Assembly (NCBI RefSeq): GCF_000214375.1
Contig: NC_015578.1
Location: 1,922,001-1,986,000, forward strand
Direction of reading: 5' to 3'
From: Treponema primitia ZAS-2
GTDB taxonomy: Bacteria; Spirochaetota; Spirochaetia; Treponematales; Breznakiellaceae
DNA: 64,000 nucleotides
Positions 1 through 64,000 of the stretch are shown piece by piece. Numbering within the stretch: position 1 is the first letter of the stretch; each line of letters opens with the position of its first letter. The position numbers were made by a program, and so were the translations under genes. The notes beneath the pieces were generated by a model. It was given only the letters and a program-made list of their open reading frames with translations, ran no database searches and had not been told where the DNA came from.

Positions 1-2
1 TA

Positions 3-434
3 GAGGGACAAAAATATTTTGCCCGTTCCCTTGAAAAAGAGACCTGCGAAAAACACTTGCCGGTTTTTGGGGAGGCAAAAAAATGGCTGGATATTTATTT
101 TTCAGGCAAAGAGCCTGATTTTATGCCGCCCCTGCTGCCAAAAGGTACCATGTTTCAAAAATCAATATGGAATATTTTGTGTACTATTTCTTATGGGAAC
201 ACCAGTACCTATGGAGAACTTGCCAAGAAGTTTGAATCCCTCAACAATGGCAAAAGGACTGCTGCACGGGCAGTCGGGAGCGCCGTAGGCCGCAACCCTA
301 TTTCTATTTTAATACCATGCCATCGGATACTTGGCAAAGACGGGGGGCTCACTGGGTATGCGGGGGGTGTGGATATCAAAGAAAAACTTTTACAGTTGGA
401 AGATGTTGACCAAGGAGTTAAAAGCCATGGGTAA
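3..434 (+). CDS. ogt: Methylated-DNA--protein-cysteine methyltransferase, 5' end outside the window
   Basis: Repairs O6-alkylguanine by moving the alkyl group to its own cysteine. The core domain shows GT.FQ, the helix-turn-helix part with RAVGSAVGRNP, the active-site PCHR motif and the closing GYAGG..KEKLL..E block. The frame is open to the first base of the window, and the residues before the internal TTG at 57 fit the N-terminal domain, so the gene probably starts upstream and TTG 57 is not the true start. It overlaps the next gene by 8 nt. The family assignment is firm; only the N-terminus is unknown. Confidence 0.93.
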   Translation, partial: EGQKYFARSLEKETCEKHLPVFGEAKKWLDIYFSGKEPDFMPPLLPKGTMFQKSIWNILCTISYGNTSTYGELAKKFESLNNGKRTAARAVGSAVGRNPISILIPCHRILGKDGGLTGYAGGVDIKEKLLQLEDVDQGVKSHG

Positions 435-1326
435 ATTCGGGCTGATTTTTTTAGTAGCGGTAATTTTTTCAGGCGGCTGTTCAGCCAGGGGCGGTGCGCC
501 GGGTGGGGAATTTGCTTATGCTAAAAGTAGTGTGCAGGCGGCGGATCAAAGGGAAGCTTCGCTGGCTGATTCCGGTGAAAGCGGCGCCGGGACAGGAAAC
601 GTTCCGGAACGGCAAAAGCTGGTAAAGCGGGCGGATATCCGCCTCAGAGTTGAGGATCCTGCGGCGACAGATGCGGTAATCACCGCGGTAATGGAAAAAT
701 ACGGCGCCTATGCCTCTTCAACCAATATCAACGAAAATTTCCGGGACTACACAATCCGCCTTCCCTCGGCATCCTACGATTCGCTGCTTGCGGAGATGAG
801 CGGCCTGGGAAGGCTGCTCCACCGTTCTGAAAACGCAGAAGATGTTACCCTCCGTTATTATGACCTTGAGGGAAGGCTGGCGACGAAACGGGAACTGCTT
901 AAAACGTTTCAGAGTTATCTGGGAAAGGCGAAAGACATTGAGGAGATACTCTCCGTGGAGTCCCGGATTGCGGAACTACAGGATGAAATTGATGGAACCG
1001 GAAAGGAACTCCGCTACCTGGCGAACCTGGTGGATTTTGCTACCCTGGAACTTAGCATAACCGGTCCGGTGAGTAATTCCTATTCCGCCCCCGGCCTGGG
1101 GGAACGTTTTCTTGCACTCTTTAGCGGCTTTAGTGAATTTGCCTCCACCGTCCTGGTGGTTCTCATGGGGATTGTGATCTACGGTATCCCCTCTATCCTG
1201 ATCCTCACCCTGCTTTTCTGGATCCTCTTTGGAAGAATAGGGCTGTTAAAAAAACTTCTGCTTGCGGCATCGGGCAGAAGCGGATCGGCAAAACGGAACA
1301 GCGGCGAGAGCGCGGCAAGGGAATAG
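427..1326 (+). CDS. DUF4349 membrane lipoprotein
   Basis: A predicted lipoprotein: a short hydrophobic leader ends in SGGC at residues 15-18. The body matches the DUF4349 pattern: a beta-rich domain starting KLVKRADIRL, then a coiled-coil hairpin (VESRIAELQDEIDGTGKELRYL), then a C-terminal transmembrane segment (VLVVLMGIVIYGIPSILIL) and a basic tail. The start at 427 is chosen because AAGGAG at 412-417 sits 9 nt upstream and the lipobox is then well placed; longer starts at 331 or 403 would bury the leader. Translation is probably coupled to ogt. The cellular role of DUF4349 proteins is not known to me. Confidence 0.85.
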   Translation: MGKFGLIFLVAVIFSGGCSARGGAPGGEFAYAKSSVQAADQREASLADSGESGAGTGNVPERQKLVKRADIRLRVEDPAATDAVITAVMEKYGAYASSTNINENFRDYTIRLPSASYDSLLAEMSGLGRLLHRSENAEDVTLRYYDLEGRLATKRELLKTFQSYLGKAKDIEEILSVESRIAELQDEIDGTGKELRYLANLVDFATLELSITGPVSNSYSAPGLGERFLALFSGFSEFASTVLVVLMGIVIYGIPSILILTLLFWILFGRIGLLKKLLLAASGRSGSAKRNSGESAARE

Positions 1327-1382
1327 GATGTTAAGAAGACTGAACTCCGTACCTTCCGGCAATAATACTGCGGGTTGAAAAA

Positions 1383-2819
1383 TTAACTCAAATTGCTTAG
1401 AGCAAAGCCATCCCGCCCGGCTTCTTTTGCCCGGTAGAGAGCCTCATCGGATTTGCTAAATAATTCCTGGTAGACTTGTCCATCCTGCGGAGTAAAGGAT
1501 ATTCCGATACTTGCGGTGATACCCTTCTCGCCTCCTGGCGGAATAATTTTCAGCCATTCATCGCGAATCTGCCGCGCCTTTTGTTCTGCCATGGCGACAG
1601 AACCGATGCTTTTGCAGAAGACCGCAAATTCATCGCCCCCCAATCTGCCGACAATATCCGACTCACGCACCACTCTGCGCAGAGCGCGTGCGCATTCCGA
1701 CAAAACCATGTCTCCTGCGGCATGGCCGTAATTATCATTGACCGCTTTAAAATAATCCACATCAATCATCAAAAAGGCATTAATCTGATCCGTATCCTGC
1801 CGGAGGCGCAGGATAGCGCTTACCTGCTGCTCGAAAGCGCCTCTGTTACAAAGCGAAGTCAACACATCCGTTTCTGATTTGATGGTAACAATGTTCAAGC
1901 TGGTGATGTACTCGTCAATCTTCCGCACCATGGATTTCAAGGATTCGGCAAGGCTTTGCATCTCATCCCCGGTATTGATATCCATAGATAGAATATCGGA
2001 TGCACCGATTGATTTCTCACTCTTAGGAGGAGAACCCTGCTCGTCGGGTTTTCCGGAGGGTTCCAGACTGTTGACAAGAAAGCTATCCGCCGCCTTTGCC
2101 ATAATATTGATCGGGAGGATGATGGCTTTCTGAATAATATACAGGTATATTACCGCAAACAACGCAGTAATTATAAGTATGATAATTGCAAGCTGCCAGA
2201 GATATGCAGATTGCTTGGCTACCACCTGGTTTACATCAAAATCAATACCCACATATCCTTTACATATTCCGTCGCTGCCATAGAGCGGCTCGCTCACGGT
2301 TATTATCCAGCCGTATTGGGTAATTCCCATGACGGTATCAACTTTTCCACCCTTTCGCAGCTGCTGTGTTGTATCGTCAGGGTAAAGATACCCAACCGTT
2401 CCGTCATCTTCAATATATGTATAGGGATCGTAATACCCCAATTCACACCACATATCCGAAGGGTCGGTATCATATATATACGTAATCCCATCCTTTGCCG
2501 CCCGAAACACATACAATGCTTGAGCCTCACATTCAAGATGAGCTTTCTTAAGTAATTCCATGGTGTCATCGTACTTTTTATCTGTGGTAAGAGTATCGAG
2601 ATATGTATCCAAGGAATCGGGATCAATAATTGCTGCCACAATGCCGGCGGTGGTTTCTCCCATTCTAAAATAATATTCTTCCGTTGATTTTTTGAATCTC
2701 AAATACCCAATTATCATCATAGCGCCGCTTAGCACCACAATCATAAGGACAATTAAGGCTGTCAGCCATCTGCCCACCGAGCGATTGGTTTTTCGTCCCT
2801 GCATTGTTTGGTTTTTCAT
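1383..2819 (-). CDS. Membrane-bound diguanylate cyclase (GGDEF)
   Basis: Makes c-di-GMP from GTP. The order is an N-terminal membrane helix (about 19-41), an extracytoplasmic sensor region of about 165 residues, a second membrane helix (about 208-232), a HAMP-like linker and a C-terminal GGDEF domain. The active site GRLGGDEF is intact, and RESD five residues before it is a complete inhibitory I-site (RxxD), so product feedback is expected. The start has AGGA 5 nt upstream. The sensor looks Cache-like but I cannot name the subfamily. It is transcribed alone and faces the lipoprotein gene. Confidence 0.93.
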   Translation of the reverse strand: MKNQTMQGRKTNRSVGRWLTALIVLMIVVLSGAMMIIGYLRFKKSTEEYYFRMGETTAGIVAAIIDPDSLDTYLDTLTTDKKYDDTMELLKKAHLECEAQALYVFRAAKDGITYIYDTDPSDMWCELGYYDPYTYIEDDGTVGYLYPDDTTQQLRKGGKVDTVMGITQYGWIITVSEPLYGSDGICKGYVGIDFDVNQVVAKQSAYLWQLAIIILIITALFAVIYLYIIQKAIILPINIMAKAADSFLVNSLEPSGKPDEQGSPPKSEKSIGASDILSMDINTGDEMQSLAESLKSMVRKIDEYITSLNIVTIKSETDVLTSLCNRGAFEQQVSAILRLRQDTDQINAFLMIDVDYFKAVNDNYGHAAGDMVLSECARALRRVVRESDIVGRLGGDEFAVFCKSIGSVAMAEQKARQIRDEWLKIIPPGGEKGITASIGISFTPQDGQVYQELFSKSDEALYRAKEAGRDGFALSNLS

Positions 2820-2922
2820 TTGTATCCTGCAAGTTTAACCTCATTTAGCAAAAACTTTCAATGCATGGAAATATGCTACACATATGTATAGTTATAAGTC
2901 AATAAAGCATGAACCAACTATG

Positions 2923-3468
2923 TTATTTTCCCATAAGATCTGCGTATAACCCTGCCAGGCGTTTCCGTAAATGTAACACCGCGTAATGCTTGCGTGATAA
3001 AACCGTATTGACCGGCGTATGGGTTTGTTCCGCCACCTCTTTTACCGAAAGTCCGAGGTATTCCGTCATTTCAAAAACATCCCGCTGTTCATTCGGTAAT
3101 TCTTCCAGAGCATTGTTTATCTCATCTAAAATAAAGGATCTAAGATATTCTGTCTCCGGGGTTGTTTCGGTGTCAAAGACAAGAGCGGCTATATCCTGCA
3201 GAACAAATTCGTCATCCTCATCGTCATAATACTCAGGAAGCTGAATGGCGCTCTTTTTGTTCTGGTGGTTGATTATCTTGTTACGCGCCACCCGGTAAAG
3301 CCAGGCCGCAGTTTGTTCCACCGGCTGGGCCAAACTGTTCACCCGGCTAAACTGATAGAAAACTTCCTGAAGAATATCCTCGGAATCCTCAGGAATGCGT
3401 ACCCGTTTGCGGATGAACCTTGAGAGCCGTTCGCGGTAGGTGTTAAAAACTTCGGTAACAGTCTGTAT
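2923..3468 (-). CDS. ECF-type RNA polymerase sigma factor, apparent ATA start
   Basis: A small sigma-70 family protein. Region 2 is visible in the frame (RLSRFIRKRV then DSEDILQEVFYQFSR), region 2.4 as AAWLYRVARNKIINHQ, and region 4 as ALEELPNEQRDVFEMTEYLGLSVKEVAEQ. The only GTG in the frame (3342) would delete nearly all of region 2. Upstream, an in-frame TAG lies at 3484-3486, followed by AAAGGA and, about 9 nt on, an ATA at 3466-3468. I therefore place the start at ATA, a rare initiator; a sequencing error or base change is the alternative. It lies 21 nt after the ABC permease stop and is probably the last gene of that operon. Confidence 0.75.
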   Translation of the reverse strand: MQTVTEVFNTYRERLSRFIRKRVRIPEDSEDILQEVFYQFSRVNSLAQPVEQTAAWLYRVARNKIINHQNKKSAIQLPEYYDDEDDEFVLQDIAALVFDTETTPETEYLRSFILDEINNALEELPNEQRDVFEMTEYLGLSVKEVAEQTHTPVNTVLSRKHYAVLHLRKRLAGLYADLMGK

Positions 3469-3489
3469 TTTGTTGTTTCCTTTCTATAA

Positions 3490-4290
3490 TTATCGGTTTG
3501 TCTCTGAACGCACAAAGGCAATAGTGCCTGCCACAAAAAATACCGCGGTAAATGCCCCGATGATCACTAGATCAACGGCGGGGGCAAAAAGGGTAATGTT
3601 TGCAGCGCCCGTGGTTTGATAAAATACCCCCCGGGCAAAGTCAATGCAATAGGTCATGGGCAAAAGGCGGCTCAGGACGGCCATGAGGCCCGTGGAGTGG
3701 TTCACGGGGATCAATGCGCCGGAAAGAAACATCTGAGCCATGGACAGCATCATAACAATCATGCTGGCGGTGCCGCTTTTGCGGATAAAGCCTATACACA
3801 GGAGGGCCAGGGAACCGGCGGCAAGGCACATAAGGGGCGATACTGTCAGGAGCAGCAGAAATTGTGAGCCGCTCAGGCGTGCGCCTATGCAAAGCCCCAC
3901 GATGATGGATGCAAAAAATTGTATGTAGCTCATCAGGGAGGCGCCGATTATTTTTCCAAAGATGATGGCATACCGGGAAATCGGCGAGACCAGGATCTCC
4001 TGGGTAAAGTCATTTTCCCGGTCCTCAACCAGGGAGGTGATCCCCATCATGGTCATCATAAAGAGGCCGTTGACCAGCATCCCTACCAGCATAAACTGGT
4101 TAAAGTCAAAGCCCATATTGAAGCCCATGTTTTGGGACAGTTGGCTGCCGAACATCCCCAGCATCATTACCGGCCATATGATGGCCATGGCAATGCGGGG
4201 GGGCGATTTAAGACTCAGCATAAATTCCCGGCTTGCAATGGTAAGCACGGCGTTTGCTTCCCGGGCAGCTTTGTTCATGTGTGTATTCAT
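3490..4290 (-). CDS. ABC-2 type transporter permease
   Basis: Membrane half of an ABC exporter of the drug/lipid/polysaccharide ABC-2 class. The 266-residue protein has a hydrophilic N-terminus, then about six membrane segments. The family pattern ITSLVEDRENDFTQEILVSPISR sits between the second and third segments, and a conserved MT.CIDFARGVFYQ loop precedes the last. It overlaps the ATPase gene by 4 nt (4287-4290), so the two subunits are translationally coupled. Substrate unknown. Confidence 0.9.
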   Translation of the reverse strand: MNTHMNKAAREANAVLTIASREFMLSLKSPPRIAMAIIWPVMMLGMFGSQLSQNMGFNMGFDFNQFMLVGMLVNGLFMMTMMGITSLVEDRENDFTQEILVSPISRYAIIFGKIIGASLMSYIQFFASIIVGLCIGARLSGSQFLLLLTVSPLMCLAAGSLALLCIGFIRKSGTASMIVMMLSMAQMFLSGALIPVNHSTGLMAVLSRLLPMTYCIDFARGVFYQTTGAANITLFAPAVDLVIIGAFTAVFFVAGTIAFVRSETNR

Positions 4291-5057
4291 GCTGCACCCC
4301 CTTCGGTAAGCAGGTTGATATAAGCGTCTTCCAGTGATCCCTGGTGCCGCAGTTCCTTTAACTCCTCAGGCGCTCCTTCAAAAACAATGCTGCCCTTGTT
4401 TATCAAACAGAGGCGGTCCACCTGTTCCGCTTCGTCAATATAGTGGGTGGTGAGGAATACAGTGGTGCCGCATTCTTTGCGGGTCTGGTTGATGTAGTCC
4501 CAGAGGGACCGGCGGCTTACCGGGTCAAGCCCCTGGGAAGGCTCGTCCAGGAACAGCACCTCGGGCTGGTGGATAAGGCTGCGCACAATTTCTATTTTCC
4601 GCTGCATCCCCCCGGAGAAAGTTTTGAGGGGCTTCCAGAGTTTGTCCGCAATACCCATAATCTCCGCCAGCTTGATGACCCGTTCCCGGTAACTTTTCGG
4701 CATCCAACTGAAAAACGGGCGGTAGCCGTACATTCCGTAGAGGCAGGCGTGGAGCCTGATGTTTTCCTCCGCCGAAAGGTCCATATCCAGGCTGGGCTTT
4801 TGGAAGATGATGCCCATATGGGCCCGCGCTTCCCGGGCATCCTTTTCAAGGTCGAAGCCCGCGACGCTAACGTCGCCGGAACTTTTCCCCAGGGTGGTGG
4901 TAAGTATCGAAATAGTGGTAGTTTTTCCCGCGCCGTTAGGCCCGAGGAAGGCGAAAAAATCACCCTCCCCTACAGAAAAACTAACATTGTCCACCGCCGG
5001 TTTTTCAGCGCCTTTGTAAAACTTGGTCAAATTTTGAACTTCGATTGCCGTTTTCAT
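4287..5057 (-). CDS. ABC transporter ATP-binding protein (DrrA/CcmA-like)
   Basis: Nucleotide-binding subunit for the neighbouring permease. All motifs are intact: Walker A GPNGAGKTT, Q-loop IIFQKPSLDMDL, signature FSGGMQRKIE, Walker B VLFLDEPSQGLDP and H-loop TTHYIDEAE. The length (256 aa) is short for DrrA proteins. It overlaps both neighbours by 4 nt (4287-4290 and 5054-5057), which marks a tight operon of membrane protein, ATPase, permease and sigma factor. Confidence 0.94.
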   Translation of the reverse strand: MKTAIEVQNLTKFYKGAEKPAVDNVSFSVGEGDFFAFLGPNGAGKTTTISILTTTLGKSSGDVSVAGFDLEKDAREARAHMGIIFQKPSLDMDLSAEENIRLHACLYGMYGYRPFFSWMPKSYRERVIKLAEIMGIADKLWKPLKTFSGGMQRKIEIVRSLIHQPEVLFLDEPSQGLDPVSRRSLWDYINQTRKECGTTVFLTTHYIDEAEQVDRLCLINKGSIVFEGAPEELKELRHQGSLEDAYINLLTEGGAA

Positions 5058-5443
5058 TTCGTATCATCTTCCTTTTTGCCATTTTTGTCGTGGTCATGGT
5101 CGTTATGGCCGCCCCAAAAGTCATGTAACCCATGGCGCTTTGCGATAAATTCCCTGCGTTCCTCATCCGACATCTGCATCCATTTTTCCCGAAACGGGTT
5201 GTTGTGCCCCCGCCCCCCCCCAGCAAGCCCTATTCCCGCAAGACGACGGCTTCCGCCAATGCCCCCGAAGAGGATACGGGCCAACGCCAAAAGCCCCACT
5301 GCCTGAATGTAGCTTATTTCCGGCAGGCCGAAAATCGCCGGAAATAGCCAGTTCCATAAGAGCAGTACGGCGCCACCGAAAAGGGCAATGATTACCAGGA
5401 AAATACCCGCATAGGGTAATCTGCTAAAAAAAAGTTTTTTCAT
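5054..5443 (-). CDS. Small membrane protein with charged His-rich C-terminus
   Basis: Not recognised by name. The 129-residue protein has two membrane helices (about 12-37 and 45-60), a Gly-rich linker, then a charged tail containing FREKWMQMSDEERREF and a closing stretch rich in His, Asp and Lys (HNDHDHDKNGKK). The His/Asp tail could bind metal. Being first in an operon with an ABC exporter and an ECF sigma factor suggests a membrane sensor or anti-sigma-like role, but this is inference from context only. GGAG precedes the ATG. Confidence 0.75.
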   Translation of the reverse strand: MKKLFFSRLPYAGIFLVIIALFGGAVLLLWNWLFPAIFGLPEISYIQAVGLLALARILFGGIGGSRRLAGIGLAGGGRGHNNPFREKWMQMSDEERREFIAKRHGLHDFWGGHNDHDHDKNGKKEDDTK

Positions 5444-5475
5444 TTTTTACTCCATTATAAGTCGCTTTAGCCTAT

Positions 5476-5525
5476 CCCGCCGAAAGGCGGGTTCTTGTAA
5501 AATTGGAAGGGAACCGAAGGTTCCC
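5476..5525 (-). promoter_or_regulatory. Two hairpins in the leader of the ABC/sigma operon
   Basis: Two perfect stem-loops lie just upstream of the leftward operon: CCCGCC/GGCGGG (5476-5481 and 5486-5491, 4-nt loop) and GGGAACC/GGTTCCC (5509-5515 and 5519-5525, 3-nt loop). On the minus strand they would be in the mRNA leader. Neither is followed by a T-run on that strand, so attenuation or mRNA stabilisation is more likely than termination. The rest of 5444-5748 is AT-rich with no gene visible. Confidence 0.45.
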
Positions 5526-5748
5526 ACTACTCCTTACTTATGTAGACAAGCGAGGGGGGAAAATATTTTATATGCAGCCGGGAAATTTTTATTATTTCAT
5601 ATATATACTCTACATATAGCGTAAATTCTAGCAAATTTTGCCTAATCACCCCCCACCCCGCCCGATTAGCGGATTAAGCACTAGCAGTACACTATTTATG
5701 AGGGTAAAATGGTGATCCGTCCTAAGTATTTTTATAGGAGCAAATAGT

Positions 5749-7104
5749 GTGAAAAGATCGATGTGCGCACACTACGCAAACCCTTTGGGCTTGTTTTCCA
5801 TTCTTATCCTGCTTGTTTTTCTCTCAGCCTGCCAAAACCCAAACCGGCCCAGCCCCAAAAACCCGGTAAGCATTACCCTGTGGCATATCTATGTAGAACA
5901 GATGAAAACCACGTTTGAAGGGCTGGTGGATGAGTTCAATGTAACGGTGGGCGCAAAACAAGGAATTGTCATACAGGTTGCAGCCGTTGCCAATCCCTCG
6001 GTGTTAAGTGAAAAGCTCCTTATGGCTGCCAATGGCGATCCCGGCGCCCCCGAGATTCCCGATATATCGGTGATATATCCGCCAGTTGCGGCAACCCTTT
6101 CCGCCAAAGGGCTTTTGATGGATTTTGCGTCCCAGTTCACGAAGGATGGAATCTCCCGCTATGTGGATGCGTTTATCGAGGCGGGAATGATAGACGGCCA
6201 TCACTATCTTCTCCCTATCTCAAAATCTACCGAAGTATTGTATGTCAATAAAACCATATTTGACCAATTCGCAGGGGATCTGTCCGCAACACAAAATGGC
6301 GTTACCCTTACACAGCTTGAAACCTTCGAAGGAATTATTGATGCGGCGGAAAAATATTATGCCTGGTCAGGGGGTAAAACCTTTTATTATCCCGATTCGC
6401 TTTTTACGTACTCCATGATAGGCATGGAACAGATGGGGGAGCATTTGGTGCGGGATAGAAAACTTAACCTTACTTCCCCCGCATTCAAGAGGATTTGGGA
6501 TACCTATTACGGGCCTGCCGCAAAGGGAAGGGTTGCCATTTTTAACACCTTTGGTGACTATCTGGCGCTAACCGGCGATGCGGTTGCCATTACCGGTTCC
6601 TCCGCGGGAGCAATATTCTATCCGGATTCCGTTATCCACAAAGATGGCACCAAAGAAGCGGCGGAATTTATCGTATTGCCCTTTCCTGTTTTTTCAGGCG
6701 GGGAAAAGGTTGCAATACAACGGGGTGTTGATATGTGTGTTATAAAGTCCACCCCGGTAAAGGAATATGCCGCTTCTGTTTTCTTAAAATGGCTTACTTC
6801 CCCGGAACAGAATCTGCCCTTTACCGCATCCACCGGATTTATTCCGGTGGTGAAACAGGCTTTTGATGCGACGTCCAATGTCGGGAATAGCGATAATGCA
6901 ATGATAAAAAAAGCGCGTCTGGCCACCAGTACCATGCAAAAGGAGTATCGCTTTTATGTGCAGCCTGTTTTTGATGGTTTTGAAGCAATGCAGAAAAACT
7001 ACATAAAAGAATTGCAGGACAGAGCTCTTGCCGCCCGTAACAACGGTGGCGGCACAGTTCCTGATGATGCACGATTTAATTTCATCACTGCTTTTAATGA
7101 GTAG
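5749..7104 (+). CDS. Extracellular solute-binding lipoprotein, family 1
   Basis: An ABC-type sugar/oligosaccharide binding protein fold. The signal ends in a lipobox-like LSAC, followed by the usual SITLWHIY opening of family 1 and the later LVDEFN and PEIPDISVIYPP segments. GTG start with AGGAG at 5736-5740, 8 nt upstream. No permease or ATPase genes follow; the next gene, 12 nt away, is a membrane LuxR regulator. The protein may therefore deliver a ligand to signalling rather than to a transporter, or serve a transporter encoded elsewhere. Confidence 0.88.
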   Translation: MKRSMCAHYANPLGLFSILILLVFLSACQNPNRPSPKNPVSITLWHIYVEQMKTTFEGLVDEFNVTVGAKQGIVIQVAAVANPSVLSEKLLMAANGDPGAPEIPDISVIYPPVAATLSAKGLLMDFASQFTKDGISRYVDAFIEAGMIDGHHYLLPISKSTEVLYVNKTIFDQFAGDLSATQNGVTLTQLETFEGIIDAAEKYYAWSGGKTFYYPDSLFTYSMIGMEQMGEHLVRDRKLNLTSPAFKRIWDTYYGPAAKGRVAIFNTFGDYLALTGDAVAITGSSAGAIFYPDSVIHKDGTKEAAEFIVLPFPVFSGGEKVAIQRGVDMCVIKSTPVKEYAASVFLKWLTSPEQNLPFTASTGFIPVVKQAFDATSNVGNSDNAMIKKARLATSTMQKEYRFYVQPVFDGFEAMQKNYIKELQDRALAARNNGGGTVPDDARFNFITAFNE

Positions 7105-7116
7105 GCGCCGCCGGCA

Positions 7117-8469
7117 ATGATTCCCAGGACAAAAGTGTCTTTCAGCTTGCTGATTCCCGTTCTGGCTTTTACACTGGCCCTCGGCATATTCATAGTCCTT
7201 GTCTTGACCGGTAGTATCAGTTTTGGCAGACAGGAAATAAAGGAAAACATACAAGCGGAACGGAAACGTATTGCTCAGGGTTTGGAAAAGCAAATGGAGG
7301 ACATTGCTGTGGAAGCCCTGCTGTTTTCCCAAACCTTATCCAGGAATATAGAAAACCAACTGGCCTACTCGGGCCTGACCATGGATGATCTATCCTATCA
7401 TCCTGATATTCTTGAAGCCATAGAGGAGCATGAGCTTGCTCTGATCCTTCTTTCTCTGGACAAGGCAAAGGCATCGGGGGTGTTTGTGATACTGGAGGCT
7501 ACGGTTAACCCTTTTCGCGGGGAAGAATACGCCCGTTCCGGTTTCTATATACGGAGCACGGAACCGGTCGTACAGCGGAATTCCTATAAACTGTACCTTC
7601 GGGGCTTTGCGGATCTTGCATTTAAGAATGATCTTTCTCTGCAATCAACCTGGGATCTGGAACTGAATATTAAGGATAAAGAGTACTATACGGCGCCGAC
7701 GAATACTTTTTTAAAGAATCCCGCATTGCCCCTTTCCCGTTCCTATTTCTGGTCTTTTGCCGATGCGGTGGGCAGAGCAGAGCCTGCCCTGCTCTGCAGT
7801 GTTCCCATGGTCAGTTCTCAGGGAACCTTCCTCGGGGTATGCGGTTTTGAATTAAGCGAAGTGAATTTCAAGCTTTTTCACAGCCCCGGCACTGATACGT
7901 ATCCGCAGCTCCACAGTATGCTCGCCTCCTTGAGCGGCGATAGTCTTAACTTGAGAAAGTCCTATCACGCCGGGGGAATTCACCCGAACAGGAAAAACCC
8001 TGATTCGCTTTCAGATTTTGTTTTTACAGACTCCTACGAGCTTATCAAACTCTATTCCGATAATTCCCCCTATGCGGAAGAAAAGATGGCCCTGGTCCTC
8101 GGTTTACCCCAGCAGGATTACCGGAGGCTGCTTGTTACCCGTAACGGGATTCTAGCGGCCATCCTTCTCCTGCTGGGCGGCGGAATACTTGGCTCCTACG
8201 TATTTCTCAACCGTTACTATCAAAGCGCCTATGCAGAGCGCTTAATAGCGCTGGAAGCCCAATTTGCCAAGGTGCCCCCCAATTTTGACAGCTTCGGCTT
8301 TTCCAAACGGGAAAAGGAAGTTTGTCTTCTTCTATTAAAAGGCTTTTCTATCCGGCAAATAGGCGGCCAGCTTTCTATTGCTTTTGATACGGTAAATAAC
8401 CACTGCAGGAGTATTTATCGGAAGCTCGGTATCAAAAGCCGCAAGGAATTATTCCTGAAATTCGGCTGA
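7117..8469 (+). CDS. Membrane-anchored sensor with LuxR-type DNA-binding domain
   Basis: A one-component regulator. Residues about 8-33 form a membrane helix. About 34-340 is extracytoplasmic and Cache-like (WDLELNIKDKEYYTAP and SYFWSFADAVGRAEPALLCSVPM resemble dCache ligand loops). A second helix lies at about 345-365, and the C-terminal 60 residues are a LuxR helix-turn-helix (SKREKEVCLLLLKGFSIRQIGGQLSIAFDTVNNH). There is no receiver or kinase domain, so ligand binding outside the cell should act directly on DNA binding. It lies 12 nt after the solute-binding lipoprotein gene, so the two probably form one sensing unit. Confidence 0.85.
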   Translation: MIPRTKVSFSLLIPVLAFTLALGIFIVLVLTGSISFGRQEIKENIQAERKRIAQGLEKQMEDIAVEALLFSQTLSRNIENQLAYSGLTMDDLSYHPDILEAIEEHELALILLSLDKAKASGVFVILEATVNPFRGEEYARSGFYIRSTEPVVQRNSYKLYLRGFADLAFKNDLSLQSTWDLELNIKDKEYYTAPTNTFLKNPALPLSRSYFWSFADAVGRAEPALLCSVPMVSSQGTFLGVCGFELSEVNFKLFHSPGTDTYPQLHSMLASLSGDSLNLRKSYHAGGIHPNRKNPDSLSDFVFTDSYELIKLYSDNSPYAEEKMALVLGLPQQDYRRLLVTRNGILAAILLLLGGGILGSYVFLNRYYQSAYAERLIALEAQFAKVPPNFDSFGFSKREKEVCLLLLKGFSIRQIGGQLSIAFDTVNNHCRSIYRKLGIKSRKELFLKFG

Positions 8470-8510
8470 TACCGGCCTCATTTCCCTCAAAATCCCTTCT
8501 TTTTTGAAAA

Positions 8511-8528
8511 ATGACATAAACGTGTCAT
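8511..8528. promoter_or_regulatory. Palindrome before the hybrid kinase gene
   Basis: ATGACA, 6-nt spacer, TGTCAT in the 121-nt gap between the Cache-LuxR gene and the hybrid kinase. It is shaped like an operator for a dimeric regulator, possibly the LuxR protein just upstream. No good ribosome-binding site or promoter box could be assigned in this gap. Confidence 0.35.
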
Positions 8529-8590
8529 GGTAATCCTCGTGTTTTTTTGGAAAATAGAAATCCGGTCTATGATCCTACTTTTTTTTCTCT

Positions 8591-11500
8591 ATGCTAGACG
8601 TTACGCTTAAAAGTGCCAAACAAATGAAAAATATCCTAAAGGCCGCCCGGTTTTGGGCGGCAGCGGCGCTTTTGGGGGCGGCTGCAATCATCCTTATGGT
8701 TCTCGTTTTCTTTTTCTCCTCCCACCGGGCGGGGGATAGTCCCCTCTATATCAACCTGCGGGAATACCCCATGTATGGCAAAAAGGGCTTTGTTCCGGCG
8801 GATGCCCTGGGATCCCCGACGGGGCTGGAATGGCACGAAATCGCGGCGGCGGGAGACAGCTCCCTGGTGATCGTCAAAGAGAAGTTCCAGGGCCTTCCGC
8901 GACGGGTATTCCTTTCGCCCTTTGGGAACAGGGTGGAGCATTTTACCTATGTAATCCCTTTTGAGCTGGGTTACGACACCCTCCTTTTTATGCGGCAGAA
9001 CATCGAAAAAGTACCGGGGCTGTTTATTGCCGCCCTGGGGGATAACTGGGAAATCTACCTTAACGGCCATTTGATTAAGAACGAGCTGCACCTGGATGAG
9101 GGGGGGGAAATCGTTTCCCACCGGGCCCAGCGGAAGGTACGCTTCCCCTTTGACGAGGATCTCCTGGTGGAGGGGGCCAACACTTTGACTATCCACCTGG
9201 CGGGGGATCCCAACCATGATAACCTGGGGCTCTATTACGGGACCCCGGTCTACATCGACGACTACGAAGCGATAGAAGCGGCAAGCAGCGAGACGGTGAC
9301 CATTGCCCTGGTGGGCATTTATATCTTTTTGGGGCTCTACCATTTTATCCTGTTTTCCCAGCGCCGGGACGTGCGGTACAATCTCTACTACGGCGCCTTT
9401 TCGCTCTGCCTGGGGCTGTACTTCCTCACCCGGCTTTCGTGCATCTATACCTTTAGCCCGGATACCAATATATGGTCCCGTCTGGAATTTGCCACGCTGT
9501 TCTTTTTTCTTCCGCTGATTAGCTGCTTTTTTCAGAGCCTTACCCAGGGGAGGATTCGCTTGCCTGCTAAGGTGATGCTCTGGATAAGCCTGGCTATGGC
9601 GGCGACGGAGCTTTTCTTTGCCCCCCAGTACGGCGAGGACTGTATCAATATCTTTTATGCCCTGGGGGTAGTGGAGATCCTCTATATCTTTAGCGTCAAC
9701 TTTGGGTACGAGTTTTTCTACCGCGCCTACCGCTCGTGGAAGGAAGCGCCCCGCCGCCACGATGACGGCAGGGCCTTTACGTTGGCGGAAGACCTCCGGT
9801 GGAACCTTGTGCACGAGCCCATGGGGAACCTTGCCTTTGGCATAGTGTTTGTGTTTATCACCGGCGCCTTCGACTTTATTGATTCTGCTTTTCTGAACTG
9901 GGGCATCCTGACGTCCCGGTATGGGTTTACGGTCTTTACCCTGGGGGCCGCCCTGATCCTTTCCCGGCGCTTTTCCGAGATGTACCAGGAATTGACCGGC
10001 CTTAATGCCTCATTGGAGACCACGGTGGAGCAGCGTACCCTTGCGCTGCGGGAGCAAACTGCCCTGGCGGAATCCGCCTCCCAGGCAAAGAGCAATTTCC
10101 TTGCCAACATGAGCCACGAAATCCGCACGCCCCTTAACGCGATCATGGGCTACAGCGAACTGGAACTGTATGCCGCCGGCGGAGATGAGCACAAGAAGGG
10201 CCGCCTGGAACAGATCCACCAGTCGGGGGCCATCCTGCTTTCAATCATCAATGATGTGCTTGATATTTCAAAAATTGAATCGGGCAAACTGGAACTGCTG
10301 CCCGTGGAATACGATCTGCCCAGCTTGATAAACGACACGGTTTCTTTTAATACGGTGCGTATTCGGGACAAGCCCATCAACTTTATCCTGGAACTGGACC
10401 ACGACCTCCCGGTCAATCTGTTTGGGGACGAATTACGGCTGCGGCAGATACTGAACAACCTTTTAAGCAACGCCATTAAATACACCAAAGAAGGGGAAGT
10501 GCGCTTTGCGGTGGGTTTTGAAAAAGAAAACGATTCTGCTGAGGGCATAGTTTTAGTGTTTGTGGTTTCCGACACCGGCCTGGGCATTAAGGCGGAAGCC
10601 CTGGGCAGCATCTTTGACGAGTACGGCCGGGCGGACCAGGAGCTGAACCGGGACATCGAAGGCACCGGGCTGGGGCTGGCTATTACCCGGCAGCTGGTGG
10701 AGCTTATGGAGGGGACCATCACCGTGGAAAGTGAATATGGCAAGGGCAGCGTGTTTACCGCCCGGGTGCGCCAGAAACGGCTGGACGGGCAGCCCATGGG
10801 AAGGGCCACCGCCGCAGCCCTGGAGAGTTTCAGCTACCACGAAAAGCGCCGCCATGCGGCAATCAATTTTCCGCGGGTGGATCTTTCGGCGGCCAAGGTC
10901 CTGGTGGTGGACGATGTCCCTTCCAATATCCAGGTGGCCCAGGGCTATTTGCGCCTGTACCGGCTTGCGCCCGACAGCGCCGGCAGCGGCGAAGAAGCCA
11001 TGGCCAAAATGGCATCGAAGCGCTACGACCTGGTCTTTATGGACCACATGATGCCCGGCATGGACGGCGTCGAAACGGTCCGCCGCTTGCGGGAAGGGGG
11101 GGACAACACGCCAATAGTTGTACTAACCGCCAATGCCCTTATCGGCAATGACGAGATGTTCGCTTCCAAGGGCTTTGACAGCTTCTTGAGCAAACCCCTT
11201 AAAGCGGCGGACCTGGATAAAACCCTCCTGCGCTTTATCCCCCGGGAAAAACAGGGGCCGGCGCTGGCGGAAGAAGCAGCTGCTGCTGTCGGGACGGATG
11301 CTGCTGTCGGGACGGATGCTGCTGACGGGACGGCTGCGGCTACGGGGACGCCTGCGGGGAACGGCGCACTCCCTGGCCTGGACGGCCTGGATACCACTGC
11401 GGGGCTCGAGCGCACCGGCGGCGAAGAAGAAGGTTATCGCTATGTGCTCAACAGCTTTTGTGAAGACAGCAAAGAACGCATAGACACCCTGCGGCACATA

Positions 11501-11788
11501 CTGTTTCATTTCCAGCAGCTTGCGGCCGCTCCGGCTCCCGCAGACAGGGTCCAGACGGCGCCCACGGACCAAAGCTTTCTCTTTTTTGCTACCCTTATGC
11601 ACGCCCTCAAAAACGCCCTCTTTTCCATAGGCGCCGACGCCCTTTCGGCGGAGGCCGGGGCCCTGGAAGCCCTGGGCAGGGAGGAGGATAGTGCGGGGAT
11701 CCGGGAACAGGGCCCGGGTTTCTACGATTCCTTTAAGCGCTTTGTGGAACAGCTCGGCGCTGCACTAGGTTCTGGAGAAAAGTCTTGA
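8591..11788 (+). CDS. 7TM hybrid sensor histidine kinase with REC and HPt domains
   Basis: A complete phosphorelay on one chain of 1065 residues. Order: an N-terminal helix, an extracytoplasmic jelly-roll-like domain (WEIYLNGHLI), about seven membrane helices (about 235-465) typical of 7TMR-DISM sensors, a short coiled coil, HisKA with H509 (NMSHEIRTPLNA), HATPase (ILNNLLSNAIKYT, SDTGLGI, GTGLGLAI), a receiver with D818 (LVFMDHMMPGMDG), a low-complexity linker, and a C-terminal HPt with H1004 (MHALKNALFSIGA). The start is uncertain: ATG 8591 or ATG 8624, neither with a clear Shine-Dalgarno. The LuxR response regulator 78 nt downstream is the obvious phosphate acceptor. Confidence 0.92.
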   Translation: MLDVTLKSAKQMKNILKAARFWAAAALLGAAAIILMVLVFFFSSHRAGDSPLYINLREYPMYGKKGFVPADALGSPTGLEWHEIAAAGDSSLVIVKEKFQGLPRRVFLSPFGNRVEHFTYVIPFELGYDTLLFMRQNIEKVPGLFIAALGDNWEIYLNGHLIKNELHLDEGGEIVSHRAQRKVRFPFDEDLLVEGANTLTIHLAGDPNHDNLGLYYGTPVYIDDYEAIEAASSETVTIALVGIYIFLGLYHFILFSQRRDVRYNLYYGAFSLCLGLYFLTRLSCIYTFSPDTNIWSRLEFATLFFFLPLISCFFQSLTQGRIRLPAKVMLWISLAMAATELFFAPQYGEDCINIFYALGVVEILYIFSVNFGYEFFYRAYRSWKEAPRRHDDGRAFTLAEDLRWNLVHEPMGNLAFGIVFVFITGAFDFIDSAFLNWGILTSRYGFTVFTLGAALILSRRFSEMYQELTGLNASLETTVEQRTLALREQTALAESASQAKSNFLANMSHEIRTPLNAIMGYSELELYAAGGDEHKKGRLEQIHQSGAILLSIINDVLDISKIESGKLELLPVEYDLPSLINDTVSFNTVRIRDKPINFILELDHDLPVNLFGDELRLRQILNNLLSNAIKYTKEGEVRFAVGFEKENDSAEGIVLVFVVSDTGLGIKAEALGSIFDEYGRADQELNRDIEGTGLGLAITRQLVELMEGTITVESEYGKGSVFTARVRQKRLDGQPMGRATAAALESFSYHEKRRHAAINFPRVDLSAAKVLVVDDVPSNIQVAQGYLRLYRLAPDSAGSGEEAMAKMASKRYDLVFMDHMMPGMDGVETVRRLREGGDNTPIVVLTANALIGNDEMFASKGFDSFLSKPLKAADLDKTLLRFIPREKQGPALAEEAAAAVGTDAAVGTDAADGTAAATGTPAGNGALPGLDGLDTTAGLERTGGEEEGYRYVLNSFCEDSKERIDTLRHILFHFQQLAAAPAPADRVQTAPTDQSFLFFATLMHALKNALFSIGADALSAEAGALEALGREEDSAGIREQGPGFYDSFKRFVEQLGAALGSGEKS
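11282..11335 (+). repeat. Three 18-bp tandem repeats coding the kinase linker
   Basis: Units 11282-11299 and 11300-11317 are identical and 11318-11335 differs at two bases. They encode an Ala/Val/Gly/Thr/Asp linker between the receiver and HPt domains. Unit gain or loss would keep the frame and change linker length by six residues. Confidence 0.7.
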
Positions 11789-11866
11789 AAAAGGGCCAAA
11801 AGTCTGGCTAAAAGTTAGGGTTTTTTAGATTGATAGCCGATACCCTGTTGGGCAATGGAGACGCAC

Positions 11867-12538
11867 ATGATACGCATACTGATTGTTGAGGACATGACCA
11901 TGCTCCGGGAAGCATTGACCACAATACTTTCCGATGAGAAGGATATGCAGGTCGTCGGCGCCCTGGAACATGCCGGAGATGCCCTGGAGTTCTGCCGTGA
12001 GAACCGGCCTGACCTTATCCTTATGGATGTGCTTACCGACGACAACCTGGTAAACGGCGGTTCCCACCGGGAATTGGCGCAGGAAGAAAACAGCCGCACC
12101 CAAATCAACGGCATAAGCGCCACCCAGGAAATCCTGGCTGAATTCCCGGACACCAAGATCGTCATCATAACCGCCTTCCCGGAGATTACCTTTATCGAGG
12201 CCGCAAAAAAAGCCGGAGCCCATAGCTTTGTCTATAAAAACGTAAAGAACGATTTGCTCTTGCAGATAATCCGGGGAACCATGGCAGGATACGGCACCTT
12301 TCCCACCCATATCCCCACCCTGGCGACCCTGAGCCCGAAATTTACCGACCGGGAGATGCGGATCCTGCGCCTCCTTGCCCAAGCCCGGGATCGTAGTTTT
12401 ATAGAGCAGGAACTCAGCATTTCCGAAGGCACCCTCAAGGCAGTTATCACCGGCATCCTCAATAAAACCGGCTACGATAGCATCATGCAGTACGTGGTAT
12501 ACGCCGTGGCCAACGGGCTCATTAGCCCCCACGGGTAA
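11867..12538 (+). CDS. LuxR/NarL-type response regulator with receiver insertion
   Basis: Receiver plus helix-turn-helix. The phospho-acceptor is D54 (LILMDV), with acidic residues ED near the N-terminus, the switch Thr (VIITAF) and Lys (SFVYKN) present. About 25 extra residues sit between D54 and the NGISATQEIL helix, where normal receivers have a short loop. The C-terminal HTH (FTDREMRILRLLAQARDRSF) is LuxR-like but diverged. I prefer ATG 11867 to ATG 11855 because GGAG at 11857-11860 is 6 nt upstream. Expected partner: the hybrid kinase upstream. Expected targets: the AGTCT elements nearby. Confidence 0.88.
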   Translation: MIRILIVEDMTMLREALTTILSDEKDMQVVGALEHAGDALEFCRENRPDLILMDVLTDDNLVNGGSHRELAQEENSRTQINGISATQEILAEFPDTKIVIITAFPEITFIEAAKKAGAHSFVYKNVKNDLLLQIIRGTMAGYGTFPTHIPTLATLSPKFTDREMRILRLLAQARDRSFIEQELSISEGTLKAVITGILNKTGYDSIMQYVVYAVANGLISPHG

Positions 12539-12544
12539 AACATA

Positions 12545-12690
12545 GACGAAAGTCTATATTTTACCTGAAATGTATAGACTAAAGTCTAGATTTTACCCCC
12601 AAAGTCTAGCCAAAAGAAACCGGTATTTCCGGTTAAACGCGCTATGCTTATGTATGAAAGCAATTTCTCCTAAGTGGAGAACTATAATAA
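12545..12690 (+). promoter_or_regulatory. AGTCT-box control region of the first surface-protein operon
   Basis: Contains TAGAC-GAAA-GTCTA and TAGAC-TAAA-GTCTA small palindromes, a third AGTCTAG box (12604-12610), and an AACCGG/CCGGTT inverted repeat. Bases 12575-12647 match 17089-17161 at 64 of 73 positions. A further palindrome TTCTCC/GGAGAA (12665-12681) abuts a TATAAT at 12683-12688, a plausible -10 box. AGTCT boxes also occur at 11781 and 11801, before the response regulator gene, so that regulator is the likely binder. Binding is inferred. Confidence 0.6.
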
Positions 12691-12702
12691 TAGGAGTATG
12701 TT

Positions 12703-14628
12703 ATGAAAAATCTATGTAGATTCATCGTGATGACTTTGATGGTCGCCCTGGTGGCCATTTCCTGTGACCTCCCCGCCGCGCCGGAAAGCGCCCGGAAAGA
12801 GCCGCCCATAGAAAAAGGCAAGGGGAGAATCACCATAATCCTCTCCGGCACGGCTATAGCGCCGGAGACAGCCGGTCGGGCCGCTTCCCGGGCGGTTGCG
12901 TGGGCAGGCGATCCCACCATCCCTCTGTATTACAAGCTCACTTTTACCCATATCGGCGATGCTGATCATCCCGCCATCGGAAGTTACACCCGGACCCTGG
13001 GTGCGGTTAGCTCAGAAACCGTTACCCTGGAAGAGGGACCTTGGTCCATTACCGCCGCTGCCTATTTGAACGATACCTACGCACTCTCGGACCTGGTCGG
13101 CAATTCCACCACGCCCAAACTCGTCACCATTGTGCAGGGCGAAAACCCAGCCGCCAGCATCCCCATGACCGTGGACTACGACTACGAGGCGGGTCTTGGG
13201 ACCTACTTCATCCACAACGAGGCGGAACTGCGGCGCATCGGGGCGGCCACAAACGGCCTTCTCATGGCCCAGACGAAAACCTACCGCCTGGTGAACGACA
13301 TTACCCTTACCGCTCCATGGACTCCTCTCGGCGACGGCACGACCCCCTTTGGAGCCAAATTTTATGGAACAACCGATGGAACCAGCTCAGTTAAGCACAG
13401 CATCACCTTCTCCAACGCCACCGCAGGCGGCTTTACCAGCTATGATGGCCAGTACCTGGGCTTCTTTGGCCGTACCTCCACTGCGGAAATTCACGATCTT
13501 ACCCTGGTCTACCCCGAAGGCGCCCTGGGCACGAAAACTACCGCTAAAGCCCTTGGCTTTAACCCCAGTGCGATTACGACCCAATACGTGGGGGGCCTTG
13601 TGGGGCTTGCGGAAAACACCACCATTGAAGGAGTTATCGTTTCCGGTGTTATCAATGTAAGCAATGCAAATACTTCGAACAATATAAGTGCGTTGAATGT
13701 CGGCGGGGTGGTGGGGGAACAGCAAGTCTCCGCGGCCCCCAAAACCCTCAGCAAAAGCGCCTTTAGCGGGGATATCTCCGGGAAGCTCGTGGGAACTTCT
13801 ACGTTTGTGCTTAACGTCGGGGGTATCGCCGGCGGCCTCATAAGTTCCGGCGGCGTATTATCCACGGTGAGCGCCTCCTTTGCTAGTGGCGCCGTGCGTG
13901 CCGACGGCGTTGGCACGGGATGGGGGATAGCCAATGCGGGGGGCATCGTCGGGTTAGCCCAAGGCACAGCCAACGATCCTATTGAAAACTGCTATGTATC
14001 CGCCGATATTAGGGCCTTCGGATATGCGGAGACCCGCGCCGGGGGAATTGCGGGAAATAGCAGCCAAGCTATCAGCAACACCTATGCCCGGGGGACCGTT
14101 ATCGCAAATGGCGATGCGGGGGGTGTCCCCTACCGGAACTATGCCGGTGGTATCGCCGGATACATCTCCGGCGGCACGGTCGACTACTCCGTCGCCCTGC
14201 AAACCACCATCGGTGATGATCATCCCACCGGCTCGAATGTTACAGCCAATATCCGTGCCATTGTTGGCCTTGATTCAGGCGCTACAGGTTTTGTGACTAC
14301 CGGGGCCTACAACTACGCCGCTTCCGATATTAGCTTTTTCCGGTTGGCGGGAACCGCTGACATCTACAAAGACGGCTATCCGACCTATGTTCGTACCGGT
14401 TTTGAGACGGAGACTAATAAGAATAACTACTTCACCGTAGCCGCCCCCACGCCCGTATCTCCCGACGGCGCCTTGACTGTGGCTCCCTGGGACTTTACCA
14501 CCACCACTGGCGATTGGCAGTACCTGGGCACGGCCTATCTCTACCCCGTACTGTCCTGGGAGACCGCAGCCCACACCCTCGACGGCATCTTGCCCACGGG
14601 CAGCTATGGGATTACGATCGAGTGGTAA
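12703..14628 (+). CDS. GLUG-motif surface lipoprotein
   Basis: A secreted repeat protein of 641 residues. The leader ends at a cysteine (VALVAISC). About 130 residues of beta-rich domain follow, then a long region with many GLUG-type units (VGGLVGLAENTTIEGV, AGGIVGLAQG, AGGIAGNSSQ, AGGIAGYISGG), which predict a right-handed beta-helix or stalk. AGGAG at 12692-12696 gives a well-spaced start. Similar repeats occur in surface adhesins, so a cell-surface binding role is likely but not shown. It leads an operon with a periplasmic protein, a barrel protein and a FecR-domain protein, and has a degraded relative at 17151-20580. Confidence 0.85.
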   Translation: MKNLCRFIVMTLMVALVAISCDLPAAPESARKEPPIEKGKGRITIILSGTAIAPETAGRAASRAVAWAGDPTIPLYYKLTFTHIGDADHPAIGSYTRTLGAVSSETVTLEEGPWSITAAAYLNDTYALSDLVGNSTTPKLVTIVQGENPAASIPMTVDYDYEAGLGTYFIHNEAELRRIGAATNGLLMAQTKTYRLVNDITLTAPWTPLGDGTTPFGAKFYGTTDGTSSVKHSITFSNATAGGFTSYDGQYLGFFGRTSTAEIHDLTLVYPEGALGTKTTAKALGFNPSAITTQYVGGLVGLAENTTIEGVIVSGVINVSNANTSNNISALNVGGVVGEQQVSAAPKTLSKSAFSGDISGKLVGTSTFVLNVGGIAGGLISSGGVLSTVSASFASGAVRADGVGTGWGIANAGGIVGLAQGTANDPIENCYVSADIRAFGYAETRAGGIAGNSSQAISNTYARGTVIANGDAGGVPYRNYAGGIAGYISGGTVDYSVALQTTIGDDHPTGSNVTANIRAIVGLDSGATGFVTTGAYNYAASDISFFRLAGTADIYKDGYPTYVRTGFETETNKNNYFTVAAPTPVSPDGALTVAPWDFTTTTGDWQYLGTAYLYPVLSWETAAHTLDGILPTGSYGITIEW

Positions 14629-14665
14629 GCAGGGTAGCTTGGATGGCGGTTATAGAAGGAACATC

Positions 14666-15145
14666 ATGAAACGATATTTGTTACTGCTCTGCGCCCTGAC
14701 CGCCGCCCTCCTCTCCCCCCCACGGGCGCATGCCCAAACGGCGGGGGAACTGGAGCGGCTCCTGGGGGCGCCCATCGTGAGCTACCAGGACGCGGCGTGG
14801 CTGGTCCTTTCGTCGGTGGAGGCGGTCCCCGGGGGAACCGCCCCCGCCGACGCCTACCAGTTTGCGCTGGACCGGAACTGGCTGCCCAAAAAGGCCACCG
14901 CGAACAGCGCCGTCACCCTGGGGGGCGTATCGCTCCTCATCATGGAGGCCGCGGGCATCAAGGGGGGGATCATGTTTACCCTGACCCACGGCAGCCGGTA
15001 TGCCTACCGGGATTTGGTCTACCGGGGCCTGATACAGGGCCGCGCCTATGCCACCCAGAAAGTTTCCGGGGAGCGGCTCCTGCAAATCCTCGGCCGGGCC
15101 CTTGAATACACGGAAACCGGGGTTCGAAGGGGTCCATCAGTATGA
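14666..15145 (+). CDS. Periplasmic protein of unknown function
   Basis: I do not recognise this family. The 159-residue protein has a clean signal peptide (MKRYLLLLCALTAALLS...AHA/QTAG). The mature part has a repeated helical character (SYQDAAWLVLSSVEA, AYQFALDRNWLPKKA), which vaguely recalls S-layer-homology-type helices. Start ATG 14666 is supported by AAGGA at 14656-14660. Its stop overlaps the next start by 4 nt (15142-15145), so it is translated with the barrel protein and probably works beside it in the periplasm. Confidence 0.75.
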   Translation: MKRYLLLLCALTAALLSPPRAHAQTAGELERLLGAPIVSYQDAAWLVLSSVEAVPGGTAPADAYQFALDRNWLPKKATANSAVTLGGVSLLIMEAAGIKGGIMFTLTHGSRYAYRDLVYRGLIQGRAYATQKVSGERLLQILGRALEYTETGVRRGPSV

Positions 15146-16341
15146 ACGCAAAAAGAGCCCTCTCAGGCCTATTAGTATTCCTGTGCGCGGTCATGGCATC
15201 TGCCCAGGATTTTGGCGTGGTGCTCAACCAGCTCCCGGTGCTCAGTAATGGTGATGAATCCTACGGCAGCTTTGAATACACCGGAACCGTGATGCCCTGG
15301 CTCGCCGCTCCCCTTGGGGAAAAGGGGGACCTCTACCTGTCCGGTGGCATCAGCGCAGAATTGGTGAACGAAGAATGGAAGCCCGTCCCGGAAGTCTACC
15401 GCTTCGAGTTCAGCTACGAACCTGCACCGGGCCTGCACCTTGATCTGGGCCGCTTGTCCTGGCAGGAACCCCTCCAGCTCGCCGCCACCGGCCTCTTTGA
15501 CGGCCTGGCCCTCAGCGCCGACCTGGGAAAGACCCGCCTTTCCGTCGGCGCCTTTTATACCGGGCTCCTCAACAAACGGAACGCCTACATCGTGATGAAC
15601 AGGGAAGACCTCGCCGACTACCACGACCGGGATGTCTACTTCGCCTCCCGGCGGCTGGTTTATGGCGTAAGTTGGGAGATACCCGCCCTGTTCGATACCG
15701 GCAGCGACCTTGCCTTCTCGGTCTTTGGGCAATATGATATGAACGATAGTGATAGTGCGGCAATCCATACCCAGTACGCTGAAGCCAAACTGGGCGTCCC
15801 TTTTCTGGATGATTGGAACGCCGATCTGGGCAGCATTCTGGGGATGCAGGAGACAGAAGACGCCGACCCCGCCATAAGTTTCGCCGCCGCCGCCCACCTG
15901 GTCTGGCTCCTCCCCAGCACGATGGAAGACCGCATACGCTTTGGCGGGGCCTTTTCCTCCGGAGCGTGGAATGACACGGTTACCGCCTTTGTGCCCATCA
16001 ACACTGTGGCCCAGGGAAAGGTACTGCGGCCCCGGCTTTCCGGCCTGGCCCTGGCCGAACTAGAATACGCCGCGCGGCTGCACAACACCCTTTCTGCGGA
16101 AATCTCGGCGGCCTATCTTTTCAGAACCGATTCGTTTACCTATACAGACAGCGACCTTGACCCCGACTCCCTTTCCCCCCTCCTGGGGGGCGAAGTCTAC
16201 GGCGGCCTTACCTGGGTACCCTTTACAGACCTTTCGTTCACCCTTGGCGGCGGCGCCTTCTTCCCCCAGCTGGGCAAGGCCTTCCGCAGCGATGCGGATC
16301 TTAAGTACCGCGTTTCATTAGGAATGATTCTTTCATTTTAG
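15142..16341 (+). CDS. Outer-membrane beta-barrel protein
   Basis: A 399-residue protein with signal peptide (MNAKRALSGLLVFLCAVMASAQ) and alternating hydrophobic/polar strands through its length, ending in VSLGMILSF, a typical C-terminal barrel strand with a final Phe. It looks like a porin or a barrel for surface display. The operon with a GLUG lipoprotein and a FecR protein suggests a dedicated surface system. The transported molecule cannot be named from sequence. Confidence 0.78.
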   Translation: MNAKRALSGLLVFLCAVMASAQDFGVVLNQLPVLSNGDESYGSFEYTGTVMPWLAAPLGEKGDLYLSGGISAELVNEEWKPVPEVYRFEFSYEPAPGLHLDLGRLSWQEPLQLAATGLFDGLALSADLGKTRLSVGAFYTGLLNKRNAYIVMNREDLADYHDRDVYFASRRLVYGVSWEIPALFDTGSDLAFSVFGQYDMNDSDSAAIHTQYAEAKLGVPFLDDWNADLGSILGMQETEDADPAISFAAAAHLVWLLPSTMEDRIRFGGAFSSGAWNDTVTAFVPINTVAQGKVLRPRLSGLALAELEYAARLHNTLSAEISAAYLFRTDSFTYTDSDLDPDSLSPLLGGEVYGGLTWVPFTDLSFTLGGGAFFPQLGKAFRSDADLKYRVSLGMILSF

Positions 16342-16353
16342 GAGTAAATACAA

Positions 16354-17061
16354 ATGATGGTATGCAAAAAAGAAATATTGTTACTGTTGGCGCTGATCGG
16401 TATAGGGTTTCCGGGACACAACCTTTCAATCTTTGCCCAAGAAAACGCTTTTATCCGGGAAATAACCGGAGATGTAACCCTCAAGCTCCCCAACGAAAGT
16501 GCATGGACACCCGCCGCAGCGGGAGATACCCTGACGAAGAACACCCTGATATCCACGGGCTTTAAAAGCAGCGCACTGATTGCCCTGGGAAACTCCACAC
16601 TAACCATACGGCCCCTTACCCGTTTAAGCCTGGAAGAAATCATACTCAACCAGGACAACGAAACAGTATCCCTGAACCTGCAAACCGGAAGAGTCCGGGC
16701 CGATGTGGCGCCCCCCTCGGGAGGAAAGACCGATTTTACCGTGCGGAGCCCCTCGGTAACCGCATCGGTGCGGGGAACCTCCTTTGAAATGGATACCATG
16801 AACCTCCATGTTGACAATGGGCGGGTCCAATACTCCCTTGCCAATGGACGGAAGGTCTTTGTCACCAGAAGGGGAAATAGTTATTTTGATGAAGCAAACA
16901 ACCGGGTGGTATCGCCCTTTGAAGCCGCCGCCCAGTCCCTGACGCCCAGCCTGCCCATCGCAAGCGATTCCGGCGCCTCAAATGGGGACCGTGCCCCCAT
17001 TATCGGGAACAACGCCAGTACCTTAGACGGCGATTTTAGAGTAGGCTTTGAGTGGGATTAG
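16354..17061 (+). CDS. FecR-domain periplasmic protein
   Basis: Signal peptide (to about residue 28) followed by a FecR-type domain: IREITGDVTLKLPNESAW, GDTLTKNTLISTGFKSSALIALGNSTLTI, then RADVAPPSGGKTDFTVRSPSVTASVRGTSFEM. There is no membrane helix after the signal, unlike sigma-regulating FecR, so it is probably a stand-alone periplasmic or surface protein. AGGAG precedes ATG 16354 by about 10 nt; ATG 16357 is also possible. Bases 16708-16776 recur, diverged, at the 3' end of the neighbouring pseudogene (20474-20541). Confidence 0.85.
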   Translation: MMVCKKEILLLLALIGIGFPGHNLSIFAQENAFIREITGDVTLKLPNESAWTPAAAGDTLTKNTLISTGFKSSALIALGNSTLTIRPLTRLSLEEIILNQDNETVSLNLQTGRVRADVAPPSGGKTDFTVRSPSVTASVRGTSFEMDTMNLHVDNGRVQYSLANGRKVFVTRRGNSYFDEANNRVVSPFEAAAQSLTPSLPIASDSGASNGDRAPIIGNNASTLDGDFRVGFEWD

Positions 17062-17088
17062 GAAAATTGTAAAAAAAACAGCTATCTG

Positions 17089-17161
17089 TAGACGAAAGTC
17101 TGGATTTTACCCCCAAGGCCTAGCCGAAAGAAATCGGTATCTCCGGTTAAATGCGCTTTGC
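17089..17161 (+). promoter_or_regulatory. Second copy of the 73-bp AGTCT control element
   Basis: Matches 12575-12647 at 64 of 73 bases, including the TAGAC-GAAA-GTCT palindrome, the ATTTTACCCCC tract and the CCGGTTAAA end. Here the element runs straight into an open coding frame (ATG 17151 lies inside it) with no ribosome-binding site or signal peptide, as if sequence between control element and gene had been deleted. Confidence 0.65.
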
Positions 17162-20100
17162 CCTTACCCTGGTTCCTTACTGTGCCGACAGGCCTGCTAT
17201 TGTGTATACCCGGACGGTACTTATCAAGCCGGAAAGTACCGGAACCCTTACTGATTTGCCGCCGGGGGATCTGGTCATAACGGTAACAGTGGGGACGGGT
17301 ATAAAAAATTTGGGTGAAAACAGCATGATAGCGCCGGTGAGTTTTTATTACCGTACCAATACTCTTCTGGTGCGAAATGTGTATCAGGCGGAAAAAATTT
17401 GGGCGGCCCATGACGCTGCATTTACGCCCTTCACCGAAGAGATGTTTATCTACACAACTGCGGCCTCAAGCCGGGACCGGCGTCTGCCAAAAAAGGAAAG
17501 CGGCAAGTACGAAGTGACCCTGTATTTTACCGCCCCGGCAAGCAATACGGCCATGACCGACACCCCGAACAAGGTTACGATAGCGGATATTGCCTATGCG
17601 AACCTTGCCGGCGGGGAGACTATGAGTTACCGGAGAGAACAAACTTTTACCCTGACGGCTGCCGAAAACACGCTCAATTCCGCAGGGGCGGCCTACCTCC
17701 AGGCCAATTCGCTGACCGAAGCCTATAAGTTTACCTATACCTGGGATACGCCGCTCGATTCGGGGATTATCCGCTTAGTCGTGCTGCCTTACCGCGATAC
17801 AGGCACAGCCGATGTCTACACCGATGACGGGGATATAGCCCCCGATACCTGGGGAAACGCCGATGCGGAGGGGCGTTTTGTTACGGTGGTTCTGGATAAT
17901 GCTGCGCCTTCGGGAAGCGCAATCCTGAGCTTAAGCGGCTATGCGCCGCCTGTGGATAGTGATGGCGGGTATCCCCTTTACAACTATGGAACCAATAAAG
18001 AAACTATGACCCTCTCGGCGAATTTTAATGGCGTTGCCGATAACGGCAGTGTGGGGATTATTGCCGGTGGCGGCGTCCATGTACAAGCCCTGGACTATGG
18101 ACGACAAGATAAATCTGCAATGGAAGTATCAGATTGAAGTGTTGTCCGGGGAAGGGTCCTACGAAAGCGGGTGGTTCGGATTTAACGCAAGCGCGCCTGC
18201 GCTGGATTTATCGGGGGCAATACCCAATGCAAAAAACATAGTGCGGACTATCAGGCTTAAATACAAGGACAGTCTGGGCAATGAAAGCGGCTGGAATGAT
18301 TCGGGGGTGCGGGTCAGTTACTACGAGGCGGACTTATCCGCCATTAACGAATGGAGCGCGAAGTACGACGAAATCAACAATACCATCACGGTAAACTGGA
18401 CCATTCCCACGCAGTCCGATTTTGACCATACGGAATTTATCTACTCGGTGAACGGTGTAAGCCAGACGCCGATAAGCATTGACAAGCCGGGAAACAGCTA
18501 TACCTTTAGCGGGGTTCCCCATATCAGTACGGCGAGCCTTCCTGTTACGAACATCTACGGGTACACGGTACAACTTGAGGCCCACAGTCTTTCTTCGGGG
18601 AAAGATCCGGTGGTGGTAAAGATATGGAACATACCGAGGATGAGCGTGAGCAATACTGCCCCAGCGATAGAAGTAAGCACTGCCGCGGGCGACAGTAATG
18701 ATACTGACGGTACAGTAAGCCTTGCGAATATGAAGGTGAATAACGAAAGCAAGCAATATGTGCTGGTCAATGATATTGCCTTTGCGGCGGGCTGGACGCC
18801 TGTCGGTACGGGGGCTGATACAAAGGCCTTTCAGGGAAAGTTCTACGGCAACGGGCATACGATTACCGTGAACGGCATTTCGGCCAATGTACCGTATACC
18901 GGAATCTTTGGTTATGTAAGCGGGACAACGGCGGAGATCCGCGATCTTGAGGTACACTACAGCGCCGATACCACTGCCTGGGCAAGCGCAACGCACATAG
19001 GCGGCCTTGCGGGTTATGCCGGCGAGGGCGTAAAGATACGCAACGTAACGGTAAGCGGTGCGGGGGCGCTTAAATACTCAGGCAGCGCTGCTTCCTATAT
19101 GGGAGGAATTGCGGGAGAACTGGCCGGCAAGGGATCGCTTATTGAAAACTGCTATGGCGGCCTTCCTTTGAACCTTTCAGTCACCGTCACAGGCGATCAT
19201 CGTGTGGGGGGTATTGTGGGAAACCTTGATACCGCGGGTATTGCCGACTGCGTCTGGACGGCAAATCTTGACGTTCCCTCAAAAAGCGGCGGGACTTTGT
19301 ATGCCGGGGGTATCGCAGGGTATTTTACTTCAACAGCAACAGTAACGGTAACTGATACGGTAAACGATACGCCAAGGATAAAAAACGTCAGGGCGCGGGG
19401 TAACATCAGCGTTAAGCCTGACAATGTGATTACCTCTGTCGGCGGTTTAATCGGACAAGCGCAGGCCTCCGACAGCGTTATACGCCCGCTTATTGATGAT
19501 TCATCCTACGAGGGGGACCTTATCAATGTGGAATGTAAAGGTTCAGGGAATGATAATGTGGGCGGTATTGCCGGACAATTCGGCAAGGACGCCGATATTA
19601 CGGTCATCGGCCCGGTGATTACCAAATCCTTTTCACGGGCGGGGGAAATATGCTTCTCCGAGTTAGTCAATGGCTTTACCGCTTTGGGGGGATTTATCGG
19701 CGCTATGTACAACACCCAGATCGAGGGTTGTTATAGCGAAAGCCATCTGAACATGCCTAAAGCGGAAGCGGATAAGCTTTATGCCGGAGGGTTTATCGGG
19801 TATATGGAAACGGCTACCAGGACGCAGAGCAAAATTATTTCCTGCTACGCCGCCAACGTGGAGTTAAAGATTACCGGAAAGAGCCCGCGTGTCGGCGGCC
19901 TGATTGGATTTTCCTATGGTTCACTGGGTGCGGATGTAACCGTCAGCAGATGCTACGCCACCGGTTCCGTCAGTTCATTCGTCACCGGTTCCACTAATAC
20001 CGGCGGTCTTATAGGCTATGCGTCCAATACGGCCATCAGCGAATCTTGGGCTTCCGGCAATGTCGAAGCCAGAGGGCCGGATGGCAATAGCGGAGCTATA

Positions 20101-20580
20101 TACGCGGGAGGTTTGGTAGGCAATTTGGATAGGGGCTCAAATATTAAAAACTCTTACGCTCTGGAGGATGTACTGACAGACGACTCCTTTAGCTCTGGTA
20201 CGGGCAGCAAACCCTACGCGGGGGGCATCGTGGGTTACATGAACACGGCCTATGGGGTGTATAACAGCTTCGCTGAGGGCTTGGTAACGGCCCAGACGAA
20301 GTCCAGTTCAGCCGTGTACGCTGGAGGCATTGCGGGATACCGGAATAATGGGGACATACAGCACTGCGTTGCCCTGGGCGAAACTATTATCGCCAAAGGC
20401 ACAAGTACCTACAAAGCCGCTTCGCGGGTGTACGGCTATCCGGATTCTACCGACACCGTCTTGAGTGGCAATTACGCCCCCAGCGGAGGGCGTACTGATT
20501 TTACGGTCCGCAGCCCTTCGGCAACCGCATCGGTGCGGGGAGATATTTATGAAGAAGATGGGGTTTGGCTGGACGAATGA
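17151..20580 (+). pseudogene. GLUG-repeat surface protein, headless and frameshifted, with FecR remnant tail
   Basis: Residues from 17151 (frame to 18137) are beta-rich with no signal peptide. The frame then shifts by one base near 18090-18120, and from 18028 the other frame continues to 20580. The second part has a fibronectin-like stretch and at least eight GLUG units (HIGGLAGYAGEGVKI, YMGGIAGELAGKG, RVGGIVGNLDTAG, YAGGIVGYMNTAY). The last 35 residues (GRTDFTVRSPSATASVRG) are FecR domain sequence, not GLUG. So it lacks an export signal, has a frameshift and carries a fused remnant. A sequencing error at the shift cannot be excluded, but the missing signal argues for a true pseudogene. Confidence 0.75.
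20474..20541 (+). repeat. FecR-gene fragment at the end of the GLUG pseudogene
   Basis: This 68-bp stretch aligns with 16708-16776 of the intact FecR gene and encodes the same peptide core (TDFTVRSPS.TASVRG). Identity stops at GCGGGGA on the right. It marks a past recombination between two FecR-like genes, leaving GLUG and FecR sequence in one reading frame. Confidence 0.75.
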
Positions 20581-20696
20581 GGAAGATATGAATATTTTTG
20601 TATCGGTAGAAAAATTATGCGCTTTTTTTCTTTTCTTTCGGTGGGCGAAACCAGGAAACGGTTATATGTTCCTATAAATACATGAGGTGTATGTCA

Positions 20697-22453
20697 ATGT
20701 CTGACATCAAGATGTCTAAAAGAGCTTGCCGTATCGTTTTTATCACCATGCTCTCTTGTTCGGCCTTTGTCCGGCTTTCGGCCCTGGATCTTTCCTTGAA
20801 GCCCGGGGGCTTTGTCCTTATCCCTCTGGGGGACGGCAATAAGAGGGCGGTATGGGCTTCAACGAATACAAAAGTCCGGCAACAGGTAACCTGCAATTAT
20901 ATCGATTGGGCGGAGGCCTGGGGCTCTATTACTTTCCCCTGTCCCGGCTTTTTACGGCCCTTGATGCCGGCCTGGGTGCTTTTTGGGGCCAGGGGGAAAC
21001 CTCAAGGACAGCTGCGGGCTTATGGTATCGTTTCGGCGGGGAAGCGGGTTTCCGCTTTACCCCTGCTTTTACCCTGGCGGCGGACGTAGGGTGGCAGCAG
21101 TATCAAAACCCCGGCGACCGGGGCGGTGCATTTATGTCCGGCCTCTATGCGGGTCTTACGGCGCGTATCACCCTTGAACTCGGGGAGAAGTCCGGGAGCA
21201 ATGGGGTGGCGGCCTCTCTTACCCAGGACGGCGGGGTATACCCGGTTTTGCTTTCCTTGTATCAAAATAATGAAACAGGTAGCATTACGATACGGAACAA
21301 CGAGAACGCCGAAATCCGCGATGTGCGGGTAAGTTTTCGCGCAGGCCGGTATACTGCAAGCGAATACCAGTGCGGAACCATCAAACTTCTGGCAAAGGGG
21401 CGGAGCGCGGTGCTTCCGTTGTATGCGGATTTTTCCGGCGATATGTTACAGTTTACCGATTCCGGCAGGATTTTAGGCGAGATTGTGATCCGCTATTCTT
21501 TTTTAGGGAAGGAAAAAGAAACCCTGGCGGCAGCTTCGGTGCAAGTGTTGGAACGAGGCAGCTACCCCGATGGGGACGCCGCTTCCCTTGCAGCATTTGT
21601 GTCCCCCACATCGCCGGAAATTTTGGAGTTCTCCAAGAACGTGGCGGGCCTTGCACGGAATGAGCGGCGCACGGGGCTTAACGATAAAATGCAATTTGCG
21701 GTATGGCTCTTTGAGGGGTTGAAATCCTTTGGCCCTAACGTGAAGGCCGCCACAGATCCGGCAAATCCGGCGCAGCAGGCAGCGGTGCAGTTTCCCTCAC
21801 AGACCTTGGCGTACCAGGCAGGGACGGCGCGGGACTGGGGGCTGCTCTATGCCGCCTCTCTTGAAGCTTCGGGAATTAGTGCAGCCTTTATTCCCCTGGA
21901 CGAAACAAGCGAGGGCGGATTCATTGCTGCAGTGAATTTGGGGATTAGCGAGGCCCAGGCAGCTACCCTGTTTAACGGTTTAGACAAACTTTTGGTCATT
22001 AATGACACGGTATGGCTGCCCGTTTCCATGGGCAACCTTAACGCAGGGTTTGTCGCAGCATGGGATGAAGCGGCAGTGAAGCTGGGCGCGGTATTTGCGG
22101 CAGCAGAAACGGTTGACTTTATAATGCTCTCCGATGCCTGGGCGACTTACCCTCCGGCGCCTTTCCCAGCCTTTGGGGTAAAGATTGCAGAGGCCGATAC
22201 GGCGCTGCTGCGTACCGGGGCGGGGGCGGCGCTTACCGCGTACATTGCCAGGGATATACAGCCCCTTATTACCGCCGTCAATGCCCAAATCAGGCAATCG
22301 CCTGAGGCTGCTGGGCAGATTGCTGCCTTATATAACCGCCTGGGTCTTTTACAGATACGAGCCGATAATACATCTGCGGCGCGAGCCGCATTTCAAAGGG
22401 CTGCGGATATGGGAAACGAAGCGGCGAAACGGAATCTGGAAAATTTGAAATGA
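20697..22453 (+). pseudogene. Barrel/transglutaminase-like protein, frameshifted and without catalytic Cys
   Basis: The signal peptide (MSDIKMSKRACRIVFITMLSCSAFVRLSA/LD) is in one frame. After about residue 50 the reading moves by -1 near 20848-20855, and the frame from 20852 is open to 22453. Domain order equals that of the next gene: a short barrel-like region, an Ig-like segment (ITIRNNENAEIRDVRVSFRAGRY) and a transglutaminase-like domain. Where the next gene has GGDCDD the sequence here reads GTARDW, so the nucleophile is lost. A C-terminal TPR-like pair (IAALYNRLGLLQIRADN) is extra. It could be read from ATG 20852 but would then lack export. SD-like GAGG is at 20684-20687. Confidence 0.7.
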
Positions 22454-24159
22454 AAAAAAACTATAAACCCGTGAACCACGCCAACAGCATTACTTTTTTT
22501 CTTTTGTTCGCGCTGTTCGGGTCCTTGGTGGTTACTTCTCCTCTTTTCGCTGAAAGCGAATTTAAGCTGCGCCTTGCGCCGCGGCTTATGGTTCCTGCAG
22601 GATCTTCTTATTTTGATCCGGGATTCGGGGCCGCCGCAGCTTTTGACTGGGATTTTTTACAATGGTCTTTGCCGCCCCGCTTAGGCAGGGATGTAAGTTT
22701 TGGTGTGTTTGCCGGAGCCGCTTATGCAAGCATAGCGGCAGCGGCCAATGGAAACCTCACCATGATTGAGGGCAAACTTGGCCCTTCCCTGCTCTGGCGG
22801 ATTTCTGACCGCTTGACCTTTGGGCTTGATGCAGGCGCAGGGGTGTATAACTATTCTTTTAATGGGACAAGCGCGGTGAAGCCCCTTGCGGGCCTGGGGC
22901 TTTCGGCATATTTTCATCTCCTGCCTTCCCTTTCACTTTACACCGAAGGGGGCTATACCTGGCACGGCTTTTCGGATACCCAAACGATCCACGGTATAAA
23001 CATCGGCCTTGGGCTGTCCCTCAACCTGGGGGAAATACTCTGGTCCCAAACACGGGTAAGTGGGGAACGGTTAAGGCAGGAACTGATTTTCCCGGTGTCT
23101 TTTGCATGGTACGAGAAAAACAGCATTGCTTCGGTTCGGATCACCAATAACGAAAAGAACGCCATTACCGATCTTCGCCTTTCCTTTATGCTGGAACGCT
23201 ACATGAACCAGGACTATCAATTTGCAACCCGTACACGCCTCGGCCCCGGGGAAAGCGCAGAATTTCCGGTAACCGCCCTATTCAATGAGACCATGCTCGA
23301 CCTGACGGAAAACATAAACGCCAATACCCGGATTACCCTAGAGTATAGAAGCCTGGGCGCAAAAAAAACAATGAGCTTCCCGGCATTCATGACCATATAC
23401 CACCGCAACGCCTTTACCTGGGACGATGACCGCCGCGCCGCTTCCTTTGTGTCCGCCAAAGATCCGGCAGCCGCCTACTTTGCCAACTTTACTGCCCAGG
23501 GTGTGGAACGCTTCCTGCGGGAAAACCCCAGCCGCTTTAGTGCGACCCCAAAAAACATACTGCTTGCCGCTGCCTTATTTGAAACCTTGAATTTATACGG
23601 TATAAATTATGTGGTGGATCCCTCATCGTCATTTATCGAACTGTCGGAAAACGCCTCCGCTCTGGACAGTTTGAATTACCCCTACCAGACCTTGTTCTAC
23701 CGGGGCGGTGACTGCGATGATCTTTCGATTTTATTCTGTTCCCTCCTTGAAGCCTTAGGGATTGAAAGCGCCTTTGTTACGGTGCCGGGGCATATCTATA
23801 TTGCCTTTGACGTCGGTGTGTTGCCGGAAGACGACGCAGTAAATAAGGGGCAACCGGTGAAGGGAGCAATTGAACAAGAGGGGCGCTTGTGGCTTCCAGT
23901 GGAGATTACCATACCTCATGGCGGCTTCCTGAACGCAGTGGAAATTGGGGCGCAGGAGTGGAATGGTGCAGGCGGCGCGGAAGATACCGGCGGCGGGGAT
24001 CAGAGCGGCATACGCGCTCTTTACCCCATGGGGGAATCATGGCAGGTATACCGGAGTGTGAGCGTTCCGGGGGCCGGAGACCGGATGCCTGAAATGCCCG
24101 ATGAAGAGGAAATTCTCCGGGCCTTTGCAGATTCAATGACAAAGTTTATTAGAAAGTAA
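22450..24159 (+). CDS. Exported transglutaminase-like protein with barrel-like N-terminus
   Basis: Signal peptide to about residue 34, then about 160 residues of alternating strands like a small outer-membrane barrel, an Ig-like segment (ASVRITNNEKNAITDLRLSF) and a transglutaminase-like domain. The catalytic region reads YRGGDCDDLSILFCSLLEALGIESAF with the nucleophile Cys, and GHIYIAFDV supplies the His. It overlaps the preceding stop by 4 nt (22450-22453). The fold is used by cysteine proteases and cross-linking enzymes; the substrate may be one of the surface proteins here. It is the intact partner of the degraded paralogue upstream. Confidence 0.8.
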   Translation: MKKNYKPVNHANSITFFLLFALFGSLVVTSPLFAESEFKLRLAPRLMVPAGSSYFDPGFGAAAAFDWDFLQWSLPPRLGRDVSFGVFAGAAYASIAAAANGNLTMIEGKLGPSLLWRISDRLTFGLDAGAGVYNYSFNGTSAVKPLAGLGLSAYFHLLPSLSLYTEGGYTWHGFSDTQTIHGINIGLGLSLNLGEILWSQTRVSGERLRQELIFPVSFAWYEKNSIASVRITNNEKNAITDLRLSFMLERYMNQDYQFATRTRLGPGESAEFPVTALFNETMLDLTENINANTRITLEYRSLGAKKTMSFPAFMTIYHRNAFTWDDDRRAASFVSAKDPAAAYFANFTAQGVERFLRENPSRFSATPKNILLAAALFETLNLYGINYVVDPSSSFIELSENASALDSLNYPYQTLFYRGGDCDDLSILFCSLLEALGIESAFVTVPGHIYIAFDVGVLPEDDAVNKGQPVKGAIEQEGRLWLPVEITIPHGGFLNAVEIGAQEWNGAGGAEDTGGGDQSGIRALYPMGESWQVYRSVSVPGAGDRMPEMPDEEEILRAFADSMTKFIRK

Positions 24160-24288
24160 AAGAAGGCCAAATTCAGAGAATTTTTAGCTTACGGTATGCG
24201 AAGGACCAGGCGGAAAAAGAGAGGGCAACGCCGGGACTGTAGGCGAAAAATGTCGATATATCTTCGTCTCCAGCGCATTAAAAGAAAA

Positions 24289-24690
24289 TTATTTTTTTAC
24301 TAGCTGATATGTTCTGTTTTTATTGGCGCCGATTTTTTCCAGAATACCGGATACACTTAATTTTCCTAATATTTCCTTTGTCTAGGACAAAGCTTTGCCG
24401 GTTAAACTACTAGCTGTTTTTGCATCAATTTTGCCGTTTTCTTTGAGATACGGAAGTATTAATTCTAAGAAATTCTCTTCCGCCGGGGATAATTTATCGC
24501 CGGTTTTAATATCCGCTACGGTCAACAAAACGGTGGTCTTAAAGATGTCTCCTTCCAACAATTCCGGTTCGCTGCCGGAATAGATTTTGGTATATTTATA
24601 GAGGTTCCTTACCCCGGAACCTAATTGGTCGGCCAAGCCGATGTTTACAAAAAATCGGGCTAAAATTGGATTCTTTGGATAATCAGCCAT
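24289..24690 (-). pseudogene. C-terminal fragment of an AlbA_2/HATPase-type transcriptional regulator
   Basis: The peptide YPKNPILARFFVNIGLADQLGSGVRNLYKY is the conserved C-terminal part of the AlbA_2 (divergent AAA_4/HATPase_c_4) family, followed by a winged-helix tail. The reading has an in-frame TAG at 24382-24384, after which the same frame continues with TKEILGKLSVSGILEKIG to a TAA at 24289-24291. The N-terminal two thirds are missing; the sequence switches abruptly to integrase coding at about 24690. A remnant of an older island. Confidence 0.75.
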
Positions 24691-24830
24691 TCCTGGGCTA
24701 TGGCAGATGCTTTCATTTTGTCCGATGTTCCTGTGCACCGGGTTTTTTCTTGTTTTTTTGTAATTGGGTCCATAAAAATGGCATACCAATTACCCCCGGG
24801 TTTCCGCTGCCGCAAATAATAAAGGCGCAT
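24660..24830 (-). pseudogene. N-terminal fragment of a tyrosine integrase
   Basis: Begins with AAAGGAG and ATG 24828-24830 and reads MRLYYLRQRKPGGNWYAIFM, matching in style the start of the intact integrase at 56806-58161 (MRRFYLHKRGSVFYAEL). It breaks off after about 50 residues where the AlbA_2 fragment begins. Its start lies about 85 nt from the att repeat at 24916, the same arrangement as the intact integrase and its tRNA, so it is the integrase of an earlier island in the same tRNA gene. Confidence 0.75.
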
Positions 24831-24915
24831 TTTTTACTCCTTTTGTACAAAGTTTTGTACATCCGAAGAAAAACACGCCTTTTGTGGTGGTAGTGCTTTT
24901 TACACCAAATCACAT

Positions 24916-24995
24916 TTCCTTACAACGTAAGGAATTAACTCACTTTGGGGAGTGAAGGATTCGAACCTACGAAGGCGTAGCCAACAGATTTACAG
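24916..24995 (-). repeat. Left attachment repeat (displaced tRNA-Tyr 3' end)
   Basis: Identical to 58262-58341 except one base (T/C in ACAACG[T/C]AAGG). Identity ends exactly at the anticodon stem, a usual crossover region for tyrosine integrases. From 24996 to 25228 no gene is seen; the stretch holds TTGGTC/TTGACC-like short repeats that could be integrase arm sites. Confidence 0.88.
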
Positions 24996-25228
24996 GGCCG
25001 CCTGCGCCTCAATCTTTAGTGATAATTGTAAATCACAAATGAAATTAAGTCAATCACCATTGGTCTAAATTGGTCATAATTGACCTAAATTTTCTCATAC
25101 CGTTTCTCACAGGTGTAGAAAAACTATGAGAAAGCAGAAATTGTACTCTACCGATAGCCTCATTTCTCACCGGCGTAGATTGCTGCAATAATTCAATGTT
25201 CTATATCAGTAATTTCAACAACCTTACC

Positions 25229-25483
25229 CTATGCCCATTCAGCAAGCTCCCGGTCTAAATCTTCAGGGTCATAATTAATAACCGGAATATTCTGAACGGC
25301 AAGGAGAGCAGTAAAATCATAGAGGCATATTCCGCAGAACTCCGCCCCCTGTCCAAGGGTCAGCTTGCCCTGCTGATACATCTTTGTAGCGTATTCTTTC
25401 CGCATTGACGAGACAACCTCATCCATGGACATATTCAACGAAAGCCATAAATCATCGGAAAACAATATGGCTGCCTGCGGCAT
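25229..25483 (-). CDS. UPF0175 family small protein
   Basis: 84 residues. The C-terminal half fits UPF0175: YATKMYQQGKLTLGQGAEFCGICLYDFTALLAVQNIPVINYDPEDLDREL. UPF0175 proteins are thought to be antitoxin-like DNA-binding proteins and often precede a PIN-domain toxin. Here only a few codons follow before stops (25195-25228), so the partner is missing. GGGGAGG stands before the ATG. The promoter region upstream (25512-25715) is shared in sequence with that of the DUF3696 ATPase gene. Confidence 0.8.
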   Translation of the reverse strand: MPQAAILFSDDLWLSLNMSMDEVVSSMRKEYATKMYQQGKLTLGQGAEFCGICLYDFTALLAVQNIPVINYDPEDLDRELAEWA

Positions 25484-25511
25484 ACTGAACCTCCCCTACT
25501 GGGCATACCAT

Positions 25512-25715
25512 AAATTTATCATGTTTTGGCTCAGGTTGCAAGGCAGGTTGATAATTCTATATAGAGAAATAGTATTAGCAAAATTATCAGGGAAAATTTA
25601 CAGTTTTCAGGACAGAGAGACCTAGCAAGCCTCCATCGTAGAAATCTACGGCAATCCCCGCCGGATGTTCTAGTCCTGAAATAGATGGGGGTCTGAAGGG
25701 CAAATTTGAGGGATC
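25512..25715 (-). promoter_or_regulatory. Promoter module, copy 1 (before UPF0175)
   Basis: On the minus strand: -35 TTGCAA (25536-25541), 17-bp spacer, -10 TAAATT (25513-25518), about 30 nt before the start codon. Upstream of the -35 lies a conserved block with the perfect inverted repeat TTTCAGGAC/GTCCTGAAA (25605-25613 and 25673-25681) enclosing CGTAG/CTACG (25637-25650). The same layout recurs at 28784-28944 before another gene. 25716-25808 shows nothing. Confidence 0.6.
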
Positions 25716-25808
25716 TTTGACTACTCCGGATATATAAAATACCAGTATATGATAATATTAGTCATGTATTTGGATTTACCTTAACGGCATACATGACCAC
25801 TTCCACGC

Positions 25809-26873
25809 TTACGTATAACTCACCCTCTTATCCGATTGCCCTTCCTTCAAGTGATCGAGAGCTAAGGATAATTCAACAATTTCATCATGGCATCTCCAAT
25901 AATGCATTCGAAAATTTGCATTAAAACGGCACCGCCAATACCTGTCTTTTCCACGAATACGCGGACGTCCTTTTTCATCATCCATAGGTTCATCGTTATC
26001 TACTGCAAAGCCATTATTCTTTTTTATAATAACATCAAATATTTGATTCGCAGAACACCCTTTTTTCACTATTTCAATACACCCTTGAAGAAACTCACTT
26101 CCAATTTTTACCTTTAATGGTTGATTTAATAAGTCTACAATTGTAAAAATGTCTTTATTGTTTTTTTCATTTTTGAATTGATAATTTCTAATTTTAATAG
26201 CCATATCAAAATCAGAATCACTAATATTCATATTAAAAAAATCATCAAAAGTAATTGCATTTAATACTTCTGACAAATTTGTAAATATTTTAATTTTTTC
26301 TGAAATATCCTGAGGAGGTTTAATATTTTCCATGTTTTCAAGCAAACTAAGAAAACGAGTGATATGAGCGGATATTTCAATTTCCTCGCAATATTTTTTA
26401 TTTAATAAGAGATATTGATCGCCAAATTTCATTTTGCAATATTTTTTAATAAAAGCTATCATACTAACAGAATAGATAAAATTATTTTTTAATGCTTCAT
26501 CATAATCACTATATATGCTATTTGGTAAAATATTTGTTCTATCGAGTTTGTCAACGGTTAGCTGGAAATATTCTTCAAGCCATAAATTAGGGTTGAATAA
26601 ATCATTAACAGCTTTAATAATTTCCTTATGGGGAATTTGCTTATTTCCATAAGTGTCAATGAGATTCCAGAGGACTTCATCAGTTGGATATATTCCTATA
26701 TTTTCCAGAATTTTTTTTGCATCTTGGCTCAAACACAATGAAATCCAATCTTCCGGCAGTAATTGCGAAAGATTTATAATCATATCAAAATACAAATTTG
26801 CCTGTTCTCTGGTACATTCATTCGATATTGCTAATACTTCGGTATCTATTGTAATAGTAACAAGTTTATTCAT
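25809..26873 (-). CDS. Unknown protein, overlapping partner of the DUF3696 ATPase
   Basis: I do not recognise this 354-residue protein. It is AT-rich, mostly helical and acidic, starting MNKLVTITIDTEVLAIS. The last 60 residues (GRPRIRGKDRYWRCRFNANFRMHYWRCHDEIVELSLALDHL) form a basic, beta-rich segment that recalls small RelE-like RNase folds, but no active site can be claimed. Start ATG 26871-26873 lies inside the end of the ATPase gene (8-nt overlap), so the two are translated together and probably act as one system. A start at 26951 would overlap the ATPase much further and is less likely. Confidence 0.7.
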   Translation of the reverse strand: MNKLVTITIDTEVLAISNECTREQANLYFDMIINLSQLLPEDWISLCLSQDAKKILENIGIYPTDEVLWNLIDTYGNKQIPHKEIIKAVNDLFNPNLWLEEYFQLTVDKLDRTNILPNSIYSDYDEALKNNFIYSVSMIAFIKKYCKMKFGDQYLLLNKKYCEEIEISAHITRFLSLLENMENIKPPQDISEKIKIFTNLSEVLNAITFDDFFNMNISDSDFDMAIKIRNYQFKNEKNNKDIFTIVDLLNQPLKVKIGSEFLQGCIEIVKKGCSANQIFDVIIKKNNGFAVDNDEPMDDEKGRPRIRGKDRYWRCRFNANFRMHYWRCHDEIVELSLALDHLKEGQSDKRVSYT

Positions 26874-28752
26874 CGTTTCTATCTCTGCTTGAATTTCGCT
26901 TTCTGGAAACTGCTGAAAGTATATCCCGGGCAACTTTCTGCGATTCATCAAAAAAACCTTCCGGGTAATCAGACATCACAGCAAATTCATTAATTTCTAT
27001 TGGGCGGAATTTAGTAATAGTATTGGGTTTTTCAACAAAATATAGTTTTGTTATATCCTGGATGGATTTATTTCGGCTGTCGTCATGAACTATTGGAGAC
27101 GATGCTATACGGAATCTAATTCGGTCTATTATGTATTCGCTATGTGTTTCAATTATGCACTGCTTGTTTGCAAGAGCAATTGATAAAAAGAAATCCGCAA
27201 GCCTGGTTTGAACGCTTGGATGTAAATGCAATTCAGGCTGTTCCACTATAATTGTAGCATCCCCAGGGGCAAGCAAAAACATAACTACGATTGGAAGAAC
27301 TTGACTAACACCAACGCCAACATTAGTTAGATCACAAACCGGGCCATTTTCTTTCATTTTGATTTTTAACTCATACCCCTGCTTTCCTTGATCCTGGGAT
27401 TCCACAGAATGCGCTACGCCGATATATTTAATCCAGTCATCAACCGCTTCGATTAATCTTACCTCGGTTGTTTCTATTTTTATTTCTGGGCCCGTAAAAC
27501 AAGCTGATGGTATATATTTAACTGGAATGTACCGACCAATAGACAATACTGCAGCGGTGTTTTCACCCTTGATACCTACATCATAGGGATCTTCAATATA
27601 TTTGTTTAGATATGAAAAGTTTGGTCCTTCGCGTAAAGGGCCAAGATATCTAAAATTAGTTGCAAATGATTCAAATAAATACTGAACAGAATGACTTATT
27701 ATTTCAGGCATTGGGACTTCTTCCAGAGTATAATCTTTGATAAGGATATCATAATCAACCTCATCATCCGCTTCCCGTTTCCAATTCCAATGTTCAATCG
27801 CACTGCCTATATAACCACTCAAATCATTTCTTAATAAGATATCAGCCACTTTTTCTTGTTTCAACGGCTCCAGGTCTTCAACTATTTCTTTTAAATTTTC
27901 AAAAGTAAAAGAGAGCCTGGCTTTGTCTCCGTCATCTAAAATGCTGAAACCAAATACTTCTTCTAATGCTCCTTCTTCCCATTCAAGTAAATAATACAAA
28001 ACTTCTGGAAATAAATAATCATTTTCAATCCATGAATAACTGGAGGGATAATGATTATCTATTGTATTATCATCTTTCTTGATAATACCTTTAAGCTCAT
28101 AAATAAAATCTTGGGTTATAGATTCAGTTTGTTCGATTTCACAAAACAATGTACGGGGAAGGAAATGCGCTAATTCACAACCGATTAATTCCTGTCCGAC
28201 ATTTAATTTTTTGCCTTTTTCGTCGTTAATTTCAATATATTTTAACCGTCTCTTTTGCCTTATATCTATTATATTTGGGTTCTCGTCAATTTCATTTTTT
28301 TTAAAATTTCTAATTATAATTGAAGTATTGGAATCATTGCGTTTTATTTTAAATTCAGTAGATAACAATATTGGCTCAACCTGTGTTAAATGATAACCTG
28401 GCTGTTTTGGTGAAGAATCTGCATAAAATGAAATTGAGCAAGCAATTTTTTGAATGTTACCTTTAATTGAATTTTTTGGTGGTTCACACGAGAATGCCAA
28501 TTCAATATTTTTCTCTTTAATATTAAATGATTTTATATCGTTAAATTGACCAAGGCTAACGAGCGGGCCATTTAATATAACAGGACGAAGTGGGAATCTA
28601 TTTGACAAAGTTTGGGCAATAAGCAATATGGACTGCAACAAAGTACTTTTACCGCTACTATTGGTCCCCGCAAATATGGTTAATGGCCCAATGTCCAGTG
28701 TGGTTTTTTCCTGTATTGATTTAAAATTAGATACTGTCCATTTCTTAATCAT
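26866..28752 (-). CDS. AAA ATPase with DUF3696 (OLD/RecF-like)
   Basis: 628 residues. The N-terminal half-ATPase has WTVSNFKSIQEKT and Walker A GTNSSGKST; about 400 residues of insertion follow, then the ABC-type second half with VGVGVSQVLPIVVMFLL, Walker B TIIVEQPELHLHPSVQ and ETHSEYIIDRIR. The C-terminal part (PEGFFDESQ) matches DUF3696. Start ATG 28750-28752 is preceded by AAGGG. No Toprim motif follows, so it lacks its own obvious nuclease. Similar ATPases pair with effectors in anti-phage systems; the effector here would be the overlapping downstream gene. Confidence 0.85.
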   Translation of the reverse strand: MIKKWTVSNFKSIQEKTTLDIGPLTIFAGTNSSGKSTLLQSILLIAQTLSNRFPLRPVILNGPLVSLGQFNDIKSFNIKEKNIELAFSCEPPKNSIKGNIQKIACSISFYADSSPKQPGYHLTQVEPILLSTEFKIKRNDSNTSIIIRNFKKNEIDENPNIIDIRQKRRLKYIEINDEKGKKLNVGQELIGCELAHFLPRTLFCEIEQTESITQDFIYELKGIIKKDDNTIDNHYPSSYSWIENDYLFPEVLYYLLEWEEGALEEVFGFSILDDGDKARLSFTFENLKEIVEDLEPLKQEKVADILLRNDLSGYIGSAIEHWNWKREADDEVDYDILIKDYTLEEVPMPEIISHSVQYLFESFATNFRYLGPLREGPNFSYLNKYIEDPYDVGIKGENTAAVLSIGRYIPVKYIPSACFTGPEIKIETTEVRLIEAVDDWIKYIGVAHSVESQDQGKQGYELKIKMKENGPVCDLTNVGVGVSQVLPIVVMFLLAPGDATIIVEQPELHLHPSVQTRLADFFLSIALANKQCIIETHSEYIIDRIRFRIASSPIVHDDSRNKSIQDITKLYFVEKPNTITKFRPIEINEFAVMSDYPEGFFDESQKVARDILSAVSRKRNSSRDRNDE

Positions 28753-28783
28753 TATTTTTCCCTTAATGTCCCTTTGGTATAAT

Positions 28784-28944
28784 TCAAATTTATCATGTTT
28801 TAGTCCAGGGTGCAAGGCAATCCCTTCCCTTTCACTTTTTTCAGGATAGCGATATCCGGCAAGTCTCCCCAGCATAGAAATTCACGACAAACCCGGCCAG
28901 ATGGTTCCAGTCCCTGAAAAAGATGGGGGTTAGAGGACAAATTC
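28784..28944 (-). promoter_or_regulatory. Promoter module, copy 2 (before the DUF3696 ATPase)
   Basis: Minus strand: -35 TTGCAC (28810-28815), 17-bp spacer, -10 TAAATT (28787-28792). The upstream block resembles 25512-25715, with TTTCAGG/CCTGAAA arms at 28839-28845 and 28913-28919. The expected transcript would start close to 28780 and have a leader of about 30 nt with AAGGG before ATG 28752. Confidence 0.6.
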
Positions 28945-28974
28945 TGGTAGATTTGAGATTTACTATAATTTATT

Positions 28975-28999
28975 ATGACATATTTTTGAAATATGTCAT
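28975..28999. promoter_or_regulatory. 11-bp perfect palindrome between divergent operons
   Basis: ATGACATATTT, spacer TTG, AAATATGTCAT. It lies between the leftward DUF3696 module and the rightward restriction operon and has the form of an operator. No regulator gene is adjacent. A weaker TTCCCT/AGGGAA hairpin is at 29147-29166, just before hsdM. Confidence 0.5.
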
Positions 29000-29195
29000 A
29001 TTCATAGATCAATTTTGGCATAGTTTGCCAACCTTTCATCTGAAGTTTCTAGCCCAAAAACCTGATTTATGATACGATTACCAAAAGAAGGGCCAAATGG
29101 CTAAAGCTACCTTATAAAAGAGGGAGTACTATAACCTTGATTTTGTTTCCCTGGAATTCGAGGGAATTAAAAATATGGCGCCTTAAAAACAGGAG

Positions 29196-30773
29196 ATGAA
29201 TAAAGTGGCCAAACGCGCCCCCAAACCAGTCAAAGAACTCTCCCTCGAAAGCGTCCTCTGGAATTGCCGGGTAGTTTTGCGGAACAAATGCAACAAGCCG
29301 ACCAACCGGGACGCCGTATTGGCCCTCATCTTCCTGAAATTTGCCGGTGACAAGTTTGAAAAACGGCGGCAGGAGATAATCGCCGAGGAAGGGGATATCC
29401 CGGTTTTCCTTGAAAAACCTTCGTTCTATCTGGCTTCCAATGTTTTCTACCTTAACGAAACCTCCCGCTGGTCCTACATCGTAAAAAATGCAAGCGATGA
29501 TAAAATAGCCGTCATGCTGGATCAGGCAATGGCAGACATTGAAGATAAAAATGAATCCCTGAAAGGCGCCCTACCCCAGCGGTTTTTCTCCAGCCTGGGG
29601 GTAAACAGCAAGGATATAAAATCCCTCATCGACGAAATAAATAAAATATCAGAAGAACGGTTCCACGAAAAAGATTTAATCGGACGGGTCTACGAATATT
29701 TTTTACAACAGTTCGCCATGGATGAAGCAAAAGAAAAGGGAGAATTTTATACACCCAAGGCAATTGTCAATCTGATTGCCGAATTGATAGAACCCTATAA
29801 GGGCAGAATCTATGACCCCTGTTGCGGTTCCGGCGGCATGTTTGTACAATCCCTCAAATTTGTAGAAAGCCATAATGGCAATAAAAATAACATATCCATC
29901 TTTGGGCAGGAATCCGATCCCGATACCCGCAGGCTGGCTAAAATGAATCTGGCCATACGGGGCATATCAAATAACCTGGGGGATAAAAATGCCTCCTCCT
30001 TTACCGATGACCGGCAAAAGGATTTAAAAGTAGATTTTATCATGGCGAATCCTCCCTTCAACCTTAAGGCTTGGCGTGGTGAAGACGAATTAACCAATGA
30101 TCCCCGCTGGTCAGGCTACGGTACTCCCCCGGTAAGCAATGCCAATTATGCCTGGATACTCCATATACTTTCCAAACTTGATGTGAGTAACGGTATAGCG
30201 GGCTTTCTGCTTGCAAATGGCGCATTGGGAGCTGGGGCGGAAGAATACAATATTAGGAAACAACTTATTGAGAATGATAAAATAGAGGCAATAATTGTTC
30301 TGCCCCGTGAAATGTTTTACAGTACCGATATATCCGTAACCCTATGGATATTAAATAACAATAAGAAACCGCGAACCTTAAATAAACGAAAATTGCGGGA
30401 CAGACAAAACGAAGTACTTTTTATTGACCTCCGCACATGGAATAAAAATGTATACGAAAAAAGTTATGTCACCTTTGATGATTCACAAATAGCTGCCGTC
30501 AAAAAAATCTATACCAATTGGCAAAGCGCCGAAAAGGGCTACAAAAATGTTCCAGAACTCTGTAAATCCGTAAAAATAACGGACATACGAAAGAATGATT
30601 ATTCCCTTGTGCCAAGCAAGTATATTAAGTTTATTGACCACGATTTGGATATAGATTACCAGAAAGAAATGAAAAGAATTCAAAAAGAGATGAAGGATAT
30701 TTTGAAGGAGGAGAAGAAATCTCAGGAAATGCTGGAATCCGCTTTTAAGGGAATCGGATATGGCATTAAATAA
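29196..30773 (+). CDS. hsdM: Type I restriction-modification methyltransferase subunit
   Basis: N6-adenine methyltransferase of the type I complex. N-terminal helical domain (VLWNCRVVLRNKCN...AVLALIFLKFAGDKF), then the SAM-binding region (FYTPKAIVNLIAELIEPYKGRIYDPCCGSGGM) and catalytic NPPF (IMANPPFNLKAW). ATG 29196 directly touches AGGAG, so GTG 29205 (9-nt spacing) may be the true start. It overlaps hsdS by 14 nt. Together with HsdS it methylates the host; with HsdR it cuts unmodified DNA. Confidence 0.95.
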   Translation: MNKVAKRAPKPVKELSLESVLWNCRVVLRNKCNKPTNRDAVLALIFLKFAGDKFEKRRQEIIAEEGDIPVFLEKPSFYLASNVFYLNETSRWSYIVKNASDDKIAVMLDQAMADIEDKNESLKGALPQRFFSSLGVNSKDIKSLIDEINKISEERFHEKDLIGRVYEYFLQQFAMDEAKEKGEFYTPKAIVNLIAELIEPYKGRIYDPCCGSGGMFVQSLKFVESHNGNKNNISIFGQESDPDTRRLAKMNLAIRGISNNLGDKNASSFTDDRQKDLKVDFIMANPPFNLKAWRGEDELTNDPRWSGYGTPPVSNANYAWILHILSKLDVSNGIAGFLLANGALGAGAEEYNIRKQLIENDKIEAIIVLPREMFYSTDISVTLWILNNNKKPRTLNKRKLRDRQNEVLFIDLRTWNKNVYEKSYVTFDDSQIAAVKKIYTNWQSAEKGYKNVPELCKSVKITDIRKNDYSLVPSKYIKFIDHDLDIDYQKEMKRIQKEMKDILKEEKKSQEMLESAFKGIGYGIK

Positions 30774-31902
30774 ATACAAGCTGGGTGAACTTATTGAACG
30801 TGCTGACCGCAGAAATACAGATTTAGAGTATGGGGTCGAGGATGTTCGGGGCGTTTTGAACACCAAAGGATTTATGACAACCCATGCCAACATTGAGGGG
30901 CGTGCGTTGGACAGATTTCAAATTGTATTGCCTAATGAGTTTGCTTTTAACCGCAGAACAACCCGAAATGGAGAAAGATTAGGCCTCGGTTTCAATAACA
31001 CAGACCGAAACATCATTGTTACTGAAGATTATGTTGTCTTTAAAATCAAAGAAAATGCGAAAGATACGCTTCTTGCCGTATATCTCTATGTCTTTTTCTT
31101 AAGAGATGAATTTGACCGTTATGTCAGATACAGTTCGTGGGGAAGTGCAACGGAATTCTTTAACTGGGATGATATGTGCGATGTTCCCATAGTTCTCCCT
31201 TCCTTGCTTATCCAGCAAAAATATGTAGATATTTATAATGCCATGGTTCAAAATCAGAAAGCCTACGAAATTAGCTTTGATGACCTTAAATTAACTTGTG
31301 ATGCCTATATTGAAAAATTGCGCCGTGAATTTCCACATACAGCTATTGGTCCTATCATTGAACAATCTGATGAACGAAATGGCGATTTAAAATTTGGATT
31401 AGATTCATTAAAAGGTATTTCTATCAATAAATGTTTTATAGAAACAAAAGCTGACATGGAAGGAATAAGCTTGGCAAGTTATAAAATAATATACCCGGAA
31501 TATTTTGGCTATGTTTCAGTAACATCCAGAAATGGTGGAAAATTATCATTTGCGCATAATAATTCAGATAGTACCTATTTAGTATCTTCAACTTACATCG
31601 TTTTCAAAATCAAAGATAAAAAAACATTGCTACCTGAATACTTAAATATTACTCTTAACCGATCCGAATTTGATCGCTTTGCACGATTTCATTCATGGGG
31701 TTCTGCTAGAGAAGTCTTTTCTTTTGAAGATATATGCGAAGTGGAAATACCTATTCCTAAAATTGAAATTCAGCAGGATATTGCCAATATATTTAGAACC
31801 TATACAATCAGAAAGAACATCAGCGAAAAATTAAAGACCCAAATCAAGGCGATGTGTCCCATTCTGATAAAAGGTGCTCTTGAAGACGGGGAGAAAAAAT
31901 GA
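30760..31902 (+). CDS. hsdS: Type I restriction specificity subunit
   Basis: Recognition subunit of 380 residues with two clearly repeated halves. Each half has a DRRNTDLEYGVEDVRGV / DERNGDLKFGLDSLKGI start, a target-recognition domain and an FNWDDMCDVPIVLPSLLIQQKYV / FSFEDICEVEIPIPKIEIQQDIA conserved end. The internal repeat implies a bipartite target. It overlaps hsdM by 14 nt and the next gene by 4 nt. Confidence 0.92.
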   Translation: MALNKYKLGELIERADRRNTDLEYGVEDVRGVLNTKGFMTTHANIEGRALDRFQIVLPNEFAFNRRTTRNGERLGLGFNNTDRNIIVTEDYVVFKIKENAKDTLLAVYLYVFFLRDEFDRYVRYSSWGSATEFFNWDDMCDVPIVLPSLLIQQKYVDIYNAMVQNQKAYEISFDDLKLTCDAYIEKLRREFPHTAIGPIIEQSDERNGDLKFGLDSLKGISINKCFIETKADMEGISLASYKIIYPEYFGYVSVTSRNGGKLSFAHNNSDSTYLVSSTYIVFKIKDKKTLLPEYLNITLNRSEFDRFARFHSWGSAREVFSFEDICEVEIPIPKIEIQQDIANIFRTYTIRKNISEKLKTQIKAMCPILIKGALEDGEKK

Positions 31903-32774
31903 AGGAAGATGACAACACTCCCATTAATCAAATAATCATCTATCAGAAAGATAATACAGTTAAGTTTGAAGTCCGCTTGGAACATGAGACCGTATGGCTT
32001 ACACAGGTGCAAATAGCCGATTTGTTTGGCACACAGAGACCAGCCGTTACAAAGCATTTACGGAATATTTATAATTCCGGAGAATTGGATGAAGATGGCA
32101 CATGTTCCATTTTGGAACATATGGGTAACGATGCAAGCCAACGCTATCAGACCAAATACTATAACCTGGATGCAATTCTTTCCGTAGGATACCGGGTAAA
32201 TTCGATTAATGCAACACATTTTCGCCAATGGGCAAACCGTGTGCTTAAAGATTATCTGCTCAAGGGCTACGCAATAAATAAGCGTTTTGAGCGTATTGAA
32301 CGGCAAGTCTCGAACACAAAGCGGCGTCTTGTAAAAACAGAGGAAAAAATCGAGTTCTTCGTAAAAACTGCTTTGCCGCCAGTAGAAGGTATTTTTTATG
32401 ACGGTCAAATATTTGACGCATACACGTTTGTTGCCGACTTGATAAAATCCGCAAAAAAATCAATCGTATTGATAGATAACTATATTGACGAAAGTGTTTT
32501 AACTGTTTTATCCAAACGAGCCAAGTCTGTACAGGTTATTTTATATACCCCGGAAATATCAGCGCAGTTACAGCTTGATATAAAAAGACATAATGCGCAA
32601 TATCCATCGGTCACAGTCAAAACTTTCAAAAAATCCCATGACAGGTTTTTAATCATTGATGATACAGTATATCATATTGGCGCCTCGCTAAAAGATTTAG
32701 GCAAAAAATGGTTTGCTTTTTCAAAAATGATGCTGGATGCCGCCGACTTGCTAAAAAGGCTTAATAAACCATGA
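31899..32774 (+). CDS. RhuM-family protein fused to a PLD-like domain
   Basis: N-terminal RhuM/Fic-associated DNA-binding region (WLTQVQIADLFGTQRPAVTKHLRNIYNSGELDE, then YYNLDAILSVGYRVNS). C-terminal phospholipase-D-like half: FVADLIKSAKKSIVLIDNYID and KSHDRFLIIDDTVYHIGASLKDLGKKW. The HxRFLIID form replaces the classical HxK, so nuclease activity is doubtful. It sits between hsdS and hsdR with 4-nt overlaps on both sides, a common accessory position in type I loci; its function there is unknown. Confidence 0.88.
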   Translation: MKEDDNTPINQIIIYQKDNTVKFEVRLEHETVWLTQVQIADLFGTQRPAVTKHLRNIYNSGELDEDGTCSILEHMGNDASQRYQTKYYNLDAILSVGYRVNSINATHFRQWANRVLKDYLLKGYAINKRFERIERQVSNTKRRLVKTEEKIEFFVKTALPPVEGIFYDGQIFDAYTFVADLIKSAKKSIVLIDNYIDESVLTVLSKRAKSVQVILYTPEISAQLQLDIKRHNAQYPSVTVKTFKKSHDRFLIIDDTVYHIGASLKDLGKKWFAFSKMMLDAADLLKRLNKP

Positions 32775-35700
32775 AAAAATTTACCGAGCAGGAACTGGAA
32801 AAAGCCATCATTGAACTCTTTGCCGAAGAAGGATATACCCCTGTTTACGGCGATTCTATCCACCGAAAATTAGATGACATATTGCTGGAAGATGATATTC
32901 GAGCATATTTGACTCAAAATTATTCAGCCGAAGACTTAACCGAAAACGAAGTAATCAGAATTATCAATACCATAAAGCTAATTCCTGCATATCCATTGTA
33001 TGATGGTAACAAAGCCGCATTTGTCTTGATAAATGAAGGGTTTGATATTATCCGGGATGATTCAAAAAAACAAAATGTCCATATTAACCTGATCGACCTT
33101 GATAATTATCAAAACAATTCCTTCAAAGTTGTTAATCAATACAGCGTACAGGGTGAGCGGCTAAGGCGTCCCGATTTATTAGTCTTTATAAACGGTATCC
33201 CTGTAGCGATCTGTGAATTCAAAATTGCGATAGAAGAAGATAAAACGATTTACGATGCATGGCAACAGATTCATAATCGATACACCCGTGATATTCCCAA
33301 ACTGCTCAAATACAGCTTCTTGTCCATGATTACCGATGGTGCAAACACAAAATTCGCAAGCATTTTTACCTCCTATGAATACTATTATGCCTGGAATAAA
33401 GTAAATTACGGGGATATCGTAGAAAATGGCATAAGCTCATTATTTACCATGATAAAAGGCGCCTTTGCCAAAGACCGTATTATTGCCATACTCCGTGATT
33501 TTGTTTGCTATCCTGATACAAATGATAAAGCGCAAGCCATCATCTGCCGTTACCCACAGTTTTTTGCCGCGAATATGATGCTTGAAAGCATAAAAGAACA
33601 CCTAAAACCACAGGGAGATGGAAAAGGCGGAACCTATTTTGGAGCCACCGGTTGTGGTAAAACCTATGCCATGCTTTTTCTTGCCCGGCAGCTTGGATTG
33701 CGGGAGCGGGAGACCTTCCGCAATCCAACAATTGTTATTATTGAAGACCGGGAAGATCTTGATGATCAAACTTCTGAATTATTTGTATCCTCAAAAACCT
33801 TTTTGCATGAAGATAATGTTAAAAGCATAGAAAACAGAAAAGATTTACTGAAAGAGCTTGGAAATCGTGAATCAGGCGGTGTCTATATTACCACCATACA
33901 AAAATTCTGTGAATCCATCGGCCTTCTTTCTCCCCGTACTAACATCATCTGTATTTCCGATGAAGCCCACAGGACCCAAATTAATGAAGGTTCAAAACTT
34001 AAAATAACCGAAAAGGGCGTCCATACCTCCTACGGTTTTGCAAAATATCTCCATGATTCATTTCCCAATGCCACCTATGTCGGCTTCACTGGTACACCCA
34101 TAGACGAAACCCTGTATGTGTATGGCGATATCGTCGCCCAGTATACCATGAAGGAATCCTGCGATGACGGTATTACCGTACGTATTGCCTATGAACCCCG
34201 GCTTGCCCGGGTTATCCTTTCCGAAAAACAGGCAAAGGAAATACAGCAGTACTACGATAAATGCATTGCCGACGGAACAAATGAAAATCAGGTAGAAGAA
34301 AGCAAACGCGCCATGAGCGAGATGAAGAAAGTGCTGGGACATCCTGAACGTTTAAAAAAACTTTCCTTTGATATTGTGAGTCATTATGATAAACTTTGTT
34401 CTGAAAAACCGCTTATTGTGCAAAAAGCCATGATAGTCTGTGCCGACAGGACACTTGCGTATGAACTCTATAAAGAGATTATCACCATCAAGCCTGAGTG
34501 GAATATAAAGAAAAAATCCGACAATGAAAGCGCTTTATCAAAAGAAGAAACAGAAAAATTGATCCCCCTTGAAAAAATAATACTGGTTGCCACCAGGGAC
34601 AAAGATGACGAAAAGGCCATGTATGATTTATTTGGCGACCGGGATTACCGCAAGAAACTTGACAAACAGTTTAAGAATAATAACTCTAATTTTAAAATCG
34701 CAATAGTGGTTGATATGTGGATTACCGGGTTTGATGTACCCTCCCTGGCGGCCATGTATATCGACAAGCCAATACAGAAGCATACTTTAATCCAAACCAT
34801 ATCACGGGTTAACCGGGTTTTTGAGGGCAAAGATAAAGGGCTTGTTGTTGATTATATCGGAATTAAAGATGATATGATGGAGGCGGTCAAAAAATATTCC
34901 GGTACCCAGGGAAGCCCTATTGACGAGCTTGAAATCTCACTTGGAATATTCAGAAACCACCTTGATTTAATCTCAAAAATAATGCATGAGTTCAATGCGG
35001 AAAAATTTTATACCGGGACTCCCCTGGAAAGGCTTGTCTGCCTGAATAACGCCGCCGAATATGTCCAGATAAAAAAAGACATAGAAACCCGCTTTATGGG
35101 ACTATCGCTAAAACTAAAGGCAGCCTATGAAATATGTTTCCCCTCTGGCCAACTTTCAGACCAAGAGACTTCCCAAGCCCAATTCTACCTTGCCATAAGG
35201 TCAATAATCTACAAACAGACAAAGGGCAATACCCCGGATGCCGAAACCATGAACCGCCATGTCGAAGAAATGGTACAAAAAGCCATAAGCTGCACCGGCA
35301 TAGAAAACATCGTCAATACTGATAATACCGAAGATCTTTTTAGTGAAGATTTTGAAAAACAGTTGGCAGAAATAAAGATGCCAATCACCAAGTTTAATGC
35401 CCTGATAAAACTTTTAAAAAGGGCAATCAAGGGATACGGTAGAACAAACAAAGTAAAAGCCATTCAATTTGATGAACGTTTGAAAAAAGTCATAGAATCC
35501 TATAATAACCGTGATAAGCTTGTCTTTACCAGCGAAGTCGTTGCGGACTTTGTTGACAGCCTTTCCGATGAATTAATTAAGATTTTGGGTGATTTGCACG
35601 ACGATAGGACTTCTTTTGAAAAGTTGGGCATAAGTTACGAGGAAAAGGTTTTTTACGACATCCTTGTTGCTGTAAGGGATAAGCACCAATTCCACTATGA

Positions 35701-36007
35701 GGAAGAAAAATGTATAGTGCTTGCTAAAAAAATAAAAGAACTGGTCGATGAAAAATCCCAATATACCGATTGGGCTGTCCGGGATGACATTAAAAACAAG
35801 CTAAATAAAGATTTAACCGTACTCTTGTATAAGAACGGTTATCCCCCGGAATGGGATGAAGAAGTATTTGAGCAGGTACTTGAACAGGCTGAGAATTTCA
35901 AGAAATATAGCGGTGAAATAGACGATGAAGTAAGCTATAAATCAACGTCTGGAGACTATGGGGCCAGAATGGCAGCTGATTCGGGAGAGAGGGAAAAAGA
36001 TGTTTAA
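32771..36007 (+). CDS. hsdR: Type I restriction endonuclease subunit R
   Basis: 1078 residues. N-terminal PD-(D/E)xK nuclease (RPDLLVFINGIPVAICEFK), helicase domains with Walker A GATGCGKT, DEAH box CISDEAHRTQ, GFTGTPID, and motif VI-like QTISRVNRVFEGK, then a helical C-terminus. This is the translocating and cutting subunit of the complex. It overlaps the RhuM gene by 4 nt and the TrlF gene by 8 nt, so the operon reads hsdM-hsdS-rhuM-hsdR-trlF. Confidence 0.95.
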   Translation: MKKFTEQELEKAIIELFAEEGYTPVYGDSIHRKLDDILLEDDIRAYLTQNYSAEDLTENEVIRIINTIKLIPAYPLYDGNKAAFVLINEGFDIIRDDSKKQNVHINLIDLDNYQNNSFKVVNQYSVQGERLRRPDLLVFINGIPVAICEFKIAIEEDKTIYDAWQQIHNRYTRDIPKLLKYSFLSMITDGANTKFASIFTSYEYYYAWNKVNYGDIVENGISSLFTMIKGAFAKDRIIAILRDFVCYPDTNDKAQAIICRYPQFFAANMMLESIKEHLKPQGDGKGGTYFGATGCGKTYAMLFLARQLGLRERETFRNPTIVIIEDREDLDDQTSELFVSSKTFLHEDNVKSIENRKDLLKELGNRESGGVYITTIQKFCESIGLLSPRTNIICISDEAHRTQINEGSKLKITEKGVHTSYGFAKYLHDSFPNATYVGFTGTPIDETLYVYGDIVAQYTMKESCDDGITVRIAYEPRLARVILSEKQAKEIQQYYDKCIADGTNENQVEESKRAMSEMKKVLGHPERLKKLSFDIVSHYDKLCSEKPLIVQKAMIVCADRTLAYELYKEIITIKPEWNIKKKSDNESALSKEETEKLIPLEKIILVATRDKDDEKAMYDLFGDRDYRKKLDKQFKNNNSNFKIAIVVDMWITGFDVPSLAAMYIDKPIQKHTLIQTISRVNRVFEGKDKGLVVDYIGIKDDMMEAVKKYSGTQGSPIDELEISLGIFRNHLDLISKIMHEFNAEKFYTGTPLERLVCLNNAAEYVQIKKDIETRFMGLSLKLKAAYEICFPSGQLSDQETSQAQFYLAIRSIIYKQTKGNTPDAETMNRHVEEMVQKAISCTGIENIVNTDNTEDLFSEDFEKQLAEIKMPITKFNALIKLLKRAIKGYGRTNKVKAIQFDERLKKVIESYNNRDKLVFTSEVVADFVDSLSDELIKILGDLHDDRTSFEKLGISYEEKVFYDILVAVRDKHQFHYEEEKCIVLAKKIKELVDEKSQYTDWAVRDDIKNKLNKDLTVLLYKNGYPPEWDEEVFEQVLEQAENFKKYSGEIDDEVSYKSTSGDYGARMAADSGEREKDV

Positions 36008-38852
36008 TAAAGGTTCAGAATGGAATAGATGGGATGTTCATATTCATACTCCCGGAACAGCTCTGAACGATCAGTTTAAATGTTCTATTGATGACTTCAT
36101 TGATGACGTTAATAAAAAGTCTAAAGATGTTATAGCACTTGGAATCACAGATTACTACTCTATAGAAAATTATATACAAATTAAAGGAAAATTTGAAGAA
36201 GGAAAATTTGAAAATGTTAAATTTGTATTTCCAAATGTTGAATTTCGTCTAGCCATTCCCACCGATAAGTCGTCTGCCATTAACATTCATTTATTATTTT
36301 CGCCCGAAGATGCTAATCACATTGATGAAATAAGAAGGAACCTAAACAATTTAATTTTTAATTATAAAGGTATAAATTATAATTGTAATAGAGATGGCAT
36401 CATCCGGCTAGGGAGTATAATTGACAGTACAATAATAGATGAAAAAAAGAAATATGAGATGGGATTAAATAATTTCCGTATAGAGTTTAGTGAATTTGTT
36501 AATTGGTATGATAGTGACAAATGGTTAAACGAAAATTCTTTGATTGCAATTTCTGCAAAAACCGGAGATGGATTAAGTGCATTAAGCCTTGATGGTGGAT
36601 TTGCCGCATTAAGAACAAATATTGTAATAAAATCGCATATATTATTTACCGCTTCTCCTGCTGATATCAAATATTGGTTAGGTGAAGGAATTGATTCAGA
36701 GGACATAATAATAAAAAAATACCAGGGATTAAAACCTTGTATTATTGGATCGGATGCTCATGCCTTAGATAAAGTATTAACTCCTGATAATAATAAGTAT
36801 TGCTGGATAAAAGCGGAGCCAACTTTTGAAGGATTTCGACAAATATTGTATGAACCAAAAGAAAGGGTCTTTATAGGTGAAAAACCTCCGACATCTTATA
36901 AAGATAATTATTTATCAAGTATACATGTTCCAGAAACGTATTGGTTCCCTGAATTTGAAATACCACTTAATAAAGGTCTTGTTAGTATAATCGGACCGCG
37001 CGGTTCAGGTAAAACGGCCTTATTAGATTTAATTTCGATTGGATTAAATTCTTACGAAAACAGTGACGCTAGTTTTATCGCCAAAGCTGATAATTTGATT
37101 GACGAATTAAGTATCTATTCAAAATTCAATGATAGCAATGATGTATTACGTACTGATTTTCGAGATAATTGGGTTAGCGATTCTCCCTCGGCAAGATATT
37201 TATCGCAGCAATTTGTTGAAAAACTGTGTTCTTTAAATGGTGCAGAAAAAAGATTAATCACAGAAATTGAAAAATTCATATTTTATGAATTGGAAGAATT
37301 TCAAAGAAAAGGTACTGCTAACTTTACGGATTTGCGAAACAATATTTGTTTAGAATATGAAAAAGAAGTTATTGAGTTAATGGGTGAAATAGAGTTATGC
37401 AGCAATGAGATTACCCGAATTTCTGATTTAAAGCAATCAGTACCATTAAAAAATAACGAAATCAATACATTGGAAAAGGAAATAAAAGCAGTAATATTAC
37501 CCATAATTGATAATGATGGAAAATATACAACCACTATCAGACAGAATGAATTAGATGTAGAAATTCAAAAAATAATTGTTGAATTGAAAGACGTGAAAAC
37601 AAAAATAGATTTGCTGGATGAATTAACTCGTTTAATAAATCAATACAATCAAAATCTTTATGAAAAAGGAAATGAACTAATCAATAAGTTGTCGCCATTT
37701 AGTTTAACCGAAGAAGAAAGGCCATTATTTTTAATTTCATATTCTGATAGCGCCTTAACCGTGTTATCTAAAAGACGAGAAATATTATTTATAGAGTATA
37801 ACAAAAAATTAGGAAAAGGTGATAAGCCGGAAGAAAAAACTTATTATTGGTATAAGAAGGAATTAGAAACTATTGCTAAAAGCTTGGAAAATATCACAAT
37901 AGAGGAGAGAAAATACATCGTTTTAAATAAGCAGAGACAAGAAAAGTCTGTTAAAATGCAAAATATTAAGGACGAAATAATTAAAATCGATCAACTAGAT
38001 ATTAATTACCAACAAAATAAACGATTGGAAAAATATAAACAAGTATTTGAGGCCATAAATAAACAATGTCTTGCTTTATCAGAATTATATAGTCCGTTAG
38101 AAAGAAGCCTCAGAACAACTTACAATGAAGATATACCGTTATCCTTCTATATTAGGATCAATGTTAATTTGAAAGAATGGGGTGATCAGGGAAATAAAAT
38201 TATAGATTCAAGAAATAAAACTCAATTAAAGGATGATGGAGGATTGTACGAAGTTGCAAAAAAGTGTTTGTATAGTTCATGGAAATCGGGGAATCCCAAT
38301 GAGATACTAACTAAAATGAAAGGGTTTATAGATAAATATATTACCCATGAAGTACGAAAATTATTAGGAGTGGGCTATACAACAAATGATTTAGCGAAAT
38401 GGCTGTTTTCAACAACCCATATATCAATTGATTATGATATAAAATATGAAGGTGTATCTATTGAAAAATTGTCTCCAGGTACACGGGGCATTGTTCTAAT
38501 GATACTATTCTTGAAAGTTGATCGGAATGACACTAGACCTTTATTGATAGATCAACCGGAAGACAATTTAGATCCTGCCTCTGTTTATGAAAAATTAGTA
38601 CCATATTTTAATGAGGCCAGGAAACGACGACAAATAATTATGGTTACTCATAATCCCAATTTGGTGGTTAGTACAGACTCAGACCAGGTTATTGTAGCAG
38701 ATTCAAAAAAAATCGATGATGATAAATTGCCAGTATTTTCATATGTTGCTGGAGGATTAGAAAATAAAATAATTATAGAAAAAGTATGTTCAATATTAGA
38801 AGGTGGAGTTTTTGCCTTTGAACGCAGGAAAAAGCGTTATTTTAATAATTGA
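36000..38852 (+). CDS. trlF: TrlF-type AAA ATPase with N-terminal PHP-like domain
   Basis: 950 residues. The N-terminus WNRWDVHIHTPGT and later GITDYYSIENY and CIIGSDAHALD are PHP-phosphoesterase-like metal sites. Then comes an SMC/RecF-type ATPase: Walker A GPRGSGKTALLDLIS, a long coiled coil (about 430-720), a signature-like LSPGTRGI, Walker B PLLIDQPEDNLDP and VTHNPNLVV. Start ATG 36000 is chosen over 35958 because GAGAGGGA precedes it and it overlaps hsdR by 8 nt. TrlF proteins are found beside type I systems, pointing to DNA damage or anti-phage work. Confidence 0.87.
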   Translation: MFNKGSEWNRWDVHIHTPGTALNDQFKCSIDDFIDDVNKKSKDVIALGITDYYSIENYIQIKGKFEEGKFENVKFVFPNVEFRLAIPTDKSSAINIHLLFSPEDANHIDEIRRNLNNLIFNYKGINYNCNRDGIIRLGSIIDSTIIDEKKKYEMGLNNFRIEFSEFVNWYDSDKWLNENSLIAISAKTGDGLSALSLDGGFAALRTNIVIKSHILFTASPADIKYWLGEGIDSEDIIIKKYQGLKPCIIGSDAHALDKVLTPDNNKYCWIKAEPTFEGFRQILYEPKERVFIGEKPPTSYKDNYLSSIHVPETYWFPEFEIPLNKGLVSIIGPRGSGKTALLDLISIGLNSYENSDASFIAKADNLIDELSIYSKFNDSNDVLRTDFRDNWVSDSPSARYLSQQFVEKLCSLNGAEKRLITEIEKFIFYELEEFQRKGTANFTDLRNNICLEYEKEVIELMGEIELCSNEITRISDLKQSVPLKNNEINTLEKEIKAVILPIIDNDGKYTTTIRQNELDVEIQKIIVELKDVKTKIDLLDELTRLINQYNQNLYEKGNELINKLSPFSLTEEERPLFLISYSDSALTVLSKRREILFIEYNKKLGKGDKPEEKTYYWYKKELETIAKSLENITIEERKYIVLNKQRQEKSVKMQNIKDEIIKIDQLDINYQQNKRLEKYKQVFEAINKQCLALSELYSPLERSLRTTYNEDIPLSFYIRINVNLKEWGDQGNKIIDSRNKTQLKDDGGLYEVAKKCLYSSWKSGNPNEILTKMKGFIDKYITHEVRKLLGVGYTTNDLAKWLFSTTHISIDYDIKYEGVSIEKLSPGTRGIVLMILFLKVDRNDTRPLLIDQPEDNLDPASVYEKLVPYFNEARKRRQIIMVTHNPNLVVSTDSDQVIVADSKKIDDDKLPVFSYVAGGLENKIIIEKVCSILEGGVFAFERRKKRYFNN

Positions 38853-38884
38853 TAATCTAGTAAATCATAAGGAGTATTTATTAT

Positions 38885-40576
38885 ATGAGTGAACTGATTG
38901 ATGAAAGAATAACTATATATGAAGCCTTGCAACATATAAAAGAAGGCAAATATGTAATGCCAGCATTCCAAAGGCAATTTGTTTGGAATATGGAGCAGAT
39001 TGAAAAACTTTGGGATTCTATTCTTTTGAATTATCCAATCGCTACATTTTTATTTTGGCATGTAGACGATGCAAATGTGACATGGGATACATATTTTTGT
39101 AACTTTTTATCTGATGTAACGTTTGACAGTAGAAAAGCAGCCGACAGCGCAAATTATGAATTGACAAGCATTAATGTCAAAACTACTGATACTGCGATAT
39201 TGGACGGGCAGCAAAGATTGACATCACTCTATTTATCATTATTCGGAGAAGCTTTCATACGTCCGAATTATGCAAGAAGAAAAACAGGAGAGAAGATCCT
39301 AACCAAGCTCCTCATTGAATTGAATAAGAATAAGATTTCCACAGACGAAGAAGAATATAACAGTAAAAAATATGACATTAAGTTTAGTGAAAAAATTGGC
39401 ATAATAAGCCCAACACAGTTTGACATAAAGGATATTCTTAACGATAAATTTCAAAATGAAAACACACGGGAAAAGGCTGTCGAGGATACTATAGAAAATA
39501 TTCCTGTAGACAGCAAGGATTATGCTCGGAACATTTTACAGTTATTGTATAATAAAATATTTATTGAAAAATTGGTTAGGTATACTGAAATCACAGACAT
39601 GAAGCAAGACGATGCGCTTGAAATGTTCGTAAGATTCAATAGTGGAGGGAAGGCACTTAAAAAGTCCGAAATTACGATGTCAATTCTAGAAGCATACTGG
39701 CCAAGTGCAAAAACTGAATTCGGAAAAGTGCTTACTGGGTCATATATAGGGTTTGATTCAGACTTTATTATTCGATCAGCTCTAATGTTGTATGGTGATG
39801 TTGTTAAATCAAATATCAGTAAAAAAATTGCAGAAGATTTGAAAAATGATTGGAGTGGCTTTAAAAGAGCATTAATGAATTTAGAAAAATTGCTTAGTGA
39901 ATTAAAAATTGAAGTTAGCCGCTTCTCAAGTAGTTGGAATGTGCTATTGCCTATTATTTATTATGTATATTTAAACCCAGATTACAGCAACAATATTAAA
40001 GCCGTTCGAGCGTATTTACTTAGAGCAATATTCTTTACTTATTTTCAATCAGGCACAACAGGTAAATTGCAGCAAATGAAAAGCAATATCAATAGCTTTG
40101 ATAACGAAATTACTATTGAAATGCTTGATCAAATGAATGACTTGCGAATTACTGAAGGAAAGATAGAGGATATTCTCAATTCAGAAAAGGGAAGCAGAGT
40201 CGCTGGAGAAGTGCTATATTATCTAAGCCTTAATTGGAGGAATAAGACTTTTAAATACGAACAAGACCATCTTCACCCTGAAAATAGATTTGACAGTGCT
40301 AAACCAGTTTCCGTTTCATTGGAAGACTGGAAAAAATGGCGAGCAAATCGTAATAGACTTCCTAATCTTCACTTACTTGAAGGCAGAAGCAATGGTAGTA
40401 AAAACGATTTAAGGCTTGTGGATTATTACAATGATATGAATTATGATCAAAAGATGCGGTTTTATGAAGAAGCTATTATTCCGGATGATGCTTCGTTTGA
40501 AATTGTAGATTTTGAAAAATTCTATGAAACACGGAAATTATTAATTATCGAAAAGATTCGTGCTCTTTTAAGATAA
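38885..40576 (+). CDS. DUF262/DUF1524 GmrSD-like nuclease
   Basis: 563 residues. The N-terminal DUF262 domain has FQRQFVWNMEQIEKLWDSIL and the nucleotide-binding loop ILDGQQRLTSLYLSL. The C-terminal DUF1524 HNH part has YEQDHLHPENRF and NRNRLPNLHLLEGRSNGSKND. Fused proteins of this type (GmrSD, BrxU) cut modified phage DNA using NTP. It starts 32 nt after trlF with AAGGAG, so it extends the restriction operon. It would complement type I restriction by attacking phages with hypermodified DNA. Confidence 0.88.
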   Translation: MSELIDERITIYEALQHIKEGKYVMPAFQRQFVWNMEQIEKLWDSILLNYPIATFLFWHVDDANVTWDTYFCNFLSDVTFDSRKAADSANYELTSINVKTTDTAILDGQQRLTSLYLSLFGEAFIRPNYARRKTGEKILTKLLIELNKNKISTDEEEYNSKKYDIKFSEKIGIISPTQFDIKDILNDKFQNENTREKAVEDTIENIPVDSKDYARNILQLLYNKIFIEKLVRYTEITDMKQDDALEMFVRFNSGGKALKKSEITMSILEAYWPSAKTEFGKVLTGSYIGFDSDFIIRSALMLYGDVVKSNISKKIAEDLKNDWSGFKRALMNLEKLLSELKIEVSRFSSSWNVLLPIIYYVYLNPDYSNNIKAVRAYLLRAIFFTYFQSGTTGKLQQMKSNINSFDNEITIEMLDQMNDLRITEGKIEDILNSEKGSRVAGEVLYYLSLNWRNKTFKYEQDHLHPENRFDSAKPVSVSLEDWKKWRANRNRLPNLHLLEGRSNGSKNDLRLVDYYNDMNYDQKMRFYEEAIIPDDASFEIVDFEKFYETRKLLIIEKIRALLR

Positions 40577-40701
40577 CTAGATGAAAAGAAAGGAAAATCG
40601 GGCTATGAATTTACTGGTACATAAAATGATTAAATTTATCGACAACACTACTGGTATAACCACAATTGAAAGGATTATATCGACCGAAAAGACAAAGACT
40701 T

Positions 40702-40950
40702 ATGGCTAATAACATGGAATCCAACCGCCTTGAATACAAGCGCGAAGCCGACAAAGGTGATAAGCTCGAAAAAGCCGTGGTGGCTTTCCTTAATTACAAT
40801 GGCGGCGGCGAAATACTCATTGGCGTTGACGATAATGGCTCGATTGTCGGAGTTACCAATTCCGATGCCGAACAACGCAAGATTACCGACAGGCTCGGTA
40901 ATAATATCCGCCCGAAAATTTTGGGGCTCTTTGATGTAGTTGCCGAATAA
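40702..40950 (+). CDS. AlbA_2 domain protein, N-terminal piece ended by in-frame TAA
   Basis: 82 residues: MESNRLEYKREADKGDKLEKAVVAFLNYNGGGEILIGVDDNG is the start of an AlbA_2 (schlafen-type) domain. The frame stops at TAA 40948-40950 in the middle of the domain, and the very next codon is ATG in the same frame. A start at ATG 40702 or 40714 fits the family; TTG 40666 is upstream. No strong Shine-Dalgarno. Confidence 0.65.
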   Translation: MANNMESNRLEYKREADKGDKLEKAVVAFLNYNGGGEILIGVDDNGSIVGVTNSDAEQRKITDRLGNNIRPKILGLFDVVAE

Positions 40951-42027
40951 ATGGACGGCAAAAATATTATTCGCATAGTTGTATCAAGCGGAATGCAGAA
41001 ACCCTACTATATCCGAAAAAAAGGAATGACTGAGGACGGCTGCTTCATCCGGGTAGGTGCCTCTGCCCAGCCGATGACTGAAGCAATGATTGAGCGGCTT
41101 CTTCAGCATAGACAGGCAAACTCCCTCTCCACCACTCCAGTATCGCGGCAAAAGCTGACCTTTGAGCAACTTCATATCTATTACAACGAACTCGATTTAA
41201 CGTTGAATGACCAGTTTGAAGAAAATTTGGACTTGCGTACTGGCGACAGCTCGTATAATCTCCTCGCTTACCTGTTAGCAGACGGCAACGGCGCGTCAAT
41301 TAAAGTCGCGAAATATGCGGGAACTGACAAAATTGACCTGATTGAAAATGAGGAATACGGCTATCGCTGTTTGATAACATCGATATATCGTGTACTTGAT
41401 AAGTTGGCAGTCGAGAATAAGACCTTTGCAAAAATCACTCCACGCAACCGATTAGAACGGAAACTTATCAATCAGGTTGCTCTGAGAGAGGCATTTATAA
41501 ACGCCGTAGTTCATAACGACTACAATTTAGGTTGGCCCGTCGTTGAGTTCTTCTCCGACAGGGTGACCATCACTTCTACTGGCGGGCTGGTGGAAGGCTT
41601 ATCGCAGGAGGACTTTTTTGCCAGTCGTTCAATGCTCCGCAACCGTGAACTTATGCGTGTGTTCAAAGACGTGGAACTCGTCGAAGGCTTGGGTTCCGGT
41701 ATGCGGCGCATTTTGGAAGCATACGACCGTTCCGTATTTGAAATTACCCCAAGCTTTATCGTGGTGACATTCCCCTATGCAAGTGATTTTGAGAGAAATG
41801 AGGACGATGGCACTGTAAATGGCACTGTAAAGACCGATTTAAGCGAAACCCAAAAATCAATCCTCTTGCTGATAAACGCAAATAAGGGAATCACAATCGA
41901 TAAGATGGTAGCCGAAATGGCAGTGAGCCGGCGAACGATTTTACGCAATATAAAAATATTGACCGAAAAAAATATTATTAAGCGAGAAGGTTCTGACAAG
42001 ACAGGACAGTGGGTTACTTTAAATTGA
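40951..42027 (+). CDS. AlbA_2/HATPase_c_4 transcriptional regulator, C-terminal piece
   Basis: 358 residues continuing the same frame: IIRIVVSSGMQKPYYIRKKGMTEDGCFIRVGASAQPM completes the AlbA_2 domain, followed by the divergent ATPase part (LREAFINAVVHNDY, VEGLGSGMRRILEAYD) and a winged helix (ITIDKMVAEMAVSRRTILRNIKIL). Expected role: DNA- or RNA-binding regulator or defence protein. The ochre codon just before ATG 40951 makes TAAATG, which could allow re-initiation, so both halves might still be made. Confidence 0.75.
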   Translation: MDGKNIIRIVVSSGMQKPYYIRKKGMTEDGCFIRVGASAQPMTEAMIERLLQHRQANSLSTTPVSRQKLTFEQLHIYYNELDLTLNDQFEENLDLRTGDSSYNLLAYLLADGNGASIKVAKYAGTDKIDLIENEEYGYRCLITSIYRVLDKLAVENKTFAKITPRNRLERKLINQVALREAFINAVVHNDYNLGWPVVEFFSDRVTITSTGGLVEGLSQEDFFASRSMLRNRELMRVFKDVELVEGLGSGMRRILEAYDRSVFEITPSFIVVTFPYASDFERNEDDGTVNGTVKTDLSETQKSILLLINANKGITIDKMVAEMAVSRRTILRNIKILTEKNIIKREGSDKTGQWVTLN

Positions 42028-42274
42028 ATACGAAGTATAAGAAAAGGCGTATTGAGGAAATGATTTTATGCTATCCAAACCGCAAACTTTATATAATATT
42101 GCAAATTGGCGGCAGCTCAGGAGGTATGGGTTTTTTCTTCTGATTCCCGGAAAAAAGCCCTTCCATGCAATCCAGAGCAACGCCAGATGCAAATTGATAA
42201 ATCCGTTAGGGTAAGCGGAATTTACCTCTCTAAAACGAAAATAAATATCCATTTGTTTAAGTGCTTCTCCTCTA
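42028..42274. other. Intergenic region between converging genes
   Basis: 247 bp with no supported gene, no strong hairpin and no recognisable promoter. The genes on either side converge here. Confidence 0.4.
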
Positions 42275-43606
42275 TCATTTCTCAATTACAGATTGAAATT
42301 CCCAATTAATTATATTTTCAACACCTGTTGAGACATTTTCATTCGTCTGTGAAAATATATCAGCAGGTATGAAAAAGGTTTTTGTAATTTGATTTTTTGA
42401 ATCCAAGGATAAATTTTCCCAAAACGTTGGATTGAAGGCATGATTTTCAAATGTAAGAGTTAATCTAAATAACATATCTGGTAGTGATTTTCCATTTTTA
42501 ATGGATCTGATCAATGAATCTATTAATTGATTACAAATTTCGCTGCTTGATTTTAACCATACAATAAGAAAGCCCCAGCCGTTTTTCATTGGCGCTGAAC
42601 AAATCGTCATGGAACTTAATTCAATGCTTAAATTGGCAATATCTTGTAGTAAATTTCCTTCAAAATCATAGTCAGGATTGATGATACCTGAAAATGCCAT
42701 ATTGGGCTTTTGGCCCGAAGTGAATAGCAAGTATTCAATATTGGAAAAGTTCTTCTTTTTTAGCAATTCGTCATATTCCTTTTTAAGGTTTTTTAAAAGT
42801 AAAAATCCGCTTTCTTCTCCTATTCGAATTAAAGATAGATTTTCCTTTATGGCCTTATTATTCACTTTAGACAACATTTGAGAAAAATCGTTTAATGCAT
42901 TTTCTTTAACAAAGTATTCTCTGCATAGAGAACGGTAGGAATATAAAAACACTTGTTCATCAGTTGGTTTTAGTTCGGCAGTATCAATTACTTTAAATAG
43001 TTCTGTATCATGTTTTCCGCAAAATCCTAAAAAAGTAGACACTTTATTTATACCTCTTTTATCATAGGTGCTTTTACCTGCATTTTTGCTAAGGGTACTA
43101 TAGTCATGTACCGGTACGATAACATGGCCATTTTCAGCAATTACTTGCAACATTTTCTTATTCTGAATAGAATGGGCATTAATAATTTCCGTACATCTAT
43201 TGCCGCTATCATAATGGAGACATCTTCCTTTTAGCTTGCTTTTTTTCATAATATTTAATATTTCTTGTATTTCCAGTAAACCTGTCGCATTGAGAGTATG
43301 TATGCCTTTATCAGTCGTGTCATTGGGTTCACCATAAACTAGTCCACAAAACCCGGTTTCTTTAGCTGTCTTAAAACATTTCAGCTCATGCTCAGAATTT
43401 ATAAAATCGGATTCATGTACCAACATGGAAGTAATTACAATATCTTGTATTGAGAAACCATATACACCTGCTTTAAATTGCGCCTTTAATAAAGCATCTT
43501 CTGGATTGTAATCATTAACCCAACATGCATAAAAAACAGTGTCAGCTTTAAAGTTTACATCATTAGGATTAGCTTTCAAAACCATATAATAAATTTCTGT
43601 ATTCAT
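42275..43606 (-). CDS. Unknown protein with Cys/His treble-clef-like core
   Basis: Family not recognised. 443 residues, AT-rich. The middle holds CLHYDSGNRCTEIINAHSIQ and later NKVSTFLGFCGKHDTELFKVID: two Cys pairs and an AHSIQ...GFCGKHD arrangement that looks like a zinc-bound treble clef or HNH-like site. N-terminal and C-terminal parts are mixed alpha/beta with no motif seen. It stands alone on the minus strand inside the defence cargo, with no clear Shine-Dalgarno. A nuclease or nucleic-acid-binding role is possible but unproved. Confidence 0.7.
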   Translation of the reverse strand: MNTEIYYMVLKANPNDVNFKADTVFYACWVNDYNPEDALLKAQFKAGVYGFSIQDIVITSMLVHESDFINSEHELKCFKTAKETGFCGLVYGEPNDTTDKGIHTLNATGLLEIQEILNIMKKSKLKGRCLHYDSGNRCTEIINAHSIQNKKMLQVIAENGHVIVPVHDYSTLSKNAGKSTYDKRGINKVSTFLGFCGKHDTELFKVIDTAELKPTDEQVFLYSYRSLCREYFVKENALNDFSQMLSKVNNKAIKENLSLIRIGEESGFLLLKNLKKEYDELLKKKNFSNIEYLLFTSGQKPNMAFSGIINPDYDFEGNLLQDIANLSIELSSMTICSAPMKNGWGFLIVWLKSSSEICNQLIDSLIRSIKNGKSLPDMLFRLTLTFENHAFNPTFWENLSLDSKNQITKTFFIPADIFSQTNENVSTGVENIINWEFQSVIEK

Positions 43607-43739
43607 GTTAGATAATTTCCCCCATTATCAGGTGACTCTCTTCTTGCTAAAGCATATTCGAATTCCAAGATAAGATCAATAAAAAGGAGAGAACTCTCTC
43701 CCACAGTTTGAGCCTACAGATTATAGAAGTATCCCCTAT

Positions 43740-43910
43740 GTGGAAGGACTTTTTATCAAGAAAAATGGCGATTTGTATATTAACGGCTCAAACGCTTATT
43801 TACTTTCAGGGGAGTTGGCTACATTACTTACCGAAAGGTATATTCCTATCGAAATTTTGCCGTTTTCATTTTCGGAGTACCTAGCTATGAAGAAATTGTC
43901 AAATCTGCAA
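43740..43910 (+). pseudogene. Fragment of an AAA_14/DUF4143 ATPase
   Basis: DLYINGSNAYLLSGELATLLTERYIPIEILPFSFSEYL is the conserved sensor region of AAA_14/DUF4143 ATPases (SNS-type motif, then LPFSF.EYL). The Walker A part is missing upstream and the frame passes into unrelated GC-rich sequence after about 43910. A broken leftover gene. Confidence 0.7.
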
Positions 43911-44460
43911 AAACCGACACCCTGTGCCGGACCTTCCGGTCACTTCGTTCCCTCCAGGCTCCGGCACCGCTCTCCATTTTCCGCCCTGATCCTCTAGGCA
44001 TAATCACCAGAGCTTAGAGGATATGGCAGACCAAAACGACCGTTACTGTTAAAGGGAGTGTGGGTGCCGGGGTTTTTTACGTTGGTCCGAAGGGCCAGCG
44101 CAAAAAATGGCGGCAGGACCAGCATCAAAAAGACAAGACACCTCTCGTACTAAGTTCACCCCAAGCCGCGCAACCCTCAAGATCATCGTACTCCGGTAGT
44201 GGTTTAGGGACGGCATCCATAGTCCATCCCCCTTGCCGCTGAAATAGCCTTTTGTCAACAGGTCCAAAAAATTACAAGTTCCCGGCGTCAGCCATGCTCA
44301 GCTGAGAAAGTGCACTTTTTTGCAAGATATTGAAGTTTGCCGGAGAGTGATCCTTACACGCCCGGACCATTTTGGTTACCTCAGCCGCATCGCAGGGGTT
44401 GAGCTTTTGCCCTGATAGTATTGTCAAAATCCTGCTTTTTTGCTAGTGTTAAAGTAACGG
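43911..44460. other. GC-rich gene-free mosaic, part of a dispersed repeat family
   Basis: No supported gene. Base composition is far more GC-rich than the flanking AT-rich defence genes. It contains CTTCCGGTCACTTCGTTCCC and a 76-bp stretch (44165-44240) repeated at 51909-51984. It looks like pieces of the block at 50.5-52.9 kb. Confidence 0.5.
44165..44240 (+). repeat. Dispersed 76-bp repeat, copy 1
   Basis: 64 of 76 bases match 51909-51984 in the same orientation; the conserved core is ATCGTACTCCGGT and the end CCCCCTNGCCGC. The copies lie on either side of the HATPase/DUF3883 gene and the IS256 element. Confidence 0.65.
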
Positions 44461-44523
44461 AACAGTTGGTTGGGGTATTTCCGGCAAGTTCCCGTGATTT
44501 ATGAGGAACAAGGATAGAATCTA

Positions 44524-45507
44524 ATGGGATTTAAACAAGATATAGATAAAATAATCGAAGGTAACCTAAAAACTTATAAAGATAATTCCGATAGATTTAT
44601 TGCCGATTATAACCATGAATATGAATTGACAAAGGAGTACAATGGTAGACAGCTATTAGAACTCCTTCAAAATGCAGATGATGCATCCTCTGCTGAAGTC
44701 AAAATCGCTTGGAATAAAGAAAACAGAAAACTCACTATTTCAAATAAGGGTAATGAGCCATTTCAAGTAGGTGGCTTAAAATCTCTAATGCTCGCAAATT
44801 TTAGTAGCAAAACAAAATTAAATTATATTGGGAATAAGGGTTTGGGATTTCGATCTATATTGAACTGGGCTGAAAAGATAAATATTCGTAGTAATGGCTG
44901 TATCATATCGTTTTCTGAAATGATCGCTAAAGATGTGTTTAACAATCGACTTGCTTTGTCAAAAGAAGCAAAACAAAAAATAAGGGCAGAGAGAAATTTA
45001 TCGGAACAAACAATCCCCTTTCCTATATTGGCAATTCCAGACGTTAAAGAAGTATCATTAGAAAATGATTGGACTACTGATATTGATATTACATATAGAA
45101 AAGAATTTGAAAAAGATATTGAAAACCAATTGGCAGAATTGCGGGAAGAAATATTATTATTTCTTAATAATATTAAAAAGATAACAATACAGAGTGAGTC
45201 AAAAACAATAGAGTTTCAAAGTGAAAAAAATAAGTCTGGTAATTTTGAATCAATAACCATAAAGGGGAAAAAATGGAAAGTATTCTCCAAGGAAGATATG
45301 TTGCCGGATGAATATCAGGATAAAAATAAAAATGAGGTTCAAGCCTACAATCTCAAAGTTGCTTTTCAGGATGATTTATCCGATGACTATGGGAAACTAT
45401 TCAATTTTTTCCCAACACAATTATCTGTTTCTTTGCCTTGTATAATCCATGGAACCTTTGATTTGAACAGTAATAGGAACCACTTGAATGAATTAAAAAT
45501 AAACTAA
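44524..45507 (+). CDS. Sacsin-like HATPase part of a HATPase/DUF3883 protein, ended by in-frame TAA
   Basis: 327 residues. The GHKL-type ATP site is clear: GRQLLELLQNADDASSAEVKI (N-box), then IGNKGLGFRSILNWAEKINI (glycine box). It ends at TAA 45505-45507, yet the same frame goes on without another stop for about 1195 codons, giving FILDELVQLLKHCALFLADQ directly after. The stop therefore interrupts one gene of about 1520 codons. Large HATPase-DUF3883 proteins occur in defence islands; the ATPase may gate a C-terminal nuclease. Confidence 0.78.
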   Translation: MGFKQDIDKIIEGNLKTYKDNSDRFIADYNHEYELTKEYNGRQLLELLQNADDASSAEVKIAWNKENRKLTISNKGNEPFQVGGLKSLMLANFSSKTKLNYIGNKGLGFRSILNWAEKINIRSNGCIISFSEMIAKDVFNNRLALSKEAKQKIRAERNLSEQTIPFPILAIPDVKEVSLENDWTTDIDITYRKEFEKDIENQLAELREEILLFLNNIKKITIQSESKTIEFQSEKNKSGNFESITIKGKKWKVFSKEDMLPDEYQDKNKNEVQAYNLKVAFQDDLSDDYGKLFNFFPTQLSVSLPCIIHGTFDLNSNRNHLNELKIN

Positions 45508-45525
45508 TTCATCCTGGATGAATTA

Positions 45526-48500
45526 GTGCAACTGTTAAAACATTGTGCTCTGTTTCTAGCTGATCAACACATTGATTGGCGTCCATATAAATTACTCAGT
45601 CCTTCATCCTCCTCCTCTGATTCAAAATTAATAGAGAGATTTTATAAAAAATTAGACGATTTAAGGCAAAAAGAAAGTATTTATCCTAGTGTTGATAAAG
45701 ACACAAAATATAATATACGTGAAAATGCATTTTATTATAATGATGATTTTAATGGTTTTTTTGAGAAGAATTTTCCCCAGGTATTCCCGGGATTAACATT
45801 GCCTATTACTGATAATGGTATACATGATATTAAAAACAGGGTTTTCTCCCATGAATTCTTAATAGAAAAAATTGACAAGCTGTCAAAAACAGGAATGAGT
45901 ATTCAACTTCGCTCAGACCTTATCATTCAGCTTTCCGGTATTATTGAATTCAAAGAAAATCAAGAACGTTTTTCACTTTTGATAAATAAATTTAATAAAG
46001 TAATAACAAAGGATGACTTGGCGTTCACACCCGTGTTAAGTTCGGAAGAAAATCTTGAAATTCCAGCATTGGTAAAAATCGATTTTATGGATTTTGATTT
46101 GTATCAGTTATTAATTTTAAAATTGGAAAATAAATTTGATAAAAATGAACCAAAAAACAGAGAATTGCAAAGAAGCATAAAATCGGTTGTTAATTTGCAG
46201 CCATATGATAGTAACAATGTAATTGAAAAAATAATTACAGGTACAAATGCCGCATTAAAAAATACTTCTAATGCTGAAAATAAAATTACTTATATTAAGG
46301 AGATGGTGGCGGCACTGTATAGTAATTTTAAAAACATAGAAAACCGACAAGAAAAAGTAAAAATCGCAGTTCCTCTTATTTCAAAGGAGAATACCATATG
46401 CAATTCGGAAAATTTATATTTAAGTGAATCATATCCAAGCGGCCGGCTGACAGAAATCATTTTTAAAGACATATTCCAGGCTAAGGAATATTTGCTGCCA
46501 ATTAATCTCTGGAAAATAAATGATGATGATCATAATTTTATTGAAAGCTTCTTTTTATGGCTAGGTGTTAACAGATATTCAAAAATCGTTACCTTTGATC
46601 TTCAGAATAATTGGCTCGAAAGCGATTATATTGATTTTATTTTTAAAAATGGAACATATCGTCCTGAAAACTTTGACATTAACAGAATAAAAAATTCGAT
46701 AGTATCAAAAATAGACGGATTTGATAAAATACAAAAGCTGGATATTAACAAAATAATATTGCTGTCGTTAAAGGATTCTTCAATCAGAACACTGCTTGAG
46801 ACTAATGATGAGAAAATAGATTGGTATTATAATAAAGGACGGGAACCAATAATAACAAATTTTTCTTATATTCGTTATCAATTTATAAATGCTAATATTT
46901 TTACAAAATACATTTTAGAAGCAGGGAGCGATGATTTAAATAAATTAATAAATCAAGATTTTATGATAGACTATGAATTTTTGAGCAAGTTCGGAATTAA
47001 CAAAACCGAAATAAAATCAATTCTCATAAAGCTAGGAGCAAAAGAATTTTTTAATGAGCTATCCCCTGAGAATATATATAAAATTTTAAAAGAAATACCT
47101 CAAAAAGATGAGGCTAAAAAAGGTAAGGCTACCCAAACAATTTATAGAATGGCGTTGGAAGTTTTGGTTGCCCGGGAGTCAACTTTTCCTATACCGGAGG
47201 ATATACAATATTTTACGCGAAGGGCAAAAGTGGAGGAATATAAATCGAGATCAGATGTTTATTATACAGATAATTCTATTTTACCCAAGAAAATATTAAA
47301 TACCCTGCCTATGTTAAATTTGCCTAAAAGAATTGGAGAAGATAATGTAAAAAAATATTTTGGCGTAAATAATGTCAAGGAATTTAAAATATTTATAGAG
47401 GATGAACAAAGCGTAAAATTTAATCCTTGTGATAGTGATTTAAACAAATGGTTTGATACTATAAAACCTTATATACTTGCATATAGATTGGATCCTCCAA
47501 ATCAAAAAAAAGGCGTTGCGGATAATGATAAAAAAAGAGAAGATGCAAGGATATTAAAATCATGTAAAATCCATGTTGTGACCCAATGTGATTTTCGGTT
47601 TAATAATAATAGAGAAACCCTTGAAGAAAAAGAATTCATAAATATAAAAGATATCTTTTACTTTAAAGAAAGTTCTATTCTTAACATAGATGGATTAAAA
47701 AAGGATTCTGAGTTTTGTGATTCTTTTGCTGAAATGATATGTATAATTTTTAAAATAAATGATTTAAAAAATGATTTTAGGCAAATTTTCAGAAATGATA
47801 TTGAAGATACACGCCATTTGACTTATCAGGATTTAGAAAAAGAAAAGATTGAAGAAGCTTTCCAATTATTAGGAATTTCACGGGTTGAAATTTATTTTTG
47901 GAAAGTTATTTTTGAATTAAAAAACAAAAAACTAATTGAGCCAATTGAAAATATAGAAATCCTTAAACAAAATATAAAATCCATTATTGGAATAACTATT
48001 CCTGATGGATATGGGAATGTAGATTTTGAAAATTTCAATAATAATGAATCTTATGAATTTATCTCTTTATTGTGCAATGAATTACAACTTTCTGTTGAAA
48101 AAGTGTTACCTGATAAAGGTCTTTGCAATTGGCATAGGAAGAAATTTATGGATTCCATAAAAGATAATGAATATAAATTCAGTCAAATTTTATGGCAAAA
48201 CCTTAATATAGCCAAAAAAGATCAATGTTCATTCATAGCTAAACTAAACAAATATAATATCGATTTTATCAATAGTATCGAAAAAGAAATAAATGAGTGT
48301 AAGTTTGATTTAGCGATTGATTATCGAACAATAATAAAAGAGAAGATAAACGATTGTTTTGCAATTGATATAGACGCTCCCTTACAAGTTCACATCAATA
48401 TTAAAAATATGTATGAAAATTTATTAAAAAAATATAGTATTGAGGAAGGTGATATTATAGATAAATCTATTTCGAGCCTGCTGTATTTTGAAGGGAATGG

Positions 48501-49092
48501 TAAAGTTATTGATGATTATTTTTCTAAAAATTTTGTCCATGATGATGGCGAAGGTAATCAAAACAATAAAGACTTAAATTCAATTGGTTCGTTGGTTGAT
48601 GCTACAGTAAGCAAAAATAGGAAATCCATACAGGTTTCTTCAAATAGTGGAAGTGGAAATTGGATTTATTCAGGGCTTAGTGATACAGGAAAAAGAAAAA
48701 AAGGAAAAAGTGCAGAAGTATTGGTTTACAATACATTAGTTAAGAAATATGGAATTAATAATGTAAGATGGGTTTCTGGTAATTCAATAACACCGGATAA
48801 AAATGATAGATTGCATTATGATATAGAGTATAAGAATGAAACTGGTGAATGGAAATGTCTCGAAGTGAAAGCTCTAACTGATAATCAATTTATTATTTCT
48901 GCTGCAGAAAAGGAATATGGAATCAATGAGCCTGATAAATTTGAAATGGCTCTTGTAAAAGAGGATATAATTTTTATGATTAAAAACATATTTAAATTTG
49001 AACCGGGGGAAACATTCGAAAATAATACAAAATTTGTGGCACAGGCTAAAGATTATATTTTTATCTTTGAGTTAAATTCCTTGAACTTGTAA
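45526..49092 (+). CDS. Main part of the HATPase/DUF3883 protein, with nuclease-like C-terminus
   Basis: 1188 residues from GTG 45526, in the same frame as the HATPase piece. The long middle is helical and unrecognised. The C-terminal DUF3883 (NOV) domain shows KGKSAEVLVYNTLVKKYG, then DIEYKNETGEWKCLEVKAL, a PD-(D/E)xK-like D...E-x-K arrangement, so a nuclease is plausible. GTG 45526 has no good ribosome-binding site, so separate translation is doubtful. The complete open frame suggests the upstream TAA is recent or is read through. An IS256 element inserted directly after the stop. Confidence 0.78.
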   Translation: MQLLKHCALFLADQHIDWRPYKLLSPSSSSSDSKLIERFYKKLDDLRQKESIYPSVDKDTKYNIRENAFYYNDDFNGFFEKNFPQVFPGLTLPITDNGIHDIKNRVFSHEFLIEKIDKLSKTGMSIQLRSDLIIQLSGIIEFKENQERFSLLINKFNKVITKDDLAFTPVLSSEENLEIPALVKIDFMDFDLYQLLILKLENKFDKNEPKNRELQRSIKSVVNLQPYDSNNVIEKIITGTNAALKNTSNAENKITYIKEMVAALYSNFKNIENRQEKVKIAVPLISKENTICNSENLYLSESYPSGRLTEIIFKDIFQAKEYLLPINLWKINDDDHNFIESFFLWLGVNRYSKIVTFDLQNNWLESDYIDFIFKNGTYRPENFDINRIKNSIVSKIDGFDKIQKLDINKIILLSLKDSSIRTLLETNDEKIDWYYNKGREPIITNFSYIRYQFINANIFTKYILEAGSDDLNKLINQDFMIDYEFLSKFGINKTEIKSILIKLGAKEFFNELSPENIYKILKEIPQKDEAKKGKATQTIYRMALEVLVARESTFPIPEDIQYFTRRAKVEEYKSRSDVYYTDNSILPKKILNTLPMLNLPKRIGEDNVKKYFGVNNVKEFKIFIEDEQSVKFNPCDSDLNKWFDTIKPYILAYRLDPPNQKKGVADNDKKREDARILKSCKIHVVTQCDFRFNNNRETLEEKEFINIKDIFYFKESSILNIDGLKKDSEFCDSFAEMICIIFKINDLKNDFRQIFRNDIEDTRHLTYQDLEKEKIEEAFQLLGISRVEIYFWKVIFELKNKKLIEPIENIEILKQNIKSIIGITIPDGYGNVDFENFNNNESYEFISLLCNELQLSVEKVLPDKGLCNWHRKKFMDSIKDNEYKFSQILWQNLNIAKKDQCSFIAKLNKYNIDFINSIEKEINECKFDLAIDYRTIIKEKINDCFAIDIDAPLQVHINIKNMYENLLKKYSIEEGDIIDKSISSLLYFEGNGKVIDDYFSKNFVHDDGEGNQNNKDLNSIGSLVDATVSKNRKSIQVSSNSGSGNWIYSGLSDTGKRKKGKSAEVLVYNTLVKKYGINNVRWVSGNSITPDKNDRLHYDIEYKNETGEWKCLEVKALTDNQFIISAAEKEYGINEPDKFEMALVKEDIIFMIKNIFKFEPGETFENNTKFVAQAKDYIFIFELNSLNL

Positions 49093-49097
49093 TTTTT

Positions 49098-50365
49098 TTA
49101 GTGTAAACGGTAATCATAGGGGGACTCTGTCTTCCCCGTAAATGATTGCGAATTGATTGAGGGCAGCGCCCCAATCCCGTATAGGCATTGTCCATTTTCT
49201 GGAAATGTTTTTCAAGCCCATAAAAATTAATTTCACCGCAGCCTCATCGTTTGGGAAAGACTGGCGGTGTTTGATAATTTTTTGAATCGTGTAATTAACC
49301 GATTCAATGGCATTGGTAGTATACACCGCCTTCCTGATTTCAGGTGGGAATTTGAAAAACGGTATGACCTCGTTCCACCGGCTCCGCCAGGACTTTGAAA
49401 TCATCGGGTATTTTTTATCCCACACTTTTGAGAACTCGTCCAGCGCTTCGGCGGCAAGTTCCGCTGAAGGAGCCAGGTAAATAGTTTTGAGGCTGGCTGT
49501 CACCGCCTTCCGGTCTTTGTAGGGGACAAACCGAACTGAGTTTCGGACCATATGGACGATGCAAAGCTGGACCTCGGTTTTGGGGAACACCGCGGCAATG
49601 GCGTCGGGAAAACCGGTCAGCCCATCGACGGCGGCGAAGAGGATGTCCTGTACCCCCCGGTTTTTGAGTTCATTCATAATGCCCATCCAAAACTTGGCCC
49701 CTTCGTTCTGCTCAATCCAGAGCCCTAACAGCTCTTTCTGGCCGTCCAAACGTATCGCCAAGGCCAAATAAACGGATTTCTTGACTACCGCAGCCCCATC
49801 GCGGATATTGACCCGCAGCGCATCCAGGAAAACTACCGGGTAAAAGGGCTCAAGAGCCCGCCCCCGCCATTCGGCTGCCAGTTCCTTAACCTCATCGGTT
49901 ACCCGGCTGATAAGCTCAGGCGAGACGTCAACCGCGTAGATATCCTTGAGGTGATCTTGAATCTGGCGGGTAGTAAGCCCAAGGGCGTACATCGAAAGGA
50001 TTTTGTCATCGAACCCCCGAAACTCCCGCTGGTGTTTGGGAACAATTTGAGGCTCGAATGTCCCCTCCCGATCACGTGGGACTTCGACCGGCATCGGCCC
50101 GTGGTCGGTCCTCAGCTCTTTGCTGTTTTTGCCATTCCGGCGGTTCGAGATTTGTTTTTCACCCGGGTCGCTTTTCTCATACCCAAGATGCTCGGTCAGC
50201 TCAGCCTCCATCGTCCGCTCCACCAGCGCTTTGGTCAGCTGCTTCATGATCCCTTCGGGCCCGTAAAAGTCATCGGGCCCATGGTAGTCCTTCAAAATCT
50301 CGTCCAGGACTTCTTTTGAAAAGGCCATACTTGCTCCTTCTAGGTAGTATAGCCGTTTACACTAA
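49098..50365 (-). mobile_element. IS256-family insertion sequence
   Basis: Terminal inverted repeats TTAGTGTAAACGG (49098-49110) and its complement (50353-50365) match over 13 bp and enclose one transposase gene. Flanks are AT-rich and no unambiguous target duplication can be read. Total about 1.27 kb, intact. Confidence 0.9.
49114..50328 (-). CDS. IS256-family transposase
   Basis: 404 residues, full length for the mutator-type family. Catalytic residues are visible: Asp in VVFLDALRVNI, Asp in FAAVDGLTGFP, and Glu in TTNAIESVNYTIQK. The conserved ELTEHLGYEK start and the CIVHMVRNSVRFV segment are present. GC content resembles the host more than the AT-rich neighbours. It appears functional. 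Confidence 0.95.
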   Translation of the reverse strand: MAFSKEVLDEILKDYHGPDDFYGPEGIMKQLTKALVERTMEAELTEHLGYEKSDPGEKQISNRRNGKNSKELRTDHGPMPVEVPRDREGTFEPQIVPKHQREFRGFDDKILSMYALGLTTRQIQDHLKDIYAVDVSPELISRVTDEVKELAAEWRGRALEPFYPVVFLDALRVNIRDGAAVVKKSVYLALAIRLDGQKELLGLWIEQNEGAKFWMGIMNELKNRGVQDILFAAVDGLTGFPDAIAAVFPKTEVQLCIVHMVRNSVRFVPYKDRKAVTASLKTIYLAPSAELAAEALDEFSKVWDKKYPMISKSWRSRWNEVIPFFKFPPEIRKAVYTTNAIESVNYTIQKIIKHRQSFPNDEAAVKLIFMGLKNISRKWTMPIRDWGAALNQFAIIYGEDRVPL

Positions 50366-51908
50366 TTTTGTTACAGGCTCAATTCCTTAGTCAACGGCTA
50401 ATATTTATATCCAGAATGTGCTATAAATAATGTACTGCCCAATCCAAACTTGTTGTTTTTAAAGGAGCATATAAGTTAGTCCTTACATATGATCCACAAG
50501 AATCCTCAGCCATAAGGGTTGTACTACCCCCTATCGAGGGATTAAATCGCCCGTAACCGAAAACTGCCCAAAAATCGCTCCGCCCGATTGCTGCCGAAAG
50601 ACCGAAGAGATAAAAGCTTACGGCGTAAAGAATTCAGGCCCATCCAAGCCACCGTATATCGCCGCCATCCCCTGCATCCTCCGGCCCTGTCGGCGCTCCG
50701 CACCGCCAGCACCAACAGAGGCCTCCCCTGCCACCATTTCTCGCTACCCTCGGCCCTTGCCCCATCTACCGGCGGGAATAGCACCGGCCTTCACCGCATA
50801 CCGTTACCGAATAAAGAAGCGACAACTGTCGCCATCAGCCCCTCAAGCAGCCACCTTTATTCTCTGATACTCCAAAACCGGGCACATCATTCCCAGGGTG
50901 GACCCTCCCCGGCACGGCCCTTCCGGTCGCTCCGCTCCCTTCAGAACCGTACCAGTCCGGTCCACCCCTAAAGCTTTTCTTCATACACCGGAACTTCCGG
51001 CGTACAGCGCCTACAGTCCCGGCGTTGCCCTCCCTTTTTCCGCCTGGTCCTTCGCATACCGCAACCTGGACCCGCTATTCGCCGCCTGCAACCCGGCGTA
51101 TACCGAATTCGTAGGACAAAGCGCCATAAGCCGTTCCGGTCGCTCCGTAAACTCCGCTCCCTCCACGGCCCATGGCGCTTTACCCATTAACCAAGGGGGA
51201 TAAAGGCGGGGACACCATCATTCAAACCGGAAGCCGTTTTCCCAACAGTAAAGCTGCCAACCCAGGCGGCCCCGCCTTCCCCCTTGACCCCCATAACCAC
51301 CCGGCCCACCCAATATGCGCCAACACCCGCCGCCTGCCTATGGCAAGCGGCGCCTTAGCTGTAAAATTAACCGGGTCCGAAGATTGCCCATGAAAACCAC
51401 ACCCCCCATTTTGAAGCCTTTGCCCGTAGCCTCCAAAGCCGGGGCATAATTCCCAGCGGCCCTCCATTGCCCTATACCGTCCAGCCCTCATGGGGACTAA
51501 ACCGCATGGGGCAATTCCGCGCCGCCTAAAGCCTGCCTCAGCCGGTGGGATCCTCCGGCGCTGCGCTTCTCCGGACACCACCGGCCCCCATCTTTTCCGC
51601 CTGGTCTCCCGCATACCGCCACCTTCACCCTATGCCGCCGCCTGGTCCTTCGCATACCGGGGCCGTCATCCCCAAATCGCCGCACATCGGCCTCTATCCC
51701 CACAAGCCATTATCCCCAGCACTCCGGGGGCGTCCTGCCCCCTCCGCGCCGCATGGCGGCTAATCCTCACGCCGCCATGCGTACCGTTATCCACACAAGC
51801 AGTTATTCTAACGCCCTACCGGGTGCCGATGCTTCGCCCGTGTAAACCCTATTCCCATCGGCTTTTCATAGCACCGTGGGGAGAAATGCGTACAGTGCCC
51901 ACCCTGGG

Positions 51909-51984
51909 GCCGCGCAACCTTCAAAATTATCGTACTCCGGTGGTGGTGTATGGACGACCTCCATTGTCCCTCCCCCTCGCCGCC
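51909..51984 (+). repeat. Dispersed 76-bp repeat, copy 2
   Basis: 64/76 match to 44165-44240. A shorter inverted relative (GTGGTGGTGTATGGACGA on the minus strand) lies near 52255-52275, so the family occurs in both orientations. Confidence 0.65.
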
Positions 51985-52014
51985 GGGCTTCCCCCACTAA
52001 AAGAGAAAAAGGAG

Positions 52015-52137
52015 GGGTTTTTTCCACTGTCCCAGCGCCCATTTTATCTTCAAACTAACTTTCCCTGGCTATCGCCACTTCTACTATCACTTTTAGCATT
52101 GTATCCCTGGGGGGCGCTGGGACAGTGGAAAAAACCC
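52015..52137. repeat. Mini-element with perfect 26-bp inverted ends
   Basis: 52015-52040 and 52112-52137 are exact reverse complements (start GGGTTTTTTCC, end CAGCGCCC). They enclose 71 bp of AT-richer sequence without a gene. It could be a MITE-like insertion or the stem of a large hairpin. Confidence 0.6.
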
Positions 52138-52192
52138 TTGCATCCACGGCTCATAGGGGGAGGATCAGCACCCGGCGTGGCCGGGAGCTGAT

Positions 52193-52236
52193 AGGAAAAA
52201 AACCACACTGGCGTCCATGCCAGTGTGGTTTTTCCT
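52193..52236 (+). terminator. Strong hairpin with T-run
   Basis: AGGAAAAA..CCACACTGGC pairs with GCCAGTGTGGTTTTTCCT around the 6-nt loop GTCCAT; the left arm has two extra A. The form is that of an intrinsic terminator usable on either strand, though no gene runs into it. Confidence 0.5.
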
Positions 52237-52380
52237 CCCAGGCGGCGTCCTGCCGCCTCGTCCATACACCACCACAACGGGGAGTGGTAAGCCCACCCGG
52301 ATTTTCGTCTTCCCATGAAGCTCAGCGAACTTTGCCCACGGCTGACGCAAGTGTAAAACCCCCATCACTGTTATAAAGCC

Positions 52381-52830
52381 TTCGCTTACCGTTACCATCA
52401 CTGCCAAGAACCGCCACCCCTTCGGGCAGGCGGCATAAACCCACAGCAGAAACCATCATCCCCCAAGAGGCTCCGCCTACTTCCTCCGTAAACCAGCCAC
52501 CCTACGGGAGGCTGGCCGCTTCTCCATATTCGCTTACCGCTACCATCACTGGCAAAGACCGCCATCCCTTCGGGCAGGCGGCATACGACCACGGTGCAAA
52601 CCATCGCCCCCCAAGAGGCTCTGCCCACTTCCCCCGTAAACCAGCCACCCTGCGGGAGGCTGGCCTGGTCCTCATCTTCGCATACCGTTACTATCAGTGC
52701 CAAAAACCGCCACCCCTTCGGGCAGGCGGCATGAACCCACAGCGGTAACCCCATCCCCCCAAGAGGCTCCGCCTACTTCCTCCGTAGAACCCGCCCACCC
52801 CTACGGGGAGGGCGGGCCGATACTCCGAAC
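52381..52830 (+). repeat. Three tandem 148-bp units, each with two palindromes
   Basis: Units start at 52381, 52529 and 52677: the period is exactly 148 bp both times. Each starts TTCGC.TACCG, has the palindrome CCGCC-A-CCC/GGG..GGCGG, then AAGAGGCTC.GCC, then a second palindrome CAGCC-A-CCC/GGG-A-GGCTG (in the third unit changed on both arms to a GC-richer stem). The paired changes in both arms suggest the fold is kept. No open frame is conserved. Confidence 0.7.
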
Positions 52831-53442
52831 ACCGCCCCCCTTGCGGGGGACGCCGCAATACATAACCAATGACAGAAACCCCTCAAACCAAGCCAATTTT
52901 TCAGTCATTCATGACACCCCGCCCCGGCATTTTTTTGAACCAAGCGAGGAGCGCATGTGCGCCCCCAATGATGTATGGTCAGTGCAGGATAAAGCGAAAT
53001 TTGGAAAAGTCCCTATAGGGCTTTTCTTTCTTATATACTTTCTCTTTTTTATGTCTTTATGCTACACAAAAAGAAGAATACTACATTGTAAAGAATATAA
53101 AGGATATTATGTCCTTAGTTCAAATAAATTTTTGTTTGGTATTTTTTTTTACGAAGGGGGCGTGCGCGTCCCCTAAAATTGCTCATTTTTGTTAGTTTTG
53201 TTATTTTTTAATGCAGCCCTGACTTAAAGTATCGAAAATCGTATCATTTAAGACCATCACAGACCGGTAAAAATAAACACAGACTACAAGAAAAAAAGAA
53301 CTCATGTTTTCTTGATGGCCAAAACAGAAAGGGGCGCGGGGAAACCGGAGACAGTAAATATGATATTAGGAGGTATAGGCTCAATAAATGTCTTTATTTC
53401 GATAACTTATCAAGTCTAACCAAAACCTTTAAATCGTAAATA

Positions 53443-54879
53443 CTATTCCTTGACCGTAATATTAACCCAATGACGCGCTTCGCTGGTTCGTTTCTGAACA
53501 ATTCCCAGCTCCTTTAAACGCATCCCAAAGAACTTTTCAGAACAAGCATGTTCATTGTTTTCTTCGCACCAGCCATGGTAGCATATGAAAAGCTCCCGTG
53601 ATCGTATGCTCACACCCGGCTTCTGCTCACAGCGATCCTTTATAAAGCTGCCGATAATGTCCATTTCCTCCCGGTATTCATCGGTAGCGCTTTTTACTTC
53701 CGCAGGTATGGCCAATCCTTCTGTTTTCCACCGCATGGCCCCTTTAATAAGCCAGTTTAATATACCCGATGATTCAGCAATAAGTTTATCCCCTAAATGA
53801 AGATCCCTTTTGGCTTCGTCAATCGTGGTATTAAAGGGGATAGTTCTGATCCGCCGCCAAATCCCATGATCGGTCCCGGTAATCGTGGGCTTATGGTTTG
53901 TGGCCATGAATATCTTGAAAGTCGGAAAGAAATCAAAATATTCCCCGTACAGGAACCGGGCAGTCATCCGGTCATTGCCGGTGATCTGTTTAATCAAGGA
54001 TTCCGACAGCCTCCGTCCCTGTTCTGCTTCCGTGGTAGCGACAAAATGCATACCCCGCAGCCGGGCAATATCATTGCTGATTCCATCCCCCTGCCGCCGC
54101 ATAAAGGTTTCAGTCGGGGTAGAAGTCGCATAATCCCCCAGGACATGCATGACCACATTGATACAGGTACTTTTGCCGTTTGCCCCGTTCCCGATAAGGA
54201 TAAACATGACCTGCTCGCTGGTGTCGCCCGTTATACCCCAGCCAAGGGCAGTTTGCCAAAACCTAACCAGCCCGCCTTTAAACTCCATTATTTCCCGGAT
54301 AAACAGCTCCCAGAGGGGGCATTCTGCTTCAGGCTCATACGAGACGTTTGACATCTTGGTGATAAAGTCTTCCTGCCGGTGTTCCCGGAATTCTCCGGTG
54401 GTCAGATTTATCGTCCCATTTTTGACATTGAGCAGAAAAGGATCCCTATCCAAATCATCAACTTCAATGTTCAGAGCTGGAATAAGGCTTGCCGCTTTGA
54501 TAAAGGCATCCCGCCGCCGCATTGATTCACTCTGTATAGCCGCTTTTTCAATAGCGTCTTTTTCGTGATAATCCGCCGTGGTAAGTATTTCATCATAGAT
54601 GGAGCGGATCATTTCCAAACCTTTTTGATGAATCAATGAGCCCTTGTCTATCTTCCAGTAGGAACCATTCCAGACCAGCCATTTTTTCCATTCCGGTACA
54701 TAGCGGATATCTGTTCCATACTTTTTCATAAGCCGTTCCGCATTGGATGTGTCGGTAAACTGAAACAGCCCCTGTTTCAGCATGTGGACCCGAATCAGAT
54801 CGTTGTCCTTCTCCTGGATATTTTTTTGTTCACGGAAACCTGCGGCTGTTTGCCGCCCATAATTTGAATCGTAACCCAT
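53443..54879 (-). CDS. D5/P4-type phage or plasmid primase-helicase
   Basis: 478 residues. The D5_N region (PLLINVKNGTINL-like: FLLNVKNGTINLTTGEFREH) is followed by an SF3 helicase: Walker A IGNGANGKSTCINV, Walker B-like FVATTEAEQGRRLSE, motif C FKIFMATNHKPTI and the HGIWRRIRTIPF arginine finger. A C-terminal winged helix follows. The TOPRIM-type primase half of full P4 alpha is absent. ATG 54879 overlaps the preceding stop by one base (TAATG), so it is coupled to that gene; 54930 would be an upstream alternative. It probably drives replication of the excised island. Confidence 0.9.
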   Translation of the reverse strand: MGYDSNYGRQTAAGFREQKNIQEKDNDLIRVHMLKQGLFQFTDTSNAERLMKKYGTDIRYVPEWKKWLVWNGSYWKIDKGSLIHQKGLEMIRSIYDEILTTADYHEKDAIEKAAIQSESMRRRDAFIKAASLIPALNIEVDDLDRDPFLLNVKNGTINLTTGEFREHRQEDFITKMSNVSYEPEAECPLWELFIREIMEFKGGLVRFWQTALGWGITGDTSEQVMFILIGNGANGKSTCINVVMHVLGDYATSTPTETFMRRQGDGISNDIARLRGMHFVATTEAEQGRRLSESLIKQITGNDRMTARFLYGEYFDFFPTFKIFMATNHKPTITGTDHGIWRRIRTIPFNTTIDEAKRDLHLGDKLIAESSGILNWLIKGAMRWKTEGLAIPAEVKSATDEYREEMDIIGSFIKDRCEQKPGVSIRSRELFICYHGWCEENNEHACSEKFFGMRLKELGIVQKRTSEARHWVNITVKE

Positions 54880-55214
54880 TAAAACCCTTCCTTCGCTAAT
54901 ACAGCGCTGTACACTTTGAAAAAATAACACACCTGGTCAAAGACGATTTCCTTTACCGCAGGCGGCATATCCGCCTGGACCCGTTTTTTTGTTTCGTACA
55001 GGAGACACAAGCTGCCGGGCTTTTTCTTCCACTCCTCATTGATGAAATAAACTAATCCCCGGTACACATCGTCCGGTGGGTCGATACGCTTTGTCTTGAA
55101 TAAAGTCAAAGCGGTATGAGCCATAAGCGTTTCATCAGTGAGGAATTCATCCAAAAGCCGCCGTTCCTTCCGGGTCTTGAACAGATGCCGTTCCCTGTCG
55201 TTCTTAAACCTCAT
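54879..55214 (-). CDS. Small island protein of unknown function
   Basis: 111 residues, charged and helical (MRFKNDRERHLFKTRKERRLLDEFLTDETL), with no motif I can name. ATG 55214 is chosen because GGAGGG stands just upstream. It overlaps the following primase start by one base and the preceding small gene by 11 bases, so it belongs to the replication operon. Confidence 0.7.
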   Translation of the reverse strand: MRFKNDRERHLFKTRKERRLLDEFLTDETLMAHTALTLFKTKRIDPPDDVYRGLVYFINEEWKKKPGSLCLLYETKKRVQADMPPAVKEIVFDQVCYFFKVYSAVLAKEGF

Positions 55215-55425
55215 GGAACCCTCCGCTTTGGCCCCCTTCATACAGGCGGCTTACTTCCCGTGTGGTAAGAAGCCGTTGCAGATGGCAGTCCCGAAAGGTC
55301 AGCTCAAAACAGATTTTGCCGTGAGGCGGAACCGTTTTAAGTTCCCTGATGATATCCAATCTGATTTGATCAAACAGGGTTTCGGCGTTGAGGAGTACTC
55401 CCGTCAGTCCTTTGGGTTGCCGCAT
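55204..55425 (-). CDS. Small island protein of unknown function
   Basis: 73 residues, no recognised domain; contains CFELTFRDCHLQRLLTTREVSRLYEGG. The start overlaps the end of the HTH gene by 22 nt and its end overlaps the next gene, the packing typical of phage-type early operons. It could regulate or assist the primase. Confidence 0.6.
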   Translation of the reverse strand: MRQPKGLTGVLLNAETLFDQIRLDIIRELKTVPPHGKICFELTFRDCHLQRLLTTREVSRLYEGGQSGGFHEV

Positions 55426-55607
55426 TGCACCGCCTCCTGTACTGAAGGAACCAGGCTTTGCTCAAGGAACTGATCAATATCAGCCTGGGTAAAGAGAACA
55501 CGGGCGCCAACCTTCCGAAAGGAAATACTTTTCCGCCGCCTGAGCCGATCAAGGGTGACAGTTGCGATACCGAGCAGTTTCGCCGCCTCTTGTTTTGTAA
55601 AGACCAT
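55404..55607 (-). CDS. Excisionase-like helix-turn-helix protein
   Basis: 67 residues: FTKQEAAKLLGIATVTLDRLRRRKSISFRKVGARVLFTQADIDQFLEQ is a MerR/excisionase-type winged helix. GGAGGT stands 4 nt before ATG 55607. The position between integrase and primase suits a recombination directionality factor or early regulator. Confidence 0.85.
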   Translation of the reverse strand: MVFTKQEAAKLLGIATVTLDRLRRRKSISFRKVGARVLFTQADIDQFLEQSLVPSVQEAVQCGNPKD

Positions 55608-55681
55608 ACAAACCTCCAAAAGTTGTAATGGGTCTATACTGTCAGAAGCAGGTTTTGGGTTTTCCTGATTTTATGCCGATT

Positions 55682-56347
55682 TTATTCCGATTCTGATTTT
55701 CTTCGAGCGTCGCTCATATATTTTTCAATGGTACTCAGTTTTACCGTAGTGTAAATGTATTGGGCATACACATCAGCCGTAAGTTCGTTCTTGTAACCGG
55801 AATAATCATATATCCATTGGGTAATCGCGATATCATTTACCCCATGATTCGGTTTAAAACGGCCTATTGTATCCGGCTTTGTTTCAACCAGGCTGCTATT
55901 CTGTATTAAATCCTGGATGACACAAGGGATTTCAGGTTTAATTTCTTCCACCTCTTTGTCAAGCGGTGCAGCCGTAGTTTTAGAATCCTTTCTTTTCATA
56001 TCAAGCTGTAATTTATTCCTGTAAAAAACAAAATCCTTCAGGATGATTTCAATCATAGCACAATGGGTGATCAATAACCCTTCTTCACTGGCGTATTCTA
56101 TTTCATTGATAAGTTTTTCGTATTCATACTCAACTAACTGGAATTTCTTTTGCGCGGCCTCCAAATCAATTTCTTTGTTCAGGTATTCCTTATACAGTTT
56201 ATCTAACGAATCTCTGGACTTGAAATAGAAAACATCTATTTGATTACTGAAATACTTGTTCTGGCAGTACAAAGCATCTTGCATATCTGCTTGAAACTCT
56301 TGGTCATTTCTTGTAAATAATCGTGGTTTTTCTTCTTCATCAGTCAT
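55682..56347 (-). CDS. Island protein of unknown function, coiled-coil
   Basis: 221 residues, acidic and lysine-rich with a long helical stretch (KLYKEYLNKEIDLEAAQKKFQLVEYEYEKLINEIEYA). AGGAAAG precedes ATG 56347. The C-terminus (TAVKLSTIEKYMSDARR-like) resembles end regions of phage helper proteins but no family is assigned. It probably belongs to the element's early operon. Confidence 0.65.
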   Translation of the reverse strand: MTDEEEKPRLFTRNDQEFQADMQDALYCQNKYFSNQIDVFYFKSRDSLDKLYKEYLNKEIDLEAAQKKFQLVEYEYEKLINEIEYASEEGLLITHCAMIEIILKDFVFYRNKLQLDMKRKDSKTTAAPLDKEVEEIKPEIPCVIQDLIQNSSLVETKPDTIGRFKPNHGVNDIAITQWIYDYSGYKNELTADVYAQYIYTTVKLSTIEKYMSDARRKSESE

Positions 56348-56805
56348 TGTTTTCTTTCCTGATTCCAGGCTCGGCAATGTCCTGGTTGCGCCCTTGCCGG
56401 GGTATCGGCCCGGTCAGATAAGGCGGCGCTTATAGTAATGAAGGGGTAAGTAAGTATCACAGAGTTTGGGAGACAGTCGCCTCCTTCGGGAAATCGCGTC
56501 ATTTCTTTTTTGTCCGTCAATATTGCACCTCCGAGAAAATCGGCCCGGCTGGCGAGGTCAGCAACCACATCTGCCTGTATGCCTGGAATATAATTATAAA
56601 ATACTAAAAATAACCCCCGTTTTGTACTTCTTTCATAAAATTATTTAGGCCCACAGCATCTCTAAGGGTTGCCTAAGGCGACAGACAGAGGTCCCCGAGG
56701 CCCCAGCTTACATTCGAAGCTCAGGCAGTGGTAACCATACTTTCAATAAGCCGATCTCAGCAAGCCCAAGAATTCCAGCCCCGCTTATCGCGAGGCTGGT
56801 TTACG
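56348..56805. other. Intergenic region before the integrase terminus
   Basis: No gene supported. A stem-loop CCAGCC(C)CGC/GCG(A)GGCTGG at 56775-56799, with one mismatch, sits right after the integrase stop and may be its terminator, though no T-run follows on that strand. Confidence 0.4.
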
Positions 56806-58161
56806 TTATGCCCCTTTTGGTTCCGGGAACTTCAAAATACCCCCGAATACTTCACGCCCAACATTGCTGACTTCCTTGATGTTGTCTTCGGTAATATGGT
56901 CGGCGTATTGGTCAAAGACGGCACGGCTCTTGTGCCCGGTAATGCGGGTCAACTGTTCCGCAGTCATACGGTCGCTCATCCTCGCCGCCCAATAGTGCCT
57001 CCAGCTATGGAACACAATATTCCGTGCTTTCCAGTCAATCTTCTCTAGTTCCCGGCCTTCTTTTTCAAACTTCTCATTCAGTTTTTTAATGGCATCATGG
57101 AGACCGTCAAGGATCAAGTCATCCTGGCAGGGCTTTTCATTGGTCAGGCTGTAAAAAATATAGGCGCCCTTTCCATGCAGGGTTTCCGCTTCATCGACAA
57201 GCGCCAATAGTTCGGTCTTTATTTCGGGGTACAAAGGAGCTTTGCGTTCATCGCCATTCTTTGGGGTTTTAAGCCCGTCCAGGCGGCTATAGGAATGGCG
57301 GATGTGCAGGCTTTGCTCCCCGATATCCTCACGCCGCAGCGCCAGAATCTCCCCGGCCCTCATCCCGGTTGTTGCCGCCACCTTGTTTGCCAGATAGGCG
57401 CGTTTTTCCGCCCAATCAAGATTGAATATGGCCTCGGCTTCTTTTTCGGTCAGGATCCCCCGCTTTGCAGGTTTACCACTAAACCGGGCAATACCTTTGC
57501 AGGGGTCCAGCGGAATATACCCCTCTTGGGCAGCGTACGAAAGGGCGGATGTACCCAAGACCATTATCCCGTTTATGGTTGACGGGCTGCGCCCGGTATC
57601 TGAAAGCCCCAGGCTGAAAGTTTTGATATCCTGCCGAGTGATAGTATTCAGCGCCCGATCCTTGAAAAAGGGTTCCCAGTAGTTTACTACCCGGCCATGG
57701 TTTAACGTGCAGTGGTGCCGCCCGATACTATGCCCATGGGCAAGCTTGTCCCGGACATAGGGGCTTTTCTCATAGTCCCAGAATTCCTTGAGGTAGTCGA
57801 TAAATTTGACATTTCCCTTTCCGGTGGCAACGACCGGAATATCAATCAGGCCTTTAGCCCTGAGCGCCGCCACGATGGCAAAAGCGTCATCCCGTTCCAG
57901 GACAGCCTTTTTGATGGCCGAAAGAATACCGGCCCGGTCGGCGACAACGCTTATGGGCTTGCTTTTGGAACTCTCCGTCCCGGCCAGGTAGCCCGGCTGT
58001 TTGACCACGGGCAACCCTTCTTTGAGCCAATCGGCCACCACCAGCAAGGCTTCGTCCCGTGTCTTTTTGCCCGTACTCCGTGCATTGAGCTTGACCCCGG
58101 CGGTCGTTATAAGCTCGGCGTAGAACACCGAGCCCCGCTTATGCAAATAAAACCTGCGCAT
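56806..58161 (-). CDS. int: Tyrosine integrase of the island
   Basis: 451 residues. N-terminal arm-binding part, a core-binding SAM-like domain (FFKDRALNTITRQDIKTFSLGLSD), and the catalytic domain with Arg in TTGMRAGEILALRRED, HSWRHYWAAR, GHKSRAVFDQY. Start ATG 58161 is chosen because AAAGGA stands upstream and it matches the start of the integrase fragment at 24830; 58242 would add an unlikely leader. Catalyses integration into tRNA-Tyr, whose 3' end begins 131 bp away. Confidence 0.93.
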   Translation of the reverse strand: MRRFYLHKRGSVFYAELITTAGVKLNARSTGKKTRDEALLVVADWLKEGLPVVKQPGYLAGTESSKSKPISVVADRAGILSAIKKAVLERDDAFAIVAALRAKGLIDIPVVATGKGNVKFIDYLKEFWDYEKSPYVRDKLAHGHSIGRHHCTLNHGRVVNYWEPFFKDRALNTITRQDIKTFSLGLSDTGRSPSTINGIMVLGTSALSYAAQEGYIPLDPCKGIARFSGKPAKRGILTEKEAEAIFNLDWAEKRAYLANKVAATTGMRAGEILALRREDIGEQSLHIRHSYSRLDGLKTPKNGDERKAPLYPEIKTELLALVDEAETLHGKGAYIFYSLTNEKPCQDDLILDGLHDAIKKLNEKFEKEGRELEKIDWKARNIVFHSWRHYWAARMSDRMTAEQLTRITGHKSRAVFDQYADHITEDNIKEVSNVGREVFGGILKFPEPKGA

Positions 58162-58261
58162 AAACCCCATCCTTTGGGAAAAGGCTTTCTCATACCTTTT
58201 CTCATAGTGATTTGATTGACGCGCAGGTTTTACCTGTAGCATTCTCTCTTTACAGTTTCTA

Positions 58262-58341
58262 ATTCCTTACAACGCAAGGAATTAACTCACTTTGGGGAGT
58301 GAAGGATTCGAACCTACGAAGGCGTAGCCAACAGATTTACA
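58262..58341 (-). repeat. Right attachment repeat within tRNA-Tyr
   Basis: 79/80 identical to 24916-24995. It covers tRNA-Tyr from the anticodon to the 3' end and 30 bp beyond. After island insertion the tRNA stays whole because the element supplies this 3' half. Confidence 0.88.
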
Positions 58342-58373
58342 GTCTGCCCCCTTTGACCGCTCGGGAAACTCCC
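58292..58373 (-). tRNA. tRNA-Tyr (GTA)
   Basis: 82 nt with acceptor stem GGGGAGT/ACTCCCC, anticodon loop CTGTAAA (anticodon GTA), a long variable arm and GGTTCGAATCC T-arm. CCA is not encoded. Integration site of the island. Confidence 0.95.
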
Positions 58374-58403
58374 CTAATTACACGTTTTTGACCATCAAAG
58401 CCC

Positions 58404-58476
58404 AGCCATCTTCCGGAGTCGAACCGAAGACCTGCGCATTACAAGTGCGCCGCTCTACCGACTGAGCTAAGATGGC
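58404..58476 (-). tRNA. tRNA-Thr (TGT)
   Basis: 73 nt with acceptor GCCATCT/AGATGGC, D-arm AGCTCAGTCGGTAGAGC, anticodon loop with TGT, T-arm GGTTCGACTCC. CCA is not encoded. Lies 30 bp upstream of tRNA-Tyr on the same strand, probably one transcript. Confidence 0.95.
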
Positions 58477-58524
58477 CTTAAGTAACGAAGTTATATATAA
58501 CCAAAATATTTCATTTTGGTCAAG

Positions 58525-58557
58525 ACCGGGAAGAGCAAAATCCTTGCTCTTCCCGGT
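58525..58557 (-). terminator. Terminator hairpin after ppdK
   Basis: A perfect 14-bp stem (ACCGGGAAGAGCAA with its complement) and a 5-nt loop, 14 nt after the ppdK stop on the minus strand. A smaller CCAAAAT/ATTTTGG palindrome follows at 58501-58519. Confidence 0.75.
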
Positions 58558-58570
58558 TAATGCCCGTCTA

Positions 58571-61567
58571 TTACTTCTTTAACGTTTTAGCCTTCTTAGT
58601 CGATTTCACTTTAGAGACTGCTGCTTTAGCCTTGGAAGCCACCGCTTTTGCCTTGGGGGCGGCTTTGGCTTTAGCCTTGGCTGCTGTGGCCTTCACCTTA
58701 GAAGCAGCTGCTTTCGCCTTGGGAGCGGCTTTGGCTTTTGCCTTGGCTGCTGTGGCCTTCACCTTAGAAGCAGCTGCTTTCGCCTTGGGGGCAGCTTTGG
58801 CTTTGGCGGCGGCGGCTTTTGCCTTGGTACCGATGGCAGTCTTGGCTTTGGATGCGGCGGCTTTTGCCTTGGGGGCTACGGTCTTTACTGCGGCAGATAC
58901 TTTCGCCTTAAGGGAATTGCTGATCACTGCCTGGGCTCCCGCAAGCCGGGCCAGGGGTACCCGGAAGGGTGAACAGGATACGTAGCTTAAACCGACCCGG
59001 TAACAGAAGTCGATGGTGGCGGGATCGCCGCCGTGCTCACCACAGATGCCGACCTTGAGGTTGGGGTTGACCGCCCTACCCTGTTCGACAGCATAGTTGA
59101 TGAGGGAGCCTACCCCTTCTTCGTCGATGGATTTGAAGGGATCTACGTCCAGGACTTCCTTCTGGAGGTAACTGGGCAGGAAGGACCCCACGTCGTCACG
59201 GCTGAAACCAAAGGTCATCTGGGTCAGGTCGTTGGTGCCGAAACTGAAGAAGTCTGCATATCTGGCGATATGGCCGGACCGTATGGCTGCCCGGGGTACC
59301 TCGATCATGGTGCCGATCTTTACTGGGAGTTTTACTTTCGCTTTTTCAAACACATTTTTCAGGATTGCTTCGGCGCTGGGGCGGAGCAGTTTCAATTCCC
59401 GGGCGGTAACCACGATGGGGATCATGATCTCCGGGTTCACAGGGATGTTCTTTTTAATACAATCCACTGCGGCTAAAGCAATGGCTTCAACCTGCATATC
59501 GTAGATTTCCGGGTAGGTTATCGCCAAACGGCAGCCCCGGTGGCCGAGCATGGGGTTTGCTTCGTGGAGCCGTTCAATTTTCGGGGTCAGGGTTTCCACG
59601 GCAACGCCGATGTGCTCTGCCAATTCCCGGGTTTCCTCCGCGGTCTTGGGGACAAATTCATGGAGGGGGGGATCTAAAAGCCGGATGGTTACCGGGCGGC
59701 CTTCCATGGCTTTGAAGATGCCGAAGAAATCCTGTTGCTGCAAGGGGAGGATCTTTTTCAATGCTTCCTTCCGCTCTTCTACCGTGTCCGCCACGATCAT
59801 GGCCCGAAAATGGATGAGTTTTTCCTTATCAAAGAACATGTGCTCTGTGCGGCAGAGGCCTACGCCCTGGGCGCCGAATTCAAAGGCACGCTTGGCATCC
59901 TCAGGCTGGTCGGCGTTGGTCCTGACCTCGAAGCCCTTGAGGCTGCCCCGCTTTGCGGAGCTGCGGACTTCATCACACCAGGTAAGGAAGGTGTTCATAT
60001 CCTTGCCGATTTTCGGGGTTACCAGGGGCAATTTGCCCTCGTAGACTTCTCCGGTGGAACCGTCGATGGTGAGCCAGTCGCCCTCATGAAACACTGTGCT
60101 ATTAATTGTAACCGAGTTGCCCTGAACCGAGATAGCCTTGGCGCCGGCTACGCAGGGGGTTCCCATGCCCCGGGCGACCACTGCTGCGTGGCTGGTCATG
60201 CCCCCGGTGGCGGTGAGTATGCCCTGGGACACCACCATGCCGCCTATATCCTCGGGGCTGGTATCCTGGCGGACCAGGAGTACCTTCTCGCCCCGTAGAT
60301 GCCATTCCTCGGCTTCCTTGGCGGAGAACACGATCCGGCCGCAGGCCGCGCCGGGGGATGCGTTGAGTCCCTTGGTAATTGATTTGGCGCTTTTCTGGGC
60401 TGCGGCGTCAATCATGGGGTGGAGGAGCTGATCCAGCAAGGCCGGGCTGACCCGGAGTATGGCGGTGTTTTTGTCGATGAGTTTTTCACCCACCATATCA
60501 ACGGCGGTTTTTACCGCTGCGGCACCGGTACGTTTTCCATTCCGGGTCTGGAGTATGAACAGTTTACCCTGTTGTACGGTAAATTCCATATCCTGCATAT
60601 CCCGGAAATGTTTCTCCAGCCGGTTCTTGATGCCCACCAGTTGGTTGTAAATTTTCTTGTTTTCCTTTTCCAGGTCGGCGATCTTCCCCGGGGTCCGGAT
60701 ACCGGCCACCACGTCCTCGCCCTGGGCGTTCATCAGGTATTCGCCGTAGAATTCGTTATCCCCTGTGGAGGGGTCCCGGCTGAAACAGACCCCGGTACCG
60801 GAATCATCGCCGAAGTTGCCGAATACCATGGACTGCACATTTACTGCGGTGCCCTTGATGTTTTTAATTTCGTTGAGCTGCCGGTACTTGATGGCCCGCT
60901 CGTTCATCCAGGAGCCGAATACTGCGTTCACCGCACCCCAAAGCTGATCCAGGGGCTTTTGGGGAAAATCAGTGCCGGTCACCTGCTTAACGATTCGCTT
61001 GTAGTCATTTACCAGCTGCTCCAGGTCTGTGGCGCTCAGGTCCGTATCAAGCTGAATGCCCCGGGCTGCTTTGATCGCCTTGATGGCCCCCTCGAATTTC
61101 TCGTGGGGTACCCCCATGACCACATCGCCGTACATCTGGATAAAACGCCGGTATGCATCCCAGGCGAATCGAGTATTCTTCGTCTTCGCGGCCAAACCTT
61201 GAACGGCCTTATCATTAATGCCCAGGTTGAGGATCGTGTCCATCATGCCGGGCATGGATACCGGGGCGCCGGAACGGACCGATACCAGCAGGGGGTCAAT
61301 AGGATCACCCAGCTTTTTCCCCATCACCTTTTCCAGCCTGGTCAGGTTGGAAAGTACCTCGGCTTCGAGCCCTGCGGGGTACTTGTTTTTGTTTTCATAA
61401 AAAGCAGCGCATACCTCGGTGGAAACCGTGAAACCCGGGGGAACCGGGATTCCAAGGTTGGTCATCTCTGCCAGGTTGGCGCCCTTCCCGCCCAAGAGGT
61501 CCTTCATTCCAGCCTCGCCTTCCGCTTTACCTTCGCCAAAAAAATAAACATATTTTTGTTTCGCCAT
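58571..61567 (-). CDS. ppdK: Pyruvate phosphate dikinase with histone H1-like tail
   Basis: Interconverts pyruvate, ATP and Pi with PEP, AMP and PPi. 998 residues. N-terminal ATP-grasp (KYVYFFGEG...LLGGKGANLAEM), phosphohistidine H460 in GGMTSHAAVVARG, PEP-binding barrel with C842 in GICGEHGG and the usual end SPFRVPLARLAGAQ. About 114 further residues (885-998) contain only Lys, Ala, Pro, Ser, Thr, Val and a few others, with no acidic residue, in PKAKAAASKVKA-type repeats. The tail resembles bacterial H1/Hc1-like DNA-binding tails. ATG 61567 has GGAGG 5 nt upstream; 61579 is less likely. Confidence 0.95.
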   Translation of the reverse strand: MAKQKYVYFFGEGKAEGEAGMKDLLGGKGANLAEMTNLGIPVPPGFTVSTEVCAAFYENKNKYPAGLEAEVLSNLTRLEKVMGKKLGDPIDPLLVSVRSGAPVSMPGMMDTILNLGINDKAVQGLAAKTKNTRFAWDAYRRFIQMYGDVVMGVPHEKFEGAIKAIKAARGIQLDTDLSATDLEQLVNDYKRIVKQVTGTDFPQKPLDQLWGAVNAVFGSWMNERAIKYRQLNEIKNIKGTAVNVQSMVFGNFGDDSGTGVCFSRDPSTGDNEFYGEYLMNAQGEDVVAGIRTPGKIADLEKENKKIYNQLVGIKNRLEKHFRDMQDMEFTVQQGKLFILQTRNGKRTGAAAVKTAVDMVGEKLIDKNTAILRVSPALLDQLLHPMIDAAAQKSAKSITKGLNASPGAACGRIVFSAKEAEEWHLRGEKVLLVRQDTSPEDIGGMVVSQGILTATGGMTSHAAVVARGMGTPCVAGAKAISVQGNSVTINSTVFHEGDWLTIDGSTGEVYEGKLPLVTPKIGKDMNTFLTWCDEVRSSAKRGSLKGFEVRTNADQPEDAKRAFEFGAQGVGLCRTEHMFFDKEKLIHFRAMIVADTVEERKEALKKILPLQQQDFFGIFKAMEGRPVTIRLLDPPLHEFVPKTAEETRELAEHIGVAVETLTPKIERLHEANPMLGHRGCRLAITYPEIYDMQVEAIALAAVDCIKKNIPVNPEIMIPIVVTARELKLLRPSAEAILKNVFEKAKVKLPVKIGTMIEVPRAAIRSGHIARYADFFSFGTNDLTQMTFGFSRDDVGSFLPSYLQKEVLDVDPFKSIDEEGVGSLINYAVEQGRAVNPNLKVGICGEHGGDPATIDFCYRVGLSYVSCSPFRVPLARLAGAQAVISNSLKAKVSAAVKTVAPKAKAAASKAKTAIGTKAKAAAAKAKAAPKAKAAASKVKATAAKAKAKAAPKAKAAASKVKATAAKAKAKAAPKAKAVASKAKAAVSKVKSTKKAKTLKK
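58674..58805 (-). repeat. 66-bp tandem repeat coding the PPDK tail
   Basis: Two almost identical 66-bp units (58674-58739, 58740-58805) encode 22-residue Lys/Ala repeats; shorter related units flank them. Unit number could vary by slippage without breaking the frame. Confidence 0.75.
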
Positions 61568-61626
61568 TACTTCCTCCATTTGGATAGTTTTTATAATAGA
61601 TCAATAAATAAAAAAAGGAAAGGGGG

Positions 61627-61662
61627 GAGGAGTGAGTTCCTTTACTCCCTTCCTCACTCCTC
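61627..61662. other. Hairpin between ppdK and hrpA
   Basis: GAGGAGTGAG and CTCACTCCTC (10-bp stem, 16-nt loop) lie between the divergent starts. It may act as an operator or as a barrier between the two promoters. Confidence 0.4.
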
Positions 61663-61672
61663 TCCATTGTGT

Positions 61673-61678
61673 TATAAT
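61673..61678 (+). promoter_or_regulatory. Consensus -10 box six bases before the helicase ATG
   Basis: TATAAT at 61673-61678; ATG at 61685-61687. With normal -10 to start distance, transcription would begin at or beside the A of ATG, so the mRNA would be leaderless. The -35 region is weak (TTCCTC at 17-bp spacing). Confidence 0.55.
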
Positions 61679-61684
61679 GAAACT

Positions 61685-64000
61685 ATGAATTATCTAGAAC
61701 TTCCAGTATACAAACATAAGGACCTCATTCTTTCCGCCCTTGCGGATAATCAGGTAGTGGTGGTGGAAAGTCCCACAGGGTCCGGGAAAACCACCCAGAT
61801 GCCGGTGATACTCCACGATGCGGGGTACTCGAAAAACGGCATTATCGGGGTAACCCAGCCCCGGCGTATCGCTGCAGTTTCGGTGAGCGAATTTATTGCC
61901 CGCCAGTTGGGGACCAGTATCCCGGGACTGGTAGGGTATAAGATGCGTTTTGAGGATCGGACGGATCAAAATACGGTGATTAAAATCATGACCGACGGTA
62001 TACTCCTCCAGGAGATGAAGCTTGATCCCTGGCTGTCCAAATACGGCTGCCTGGTGGTGGATGAGGCCCATGAACGGAGCCTTAACATCGACTTTATTCT
62101 GGGGCTCTTAAAGCGGGTTCTGGAATCCCGCCGGGAATTTAAGGTGATCGTCTCCTCCGCCACCATCAACGCCCAAATTTTTTCCGAATACTTCGGTGAA
62201 TGTCCGGTGGTGAAGATCGACGCCATCACCTACCCGGTGACCCTGGTTTACGATCCTCCCTCAGGAAACGCATCGGCTGAAGCCGGCGCCGGGAATGCCG
62301 CAGCGGAAATGCCGGCTATTCCGGTTAATAATTCCCGGACAGGCCGGGACCGGGGCGGCAGAGGCTTTTCTAAGCCTGCCGGATCCGCAGGCAGGCCGTC
62401 ATCCGGCTTTGCGGGTCGGCCGGACGGTACCGGCGGCCAGGCCGGCGGCAGAAGGGCCGGTATCGCCCAAAGCTCTTCTGAGGATATACTGCTTGATAAG
62501 ATTGTCGCCATCACGGATCGATTCATCAACGAACGGCGTGAAGGGGACATGCTGATCTTCCTCTCCGGGGAAAAGATGATCAAAGAGTGTATGAACCGGC
62601 TTTCCATAAGCCCCTCAGGGAAGTACCTCCACATGGTGCCCCTTTACGGGCGGCTCGGCAAAGACGAACAGGAGCGGGTCTTTGAGGCGCCCCCCAGGGG
62701 GAAAACCAAGGTGGTGATCGCCACCAATATCGCTGAGACCTCGGTCACCATCGACGGGATCACTGCGGTGATCGATTCGGGTCTTTCAAAACTGAATTAC
62801 TACAACCCCCACACCTTTACTTCCAGCCTCATTGAAGGGCCGGTGTCCAAGGCTTCGGGAAACCAGCGCAAGGGCCGGGCAGGGCGCACCAGGGAAGGGA
62901 CCTGCTACCGGCTCTATGCCCGTAAGGATTTTGAGAACCGCAGTCTTTTTACCACTGAGGAAATTTACCGCACCGACCTTTCAGAGGTGGTACTCCGGAT
63001 GGCGGATTTGGGGATCACGGCTTTTGAGGAATTTGACTTTATCTCCCCCCCGAACCGGGAGGGGCTTATCGCCGCCATTGATACCCTGAACCTGCTGGAT
63101 GCCCTGGAGAGCGACCATAGTCTTTCCAAGATCGGGAAGATGATGACCGAGTTCCCCCTGGCGCCCCGGCAGTCCCGGATCATCGTGGAAGCGGTGCTCC
63201 GCTACCCTGATGTTACCCAGGAAACCATTATTGCCGCAGCATTTCTCTCCACCCAGAACCCCTATGTGCTGCCCCCGGGGGAAGAAACCGATGCCCGCAA
63301 AGCCCATCACAGTTTTCGTGATCCCGACGGCGACTTTGTTTCCTACCTAAAACTTTACCGGGCCTATAAAGACGCAAAGGAACGGGGCAAATTCTGTGAG
63401 AAAAACTACCTGGATGAAAAAACCATGGCAGAAATTGTTAATGTTACTGAACAACTGGAAATGATTGTCAGCGATATGGGAGTACCGATACTTTCAGGTG
63501 GTAGTATCGAAGACTATCTCTGTTCGGTGGCCCGGGGGATGATACAGTTTGTCTGCGTCCGGGACGGCCGGGAACTGTACCGGAGCCTTACGGCGGATCG
63601 TATCCTGATCCATCCCGGTTCGGTGATGTTCCGCTTAAACCCCCAGTACATTGTGGCCGGGGAAATAGTCAAGACTTCCCGGATGTACGCCATGTCGGTC
63701 TCCCCTCTTTCGCACCAGACCCTGGAAAAGATAAGCGCCGAGCTTTTTGAAGCCCTGGGTGGCAGGGCCTTGAAATCCGGTGCCAGGTCCGACTTCCCCA
63801 AAGAAAAACTGAAAGGGGCCCGGGACTTTACCAACAACATCAAGATCGGCGATGAGGTCTTTGAGATAGAAACGGTAAAGGGCAAAAAAACCGTGCGCCT
63901 GCCCTGGGAACGGCTTTCCAGGGTAAAGGATAAGATCGGGAGCGACACCATGTTCAAGGGGCTGAAGGGTGTGGTTACCATTGATGACCGGTATACCCTG
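61685..64000 (+). CDS. hrpA: HrpA-type ATP-dependent RNA helicase, 3' end outside the window
   Basis: DEAH-box helicase; 772 codons visible and still open at the window end. Walker A ESPTGSGKTTQMP, TQPRRIAAVSV, DEAH as VVDEAHERSLNIDF, SSATI, TNIAETSVTIDGI, and motif VI QRKGRAGRTREG, then the HA2 and OB-fold regions. A Gly/Ala/Ser/Arg-rich insert of about 60 residues (about 195-255) sits between the two RecA domains, where most HrpA have a short linker. No Shine-Dalgarno precedes the ATG. Likely role: RNA remodelling. Confidence 0.93.
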   Translation, partial: MNYLELPVYKHKDLILSALADNQVVVVESPTGSGKTTQMPVILHDAGYSKNGIIGVTQPRRIAAVSVSEFIARQLGTSIPGLVGYKMRFEDRTDQNTVIKIMTDGILLQEMKLDPWLSKYGCLVVDEAHERSLNIDFILGLLKRVLESRREFKVIVSSATINAQIFSEYFGECPVVKIDAITYPVTLVYDPPSGNASAEAGAGNAAAEMPAIPVNNSRTGRDRGGRGFSKPAGSAGRPSSGFAGRPDGTGGQAGGRRAGIAQSSSEDILLDKIVAITDRFINERREGDMLIFLSGEKMIKECMNRLSISPSGKYLHMVPLYGRLGKDEQERVFEAPPRGKTKVVIATNIAETSVTIDGITAVIDSGLSKLNYYNPHTFTSSLIEGPVSKASGNQRKGRAGRTREGTCYRLYARKDFENRSLFTTEEIYRTDLSEVVLRMADLGITAFEEFDFISPPNREGLIAAIDTLNLLDALESDHSLSKIGKMMTEFPLAPRQSRIIVEAVLRYPDVTQETIIAAAFLSTQNPYVLPPGEETDARKAHHSFRDPDGDFVSYLKLYRAYKDAKERGKFCEKNYLDEKTMAEIVNVTEQLEMIVSDMGVPILSGGSIEDYLCSVARGMIQFVCVRDGRELYRSLTADRILIHPGSVMFRLNPQYIVAGEIVKTSRMYAMSVSPLSHQTLEKISAELFEALGGRALKSGARSDFPKEKLKGARDFTNNIKIGDEVFEIETVKGKKTVRLPWERLSRVKDKIGSDTMFKGLKGVVTIDDRYTL

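Follow-up and report, generated by a model that had tools for sequence, protein, structure and literature searches.

A tandem hairpin array beside a Treponema primase gene as a probable domain of a large modular structured RNA

Close to a primase gene of Treponema primitia ZAS-2, three tandem units of 148 bp, each with two GC-rich hairpins, raise the question of what such an array is for. The window, meaning the whole stretch of DNA analysed (64,000 nucleotides), had been described in an earlier note that offered three readings of the array: origin, termination zone or structured RNA. The reading as a structured RNA held, and those of a termination zone and of an origin within the array were not supported. 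Beyond that note, the array proves to be one domain of a structured region of 1.3-1.8 kb, and the strand used is the minus strand. It is likely that the array represents the tripled domain C of a large, modular, structured non-coding RNA carried by temperate phages and satellite-like islands of Treponema.

Units and hairpins of the array

The three-unit architecture, with an exact period and two GC-rich hairpins per unit, was confirmed by two methods. TRF reports one array at 52381-52807 (period 148, 2.9 copies, score 599), and a repeat search of the window places the unit starts at 52381, 52529 and 52677, spaced by exactly 148, with identities of 100, 84 and 76%. The elements of the array are as follows.

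52381-52830, minus strand: putative domain C of the RNA in triplicate, one tandem copy every 148 bp and hairpins H1 and H2 in each (repeat search and homologous loci)
52493-52515, minus strand: hairpin H1 of unit 1 (stem, U-U mismatch, stem, GNA loop)
52641-52663 and 52790-52816, minus strand: H1 of units 2 and 3
52411-52433, minus strand: hairpin H2 of unit 1, GC-rich
52559-52581 and 52707-52729, minus strand: H2 of units 2 and 3

The A-A mismatch said to be common to both hairpins is exact for H1, in which A-A on the plus strand corresponds to U-U on the RNA strand, whereas H2 carries an adjacent C-C as well. The stem noted as altered on both arms in the third unit, with pairing kept, is H1, where CCAGCC..GGCTGG has become CCCGCCC..GGGCGGG and both mismatch and pairing are preserved. 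Because this stem is longer, unit 3 measures 153 nt if cut at the hairpins. Among 12 H1 hairpins compared, pair 1, which adjoins the mismatch, occurs as CG, AU, UA or GC, pair 3 as CG or GC, and pair 4 as GC, AU or GU; the mismatch is U-U in 11 hairpins and G-G in one.

Taken as a whole, the C array folds no better than its shuffles (z -1.45), and its structural support is therefore comparative. Most homologous loci contain one C domain, L070 contains two and the window three; L141 apparently has two diverged units, judged by eye. Since H1 covaries and keeps its U-U, and since most loci hold a single C, the 148-bp array is, on this comparative evidence, a tandem expansion of one structural domain of what would be a larger RNA. 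The lack of a conserved reading frame was also borne out, as 148 is not a multiple of three and no frame is common to the units.

A tandem, palindromic and GC-rich arrangement could also belong to a dispersed intergenic repeat of the REP/BIME or MITE type, without function for the element carrying it. Copies do exist elsewhere, and the earlier note would have counted their absence as a refutation; this genome has them at three more prophage loci, and many other genomes have them too. The three relatives in the same genome (2,122,970-2,123,239; 2,185,887-2,186,029; 2,038,405-2,038,627) each occupy the gap on the 3' side of a D5/P4-type primase gene, within a prophage-like region. Apart from short hits at chance level, array matches in this genome are confined to the four primase loci, with a constant place in the element, which makes a dispersed repeat improbable in the extreme. 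The many copies between host genes that mark REP/BIME-like repeats are not seen, and this candidate was rejected. The copies cluster at 1.97-2.19 Mb of the 4.06 Mb chromosome, for which the prophage context accounts well enough.

A conserved, non-coding and modular region on the minus strand

The array is the C domain of a non-coding region at about 51,105-52,840, located 3' of the D5/P4-type primase gene. In the 5' to 3' direction of the minus strand, the order is an AT-rich leader with TGACA sites, C, B and A. Modules C, B and A were aligned one by one rather than as a whole region, and the core alignment of B comprises 27 loci from related Treponema genomes. The modules outside the array and the helices of the core are listed below.

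51870-52363, minus strand: domain B, the core supported by covariation (27-locus alignment; z -8.7 for the fold of the window's core)
51105-51860, minus strand: domain A, the 3' module, best conserved in part A3 (51107-51306)
52335-52342 with 51873-51881, minus strand: helix P1, 100% paired and nearly invariant
52258-52275 with 51940-51957, minus strand: helix P2, which closes the core, 96.2% paired
52219-52234 with 52197-52212, minus strand: helix P4 with loop AUGGAC, 97.2% paired
52166-52190, minus strand: helix P5, both-side changes at 7 of 12 pairs, 21 events
52154-52164 with 51968-51978, minus strand: helix P6, 97.6% paired
52015-52137, minus strand: helix P8, 98.6% paired

Compensatory base changes in the core stand above the null expectation. 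Across the 27 sequences, 93.6% of cells are paired and both sides have changed at 43 pairs in 205 cells, compared with 60.6 cells in shuffles and 17-53 in slid controls. A previous alignment of 16 B sequences had given 95.1% paired cells and 101 both-side changes, versus 28 in shuffles. Mapped onto a tree derived solely from the unpaired columns, the changes require no fewer than 139 independent compensatory events, versus 18-48 with slid partners; slid and shuffle controls of this kind fall short of a full R-scape test. P2 shows both-side changes at 15 of 18 pairs and 54 independent events, and P4 at 13 of 16 pairs with 43 events. P1 is weak evidence because it is nearly invariant; like the long invariant tracts, it offers no variation and hence little information. 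The 3' side of P6 carries the near-invariant GGGGGAAGCCCGGCGGCGAGGGGGAGGGACAAU. In the window and in L071, P8 is extended to a 26-bp stem (52112-52137 with 52015-52040), so that the 26-bp inverted repeat of the window is a longer form of this conserved helix. Consensus folds were also obtained for A, from 8 sequences only.

The proposal of a termination zone can be weighed against the same helices. A cluster of intrinsic terminators guarding against read-through would explain the GC hairpins, and A and U tracts do flank P4. However, this lone A/U-tract hairpin still pairs in L148 and L154, where the U-tract is largely replaced, and P4 sits inside the covarying closing helix P2. The terminator scan found terminator-like sites at shuffle level. 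With no conserved U-tract and no excess of sites, the terminator zone was rejected, and this explanation is now very improbable.

The strand was assessed through wobble pairs. On the minus (primase-sense) strand, G-U occurs at 32 pairs versus A-C at 15 (p 0.019), in a fold from which G-U is barred, so that neither strand is favoured; taken by itself the test is only moderately significant, with 18 versus 8 pairs (p 0.076) when just the 27-row alignment of B is used. Folding energies point the same way, with RNAalifold values for minus versus plus of -245 versus -229 for B and -266 versus -216 for A, and single-sequence folds of 1,776 nt at -867 versus -679 kcal/mol. Because the energy gap partly reflects the G-rich minus strand, the wobble test is the cleaner evidence. 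The minus strand, which also encodes the primase, is well supported as the strand of the RNA. Covariation and strand-specific wobble pairs in the core, together with the compensatory change in H1 of the adjoining repeat, uphold the suggestion of a structured RNA, and a structured RNA on this strand is very probable.

Coding capacity was considered for this region and ruled out. Gap lengths divisible by three number 45 of 758 in B and 39 of 258 in A, and stops interrupt nearly all frames of both modules. As the frames are broken and the indels rarely come in threes, the region is non-coding.

Positions 51,060-52,840 keep 70-89% nucleotide identity between prophages and between species. Between the window and L071, DNA identity reaches 88% in the RNA region and only about 66% in the neighbouring primase. 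Because the RNA region outscores the adjacent gene within the same elements, this difference suggests that the RNA region may have been exchanged among prophages or may be more strongly constrained.

The modules also vary independently. C lies directly 5' of B in most loci holding both, and module A is missing or not detected in several loci, some of them with B. In L067 (6514-6920), L070 (11261-11945) and L073 (8918-9265), the core is replaced by another structured module, B', which forms long G/C-rich helices (consensus fold from 3 sequences only) and is flanked by the same C and A modules. Such behaviour might indicate two or more separate RNAs (C+B and A), or else local structures of regulatory function within a long untranslated extension of the primase mRNA. 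The shared orientation with the primase, the B loci without A and the exchange of B would all fit. On the other side stand the contiguity of C and B and the arrangement in L144, where the adjacent upstream gene is divergent and co-transcription is therefore not general. Separate RNAs or an mRNA tail are thus considered unlikely, though they carry some weight, and modules C, B and A probably form one transcript.

Fragments of modules B and A occur elsewhere in the same island (44144-44240 and 50855-51086 of the window) and are apparently remnants or partial duplications. Short motifs, such as GGUAUGCGAAGG, UUUACGGAG and the hairpin loops AGGAC/AUGGAC, recur across the RNA modules (51105-52840), as if one tertiary contact were reused.

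The island and the AT-rich stretch upstream of the RNA

The genomic setting of the window copy is defined by the following features.

24929-58342, no strand: integrated island of about 33 kb, with a 67-bp perfect direct repeat at either end (24929-24995, 58276-58342)
56806-58242, minus strand: tyrosine integrase of the island
53443-54930, minus strand: D5/P4-type primase-helicase gene, in the same orientation as the RNA
52850-53140, no strand: AT-rich stretch with TGACA/TGTCA sites between primase and RNA, a candidate promoter/operator or origin

The 67-bp repeat overlaps the 3' end of a tRNA-Tyr gene. The cargo includes Type I restriction-modification, GmrSD-like (HEC-05), AAA/SMC-like and TmtA-like genes besides the integrase and primase, and no capsid or terminase was found among the island genes examined. 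With an integrase, a primase and defence genes, and neither capsid nor terminase among those genes, the island looks like a satellite or defence island. Its TmtA-like defence gene (44524-49092) is interrupted by a single in-frame stop codon located between 45507 and 45526, and both parts fit the same PADLOC model end to end. Identical IS256-type transposases lie near the 3' side of the RNA in two elements (window 49114-50328, L009 655-1869).

In most loci the RNA is found 3' of the primase, in the same place and orientation. The usual gene order is tail-like genes, a small ORF, the primase and the RNA, all in one direction; in L070, terminase genes come after. Terminase, tail-like and primase genes adjoin several RNA copies, as expected for carriage by phages and prophages. 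That primase is missing from L141 and L144, which do have the RNA.

The remaining proposal was an origin, taken here as a cis-acting DNA element of the phage or island. In this view the hairpins would act as single-stranded DNA, and the AT-rich TGACA stretch would be the unwinding and initiator-binding region. The adjacent primase-helicase gene agrees with this idea in most loci, as do the TGACA/TGTCA sites, which over 17 loci number 59 versus 17 expected (3.5-fold), and the GC content of the stretch, which falls to 7-20% over 60 bp in most of them. The H1 loop on the minus strand is GNA, a loop that is stable in DNA too. However, the sites lie in the upstream AT-rich stretch rather than in the 148-bp units, the structure occurs without the primase in L141 and L144, and the G-U tolerance favours RNA. 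A multi-helix structure of 0.4-1.7 kb with tandem-variable and swappable modules also exceeds the needs of known origins. A DNA origin as the explanation of the structured region is distinctly improbable.

An origin inside the array, which the earlier note considered, gives way to the AT-rich stretch as the better candidate for an origin or a promoter. That stretch may be a promoter/operator or the element's origin; its composition beside initiator-like sites would suit an unwinding region and is compatible with a promoter/operator as well. It holds palindromes such as TGTCATAAATGACA and is also present in the primase-less L141. A weak promoter match lies on the minus strand at 53123-53094, and the count in the promoter scan is not above chance.

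If the modules do form one RNA, the AT-rich leader would drive a single transcript of 1.3-1.8 kb. This molecule would act in folded form during the replicative or lytic phase of the element, in the manner supposed for GOLLD and ROOL. A core that can be exchanged and a C domain that can be repeated suggest a role as a scaffold or in assembly rather than as a riboswitch or a single ligand site.

Distribution and comparison with known systems

The RNA appears to be restricted to one bacterial family. A covariance model of part of B matches 26 of 200 family genomes; further relatives of the array lie in G034, a related genome of 3,855,671 bases. Among 393 sampled genomes of the phylum, the only matches are the two family members known beforehand, and the RNA was found nowhere outside the family in this sample. 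An exact-pattern scan of 84,980 species returned 15 loci; the titles name Treponema or a spirochaete for 14 of them and Bacteroidales for the remaining one. We take these to be termite-gut genomes, the Bacteroidales title presumably being a binning error. Pattern scans gave only one viral contig (L094), which matches the same prophage as L071. Searches of phage and plasmid records gave no homologue of the RNA region, a primase search of IMG/VR gave no relatives, and Rfam 15 gave no family match even at permissive thresholds, with the GOLLD and ROOL models included. No description of such an RNA was found in the open-access papers searched. This large folded RNA gene of Treponema viruses and mobile islands is apparently undescribed so far, and its fold is strongly conserved.

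Only a handful of large structured bacterial RNAs without an assigned function are on record, and for two of these, GOLLD and ROOL, the formation of RNA cages was recently demonstrated. Another such family, present in cultivable Treponema with variable domain number and swappable cores, would open a route to the function of these phage RNAs and to the parts that they require, and four primase-linked copies of differing make-up in one genome provide a ready natural experiment. The boldest reading, offered tentatively, is that giant phage RNAs of a new class are present here, 1.3-1.8 kb long, with interchangeable modules and a domain that is tandemly amplified in some elements, possibly forming an RNA-only particle in the infected cell. 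If so, they would surpass GOLLD, ROOL and OLE RNAs as so far described in size, and their modules would be shuffled between co-resident prophages.

Phage P4 also has repeats near a P4-type primase gene, where its origin and crr repeats are located. In the Treponema elements, by contrast, strand-specific structure is conserved and the repeats themselves are without the initiator-like sites, which are found outside them. Abundant long non-coding transcripts from an orf-less stretch are described for phage ICP1 and for its PLE satellites (PMC7567579). Those transcripts were found by RNA-seq, and that of PLE lies between inverted repeats; the likeness is one of description.

GOLLD is a large, ornate RNA of phages and prophages, many examples exceeding 800 nt, with a conserved and a variable half and a function that is not known (PMC12286853). 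The Treponema RNA resembles it in size, ornate structure, carriage and lack of a known function, but differs in having no Rfam match at permissive thresholds. GOLLD usually lies near tRNA islands, whereas 11 of 13 Treponema loci are without any tRNA and the tRNA-Tyr of the window island is its integration site. The conserved part of GOLLD is the 3' one; here C and B are best sampled, A is variable and B is swappable, and the tandem C domain is absent from GOLLD as described. Expression of GOLLD rises during lysis. ROOL, likewise an ornate large RNA of prophages and phages with no known function, forms an RNA-only cage (PMC12286853). It differs again by the lack of an Rfam match, and a ROOL example measures 659 nt, versus the modular 1.3-1.8 kb found here. 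A role like that of GOLLD or ROOL is conceivable but somewhat doubtful. By the tests run, the Treponema RNA is a new, unusually modular family of the loose GOLLD/ROOL kind and a member of neither.
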